Assembly (NCBI GenBank): GCA_021731425.1
Contig: JAKFXJ010000060.1
Span: 1 to 19,784, forward strand
DNA: 19,784 nucleotides
Source: Limnohabitans sp.
GTDB lineage: Bacteria; Pseudomonadota; Gammaproteobacteria; Burkholderiales; Burkholderiaceae_C
Direction of reading: 5' to 3'
The notes below the pieces were generated by a model, which saw nothing but the letters and a program-made list of their open reading frames with translations, did no database searches and had not been told where the DNA came from. The translations under genes and the position numbers were made by a program. Below are positions 1 through 19,784 of the stretch, in pieces (the stretch's first letter is position 1; the number at the start of each line of letters is the position of its first letter).

Positions 1-1010
1 AAGTTGGTAGTCAGGCGCCCCTTTCGGTGCTGTCGCCAGGCCCATAAAGCTTGTAAGGTGTGCCAGACGCCTTTGGGGGACACGCCGATCAAATCGGTCT
101 GCCCCGGCGCATCGGCCACCAGCACCGCGTCCGGGTGGTCGTGCAGATTTTCGCCCACACCCGGCAAGTCGCGCAGAACCTCGATGCCCAAGCTTTGTAA
201 GAGGGCCGCTGGCCCGATGCCCGAACGCATGAGGATGGCGGGCGACTGGAAAGCGCCCGCGCTCAAAATGATTTCGCGGCGGGCCGTCACGGTCTGGGTC
301 TTGCCACCCTGCACGGTGTGCACTTGCCGGGCCACACCATCCACCAAGCCAATGCGGTCCACCGTCACGCCGGTCATGACGTGCAAGTTGGGGCGATCAC
401 GATTGGGCGTGAGGTAGGCCTTGGCGGCGCTGAACCGTTCGCCTGCCTTTTGCGTGACTTGGTACAAGCCCACGCCTTCTTGGGTGGGGCCGTTGAAGTC
501 GGTGGTGAGGGGCAAGCCCGCTTGCATGCCCGCTTCGACAAAGCGTTTGGAAAACACATTGGGGCTTTGCAAATCGGCCACGTTCAAGGGGCCGTTTTGG
601 GCATGCCACTCGTTGTGAATGCGCTCGTTGTGCTCGGCCTTGAGAAAGTAGGGAAACACCTCGGCCCACGACCAACCCGCGCAACCCATCTGGGCCCAGG
701 TGTCGTAATCCACGGCTTGGCCCCGGATATAGGCCATGGCGTTGGTTGAGCTGGATCCGCCCAAGGTGCGGCCACGCGGTTGGAACCCGATGCGACCGTT
801 CAAGCCGGGCTGCGGCACGGTGTTCAGGCCTTGCGAAACGATTTCGGTGCGGGCCATGAGGGCGATGCCTGCGGGGCAATGGATCAAGGCACTGGTGTCG
901 GGCGGCCCGGCCTCGATCAGGGCCACCTGCACGGTTGGGTCTTCGCTCAGGCGACTGGCCAGCACACTACCGGCCGAACCACCACCCACAATCACGTAGT
1001 CAAATTCCAT
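1..1010 (-). CDS. GMC-family FAD-dependent alcohol dehydrogenase (AlkJ/choline dehydrogenase-like), 3' end missing
   Basis: The leftward frame starts at the ATG at 1010 and stays open for 336 codons to the window edge, so the C-terminal part, including the GMC catalytic His region, is missing. The N-terminus MEFDYVIVGGGSAGSVLASR is the FAD-binding Rossmann motif (GGGSAG). Further in are the GMC signature (RGRTLGGSSSTNAMAYIRG) and the second signature (SAGAFQSPAILMRSGIG). The early segment PDTSALIHCPAGIALMA resembles AlkJ-type membrane-associated alcohol dehydrogenases as much as choline dehydrogenase. A purine-rich GGGGGG run sits just before the start. Known of the family: oxidation of primary alcohols to aldehydes with electrons passed to FAD. 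It is divergent from the alkB-like gene at 1226, which fits alcohol oxidation downstream of AlkB, but this pairing is inferred. Choline dehydrogenase (BetA) remains possible. Confidence 0.9.
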   Translation of the reverse strand, partial: MEFDYVIVGGGSAGSVLASRLSEDPTVQVALIEAGPPDTSALIHCPAGIALMARTEIVSQGLNTVPQPGLNGRIGFQPRGRTLGGSSSTNAMAYIRGQAVDYDTWAQMGCAGWSWAEVFPYFLKAEHNERIHNEWHAQNGPLNVADLQSPNVFSKRFVEAGMQAGLPLTTDFNGPTQEGVGLYQVTQKAGERFSAAKAYLTPNRDRPNLHVMTGVTVDRIGLVDGVARQVHTVQGGKTQTVTARREIILSAGAFQSPAILMRSGIGPAALLQSLGIEVLRDLPGVGENLHDHPDAVLVADAPGQTDLIGVSPKGVWHTLQALWAWRQHRKGRLTTN

Positions 1011-1172
1011 GAATTCCCCCCGTCCAAATGTTTTGTGTGGCCAATATAAGGGCTTAAGCGTGTCGCGGCCTGTCTTGTGTGTATCAGGGTTTTTCCCATA
1101 AAGCCCCTCGCCATGGCGACATCTGGTTGGCCCAAACACCCCTCACAATGGCACCACATTTGGAGACAAGCC

Positions 1173-1229
1173 ATGCAGATCGTCATTGACCTTGTTGCTT
1201 CTGAAAGCCCCGGCAGCTCGCGCCCATGA
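1173..1229 (+). CDS. possible 18-codon leader ORF translationally coupled to alkB
   Basis: An ATG at 1173 is preceded by a good Shine-Dalgarno sequence (GGAGACA, 1162-1168). It opens an 18-codon frame (MQIVIDLVASESPGSSRP) whose TGA overlaps the alkB ATG as ATGA. The alkB ATG itself has no clear ribosome binding site, so translation of this leader could deliver ribosomes to alkB. It may instead be chance, or mark a frameshift in the true N-terminus of alkB. No known peptide is recognised. Confidence 0.35.
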   Translation: MQIVIDLVASESPGSSRP

Positions 1230-2377
1230 GCAACCCAACCGCCCCATTGCACCCGACTTGGCAAGATAAGCGCTGGTGGTGGTTGCTCAGCCCCGCCATC
1301 CCGCTGGCTTTCACAAGTTCCTTGCTGGCTTTTGTCTGGACAGGGCAATGGTGGTGCATGCTGCTGGCCCCAGTGATCATCCATGTGTTGTTGCCCGTGC
1401 TTGACCGCGTGTTGGGCGAGGACTTCAGAAACCCACCCGAATCGGCGGTGGCGCAACTCGATGCCGATGTGTTTTACCGCGCCTTGGTGTGGGCCTACGT
1501 GCCCCTGCAGATGTTGGGCACCGTGGTGGGCGCCTGGATTGCGACTGCGCAGCCGCTGACCTGGTGGGGCTATGCGGCCTTGGTGTTCACCGTGGGCGCG
1601 ATCAACGGTATTGGCATTGGCACCGCGCATGAACTGGGTCATAAAAAAGAGACGCTGGACCGTTGGCTGTCCAAAATCGCCTTGGCCCCCAGTGCGTATG
1701 GCCACTTTTTTGTGGAGCACAACCGGGGCCACCACAAACGCGTGGCCACTCCGGAAGACCCCGCCAGCGCCCGCATGGGTGAAAGCTTTTGGGCCTTCTT
1801 GCCGCGCTCGGTGTGGGGCAGTTTGCAATCGGCCTGGGCGCTGGAGCAAGAGCGCCTGAACAAACAAGGCGTGAACGTGTGGCACTTTCAAAACCACAAC
1901 CTGCAGGCCTGGGGCATGACGCTGGTTTTGTTTGGCGTGCTGGTGGCGTGGTTAGGCTGGATGGCGCTGCCGTTTTTGTTGTTGCAGGCGGTGTACGCCG
2001 CCTCGATGCTGGAAGTGGTGAACTACGTAGAGCACTACGGTTTGCTAAGGCAAAAAGACACCAGCGGCCGCTATGTGCGCTGCGAGCCTGAACACTCTTG
2101 GAACAGCAACCATTTGGTGGGGAATCTTTTGCTGTACCAACTGCAAAGGCATTCGGACCACCACGCCCACCCCAGCCGCCGTTACCAGGCGCTGCGGCAT
2201 TTTGAGAGCGCACCGCAACTGCCCGCGGGCTACGCCACCATGATCACGGTGGCTTATCTGCCGCCCCTGTGGTTCGTGTGGATGGACCGCCGTGTGATGG
2301 CCCACTATCGCGGGGACTTGCGCTTGGTGAATGTGCAAGCGTCGGCCCGGCGCCGACTCACGCAACGCTGGGGCTGA
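1226..2377 (+). CDS. alkB: alkane 1-monooxygenase (AlkB-type di-iron membrane hydroxylase)
   Basis: This 383-residue integral membrane protein has the histidine boxes of the AlkB branch of the fatty acid desaturase/hydroxylase superfamily: HELGHKK at residues 135-141, EHNRGHHKR from 164, NYVEHYG at 266-272 and LQRHSDHHAH at 306-315. Several hydrophobic segments occur in the first 130 residues and around 225-265. Known of the family: O2-dependent terminal hydroxylation of medium or long alkanes, with electrons from rubredoxin and rubredoxin reductase. Neither partner gene is visible here. The length is slightly below that of Pseudomonas AlkB (about 400). It is divergent from an AlkJ-like alcohol dehydrogenase, which fits an alkane-to-aldehyde route. 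The start at 1226 overlaps the stop of a possible leader ORF. Substrate chain length cannot be read from sequence alone. Confidence 0.93.
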   Translation: MSNPTAPLHPTWQDKRWWWLLSPAIPLAFTSSLLAFVWTGQWWCMLLAPVIIHVLLPVLDRVLGEDFRNPPESAVAQLDADVFYRALVWAYVPLQMLGTVVGAWIATAQPLTWWGYAALVFTVGAINGIGIGTAHELGHKKETLDRWLSKIALAPSAYGHFFVEHNRGHHKRVATPEDPASARMGESFWAFLPRSVWGSLQSAWALEQERLNKQGVNVWHFQNHNLQAWGMTLVLFGVLVAWLGWMALPFLLLQAVYAASMLEVVNYVEHYGLLRQKDTSGRYVRCEPEHSWNSNHLVGNLLLYQLQRHSDHHAHPSRRYQALRHFESAPQLPAGYATMITVAYLPPLWFVWMDRRVMAHYRGDLRLVNVQASARRRLTQRWG

Positions 2378-2404
2378 AGGCCTGCGGCCTCATGGGGCAC
2401 GCGC

Positions 2405-3127
2405 TCAGTGGCGCAGCAACACGATGTTGCGATACCCCAGCCGAATCAGCCCCTGATCCTGAAAATGGCGCAACTGCTGGTTCACGCGCTGTCGTGAAGC
2501 TGAAGCGATTTGCGCCAGGTCAGACTGGCTCACCCGCAGCATCACGCCGTCGGCCACCTTCACACTGTTGAATTTGGCGATGCGCTCTAGCGCTGCCCAC
2601 ACGCGCTGCTCCAGACTGTGCATGCCTTGATCGGCCAGCATGTCAAAGAGCTGATTGATGCGCAAGCCCAGGATGCGCAACAGGTCTACTGCCACGACCG
2701 AGTCACGGCCAATCAGATCGATGAGTCGACTGCGCTCGATGTGAAGGACTTCCGTGGTCCCCACGGAAACCATGTCGGCGGGGTTGGTGGCCTCAGCAAA
2801 GACCGAACTCAGGCCTGCGATTTCACCGGGCAGCATCCAGCGAAGCAACTGCTCTTCACCCTCGGGGGTGATCACGCTCACCCGCAAACGACCTTTGACC
2901 AGCAGCATGGCTGCAGACGTGGGCTGGCCTCGGCTGAGCAGCACCTGTCCATCGGTCCAAGTGCGCAGCACACCCACGCTGTGCAAGGCCTGCGTTGTGC
3001 GTGGCGTGAGCGCCGAATTCACGCTCCAGGTCTGGTTGAACTCTGGAGCATCCAGCGCCTTGAAAACAGGGCTGCGTTTGTCAGCCGAGCCGACCGATTT
3101 CTGAATCCGATGACTGAGTTTTGGCAT
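2405..3127 (-). CDS. Crp/Fnr-family transcriptional regulator
   Basis: This 240-residue protein has an N-terminal cyclic-nucleotide-binding-like beta-roll (about residues 40-160, with PGEIAGLSSVF at 100-110), a long dimerisation helix (about 140-185) and a C-terminal winged helix-turn-helix (about 197-235; VSQSDLAQIASASRQRVNQQ). It has no cysteine, so it cannot hold an FNR-type iron-sulfur cluster. In the recognition helix the residues aligned with Crp R180/E181/R185 are R212/Q213/Q217, so the usual DNA-reading glutamate is replaced by glutamine. It is divergent from the transporter/dioxygenase/microcompartment cluster, separated by a 145-base region rich in inverted repeats, and is the obvious candidate regulator of it. 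The effector is unknown. No clear Shine-Dalgarno sequence precedes the ATG at 3127. An in-frame stop at 3152-3154 limits any longer start. Confidence 0.92.
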   Translation of the reverse strand: MPKLSHRIQKSVGSADKRSPVFKALDAPEFNQTWSVNSALTPRTTQALHSVGVLRTWTDGQVLLSRGQPTSAAMLLVKGRLRVSVITPEGEEQLLRWMLPGEIAGLSSVFAEATNPADMVSVGTTEVLHIERSRLIDLIGRDSVVAVDLLRILGLRINQLFDMLADQGMHSLEQRVWAALERIAKFNSVKVADGVMLRVSQSDLAQIASASRQRVNQQLRHFQDQGLIRLGYRNIVLLRH

Positions 3128-3172
3128 GTGAAGGTCGAATCGTTGGGCGATTTATTTTGAGTGCTTTCCCCT

Positions 3173-3196
3173 AAATTGTCACATCAGAAACAATTT
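3173..3196. promoter_or_regulatory. inverted repeat AAATTGT-N10-ACAATTT, candidate operator
   Basis: Seven-base arms match perfectly around a 10-base spacer, giving a 24-base dyad centred near 3184.5. The centre is about 58 bases from the regulator ATG and 88 from the binding-protein ATG. Its size suits a Crp-family dimer, but the sequence is not the Crp consensus. Confidence 0.45.
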
Positions 3197-3232
3197 GCCC
3201 CAACCGGGCGGATTTAAATCCATAACGCCGAG

Positions 3233-3248
3233 CTTGACGGTGATCAAG
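3233..3248. promoter_or_regulatory. FNR/Crp-type box TTGAC-N4-ATCAA
   Basis: TTGAC GGTG ATCAA at 3234-3247 differs from the FNR consensus TTGAT-N4-ATCAA at one base and forms a perfect CTTGA-N6-TCAAG dyad. It lies only 25 bases before the ATG at 3273, so it would sit near or downstream of the transcription start. That placement suggests repression if the site is functional. Confidence 0.45.
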
Positions 3249-3272
3249 TTGAAGAACCACATTGGAGACGAC

Positions 3273-4271
3273 ATGAAAATTTCTGCTGCTGCATTTGTGC
3301 GCACCACCCTCGGTGCAATTGCTTTGACATTGGGCGCCAGCGCCATGGCTCAACCCGTAGTGCGCTTCCAGGACTACCCTGGCACCGGCAACATGCTCGT
3401 GAAAGTGGCCATTGAACAAGGTTTTTGCCAGCAAGCCGGTATTCGCTGCGAATTGCGCACCATCCCTGCAGCCCCGTTGGGTATGCAAACCATGCTGGCG
3501 GGCGACATCGAAGTCTTTTATGGCCCGACCGAGGTGATCGCGGCCTCGGCGGCCCGCAAAGTGCCTATCAAAGTCATTGCGGCCGGTTTTGTTGAGCCTG
3601 TCTTCTTCATGGCCGCAGCGGCCAACACCGAGCTGCCCACCGAAAAAGAAGGCTACCCAGGGGTGGTCAAGTCCTTCAAAGGCAAAAAAATTGGTGTGAC
3701 CCAGCGTGGCTCGGGCGCCGAATTCCAGGTGGTCGACATGCTGGCCGATGTGGGCCTGACCGCCAACGACGTGACCTTTGTGGCCGTGGGTGCGCCTGAC
3801 ACCGCCTTTCCAGCCCTCACGCGCGGTCAGGTTGATCTGATCATGACTTTCTCACCCACCGATGGCATGTGCGAGGTCCTCAAGGCCTGCCGCGTGGTGG
3901 TCGATCCTCGCAAAGGTCAAGGGCCCAAGAGCATTTTGGCCACGCGTGGTGGCGCAGGTGCCATGGCGGTCAAGGCCGACTGGGCTGCGGCCAATGCCCC
4001 CACCGTGGCTGCCATCCGCAGGACCCTGGAACTGTCGGAGGCTTTCATCACCAACCCGGCCAACTTCGGCAGGACGCTCGAAATCCTGCGCAAGACCTTT
4101 GCATTGCAACTGCCCAATGCCGACCAAATCGCGGAAGTGGCCCTGCGCAACTCCATCGGCACGTTCAAGGCCCGTGGCACGGTGCCCGCCATGCAGGCCG
4201 TGGCAGATTCCATGACCGAGAACAAATTGCTGCCGGGCAAGGTCGACTTGGCTCCGGTGGTGCTGCCCTGA
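3273..4271 (+). CDS. ABC transporter periplasmic substrate-binding protein (NitT/TauT, NMT1/SsuA-like)
   Basis: The start at 3273 is chosen over an upstream in-frame ATG at 3195 because GGAGACGAC lies directly before it and it begins a clear Sec signal peptide (residues 1-26, hydrophobic core then ASAMA, cleavage before QPVVRF). The mature protein of about 306 residues has the two-lobed NMT1/SsuA-like fold pattern (GNMLVKVAIEQGFCQQAGI; later KSFKGKKIGVTQRGSGAEFQ). Known of the family: periplasmic capture of sulfonates, nitrate, thiamine precursors or other small organic anions. It is the first gene of the cluster, 34 bases ahead of the ATPase. The ligand cannot be read from sequence. The nearby TauD-type dioxygenase makes a sulfonate or similar anion plausible, but this is inference. 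Confidence 0.9.
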   Translation: MKISAAAFVRTTLGAIALTLGASAMAQPVVRFQDYPGTGNMLVKVAIEQGFCQQAGIRCELRTIPAAPLGMQTMLAGDIEVFYGPTEVIAASAARKVPIKVIAAGFVEPVFFMAAAANTELPTEKEGYPGVVKSFKGKKIGVTQRGSGAEFQVVDMLADVGLTANDVTFVAVGAPDTAFPALTRGQVDLIMTFSPTDGMCEVLKACRVVVDPRKGQGPKSILATRGGAGAMAVKADWAAANAPTVAAIRRTLELSEAFITNPANFGRTLEILRKTFALQLPNADQIAEVALRNSIGTFKARGTVPAMQAVADSMTENKLLPGKVDLAPVVLP

Positions 4272-4305
4272 TCTTGGATGGCATGGACATGGTCAGGATG
4301 CATGG

Positions 4306-5070
4306 ATGATCGACGCACAGCACATCGACCTCAGCTTTGACGGCACCCAGTGGGTGTTGCAGGGTGTGGGCCTGCACGTCAAGACCGGGGAGTTTGTGGC
4401 GCTGGCAGGCCCCAGCGGCTGCGGCAAGACCACCTTGCTCAACCTGTGTGCGGGCTTGGTGGATCTGCCCCCGGGCCAGCGGCTGCAGGTGGCGGGCCAA
4501 GCGCCTGCGCTCGGCAGCCACGAGGTGGCGTACATGTTGGCACGCGACAGCCTGTTTCCCTGGCTCAATGCATTGGACAACGCCGCCTTCGGACTGAAAG
4601 TGCGTGGCATGCCTATCGCCGAGGCCCGGGAGCGGGCGGCGCAGATGCTCAAGCAGGTGGGGCTGGGCGGCTCCGAATACCGACTGCCCAAGGCGCTGTC
4701 GCATGGCATGCGACAGCGCGTGGCCTTGGCCCGCACCTTTGCCATGCCCTCACCTTTGTTGCTGATGGACGAGCCCTTTGGGGCATTGGACGCACAAACC
4801 AAGTTGCAGCTGCAGGACTTGCTGCTGCAGCTCTGTCAGGACGGTCACCGAACGGTGCTGTTTGTGACACACGATCTGTCAGAGGCCGTTGCGCTGGCCG
4901 ATCGGGTGGTGGTGATGTCCTCGCGCCCCGGGCGCATCGTGGCCGATGTGGTGGTGCCGCTGTCTCGACCGCGCTCCATCCGAGAGCTGCAAACCAACGA
5001 GGACTTCCACCGCACCTACGCCCAGGTGTGGAAACATCTTGAGGAAGGTTGGGTGCACCATGAAGGCTGA
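4306..5070 (+). CDS. ABC transporter ATP-binding protein (SsuB/TauB-like)
   Basis: This 254-residue ATPase has Walker A GPSGCGKTT at 35-43, Q-loop region MLARDSLFPWLNALDNAAFG, signature LSHGMRQR at 131-138, Walker B LLLMDEP with D155/E156, D-loop GALD and switch histidine H189 (FVTHD). The ABC signature is LSHGM rather than LSGGQ; LS(G/H)GM variants are common in the nitrate/sulfonate/taurine subfamily. AGGA at 4295-4298 serves as ribosome binding site. The 3' end overlaps the permease gene by 11 bases, so the two are probably translationally coupled. It would power import of the ligand captured by the preceding binding protein. Confidence 0.95.
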   Translation: MIDAQHIDLSFDGTQWVLQGVGLHVKTGEFVALAGPSGCGKTTLLNLCAGLVDLPPGQRLQVAGQAPALGSHEVAYMLARDSLFPWLNALDNAAFGLKVRGMPIAEARERAAQMLKQVGLGGSEYRLPKALSHGMRQRVALARTFAMPSPLLLMDEPFGALDAQTKLQLQDLLLQLCQDGHRTVLFVTHDLSEAVALADRVVVMSSRPGRIVADVVVPLSRPRSIRELQTNEDFHRTYAQVWKHLEEGWVHHEG

Positions 5071-5815
5071 CACCTTGCGCATGCTGGCGCAGCACGCCGT
5101 GTTTGTCGGTGTGGTGCTGGGCCTGTGGGAATGGGCTGCACACACGGGCTACATCGACCCGAGCTTCATGGGCAGCCCGCTCGGGATCATCAACTTCACG
5201 TTGGAGAACCTGGCCAACGCTCGTCTTTGGGGTGACTTGGGCTACACCCTGTTGGCCGTTTTTTCGTCATTTTTCATTGGCTCGGTCGCCGCCATGGCGA
5301 CTGGCCTGGCCTTTGTCACCTGGCCCAAGCTCGAAGCTTTTTGTGAGCCCTATGTTGCAGCGATGAACGTGCTGCCCCGCATTGCGCTGGTGCCGTTGTT
5401 CATCTTGTGGTTCGGGCTGGGTGTGGGCTCCAAGATCGCCCTGGGCGTGTCGCTGACTTTCTTCATCGTTCTGTCCACCACGGTGGCCGGTATCCGGGGT
5501 GTCAGCCAAGACCACATCACGCTCACGCGAAGCCTTGGCGCCAGCAGCCGTCAGTTGTTCTTTTGGGTCACTTTGCCGGGTGCTGTGCCGGTGCTGTTTT
5601 CGGGTCTGCGCCTGGGCCTGATCTATGCCTTGCTGGGTGTGGTCGGCGCAGAAGTCATTGCTTCCGAGCGGGGTCTGGGTCAACAACTCGCCTACCTCGG
5701 ATCCACTTTCAACGTCAACGGCGTTTGGTCGCTGCTGTTTGATCTGGCACTTATAGGCGTGCTGATCATGAAGCTGATGAACTGGGTTGAACGCCGCCTG
5801 CTGCACTGGCAATGA
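5060..5815 (+). CDS. ABC transporter permease (SsuC/TauC-like)
   Basis: This 251-residue inner-membrane protein has about six hydrophobic segments and a binding-protein-dependent-transport EAA-like loop (SLGASSRQLFFWVTLPGAVP) that would contact the ATPase. The start at 5060 (MKADTLRML) is preferred because GAGGAAGG lies upstream and it overlaps the end of the ATPase gene, as is usual in such operons. Upstream in-frame ATGs inside the ATPase gene would add non-permease sequence. Together with the preceding two genes it makes a complete importer. A 34-base gap with a strong AAGGAGA site follows before the dioxygenase gene. Confidence 0.94.
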   Translation: MKADTLRMLAQHAVFVGVVLGLWEWAAHTGYIDPSFMGSPLGIINFTLENLANARLWGDLGYTLLAVFSSFFIGSVAAMATGLAFVTWPKLEAFCEPYVAAMNVLPRIALVPLFILWFGLGVGSKIALGVSLTFFIVLSTTVAGIRGVSQDHITLTRSLGASSRQLFFWVTLPGAVPVLFSGLRLGLIYALLGVVGAEVIASERGLGQQLAYLGSTFNVNGVWSLLFDLALIGVLIMKLMNWVERRLLHWQ

Positions 5816-5849
5816 GTCCAGTTGCGTTGTCACATCAAGGAGATAAAAA

Positions 5850-6899
5850 ATGAGCTTCCGTCACATCCAGATCGACCCCATGACGCCCACCATTGGCGGC
5901 ATGATCAGCGGCGTGGACTTGAACAGCACCCGCTCAGAAGACGTTTACGAAGAGATCAAAAAAGCGCTCTGGCAATACGGCGTGGTGTTCTTCCGCAAAC
6001 AAGCTTTGAAGCCCGAAGCCTACATCCGTCTGGGCAAAAACTTCGGTGAGATGGAGCAGCATGAATTCTTCCCGCACATTGAAGGTCACCCCCAAATCCA
6101 GTTGATCTCCAACGAGGGCAATGAGGCGCCCGAGACCGATCGCTGGCACACCGATGTGACTTTCCGCAAGAAGCCCAACATGGTCTCCATCTTGCGCATC
6201 ACCGACCTGCCGCCTGCAGGGGGTGACACCATGTGGATGCATGCAGGCGCCGCCTTTGATGCCCTCAACCCCGGCATGCAGCAGATGCTCGAAGGCCTGC
6301 ATGCCGACCACGATTTGCCCTGGGCTTTCCGTCGCATCAATGCCACAGAGCGCTTGGCCAAGCGGGCTTCTGCCAAGAGCGGCATGTTGGTCACGGCCAA
6401 TGCGCATGAGTGCAAGATGATCGAGAACACCCCCACGGTGACCCATCCGGCAGTGATCACACACCCCTATACCGGCCGCAAGATTCTGTTTGTAAATTCA
6501 ATCTGGACCAAACGCCTGCTGGGCATGCACATGGACCTGTCCGAGGCGGTACTGAACATGCTGTACGAGTGGGTGAAAAAGCCCGAGTTCATGGTGCGTT
6601 TCCGGTGGGAAAAAGACTCGGTCGCCATGTGGGACAACTGCGCCACGCAACACTACGCCGTGTTCGACTACGCGCCGCACTACCGCGCTGGCCAGCGCAT
6701 GACCTGCGGCAGTTTTGTGCCCACCCTCAACCCCGGTGCGGCTGCCGCTGGCGGCCAGCCCTCGGTGATGCGCCAGTTGCTGGACACCACCCGCATGCAA
6801 GCGGCCAGCCCACGCGAGCAGCAAGCGGTGGAGGCCATCTTCAGCGCCCTGGAAAACGTGGACCTGAACGCCGTGGCCGCAGCCGCACAGCGCCGCTGA
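5850..6899 (+). CDS. TauD/TfdA-type Fe(II)/2-oxoglutarate-dependent dioxygenase with C-terminal extension
   Basis: This 349-residue protein has the facial triad H100-x-D102 (RWHTDVTF) and distal H268 (NCATQHYAVFDY). R279 aligns with the 2-oxoglutarate-binding arginine of TauD (R266), and R283 aligns with the taurine-sulfonate-binding R270. Known of the family: O2- and 2-oxoglutarate-dependent hydroxylation next to a heteroatom, followed by collapse to an aldehyde plus sulfite, phenol or another leaving group, with succinate and CO2. TauD ends about 13 residues after R270, whereas this protein continues 66 residues past R283. The extension has a G/A-rich linker and a terminal amphipathic helix (about 320-349) that looks like a microcompartment encapsulation peptide. 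It sits between importer genes and the acylating aldehyde dehydrogenase, which would suit it as the aldehyde source. The substrate is unknown. Confidence 0.9.
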   Translation: MSFRHIQIDPMTPTIGGMISGVDLNSTRSEDVYEEIKKALWQYGVVFFRKQALKPEAYIRLGKNFGEMEQHEFFPHIEGHPQIQLISNEGNEAPETDRWHTDVTFRKKPNMVSILRITDLPPAGGDTMWMHAGAAFDALNPGMQQMLEGLHADHDLPWAFRRINATERLAKRASAKSGMLVTANAHECKMIENTPTVTHPAVITHPYTGRKILFVNSIWTKRLLGMHMDLSEAVLNMLYEWVKKPEFMVRFRWEKDSVAMWDNCATQHYAVFDYAPHYRAGQRMTCGSFVPTLNPGAAAAGGQPSVMRQLLDTTRMQAASPREQQAVEAIFSALENVDLNAVAAAAQRR

Positions 6900-6918
6900 A
6901 CCTGGGCAGTACCCTGTC

Positions 6919-8412
6919 ATGAGTTCCAACAACCCCATCGACCTGGCCGACCACGACCTTGCCGCTTTGCAGGAGGCCCGCGACTTGCTGGGCCGCGCCC
7001 AGCAAGCGGCTGCGGTTCTGTCGCAGTGGACGCCTGAAGAAGCCAAACGCGTGGCCAAGCAAGTGGCCGCCGCCTTGCTGCCGCGTGCCGACTTTTATGC
7101 CGAATGGGCTGTGCGCGAAAGCCGCATTGGCAAAGTCCCCGACAAGATCGTCAAGAACCAGATTGCTTGCACGATCACGTCCAGCGCTTGGGACAAGGTT
7201 GCCCTGGGTGGTGTGCGCCGCAACGACGCGCTGCGAATCGTTGAGATCGGGCGCCCAGCCGGTGTGGTGGTGGGCCTGTCCAACTCCACCTCGCCCGTGG
7301 CCACCATCATCTTCAAATCCATCATGTGCTTGATGACACGCAATGCACTGGTCATCTCGCCGCACCCGGTGGCCTTGGCTTGCTGCACCGCCGTGACGCA
7401 TGAGTTGCAAGCCGCCATCGAAAAAGCCGGTGGTCCGGCCCATGCGCTGCAGATCCTCACGCGCCCCACGGTCGAGGCCACAGGAGCGCTGATGCGCGAC
7501 GCCCGTACCGACGTGATTTTGGCCACCGGTGGCACGCCCATGGTGCGTGCGGCCTATGGCTCGGGCAACCCCGCCATTGGTGTGGGTTCTGGCAATGTGC
7601 CGGTCTATGTGGACGCCAGCGCCGATCTGGAGACGGCAGCAAAAACCGTGGTGATCGACAAGAACTTTGACCACGGCAGCCCCTGCTCAGCGCCTTCGGT
7701 GCTGATGCTGCACGCGGGCATTGCACCTCAAATGCAAGACGCTCTGGCACGCCAAGGCGCACATGTGTGCACCGAAGAAGAGGCGCAAAAAATTCAGAAC
7801 TTCGCCTTTCCCGGCGGCAAGTTCAATGGCAAGGTGGTAGGTCGTCCCGCGTTCGAAATCGCGCAGGCCGCAGGCGTGCAGGTGCCGCGCAACTGTCAGG
7901 CCTTGGTGTGCCCCATCGCCAACCCGCAAGCGGGCCATGTGCTGCTCAAAGAAAAGCTCTCACCCATCTTGGGTTGTGTGGTGGTGCCGGGCATGGATCA
8001 GGCCATCGACGTGGCCCGCCTCATGCTGCAGCACAGCGGCGCAGGCCACACCTCCGGCATCCATTCGGCCAGCGCCGAGCAGGCGGTGGTCTGGGGTGCG
8101 GCGCTTGATTACTACCGCGTGGTGGTCAACGGCTCCACGGTGCACGACAGCACCGGGGCCAACACCGGGCTGCCCTACACCTTCACCATCGGCACGGGTT
8201 ACGCGGGTAAAAGCTCGGTGGATTGCAACGTCGGCCCCGAGCTGCTGGTCAATTGGAAACGCGTGGCCTTTCCGTTGACCGGTGGCTGGGCCGGGGCCAT
8301 GGCTTCGGGCGCGGCCTTGCCAGCGTCTTCGGGCAGTTTGTCCACCCTCACGCCTGAGCTTCAGGCCATGGTCCTGCGCATCGTGCAGGAAGAACTCGAA
8401 CACCTTCGCTGA
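6919..8412 (+). CDS. CoA-acylating aldehyde dehydrogenase of a bacterial microcompartment
   Basis: This 497-residue protein is of the EutE/PduP/AdhE-N class: VGLSNSTSPVATIIFKSIMC near residue 120, ILATGGTPMVRAAYGSGNPA (cofactor region), and catalytic Cys256 in DHGSPCSAPSV. Known of the class: aldehyde + CoA + NAD(P)+ to acyl-CoA + NAD(P)H. The active-site context GSPCSAP departs from the usual G(T/I)(V/L)CAS(E/Q) and may reflect a different substrate. After the catalytic domain comes a small-residue linker (GAALPASSGSLST) and an amphipathic helix (LTPELQAMVLRIVQEELEHL), a typical encapsulation peptide layout. It lies 19 bases after the dioxygenase gene and 9 before a shell gene. Sulfoacetaldehyde- or glycolaldehyde-type substrates are conceivable but unproven. 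Confidence 0.92.
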   Translation: MSSNNPIDLADHDLAALQEARDLLGRAQQAAAVLSQWTPEEAKRVAKQVAAALLPRADFYAEWAVRESRIGKVPDKIVKNQIACTITSSAWDKVALGGVRRNDALRIVEIGRPAGVVVGLSNSTSPVATIIFKSIMCLMTRNALVISPHPVALACCTAVTHELQAAIEKAGGPAHALQILTRPTVEATGALMRDARTDVILATGGTPMVRAAYGSGNPAIGVGSGNVPVYVDASADLETAAKTVVIDKNFDHGSPCSAPSVLMLHAGIAPQMQDALARQGAHVCTEEEAQKIQNFAFPGGKFNGKVVGRPAFEIAQAAGVQVPRNCQALVCPIANPQAGHVLLKEKLSPILGCVVVPGMDQAIDVARLMLQHSGAGHTSGIHSASAEQAVVWGAALDYYRVVVNGSTVHDSTGANTGLPYTFTIGTGYAGKSSVDCNVGPELLVNWKRVAFPLTGGWAGAMASGAALPASSGSLSTLTPELQAMVLRIVQEELEHLR

Positions 8413-8421
8413 AAGCCTGTC

Positions 8422-9036
8422 ATGTCCACTTTGCGCAGTTATATTTTTCTGGACCGCTTGCAGCCACAACTGATGTGTTTGTTGGGGTCGACGGCCCGTG
8501 GTTTTTTGCCGCGCCACAACGACGCCGCCATGGTGATCGAAGTCGCACCCGGCATGGACATCGAGTGGCTGACCGACATCGCGCTCAAGCATGACGACGT
8601 CAAGCCCGGCAACTTGGTGGTCGAGCGGCAGTTTGGTTACCTGGAGTTCCACGGCCAGTCCTCTTCGTCGGTCAAGTCAGCCGGTGCAGCCGTACTGGAC
8701 GCCATGGGTGTGAGCGAAAAAAGCGTGCTCAAGCCCGAAATTCTGGCCTCCAAAGTCATTGACCGGGTCGACGGCTACCACGCGTTCTTGATCAACCGCA
8801 GCAAGGCGGGCAGCATGCTCTTGCCCGGCGAATCGCTCTACATCATGGAGATGACCACCTCGTCGTATGCGCTCTTGGTGGCCAACGAGGCCGAAAAAGC
8901 CGCCAACGTGAAACTGATCGACTGCCGCTTCATGGGCCCGGCTGGGCGGCTGTATTTGTCGGGCACCGCATCCGATGTGCGCACGGCAGCCGCCGTGGCC
9001 GAAGCCGTGATCCGCGACGCCGGAGGCGCTGCATGA
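8422..9036 (+). CDS. tandem-domain BMC shell protein (BMC-T), copy 1
   Basis: This 204-residue protein contains two BMC-like domains, about residues 36-97 and 120-200. The second has the readable pattern MEMTTSSYALLVANEAEKAA...GRLYLSGTASDV. Such proteins form trimers (pseudohexamers) in microcompartment shells, often with a large gated pore. It is a clear paralogue of the protein at 10275: both share LQPQ, E(V/I)APG, VERQFG, (I/M)NR, LPG, ANEAEK and GR(L/M)YL(S/T)G. Its stop overlaps the next start (ATGA), so translation is coupled. The exact BMC-T subtype cannot be fixed by eye. Confidence 0.88.
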   Translation: MSTLRSYIFLDRLQPQLMCLLGSTARGFLPRHNDAAMVIEVAPGMDIEWLTDIALKHDDVKPGNLVVERQFGYLEFHGQSSSSVKSAGAAVLDAMGVSEKSVLKPEILASKVIDRVDGYHAFLINRSKAGSMLLPGESLYIMEMTTSSYALLVANEAEKAANVKLIDCRFMGPAGRLYLSGTASDVRTAAAVAEAVIRDAGGAA

Positions 9037-9638
9037 ACACAGACGCTTTGCGCGAACAAATTCGCTCGACGATCCAGGCCAAGCTGGGGGACGCACATAC
9101 GCGTGCGGCGCCTGCCCAAAACCCGAGTCCGAACCAGCCATCCCTCGCGCCTTCTGCCTTGGTGATTCCCTTGCGACTGGGCAGCGCACAAGACACGGCG
9201 GTTTTGACCCAGCTATTTCAGCAGCTGGCGGCGAGTCCGGCTTTGTTGAAGATGGCCGATACAGGTTTACTTCGTTTTGATTTGCGTGTGGATGCGGCTG
9301 CACTGGGCGCCATGGCCCATGTTGCGACCACCGTCCATGCCGCGACGGCCAACAGCACCACGGCCATGGCCGCTACCACCGCCATCGACCCAGCTGCTTG
9401 CTGCTCCTCCTGCAAAGAAGGCAAGGCCTGCGAATGCCAGGGCGACGCCTGTGCTTTGCACGACCACGCTGCCCAAGACGTGCCTGAGCTCAAGGGCGTG
9501 ATCGGCGAAAAATTACTCAAAACCCTGCCGCCCAGCGTGAAAACCGTTCGGCTGCACCCCAAGGCGGTGATGACCCCCTTGGGCAAAGAAGCCCTGCGCA
9601 AGCGCGGCATCACCATTGACCGAGGAACCAAACCATGA
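9033..9638 (+). CDS. BMC-associated protein with six-cysteine cluster, function unknown
   Basis: This 201-residue protein matches no enzyme I recognise. Residues 1-20 (MNTDALREQIRSTIQAKLGD) form an amphipathic helix followed by an A/P/S-rich linker (21-42), the layout of an N-terminal encapsulation peptide. A central region (about 43-100) is followed by a low-complexity A/T stretch. Next is a cysteine cluster with C123, C124, C127, C133, C135 and C140 plus H143 and H145, suited to an iron-sulfur cluster or another metal. The C-terminus (LHPKAVMTPLGKEALRKRGI, 174-193) resembles the xVTPxAxDxLRxxGI element common in EutQ-like and other BMC-associated proteins. Both ends overlap neighbours by ATGA. 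A role in electron transfer or cofactor recycling inside the shell is speculative. Confidence 0.85.
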   Translation: MNTDALREQIRSTIQAKLGDAHTRAAPAQNPSPNQPSLAPSALVIPLRLGSAQDTAVLTQLFQQLAASPALLKMADTGLLRFDLRVDAAALGAMAHVATTVHAATANSTTAMAATTAIDPAACCSSCKEGKACECQGDACALHDHAAQDVPELKGVIGEKLLKTLPPSVKTVRLHPKAVMTPLGKEALRKRGITIDRGTKP

Positions 9639-9904
9639 AAACAGGAACCGTGATCGGCCGCATCGTGGCCAGCAAACGCCTGCCCGAGTTGCCCGCTGGC
9701 GCACTGTTGGAGGTGCAGCTGGACTACCCCAAGGACGTGGTCGTCTGTTACGACCCCATGGGCTGCGGCATTGGCGAGCGCGTGATGATCACCATCGGCG
9801 CACCGGCCGCTTGGTGGTTCGCTCCGGCGCATCCGCGTGTGGTGGCCGACGCGCTCATCATCGCCTCCCTCGACAACTACGACACCCCCACACCGATGCG
9901 TTGA
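9635..9904 (+). CDS. BMC vertex protein (EutN/CcmL/CsoS4 family, BMC-P)
   Basis: This 89-residue protein has the EutN/CcmL pattern: N-terminal MKTGTVIGRIVASKRLPELP, then LLEVQLDY, the central DPMGCGIGERVMITIGAPAAW (family form D-x-V-G-A-G-x-G-E-x-V-L-x-x-x-G), and VVADALIIASLDNYD at the end. Known of the family: pentamers that cap the twelve vertices of the icosahedral shell. Only one copy is present in the cluster. It overlaps the previous gene by ATGA and is followed by an 86-base leader before the BMC-H start region. Confidence 0.93.
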   Translation: MKTGTVIGRIVASKRLPELPAGALLEVQLDYPKDVVVCYDPMGCGIGERVMITIGAPAAWWFAPAHPRVVADALIIASLDNYDTPTPMR

Positions 9905-9912
9905 CGCAGCGG

Positions 9913-9960
9913 TATTTTTTCCTTCACCCTTTCCCTCAACCTTTTCTTTTTTAACCCCTC
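9913..9960 (+). promoter_or_regulatory. G-free pyrimidine-rich leader upstream of BMC-H
   Basis: The stretch 9913-9960 contains no G and only a few A, with T6 runs at 9915-9920 and 9947-9952. It lies directly before the AAGGAGA site of the BMC-H gene, in an operon whose other shell genes are otherwise tightly packed. Unstructured U-rich leaders can bind ribosomal protein S1 and raise translation, which would suit a major shell protein. No hairpin precedes the T runs, so it does not look like an intrinsic terminator. Confidence 0.45.
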
Positions 9961-9978
9961 AAGGAGACTCACATGTAA
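9961..9978 (+). other. ribosome binding site followed by ATG-TAA start-stop, in frame with BMC-H
   Basis: AAGGAGA (9961-9967) is perfectly spaced from an ATG at 9973, but the next codon (9976-9978) is TAA. The frame then reads [10 protein letters not shown], the normal BMC-H N-terminus. The next ATG (9991) has no ribosome binding site of its own. A single base change (for example TCA to TAA) would explain it, as would a sequencing error or a regulatory start-stop. Confidence 0.85.
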
Positions 9979-9990
9979 CAAGCCATCGGA

Positions 9991-10245
9991 ATGATCGAAA
10001 CCAAAGGTTATGTTGCTGCTTTTGCCGCCGCTGACGCCATGGTCAAAGCCGCCAACGTCAACATCGTTGGCAAAAAAGAAGTCGGTGGCGGCCTGGTCGC
10101 CATCATCGTCTCGGGCGACGTGGGTGCCGTCAAGGCCGCCACCGAAGCCGGTGCCGAAGCCGCAGGCGCGATCGGTGAAGTGGTGTCTTGCCACGTCATC
10201 CCACGTCCTCACGCCGACGTGTCCAAAGCTTTCGACGGCAAGTGA
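9991..10245 (+). CDS. BMC-H hexameric shell protein (PduA/EutM/CcmK-like), N-terminus interrupted
   Basis: The open frame from 9991 gives 84 residues with a near-textbook single BMC domain: [52 protein letters not shown], and [16 protein letters not shown] at the end. Known of the family: cyclic hexamers forming the facets of the shell, with a central pore. The family normally begins M-x-x-A-I-G-M-I-E-T, and those codons are present upstream from 9979. They are separated from the well-placed start ATG at 9973 by a TAA at 9976. Starting at 9991 would remove about six residues, including part of the first beta strand. This is the only BMC-H gene in the window, so the defect matters. It is possibly expressed by reinitiation, possibly a sequence error, possibly decaying. 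Confidence 0.9.
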
Positions 10246-10274
10246 TCGCAGGCTGTTGCAGATAAGGAGGCCGC

Positions 10275-10964
10275 ATGGCCACAAGCAAAAAAGCTGCCGC
10301 GTCCGCCCAAGCGCCCGCTAAACCACCAGCCAAACCGGCCGCTGAGCTTCGGGTTTACCTGACGCTCACCGACCTGCAGCCCCAGTTTTCTTCGTGGATG
10401 AGTTCGCCCCTGGGCGCACGCGGCTACGTGGCGATGCAAGGCACCAACGCGCTGCTGGTCGAGATCGCCCCCGGGCTGTCCATCCAGCGTGTGATCGACC
10501 TGGCCCTCAAGGCCGAGCCCACGCTGGAGCCGGGCATCTTGGCGGTGGAGCGGCAGTTTGGCGTGCTCGAGTTGCACAGCAACGACAGCGCGGCGCTGCA
10601 GCGTGCCGGTCAGGTCATCCTGCAATGGATGGGCGCCAAGGCCGAAGACCAACTGCGCCCGCATCTGCTGTACAGCGACATTTTGGAAAACGTGACCGAT
10701 CAGCATGCCGTGTTGATGAACCGCACGCGCCAAGCCAGCATGGTGCTGCCCGGCCAAAACATGTTGCTCATGGAAGTGGCCCCAGCCCTGTTTGGTGCCC
10801 ACATGGCCAACGAAGCCGAAAAAGTTGCACCCGACCTGACCTTGGTCGAGTGCAGCATGATCGGTGCCAGCGGTCGCATGTACCTGACCGGCAGCTTGGC
10901 TTCGCTCGAAAAAGCGAAGGTGCATGTCGAAAAGCTGCTTGCGGAGATTCCGGGCAGGGGTTGA
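10275..10964 (+). CDS. tandem-domain BMC shell protein (BMC-T), copy 2, with Ala/Pro/Lys-rich tail
   Basis: This 229-residue paralogue of the protein at 8422 has a strong AAGGAGG site at 10263-10269. Residues 1-23 are a Lys/Ala/Pro-rich tail (KKAAASAQAPAKPPAKPAAE) absent from copy 1. The two BMC-like domains span about 58-120 (LLVEIAPGLSIQRVIDLALKA...VERQFGVLELH) and 145-225 (LLMEVAPALFGAHMANEAEK...GRMYLTGSLASLEKA). Known of the family: trimeric pseudohexamer shell tile. Two divergent BMC-T copies flanking the vertex and hexamer genes suggest different pores or stacked trimers. It is the last recognisable cluster gene, with 192 non-coding bases before gnd. Confidence 0.88.
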   Translation: MATSKKAAASAQAPAKPPAKPAAELRVYLTLTDLQPQFSSWMSSPLGARGYVAMQGTNALLVEIAPGLSIQRVIDLALKAEPTLEPGILAVERQFGVLELHSNDSAALQRAGQVILQWMGAKAEDQLRPHLLYSDILENVTDQHAVLMNRTRQASMVLPGQNMLLMEVAPALFGAHMANEAEKVAPDLTLVECSMIGASGRMYLTGSLASLEKAKVHVEKLLAEIPGRG

Positions 10965-11111
10965 TGCTGGCGGGGCCGTGCGTGGCTCATCAGGATACGC
11001 ACCAGCTAAGGCGGGAAGGCCCTCTGGCGTGCGCCGATCCAGCGACCTCATGACGTGGACAGACAGGTGACAGGAAATCCTCTCGTTTGTCTGCACAATC
11101 CCTGTGCGCCT

Positions 11112-11128
11112 GGCCTCGATTGGAGGCC
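11112..11128 (+). other. hairpin in the gnd leader
   Basis: GGCCTC-GATTG-GAGGCC makes a perfect 6-bp stem with a 5-base loop, ending 28 bases before the gnd ATG. It has no T tract, so it is unlikely to be an intrinsic terminator. The rest of the gap 10965-11156 shows nothing else clear. Confidence 0.35.
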
Positions 11129-11156
11129 CGGCAACCAACGCTAGGGACAATTAAAA

Positions 11157-12563
11157 ATGCAAGCCATGGACATCGGCCTCGTGGGCCTGGGCGTGATGGG
11201 TGAAAACCTCGCCCTGAACCTGGAGCGCAACGGCTTTTCGGTATCGGGCTTTGACCTCGATGCCCACAAGCGCGACAACTTCGCGCAACGCACCCAAGGC
11301 CTGAAGGCTCAGGCCAGCGCCAGCTTGGCCGAACTGGTGGGCAGCCTGTCGGTGCCTCGGCGCGTTTGGTTGATGGTGCCCGCTGGCGCGGCCGTTGACC
11401 AGGTGCTGGCGCAACTCACCCCCCTCATGTCGCCCGGCGATGTGCTGATCGATGGCGGCAACACGCTTTTCACCGACACCCAGCGGCGCATCGACGCGCT
11501 GCGTGCATCGGGCATTTTGTATGTGGGCTCGGGTGTGAGTGGCGGTGAAGAGGGCGCTTTGCGGGGCCCGGCCCTCATGCCTGGCGGATCGCCCGAGGCC
11601 TGGCCACTGGTCAAGCCTTTGCTGCAGGCGATTGCCGCCAAAGCCGAAGATGGCCAGCCCTGCTGCGAGTGGATGGGGCCTGGCGGTGCGGGCCATTTTG
11701 TGAAGATGGTGCACAACGCCATCGAATACGCCGACATGCAGATGATTTGCGAGGCTTATGCCTTCATGCAAAAGCTGGGCATGTCGGCCACCGAAATGGG
11801 CGAGGTGTTCGCCACCTGGAACGAGGGCGAACTGGGCAGTTACCTGATCGATACCACCGCCAAAATTTTGCAGCACACCGATCCCGAGACGGGAGCACCT
11901 TTGGTGGACATGATTTTGGACACCGCCGAGCAAAAAGGCACAGGCAAATGGGCCAGCCAAGTGGCGCTCGATTTGGGTGTGCCCGCACCCACCATTGCCG
12001 AGGCGGTGTTTGCTCGCACTTTGAGCGCCATCAAAACCGAGCGCGTGGCAGCCGCCCAGGTTTTGCACGGGCCCGAATCCACGACCTGGCCCGAGCGCAG
12101 TGCCCTGTTGGCCCAGCTGCGAGGTGCCCTGATGGCCGCCAAGGTCTGTGCCTATGCCCAGGGCTTTGCCCTGATGCGGGCCGCCGACCGCGAGCAGCAG
12201 TGGCAACTGCCCATGGCCCAGGTGGCCCAGGTTTGGCGGGCCGGGTGCATCATCCGCGCCCACTTGCTCGAAGACATTCGACGCGCCTACAGCGGTCAGG
12301 CTGATTTGCCCAATTTGCTGGTGGACCCGCACTTTGCCCGTGTCATGGCCGACAACCAACAGGACCTGCGCGAAGTGGTGGCCCAAGCCGCGCTGCACGG
12401 TGTACCCATGCCCGCTTTCATGAGCGCCCTGAGTTATTACGACGCCTACCGCTCAGCGCGGCTGCCCGCCAACTTGCTGCAAGCCCAGCGTGATTTTTTT
12501 GGGGCCCACACCTACCAGCGCACGGACCGTGCGGGCAAGTTCCACACGCGCTGGAGTGATTGA
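11157..12563 (+). CDS. gnd: 6-phosphogluconate dehydrogenase, decarboxylating
   Basis: This 468-residue protein has the expected length for the long GndA form. It has the N-terminal dinucleotide fold GLVGLGVMGENLALNLERNG, LIDGGNTLFTDTQRR, substrate signature GSGVSGGEEGALRGPALMPGG, catalytic lysine region GAGHFVKMVHNAIEYADMQ, and the C-terminal RxNLLQAQRDFFGAHTYxR type tail (LPANLLQAQRDFFGAHTYQR). It catalyses oxidative decarboxylation of 6-phosphogluconate to ribulose 5-phosphate with NADP+ in the pentose phosphate pathway (cytosol). AGGGAC at 11143-11148 lies 8 bases before the ATG at 11157; an alternative ATG at 11166 is less well placed. It is separated from the microcompartment cluster by 192 bases and appears to be an independent housekeeping gene. 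Confidence 0.97.
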   Translation: MQAMDIGLVGLGVMGENLALNLERNGFSVSGFDLDAHKRDNFAQRTQGLKAQASASLAELVGSLSVPRRVWLMVPAGAAVDQVLAQLTPLMSPGDVLIDGGNTLFTDTQRRIDALRASGILYVGSGVSGGEEGALRGPALMPGGSPEAWPLVKPLLQAIAAKAEDGQPCCEWMGPGGAGHFVKMVHNAIEYADMQMICEAYAFMQKLGMSATEMGEVFATWNEGELGSYLIDTTAKILQHTDPETGAPLVDMILDTAEQKGTGKWASQVALDLGVPAPTIAEAVFARTLSAIKTERVAAAQVLHGPESTTWPERSALLAQLRGALMAAKVCAYAQGFALMRAADREQQWQLPMAQVAQVWRAGCIIRAHLLEDIRRAYSGQADLPNLLVDPHFARVMADNQQDLREVVAQAALHGVPMPAFMSALSYYDAYRSARLPANLLQAQRDFFGAHTYQRTDRAGKFHTRWSD

Positions 12564-12581
12564 AACAAGGCGGCTGGCCGC

Positions 12582-13751
12582 TCAGTCCAGCCAGCCAATG
12601 CGATCCAGTGTCCAGAACAAGCCCAGAACCACAATGGCAGCCGAGCCCCCCGCGACGATGACCCAGCGGTAAAAGCGGGTGTGGCGCAAGAGCCAAGCGA
12701 TGGGCAAGAACACCAACACGATGGCCAACTGGCCTAGTTCCACGCCCACATTGAAGCCGCCAAGGGCCGCGACCAATGCGCTGGCAGGCAATCCCAAGTC
12801 CAGCAGCACGCTGGCAAAACCAAAACCGTGCACCAAGCCAAACACAAAAGCCAAGCGCCAGCGCTTGAGCGAGTTGACGCCCAGCAAATTGTTCAAGGCG
12901 GCCAGAACCACCGACAAGGCAATCGCAGGCTCCACCAAGTCGGGCGGGGGTGTGAGCCATTCCATGATGGTCAGGCCCAGGGTGATGGAGTGCGCCACCG
13001 TGAACGCTGTGACGACGGCCAGCACATCCATCAGCACAGGTCTGGCCTGCTGCGCCGCAGGCCATTGGGTGATCCGATGGCGCGAAGGCAACAAGGGCGC
13101 CAGCACCAGCAAGCTGAGCAAAAACACGATGTGGTCGATGCCGATCCAGATGTGCCACACCCCTTCAACGATGTAACGGCCGAACACCCGCCAGGCGCTG
13201 CTGTCTGCGCGGCTCACCTGCGCCTCAGGGCGCTCGGGGCTGAGCAGGGCGCTGGTTTGCAATCCCGGCAAATCGACTTTCAGCAGGCCGCGGTGAAGGC
13301 TGTCTTGCGCAAACATCAGGCGATAACGCAAGCTTAAATTGGCACTGGCCAAATCCGAGAGGCCTGGGCAATTCGGTGTCCACTGCGCACTCAGATACGT
13401 CCCGTCGGCGTGCTGGCTGGCCTGAAGGTCGGCGGTGCCCAGTTGGCACTTCTGGCCTGCCGCACTGAGCTGCAAACCCTGATCGAGCCAGCTGGCCAGT
13501 TCAGCTTGGCGCAGGTGGGTTTCGCCCCAGGTGACCTGGCCATCGCGGTCGGCATCCAGATCAAACACCAGGTCCACATCGCGCAGATGAAGGTCGGCAC
13601 GCAAAGTCAGCGACCCCGCTGGAGCGTTGAGCGTCAGGTAACTGTTGCTGCTGGAATGCGCCAAGGCCGCGCCCGACCCCAGCAAAGCGGCCATGAGGAC
13701 CCACAGACCGAACATTGCACGCATTTGCTGGTGGAGCAATCGGCTGATCAT
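12582..13751 (-). CDS. HupE/UreJ-like membrane protein with exported EF-hand-type domain
   Basis: This leftward 389-residue protein starts at 13751, where its ATG overlaps the stop of the preceding TPR gene (ATGA). Residues 1-31 form a signal peptide (GLWVLMAALLGSGAALAHSS). The exported N-terminal domain contains a canonical 12-residue EF-hand/dockerin-type loop D66-A-D68-R-D70-G-Q-V-T-W-G-E77. The C-terminal half has six or more membrane segments with the HupE/UreJ_2 patterns HIWIGIDHIVFLLSLLVL, TAFTVAHSITL and FGLVHGFGFASVL. HupE/UreJ proteins are linked to nickel or cobalt transport in some systems; for this subfamily the cargo is not established, so metal uptake is only a suggestion. It is probably co-transcribed with the TPR gene upstream. 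Confidence 0.88.
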   Translation of the reverse strand: MISRLLHQQMRAMFGLWVLMAALLGSGAALAHSSSNSYLTLNAPAGSLTLRADLHLRDVDLVFDLDADRDGQVTWGETHLRQAELASWLDQGLQLSAAGQKCQLGTADLQASQHADGTYLSAQWTPNCPGLSDLASANLSLRYRLMFAQDSLHRGLLKVDLPGLQTSALLSPERPEAQVSRADSSAWRVFGRYIVEGVWHIWIGIDHIVFLLSLLVLAPLLPSRHRITQWPAAQQARPVLMDVLAVVTAFTVAHSITLGLTIMEWLTPPPDLVEPAIALSVVLAALNNLLGVNSLKRWRLAFVFGLVHGFGFASVLLDLGLPASALVAALGGFNVGVELGQLAIVLVFLPIAWLLRHTRFYRWVIVAGGSAAIVVLGLFWTLDRIGWLD

Positions 13752-15025
13752 GGGCGCTCCTTGGACCAGCTCGGGTGAGCCTTCAATTGTCTGATCAGCG
13801 GGGCCAATAGCGGATCGCTGTAGCCCGTGGTTTGGGCCCACTGGACCACCGGCTCGGCAGCCCGAGCCTGCTGGCGTGCGAGTGCGGCCTGTGCAAACAG
13901 CACCGCATCAGGCGGCTCTTTTTGTTGTTGCCAGTTCTCGATGGACAAGGCCAGGCCTGCCGCCAGATCCTGGCCGTAAGCAATTTGGTAAATCAGTTTG
14001 GGCCGTTCAATCAGCGACTCTTGGCGCAGCGCTTGCGACTGCAGACGCGCGGCCATCTGCTGGGCCAAAGCAGCCTCATCCGGCGCTTTCAGTCCGCGAC
14101 TGGCCAGCACGGCTTGCATCAGCAAAGCGTCGGTCAAGCTGCTGTTGGATGGAGTCGCTTGGGCGGTGGCCACGGCTTTGGCCTGCCTGAACTGCCCCTG
14201 CTGGTTGAGCAAATCGGCGAGAGACAGCCTGAGCAAATGGGATTGGGGATGGGCCTGCAGCAAGCGCTGCCAAAGGGCGATGGCCTGCTCGGGCTGCTGG
14301 GCCACACGGTGTGCCTCGCCCAGATGAAAACCGATCCACACTTGCGAGGCGGCGTCTTGGTAGTCGGGCAAGCGCATCGATGCGCTCAGCTTTTGCACGG
14401 CCGTCAAGGCTTGGCCCGTGCGATACGCCAACACGGCGCTGTAAATGCGGCCTTCTTGTGGGCCAAAGCGCCGCGCTATGTCTTCGGCATCCTGCCGGGC
14501 CGCGCCCATATTGGCCTGGAGCAAATGCAGGGCAAAGCGCCATGACCAGAACTCCGCACGCTCGGGGTTCAAGGTGATGGCTTGGTTGATGTCTTGCAAG
14601 CCGCCATCGAAGTCGTGAAACCCTTGCTTGACCAAACCCCGCATGAAATAGCCATCGGCGGGCAGATCAGTCGCCTGCCACCAAGGCATCAAAGCCGCTT
14701 TGGCCGAACCAAACCAGCGCAAATCCCCCTCGTTGAAACCCAAGGTGAATACGGCGCGGGCATAGGCCAGTGCGGCTGGCAAGTCTTGCGGTTGGGCACG
14801 CCAAGCTTGGTCCAGGGCCCGCAGCGAACTGGCGCGGCCTCCTGAGGTGTGCACCGAGGCAGACAACACAACCTCAGAGGCCTTGGGCACAAAGCGCTCT
14901 TGCGCGGTAGCGGCCAGGCCCGTCCATGTCAGGCCGACTGCCATGGCAAAGCAACGGCATTGGCGCCAAGTACGCCAAAGAGCAGCACTTTGAAAAGGCG
15001 ACCCAGCAGAAGGGGTTTTGTCCAT
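13748..15025 (-). CDS. exported TPR-repeat protein
   Basis: This leftward protein has 425 residues from the ATG at 15025 (MDKTPSAG). An ATG at 15058 would add 11 unconvincing residues, and neither start has a clear ribosome binding site. After a long basic n-region, a hydrophobic segment (CFAMAVGLTWTGLAATAQ) suggests export or membrane anchoring. The remainder is helical with tetratricopeptide-like repeats, for example GFHDFDGGLQDINQAITLNP, and AHRVAQQPEQAIALWQRLLQ followed by AHPQSHLLRLSLADLLNQQG. It probably acts as a scaffold or partner-binding protein in the cell envelope. It overlaps the HupE-like gene by four bases, so the two very likely act together. No enzymatic motif is visible. Confidence 0.82.
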   Translation of the reverse strand: MDKTPSAGSPFQSAALWRTWRQCRCFAMAVGLTWTGLAATAQERFVPKASEVVLSASVHTSGGRASSLRALDQAWRAQPQDLPAALAYARAVFTLGFNEGDLRWFGSAKAALMPWWQATDLPADGYFMRGLVKQGFHDFDGGLQDINQAITLNPERAEFWSWRFALHLLQANMGAARQDAEDIARRFGPQEGRIYSAVLAYRTGQALTAVQKLSASMRLPDYQDAASQVWIGFHLGEAHRVAQQPEQAIALWQRLLQAHPQSHLLRLSLADLLNQQGQFRQAKAVATAQATPSNSSLTDALLMQAVLASRGLKAPDEAALAQQMAARLQSQALRQESLIERPKLIYQIAYGQDLAAGLALSIENWQQQKEPPDAVLFAQAALARQQARAAEPVVQWAQTTGYSDPLLAPLIRQLKAHPSWSKERP

Positions 15026-15064
15026 AAGGGGAGGGCTTTCAAGGAATGGGCATAGCATGGACGC

Positions 15065-15084
15065 GTGCTTGGGATCGCAAGCAC
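15065..15084. promoter_or_regulatory. inverted repeat in the divergent gap before the TPR gene and small exported peptide
   Basis: GTGCTTG-GGATCG-CAAGCAC is a perfect 7-base inverted repeat with a 6-base spacer. It lies between the divergent TPR/HupE-like pair and the gene at 15131. It could be an operator or an RNA hairpin in the leader of the small gene. Confidence 0.35.
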
Positions 15085-15130
15085 TTCATTCTGAATCTTT
15101 TTGACAACCTCATTCCCAGAAGGTGTTTCT

Positions 15131-15283
15131 ATGAAAATTGTGATGACTGCTCTCGTTTCTGCTTTCATGCTGATGTCCGCGCCCGCCTTCGCAGGCAGCC
15201 ATGGCGGCGGCAAAATGGACGACAAAAAGGTCGACTGCTCGAAAAAAGAAAACGAGAAGAACCCAGCTTGCGTCAAGAAGTAA
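15131..15283 (+). CDS. small exported peptide of 50 residues, function unknown
   Basis: The start at 15131 is chosen because AGAAGG lies 7-12 bases upstream and a clean signal peptide follows (MKIVMTALVSAFMLMSAPAF, cleavage after AFA at about residue 21). An in-frame ATG at 15101 would put ten polar residues ahead of the signal. The mature part is only about 29 residues, Gly/His then Lys/Asp/Glu-rich, with two cysteines (VDCSKKENEKNPACVKK) that could form a disulfide in the periplasm. The gene is followed at once by a strong intrinsic terminator, so it is likely a real, separately transcribed gene. I do not recognise the family. Confidence 0.75.
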   Translation: MKIVMTALVSAFMLMSAPAFAGSHGGGKMDDKKVDCSKKENEKNPACVKK

Positions 15284-15301
15284 TTTTTCTTGGCTCTTCG
15301 C

Positions 15302-15327
15302 AAAAACCCCTCTTGAGGGGTTTTTTT
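15302..15327 (+). terminator. rho-independent terminator after the small exported peptide gene
   Basis: AAAAACCCCT-CTTG-AGGGGTTTTT with a T7 run: a strong GC stem extended by A-T pairs. It lies 18 bases after the stop at 15283. Confidence 0.92.
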
Positions 15328-15502
15328 ACGCCGGTTGTACCGGTCATTGTTCTCAGACTATCTGGAGTTACAAAACCAGAACAACTTTGAAGAAAACCTG
15401 GGTTTCGTAACAAAGTTTCATGGTTTCGCTTAGTATGGTTACAGACGAGGCGGTCCGTTTCGGTTAGCCGCAGCAAACACTCCCAACAAAAGTGAGACAC
15501 AC

Positions 15503-16504
15503 ATGACCATCAAAATCGGTATCAATGGTTTTGGCCGCATCGGCCGCATGGTGCTGCGTGCCGCGGTGCAAAACTTCCAGGATGTCCAGATCGTCGGCAT
15601 CAACGACCTGCTCGAGCCCGAGTACCTGGCCTACATGCTGGAATACGACAGCGTGCACGGCCGCTTCCAGGGAACGCTCTCTGTGGAGGGCAGCACCCTG
15701 ATCGTGAATGGCCAACGCATCCGCCTCACCCAAGAGCGCGATCCGGCCAACCTCAAGTGGAACGAGGTAGGCGCCGACGTGGTGATCGAAGCCACGGGCT
15801 TGTTTTTGGACAAGGACAGAGCGGGCAAACACTTGGCAGCCGGTGCCAAAAAGGTGGTCATGTCTGCGCCGTCAAAAGACGACACGCCGATGTTTGTGTA
15901 TGGGGTCAACCACTCGTCCTACGCGGGGCAGGCCATCATCAGCAACGCCAGCTGCACCACCAACGCGCTGGCTCCCATCACCAAAGTGCTGAACGACAAA
16001 TGGGGCATCAAGCGCGGCCTGATGACCACCGTGCACGCCACCACCGCCACCCAAAAAACCGTGGACGGCCCGAGCAACAAAGACTGGCGCGGCGGACGCG
16101 GCATTCTGGAGAACATCATCCCCAGCAGCACCGGTGCGGCCAAGGCGGTGGGCGTGGTGATTCCCGAGATCAAAGGCCGACTGACCGGCGTGGCGGTGCG
16201 TGTGCCCACCAGCGATGTGTCGCTGGTCGACTTGACCGCCGAGCTCAACAACCCGGCCACCTATGCCGAAATCTGCGCCGAGATGAAAGCGCAAAGCCAA
16301 GGGGCACTCAAGGGCGTGTTGGGTTACACCGAAGCCAAAGTGGTGTCGACCGATTTCCGGGGCGAGGTGTGCACCAGCGTGTTCGATGCCGAAGCGGGCA
16401 TGGCGCTCGACAGCACCTTCATCAAGGTGATGGCTTGGTACGACAACGAGTGGGGCTACTCCAACAAGTGCTTGGAGATGGCGCGGGTGGTCAGCCAGGT
16501 ATAA
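15503..16504 (+). CDS. gap: glyceraldehyde-3-phosphate dehydrogenase, type I
   Basis: This 333-residue protein has the full type I GAPDH pattern: NAD-binding [38 protein letters not shown], catalytic Cys151 in SNASCTTN, the histidine region [16 protein letters not shown], phosphate-binding [10 protein letters not shown], and the C-terminal [16 protein letters not shown]. It catalyses the NAD-dependent oxidative phosphorylation of glyceraldehyde 3-phosphate in glycolysis/gluconeogenesis (cytosol). GINDL with an acidic residue after the second strand suits NAD rather than NADP. A modest GTGAGA ribosome binding site precedes it. The gene stands alone between two terminators (15302-15327 upstream, 16569-16594 downstream), so it has its own promoter in the 175-base gap, which I could not place. 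Confidence 0.97.
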
Positions 16505-16568
16505 GCCCGCGCACTTGTGTGCCAGGGCGTCGGTCAAGTCACCTTGCCATGACCGACAATCGCCAGAC

Positions 16569-16594
16569 AACGCCCATGTTTTATGGGCGTTTTC
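16569..16594 (+). terminator. rho-independent terminator after gap
   Basis: AACGCCCAT-GTTTT-ATGGGCGTT followed by TTC: a 9-bp stem with a 5-base loop and a short T tail, 64 bases after the gap stop and just before the kinase gene. Confidence 0.8.
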
Positions 16595-16612
16595 ATTGGC
16601 TGATGGATTCCC

Positions 16613-17923
16613 ATGCACACCCTGGAACAACTGCGCAGCGGCGCCTTGGCTGGCATACGCCGCCTCGATCTGTCTTGTGGTCTGAGCGAACTGCCCGAAG
16701 AAATTTTCGCCTTGGCCGACACGCTGGAGGTGCTCAACCTCAGCGGCAACCGCTTGCGCGAATTGCCGCACCAGCTGACACGCCTGCACAAGCTGCAGGT
16801 CTTGTTTGCCTCTGACAACGACTTTGAGGTGCTGCCCGAAGTGTTGGGCGATTGCCCGGCTTTGCACATGGTCGGCTTCAAAGCCAACCGAATTGCCGAT
16901 GTGCCCGCCGCCGCGCTGCCGCCCGCTTTGCGCTGGCTCACACTCACCGACAACGCGATCGGCCGTTTGCCCGCTGAACTGGGCCAACGCCCGGCATTGC
17001 AAAAGCTGATGCTGGCGGGCAACCGCTTGCAGGCTTTGCCCGACACCCTGCAGCAAGCGCACCGTCTGGAGCTGCTGCGCATATCGGCCAACCGCCTGAC
17101 CGAAGTGCCTGGCTGGTTAACCGAATTGCCCCGCTTGTCCTGGTTGGCGCTGGCGGGCAATGCCATGGGCTGGGTGGTTCGCGCAGGGTCCGAGCTGCCG
17201 GGCATGGCTTGGTCCGATTTGACACACGGCCCGTTGCTGGGCGAGGGCGCTTCAGGCCACATTTACCAAGTGCAGGCCAGGGGCTGGCCACAACCCTGGG
17301 CCCTCAAGCTATTCAAAGGCGAGGTGACCAGCGACGGCCTGCCCGAAGACGAGCTGGCCGCCTGCTTGGCAGCCGGGCAACACCCGGCGCTCACCACGCC
17401 TGTGGCGCGGCTCACGGGCCACCCTGCACAGGCCCAGGGTTTACTCATCCCGCTGATTCCTTCGGCTCACGTCAACTTGGCGGGTCCGCCGAGTCTGGAC
17501 AGCTGCACCCGCGACGTGTACCCGAGCGGCTTCAAGCTGTCAGCTGTTTTAGCCTTGAGCATTGCCCGCGATGTGGCCGATGCACTGGCGCACTTGCACC
17601 AGCGCGGTGTGATGCACGGCGACGTGTACGCGCACAACATCCAAATCGACCCGCTGCAGGGCCAGGCCCGTTTGGGTGACTTTGGCGCAGCCACGCGGCT
17701 GCCCACTGATCGGCCCGAACTGCGCAAAAGCCTGCTGGCTTTGGAGGTGCGGGCCTTGGGGTGTTTGCTGCAAGAGTTGGCGCTGGCCGCGCAAGCGCAA
17801 GCGCACCACCCGGCTGTTCAGGCCCTGCAAAACATGGCGCAGCTCTGTTTGTCAGAACAGCCGCGTCAACGGCCGAGCGTGATGGAGGTGGCCCAGGCCC
17901 TGCAAGCCATCGAAGCCATCTAA
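16613..17923 (+). CDS. leucine-rich-repeat protein kinase
   Basis: This 436-residue fusion has, at residues 14-195, about seven leucine-rich repeats of the LxxLxLxxNxLxxLP type (for example LEVLNLSGNRLRELPHQLTR, LQKLMLAGNRLQALPDTLQQ). Residues about 204-436 are a Ser/Thr-kinase-like domain with glycine loop G210-E-G-A-S-G215, ATP-binding K232 (ALKLF), catalytic loop H335-G-D337-VYAH-N342 and D356-F-G. The catalytic loop is HGD instead of HRD, but lysine, both aspartates and the asparagine are present, so activity is plausible. There is no signal peptide or membrane segment, so it is probably cytosolic. It starts 19 bases after the gap terminator; targets are unknown. LRR-kinase fusions of this layout look eukaryote-like but occur in Proteobacteria. 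Confidence 0.9.
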   Translation: MHTLEQLRSGALAGIRRLDLSCGLSELPEEIFALADTLEVLNLSGNRLRELPHQLTRLHKLQVLFASDNDFEVLPEVLGDCPALHMVGFKANRIADVPAAALPPALRWLTLTDNAIGRLPAELGQRPALQKLMLAGNRLQALPDTLQQAHRLELLRISANRLTEVPGWLTELPRLSWLALAGNAMGWVVRAGSELPGMAWSDLTHGPLLGEGASGHIYQVQARGWPQPWALKLFKGEVTSDGLPEDELAACLAAGQHPALTTPVARLTGHPAQAQGLLIPLIPSAHVNLAGPPSLDSCTRDVYPSGFKLSAVLALSIARDVADALAHLHQRGVMHGDVYAHNIQIDPLQGQARLGDFGAATRLPTDRPELRKSLLALEVRALGCLLQELALAAQAQAHHPAVQALQNMAQLCLSEQPRQRPSVMEVAQALQAIEAI

Positions 17924-17945
17924 GGCTTAAAAGACCTTAAGCCTT
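17922..17945. terminator. bidirectional hairpin terminator between convergent genes
   Basis: AAGGCTTAA-AAGACC-TTAAGCCTT forms a perfect 9-bp stem with a 6-base loop. The stop codons of both convergent genes (TAA at 17921-17923 on the plus strand and TAA at 17939-17937 on the minus strand) fall in or against its arms. The T tails are short. Confidence 0.6.
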
Positions 17946-18830
17946 GACGATCGTGACCTGGTTGAGCTGGGCCTGCGCCTTGACCAGCGAAGGCACCATC
18001 TCGCTGCCGTAACCCAAAGCCACGGCCGTGTTCAGGGCCTGGTGCACGCTGGTGCCGATCATGGAGGGCACTTTCATGGCCTCGGTCAGGTGTGAGTAGT
18101 AACGCAAATCCTTGGCCGCGTTGTTCAGCTCGAACTTCATGGCGCCGTAGTCGCCCTGCAGGGTTTTGGCCATCAGCTGGAACAGGCCCGAATTCACGCC
18201 GCCAGCCGAGATGACCTGCACCAGTTGGTTCAAGTCCACCCCCGCCTTGGCCCCCACCGCAAAGGCTTCGGCTGTGGCGGTGCAAATGGCCTGCGCCACA
18301 AAGTTGTTGAGCAATTTGATGACGTGGCCAGCGCCCATCTCGCCCACATGGAACACGTTCTCGCTGTACGCGCGGATGACCGGTTCGATGCGGGCAAACA
18401 CCTCGGGCGTCGCCCCCACCATGGAATTGAGCTTGCCCGCTTCGGCTTCGATGGGCGTGCGTGTGAGCGGCGCGTCCACATAAATCACGCCCTGCGCGGC
18501 GCACAGCGCGGCCAGGCGGCGGGTGGATTCGGGCTCGCTGGTGGAGGTGTCGATGACGATCAGGCCCGCGCGTGCCTTGGACAACAAACCGCCCGGCCCG
18601 GCCACCACCGCCTCGACCTGGGGTGAGCCGGTCACGCAAATGAGCACCACATCACAGGCGGCCAAGTCGGCATAACTGCCCACCTGGCGGGCACCTGCAG
18701 CCAACAGGTCTTGCACGGGCGCTGTGCGCTGGTGCACCGAAATCGACAAGTCAAACCCCTTGGCCCGGATGTTCTTGGCCATGCCATGGCCCATCAAACC
18801 CGAAGCGCCGATAAATCCGATGTGTTGCAT
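17937..18830 (-). CDS. NAD(P)-dependent oxidoreductase, 3-hydroxyisobutyrate dehydrogenase family
   Basis: This leftward 297-residue protein starts at 18830, chosen because AGAGACG lies just upstream and the Rossmann motif follows directly (MQHIGFIGASGLMGHGMAKN). A longer in-frame start at 18920 would add 30 unlikely residues. Family features: VIDTSTSEPESTRRLA (90-106), catalytic Lys172 in GAGHVIKLLNN, and the all-alpha C-terminal domain. The substrate loop reads DAPLTRTPIEAEAGKLNSMV where the family usually has DAPVSGG, so the substrate probably differs from 3-hydroxyisobutyrate; tartronate semialdehyde reductase or threonate-dehydrogenase-like activities are possible. It is divergent from an acyl-CoA synthetase gene, which hints at use of a beta-hydroxy acid or its CoA ester, as an inference. 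Confidence 0.9.
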   Translation of the reverse strand: MQHIGFIGASGLMGHGMAKNIRAKGFDLSISVHQRTAPVQDLLAAGARQVGSYADLAACDVVLICVTGSPQVEAVVAGPGGLLSKARAGLIVIDTSTSEPESTRRLAALCAAQGVIYVDAPLTRTPIEAEAGKLNSMVGATPEVFARIEPVIRAYSENVFHVGEMGAGHVIKLLNNFVAQAICTATAEAFAVGAKAGVDLNQLVQVISAGGVNSGLFQLMAKTLQGDYGAMKFELNNAAKDLRYYSHLTEAMKVPSMIGTSVHQALNTAVALGYGSEMVPSLVKAQAQLNQVTIVKA

Positions 18831-18938
18831 GTGCGTCTCTGCTGTGTGGTGAAAGAGAACTCTATTTTGAAAGAAATGGCCAGACCAGGGTGTCGCCTGA
18901 GCAGCCCTGGGGCGCCCCAACCCTGGCTAACATGGCGC

Positions 18939-19784
18939 ATGCACCTGACCGTTCCATCTCCCGTTCAATCCCTCGCTGACATTCACCGCATCGAGGCCAC
19001 ACCGTTGACCCAGGCCATGCCTTGGGCCAGCACCTATGCGCTGATCCGTGCCAGTGCCCAGGTTCATGCCGAGCAGCCTGCGCTGACTTTTTTGCACACG
19101 GGCCAGCCCGGGGGCCCGTCCACCACCTGGACCTACCGCAGCTTGCTGCAAGGCATCCACCAAACCGCCAATTTGCTGCACCAGCTGGGTGTGAGCCCTC
19201 AAGATGCTGTGGCCGTTCTCTTGCCCGGCGGACTGGCCTACCACTTGGCGCTTTGGGGTGGTGAAGCGGCGGGCATCGTGCAGCCGCTCAACCCCTTGCT
19301 CAGTGACGAAAAACTGCTGTCGCTCTTGCAGGCCAGTCAGGCCAAAGTGCTGATCGCGCATGGCGCTGAAGACGACAGCCAGTTGCGGGCCAAAGCCTTG
19401 CGCCTGCAAACCCAGTTGCCCAGTTTGAAGACGGTGTTGCTGGTCAACCCCGAAGGCGGTCTTCTCCAAGATCGCGACTCGCTGCCTGCAGGTGCGCAAG
19501 ACTTCCACGCCTTGCGGGCTATGCAAGAAGCTGAGCACCTGGTGAGCCAACGGGTTTTTCAGCGCGAGGACATCGCCGCTTACTTCCACACCGGCGGCAC
19601 CACCGGCGCACCCAAACTGGCCCGACACAGCCACGGCGCACAGGTGTTCACCGCATGGGCCAATGCCACGATGCAGGGTTTTCGCGCGAGCGATGTGACC
19701 ATCAACGGTTACCCACTGTTCCATGTGGCGGGTGTGTTGCCCGGCGCCCTGTGTTCGCTGGCGGTGGGCATGCACGTCATCATT
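18939..19784 (+). CDS. AMP-forming acyl-CoA synthetase (AMP-binding family), 3' end missing
   Basis: The frame from the ATG at 18939 is open for 282 codons to the window edge. The translation begins MHLTVPSPVQSLADIHRIEA and has the acyl/aryl-CoA ligase N-terminal pattern: TWTYRSLLQGIHQTANLLHQ, VAVLLPGGLAYHLALWGGEA, AGIVQPLNP, then the ATP-phosphate loop FHTGGTTGAPKLARHSH, and GYPLFHVAGVLPGAL. The adenylate-binding and C-terminal motifs lie beyond the window. Known of the family: acid + ATP + CoA to acyl-CoA + AMP + PPi. The substrate cannot be told from the visible part. No strong Shine-Dalgarno sequence is seen, and an ATG at 18932 is out of frame. It is divergent from the oxidoreductase, with 108 bases between starts. 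Confidence 0.9.
   Translation, partial: MHLTVPSPVQSLADIHRIEATPLTQAMPWASTYALIRASAQVHAEQPALTFLHTGQPGGPSTTWTYRSLLQGIHQTANLLHQLGVSPQDAVAVLLPGGLAYHLALWGGEAAGIVQPLNPLLSDEKLLSLLQASQAKVLIAHGAEDDSQLRAKALRLQTQLPSLKTVLLVNPEGGLLQDRDSLPAGAQDFHALRAMQEAEHLVSQRVFQREDIAAYFHTGGTTGAPKLARHSHGAQVFTAWANATMQGFRASDVTINGYPLFHVAGVLPGALCSLAVGMHVII

What the first reader, a model, noticed from the sequence alone, without database searches (positions are those of the whole stretch)
3273..10964. Microcompartment cluster built around a 2-oxoglutarate dioxygenase and its own importer
Seen: ABC importer genes, a TauD-type dioxygenase, a CoA-acylating aldehyde dehydrogenase and a full shell set (2 BMC-T, 1 BMC-P, 1 BMC-H), all on one strand with overlaps or short gaps, divergent from a Crp/Fnr-type regulator. 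Known: well-studied metabolosomes start from B12 or glycyl-radical enzymes, or lyases or dehydrogenases, that make an aldehyde. I know of no characterised one whose aldehyde source is an O2-dependent Fe/2OG dioxygenase. Inferred: an aerobic compartment that imports a small organic anion, releases a toxic aldehyde by oxygenation and captures it as acyl-CoA.
Basis: partly seen in the sequence, partly recalled or inferred. Interest (0 to 1): 0.92.

Follow-up and report, generated by a model that had tools for sequence, protein, structure and literature searches.

The report
Dioxygenase-fed bacterial microcompartment operon
Freshwater bacteria related to Limnohabitans carry a conserved operon that appears to import a small sulfur-containing acid, split it with an oxygen-using enzyme inside a protein shell, and capture the toxic aldehyde there as a CoA compound, a combination of enzyme and shell that we did not find described.

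Summary
Observation confirmed. The order holds in 35 of 35 fetched loci (25 complete, 10 contig-cut), TauD in 32 of 32 that reach it. Four distant loci (TauD 47-48%) keep TauD-AldDH-shell with the importer rearranged. Shell and chassis order match the RMM/AAUM microcompartment, whose front enzymes are absent. TauD ends in a linker plus conserved tail in 36 of 36 other shell-linked copies and 0 of 6 shell-free ones: encapsulation-peptide layout, unproven. Fe, 2OG and sulfonate residues are kept; taurine-amine residues mostly changed. Best reading: a metabolosome that oxygenates an amine-free organosulfonate, or organosulfate, and captures the aldehyde as acyl-CoA. Substrate, encapsulation and co-transcription are inferred. 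Precedents: ARO (extradiol dioxygenase) and anaerobic isethionate-lyase compartments; no Fe/2OG one was found in an open-access library; catalogue supplements unread. New variant of a known kind.

The parts
2405..3127 (-). Crp/Fnr-type regulator, divergent from the operon
   Evidence: PF00027 and PF13545; found in front of the importer in all 25 complete loci, at 32-35% identity in L030, L032 and L034
3273..4271 (+). periplasmic substrate-binding protein, SsuA/NMT1 family (the ORF can also start further upstream)
   Evidence: PF09084 1.9e-11; TIGR01728 9.4e-19, below cut-off; two importer versions across loci
4306..5070 (+). ABC ATPase, taurine/sulfonate/nitrate type
   Evidence: best NCBIfam row taurine ATPase PRK11248, 204.6 bits against cut-off 357
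5063..5815 (+). ABC permease
   Evidence: PF00528; SaoP/TauC/SsuC rows below cut-off
5850..6899 (+). TauD-family Fe/2OG dioxygenase: core about residues 1-292, linker 293-304, conserved C-terminal tail 305-349
   Evidence: PF02668 3.8e-57; nearest solved structure E. coli TauD; Fe triad H100/D102/H268; tail
6919..8412 (+). aldehyde dehydrogenase of CoA-acylating type, Cys256 in the catalytic position, linker and EP-like C-terminal end
   Evidence: tree; activity untested
8422..9036 (+). BMC-T shell protein, nearest solved MSM0275 of RMM
   Evidence: 2.9e-72
   Evidence: same position in RMM; weak pairwise match, 32% over 44 residues, 3e-4, to L100; alignment
9635..9904 (+). BMC-P vertex protein, nearest solved MSM0273 of RMM
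9991..10245 (+). BMC-H shell protein, nearest natural solved MSM0272 of RMM
10275..10964 (+). second BMC-T (double-layer type by resemblance to CcmP), nearest solved MSM0271 of RMM

Best explanation
An aerobic metabolosome operon made of two known modules: a tauABCD-like front (importer plus TauD-family Fe/2OG dioxygenase) and an RMM/AAUM-type chassis (AldDH, BMC-T, linker protein, BMC-P, BMC-H, BMC-T). The importer brings in a small organic sulfur oxyanion. TauD, docked in the shell by its C-terminal tail, hydroxylates the carbon next to the sulfur group with O2 and 2-oxoglutarate; the product breaks into an aldehyde and sulfite (or sulfate, if the substrate is a sulfate ester). The co-packaged AldDH turns the aldehyde into acyl-CoA before it leaks, is trapped by sulfite, or harms the cell. 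Shown from sequence: gene content, linkage, shell type, residues, tail. Inferred: substrate class (amine-free sulfonate most likely, sulfate ester next), encapsulation, reaction order, CoA use.
For: Order in 35 of 35 loci, TauD in 32 of 32 that reach it; four distant loci keep TauD (47-48%), AldDH (48-49%), BMC-T (67-68%), protein, P, H, T with the importer on the other strand. Same chassis with other front enzymes in R. jostii RHA1 and G877; those front enzymes match nothing in the window or the 39 TauD loci; shell hits MSM0275/0273/0272/0271. Tail: 32 of 32 loci of the 35 that hold TauD's end and 4 of 4 distant ones, against 0 of 6 TauDs in stretches without shell hits. Among 120 TauD homologues 16 share a contig length with a BMC-type AldDH hit; all 16 have a C-terminal extension (13 by pattern, 3 by eye), against 0 of 55 tailless. 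dN/dS over 31 sequences: core 0.06, linker 0.18 with indels, tail 0.13. Residues: H70, R270 equivalents kept; N95 to T, Y73 to F, F206 to W, S158 to A; PMC9304159 passages put His70/Arg270 on taurine and Asp94/Asn95/Ser158 at its amine. Desulfonation beside shell genes has an anaerobic precedent. PduL family in 0 of 4 genomes, as in RMM (PMC4207490 passages).
Against: No substrate, protein or transcript data. Hydrophobic moment of the tail is no higher than in shuffles (2717 of 5000 reach it). Structure prediction failed. The residue argument has exceptions: P0113, otherwise of E. coli pattern, also has A at Ser158; the 61% tailless relative L112 has I at Tyr73 and F at Phe206; Asp94 is E or D in the four shell-linked TauDs aligned. 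SBP is only 21% identical to TauA. The importer of 8 loci is 81-86% identical in SBP to that of a shell-free cluster (L127) whose TauD lacks His70, so the importer does not prove a sulfonate. AldDH relatives with unknown neighbours (73 of 100 tree rows) lie inside the clade. The scan was seeded by the AldDH, so it cannot show shells of this type without TauD.
Confidence: 0.62

Rival explanations
1. The substrate is a short alkyl sulfate ester: an AtsK-like reaction gives aldehyde plus sulfate, and the compartment is otherwise as proposed. This is a variant inside the best explanation, so the two figures overlap.
For: L127 shares 81-86% SBP identity with 8 shell loci (L005, L016, L018, L019, L021, L022, L023, L026); its TauD type also sits beside an alkyl sulfatase and a sulfatase in L114. 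AtsK is a TauD-family relative.
Against: The shell-linked TauDs keep the His70/Arg270 pair, and L114, L115 and L127 have G at His70; the nearest solved enzyme is TauD, not AtsK (207.5 against 122 bits).
Confidence: 0.22
2. The substrate is not a sulfur compound: a TfdA/RdpA-like ether or other carboxylate is cleaved to an aldehyde.
For: RdpA variant 6d1o scores close to TauD (190.4 against 207.5 bits); the 61% tailless relative L112 sits beside a TctC-type binding protein, a family that by recall often binds carboxylates; a relative of the importer lies in a ring-hydroxylating-dioxygenase cluster (L130).
Against: The RdpA variant lacks the His70 equivalent that the shell-linked TauDs keep; importer rows are sulfonate/taurine types, though below cut-off.
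Confidence: 0.13
3. TauD works in the cytosol as a sulfur-scavenging enzyme; the shell and AldDH serve another aldehyde and are only co-transcribed.
For: E. coli tauABCD has the same gene order, with no shell gene in the stretch shown; shell-free clusters pair TauD with an ordinary aldehyde dehydrogenase.
Against: No other likely aldehyde-making enzyme is in the conserved unit; a conserved tail on shell-linked TauDs that shell-free ones lack; linkage survives rearrangement.
Confidence: 0.18
4. It is an RMM/AAUM compartment for amino alcohols whose kinase and aminotransferase lie elsewhere in the genome.
For: All four shell proteins and the chassis order match RMM.
Against: RHA1 phosphotransferase, aminotransferase and permease have no match in the window or 39 loci; whole genomes were not searched for them. 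The two RMM AldDHs fall outside the TauD-linked clade (support 89; long branches, placement unsure).
Confidence: 0.05

Closest known systems
RMM / AAUM microcompartment (Rhodococcus jostii RHA1 pRHL2; M. smegmatis MSM0271-0275)
   Same: Nearest solved shell proteins, chassis order AldDH-T-hypothetical-P-H-T, probable homologue of the hypothetical protein, no PTAC
   Different: No phosphotransferase or aminotransferase in the locus; TauD and a sulfonate-type importer instead; AldDH in another clade
tauABCD taurine utilisation (E. coli)
   Same: SBP-ATPase-permease-dioxygenase order; Fe, 2OG and sulfonate residues
   Different: Most amine-side residues changed; extra tail; joined to AldDH and shell genes
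ARO microcompartment (Actinobacteria; PMC10470539, passages)
   Same: O2-dependent dioxygenase proposed as encapsulated signature enzyme
   Different: Extradiol ring-cleaving enzyme; AldDH outside the CoA-dependent family and without encapsulation peptide; distant shell
Isethionate sulfo-lyase IseG with microcompartment genes (anaerobes; PMC6453916, passages)
   Same: Sulfonate cleaved to an aldehyde and sulfite, gene beside shell genes in some bacteria, own importer
   Different: Oxygen-sensitive glycyl radical enzyme, TRAP importer; here an O2-using Fe/2OG enzyme and ABC importer, and the substrate is not known
Shell-free TauD-ALDH clusters (L115, L126, L127)
   Same: Crp-type gene, importer and TauD in the same order; L127 SBP nearly that of 8 shell loci
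   Different: No shell hit; ordinary aldehyde dehydrogenase; no tail; G at His70 in L115 and L127 (L126 not in that alignment)

Membership tests
Metabolosome-type bacterial microcompartment | hexamer, trimer and pentamer shell genes together | tested here: met
Metabolosome-type bacterial microcompartment | AldDH of the CoA-acylating kind | tested here: met
   family rows (below equivalog cut-offs) and solved relatives; by sequence only, activity untested
Metabolosome-type bacterial microcompartment | encapsulation peptides on cargo | tested here: inconclusive
   linker plus conserved end on AldDH and TauD; amphipathicity no better than many shuffles; no model
Metabolosome-type bacterial microcompartment | signature enzyme that makes the aldehyde | tested here: inconclusive
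   TauD linked in 32 of 32 loci; reaction untested
Metabolosome-type bacterial microcompartment | PTAC for CoA recycling | tested here: not met
   PF06130 in 0 of 4 genomes; RMM also lacks it, so not required of all metabolosomes
RMM/AAUM | shell set and chassis gene order | tested here: met
RMM/AAUM | phosphotransferase and aminotransferase in the locus | tested here: not met
   no match in window or 39 loci; so filed as a relative, not a member
Taurine dioxygenase (TauD) | Fe triad and 2OG residues | tested here: met
Taurine dioxygenase (TauD) | taurine amine-side residues (Asn95, Ser158, Tyr73) | tested here: not met
   T96, A159, F74; roles from PMC9304159 passages; Asp94 is E95
Taurine dioxygenase (TauD) | NCBIfam equivalog cut-off | tested here: not met
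   255 bits against 313
ARO microcompartment | pfam02900 ring-opening oxygenase | tested here: not met
   the dioxygenase is PF02668

The most novel reading that the evidence does not exclude
A metabolosome whose encapsulated signature enzyme is an Fe(II)/2-oxoglutarate dioxygenase that cleaves an organosulfur oxyanion, the aerobic counterpart of the anaerobic isethionate-lyase compartment: O2 and 2-oxoglutarate enter a shell, and aldehyde plus sulfite or sulfate are made inside. It arose by putting a tauABCD-type front on an RMM-type chassis, and importers have been exchanged with unencapsulated pathways.
Probability: 0.55. Interest if true: 0.85.

Novelty: new variant of a known kind. Interest (0 to 1): 0.74.

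Why it matters
It would add a reaction class to encapsulated catabolism, an aerobic one, in a genus abundant in fresh water (recalled). Named non-MAG Limnohabitans records hold the locus, so it can be tested. One chassis with two different fronts is a natural case of swapping the signature enzyme of a shell, and shell-free clusters with nearly the same importer allow a direct comparison of two ways to handle the aldehyde.

Tried and rejected
Two independent units: rejected on synteny. Canonical taurine use: disfavoured by active-site changes and the equivalog cut-off; G000 has five other TauD-family genes. Neighbour genes as substrate clue: flanks vary; GMC and AlkB-like genes beside the Crp gene recur together in 5 of 35 loci (L008, L011, L014, L015, L020), so alkane use was not adopted. 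Hydrophobic-moment test: negative for the window tail (2717 of 5000 shuffles reach it); the strongest of nine peptides, the AldDH end of L034, was reached by 151 of 5000. PDB profile search for the 9033-9638 protein: one hit at E 0.18, taken as chance. PF00174 proteins occur in 4 of 4 genomes but do not single out a sulfite dehydrogenase. Structure prediction of TauD and of the 9033-9638 protein: both jobs were interrupted. Tree: 12 locus rows plus 88 of 120 homologues, quick method, long RMM branches.
Full report
What is there. Window 3273-10964 holds ten overlapping or closely spaced genes, all on +: SBP, ATPase, permease, TauD-family dioxygenase, aldehyde dehydrogenase, BMC-T, a 201-aa protein with no Pfam match, BMC-P, BMC-H, BMC-T. 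A gene with cNMP-binding and Crp-type domains (2405-3127) diverges. The window is contig C9 of a fragmented genome (2.8 Mb, 405 contigs, 82% complete), of the Limnohabitans kind judging by its nearest named records.

Conservation. An AldDH scan of genome contigs gave 35 loci, mostly titled Limnohabitans or other Comamonadaceae. In all 35 the genes present keep the window's order: 25 are complete from Crp to the second BMC-T, 10 are cut by contig ends. TauD lies directly before the AldDH in 32 of the 32 whose contig reaches it (L028, L035 and L037 begin in or just before the AldDH). Flanks differ between loci. In the genus, 30 of 90 genomes have the BMC-T at 1e-30 (23 of 56 of high quality). 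In a family sample 27 of 399 match at 1e-30, but only 6, the window's own included, at 65% identity or more; order sample 6 of 399 at 1e-30; phylum sample 3 of 398 at 1e-55. So the locus is common but patchy in the genus and rare outside.

Distant relatives. G294, G728, G862 and G865 (L079-L082) keep TauD-AldDH-T-protein-P-H-T with TauD 47-48%, AldDH 48-49%, BMC-T 67-68% identity, while the importer sits on the other strand, with LysR and MFS genes between (domains shown for L079 only). I fetched contexts of 16 loci whose BMC-T is about 42-47% alike (L083-L098) and three plasmid loci (L046-L048); none gave a match to this TauD.

The chassis. The nearest solved structures of the four shell proteins are MSM0275, MSM0273, MSM0272 (after an engineered tandem fusion) and MSM0271 of M. 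smegmatis. R. jostii RHA1 plasmid pRHL2 has AldDH, BMC-T, hypothetical, BMC-P, BMC-H, microcompartment protein in that order, with a phosphotransferase and an aminotransferase; G877 shows the same chassis with matches to both. Neither enzyme, nor the RHA1 permease, matches anything in the window or in the 39 TauD loci. The 201-aa protein stands where RMM has its hypothetical protein; the pairwise similarity is weak (32% over 44 residues, 3e-4, to the G877 stretch; 20% to RHA1 in the alignment), so homology is probable, not certain. A Cys-rich stretch occurs in the window, L007, L025, L034 and L037 and not in L079, L081, L082, L100 or RHA1. In 28 of the 32 loci with a resolved full copy that protein is 306-329 aa long, in L003 through a SnoaL-like insert; the window, L007, L025, L034 and L037 are short. 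Axen et al. (PMC4207490, passages) say RMM loci lack PTAC and alcohol dehydrogenase; the PTAC family is absent from 4 of 4 genomes searched here.

The dioxygenase. Alignment with E. coli TauD places the Fe triad at H100, D102, H268 and 2OG residues at T127 and R279. H71 and R283 match His70 and Arg270; F74, T96, A159 and W219 replace Tyr73, Asn95, Ser158 and Phe206, and E95 stands at Asp94. PMC9304159 (passages) describes His70 and Arg270 as bonding taurine, and Asp94, Asn95 and Ser158 as positioning its amine. H, F, T and W at 70, 73, 95 and 206 are shared by the four shell-linked TauDs aligned (window, L034, L079, L081), by tail-bearing P0033, P0043, P0062, P0096 and P0108, and by P0013, P0016 and P0021 without that tail; the Ser158 column varies among them. 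L113 and P0113 keep Y, D, N, F, though P0113 has A at Ser158. L112, 61% identical and tailless, is mixed (H, I, T, F). L114, L115 and L127 have G at His70. This argues for a sulfur oxyanion without an amine; it is an inference.

The tail. TauD ends in a linker of variable length and a conserved tail (residues 305-349) in 32 of the 32 loci of the 35 that hold its end, and in related form in 4 of 4 distant loci; 0 of 6 TauDs from stretches without shell hits (L112-L115, L126, L127) have it. Relatives up to 74% identical lack it. Of 120 homologues, 16 share a contig length with a BMC-type AldDH hit, all with a C-terminal extension, against 0 of 55 tailless. dN/dS over 31 sequences is 0.06 in the core, 0.18 in the linker and 0.13 in the tail. 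A linker plus conserved end, also seen on the AldDH, is the layout of encapsulation peptides; the amphipathicity test was not significant and no model could be made.

The importer. ATPase, permease and SBP have sulfonate/taurine-type best rows below cut-offs. Eight loci carry a second importer version (SBP 46-50% to the window) that is 81-86% identical to the SBP of L127, a shell-free cluster of Crp-type gene, importer, TauD and ordinary aldehyde dehydrogenase. L115 and L126 are similar clusters. So nearly the same importer serves a pathway with and without a compartment, which suggests a shared substrate. But the L127 TauD lacks the His70 equivalent, and L114, with the same TauD type, holds an alkyl sulfatase and a sulfatase; so sulfate esters stay a serious rival. 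A more distant relative of the importer lies in a ring-hydroxylating-dioxygenase cluster (L130), so the family is not limited to sulfur compounds.

Aldehyde dehydrogenase tree. In 100 rows, 23 TauD-linked AldDHs lie on one side of a branch (support 89) from two RMM and two other microcompartment AldDHs; 73 rows without known neighbours lie among them, and the RMM branches are long. This fits one origin and does not prove it.

Known or new. The catalogue (PMC8217296; section 8 read whole, outline and passages) names ARO with ring-opening oxygenases and lists metabolosomes without an obvious signature enzyme; its main text has no hit for dioxygenase or taurine. PMC10470539 (passages) characterises the ARO dioxygenase, a real precedent for an O2-dependent signature enzyme. 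PMC6453916 (passages) describes an oxygen-sensitive isethionate sulfo-lyase that gives acetaldehyde and sulfite and lies beside shell genes in some anaerobes, a precedent for desulfonation with a compartment. PMC12263773, listed for TauD and microcompartment, only lists a taurine dioxygenase and cites a microcompartment paper (passages). Searches for microcompartments with TauD, taurine and Betaproteobacteria, Limnohabitans, alkylsulfonate, or 2-oxoglutarate-dependent dioxygenase (the last listed 20 of 63) showed no title or abstract start that describes this system. Supplements, unlisted rows and subscription papers were not seen. I therefore rate it a new variant of a known kind.

Noticed in passing
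window 1226-2377 and 3-1139: AlkB-like membrane enzyme (PF00487, fatty acid desaturase fold family) and GMC oxidoreductase beside the Crp gene; both recur there in 5 of 35 loci.
   Followed up: partly
L003 from 18271 on: Second copies of the BMC-H and BMC-T2 genes about 4.5 kb downstream of the first.
   Followed up: no
35 loci, gene between BMC-T1 and BMC-P: 28 of 32 resolved copies are 306-329 aa, in L003 by a SnoaL-like insert (PF12680); window, L007, L025, L034 and L037 are short.
   Followed up: partly
window 9033-9638: Cys-rich stretch missing in the RMM counterparts aligned; possibly metal-binding.
   Followed up: no
L017: Record titled Akkermansia muciniphila holds the Limnohabitans-type locus; probably a misnamed bin.
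   Followed up: no
L130 5071-11456: A relative of the importer sits with a DmpG-like aldolase, an acetaldehyde dehydrogenase and ring-hydroxylating dioxygenase subunits, so this SBP family is not limited to sulfonates.
   Followed up: partly
window 16613-17923: Leucine-rich repeats joined to a protein-kinase domain in one gene.
   Followed up: partly
P0047 and P0055: Two different tail-bearing TauDs share one contig length with a single AldDH (6847): perhaps two dioxygenases in one locus.
   Followed up: no
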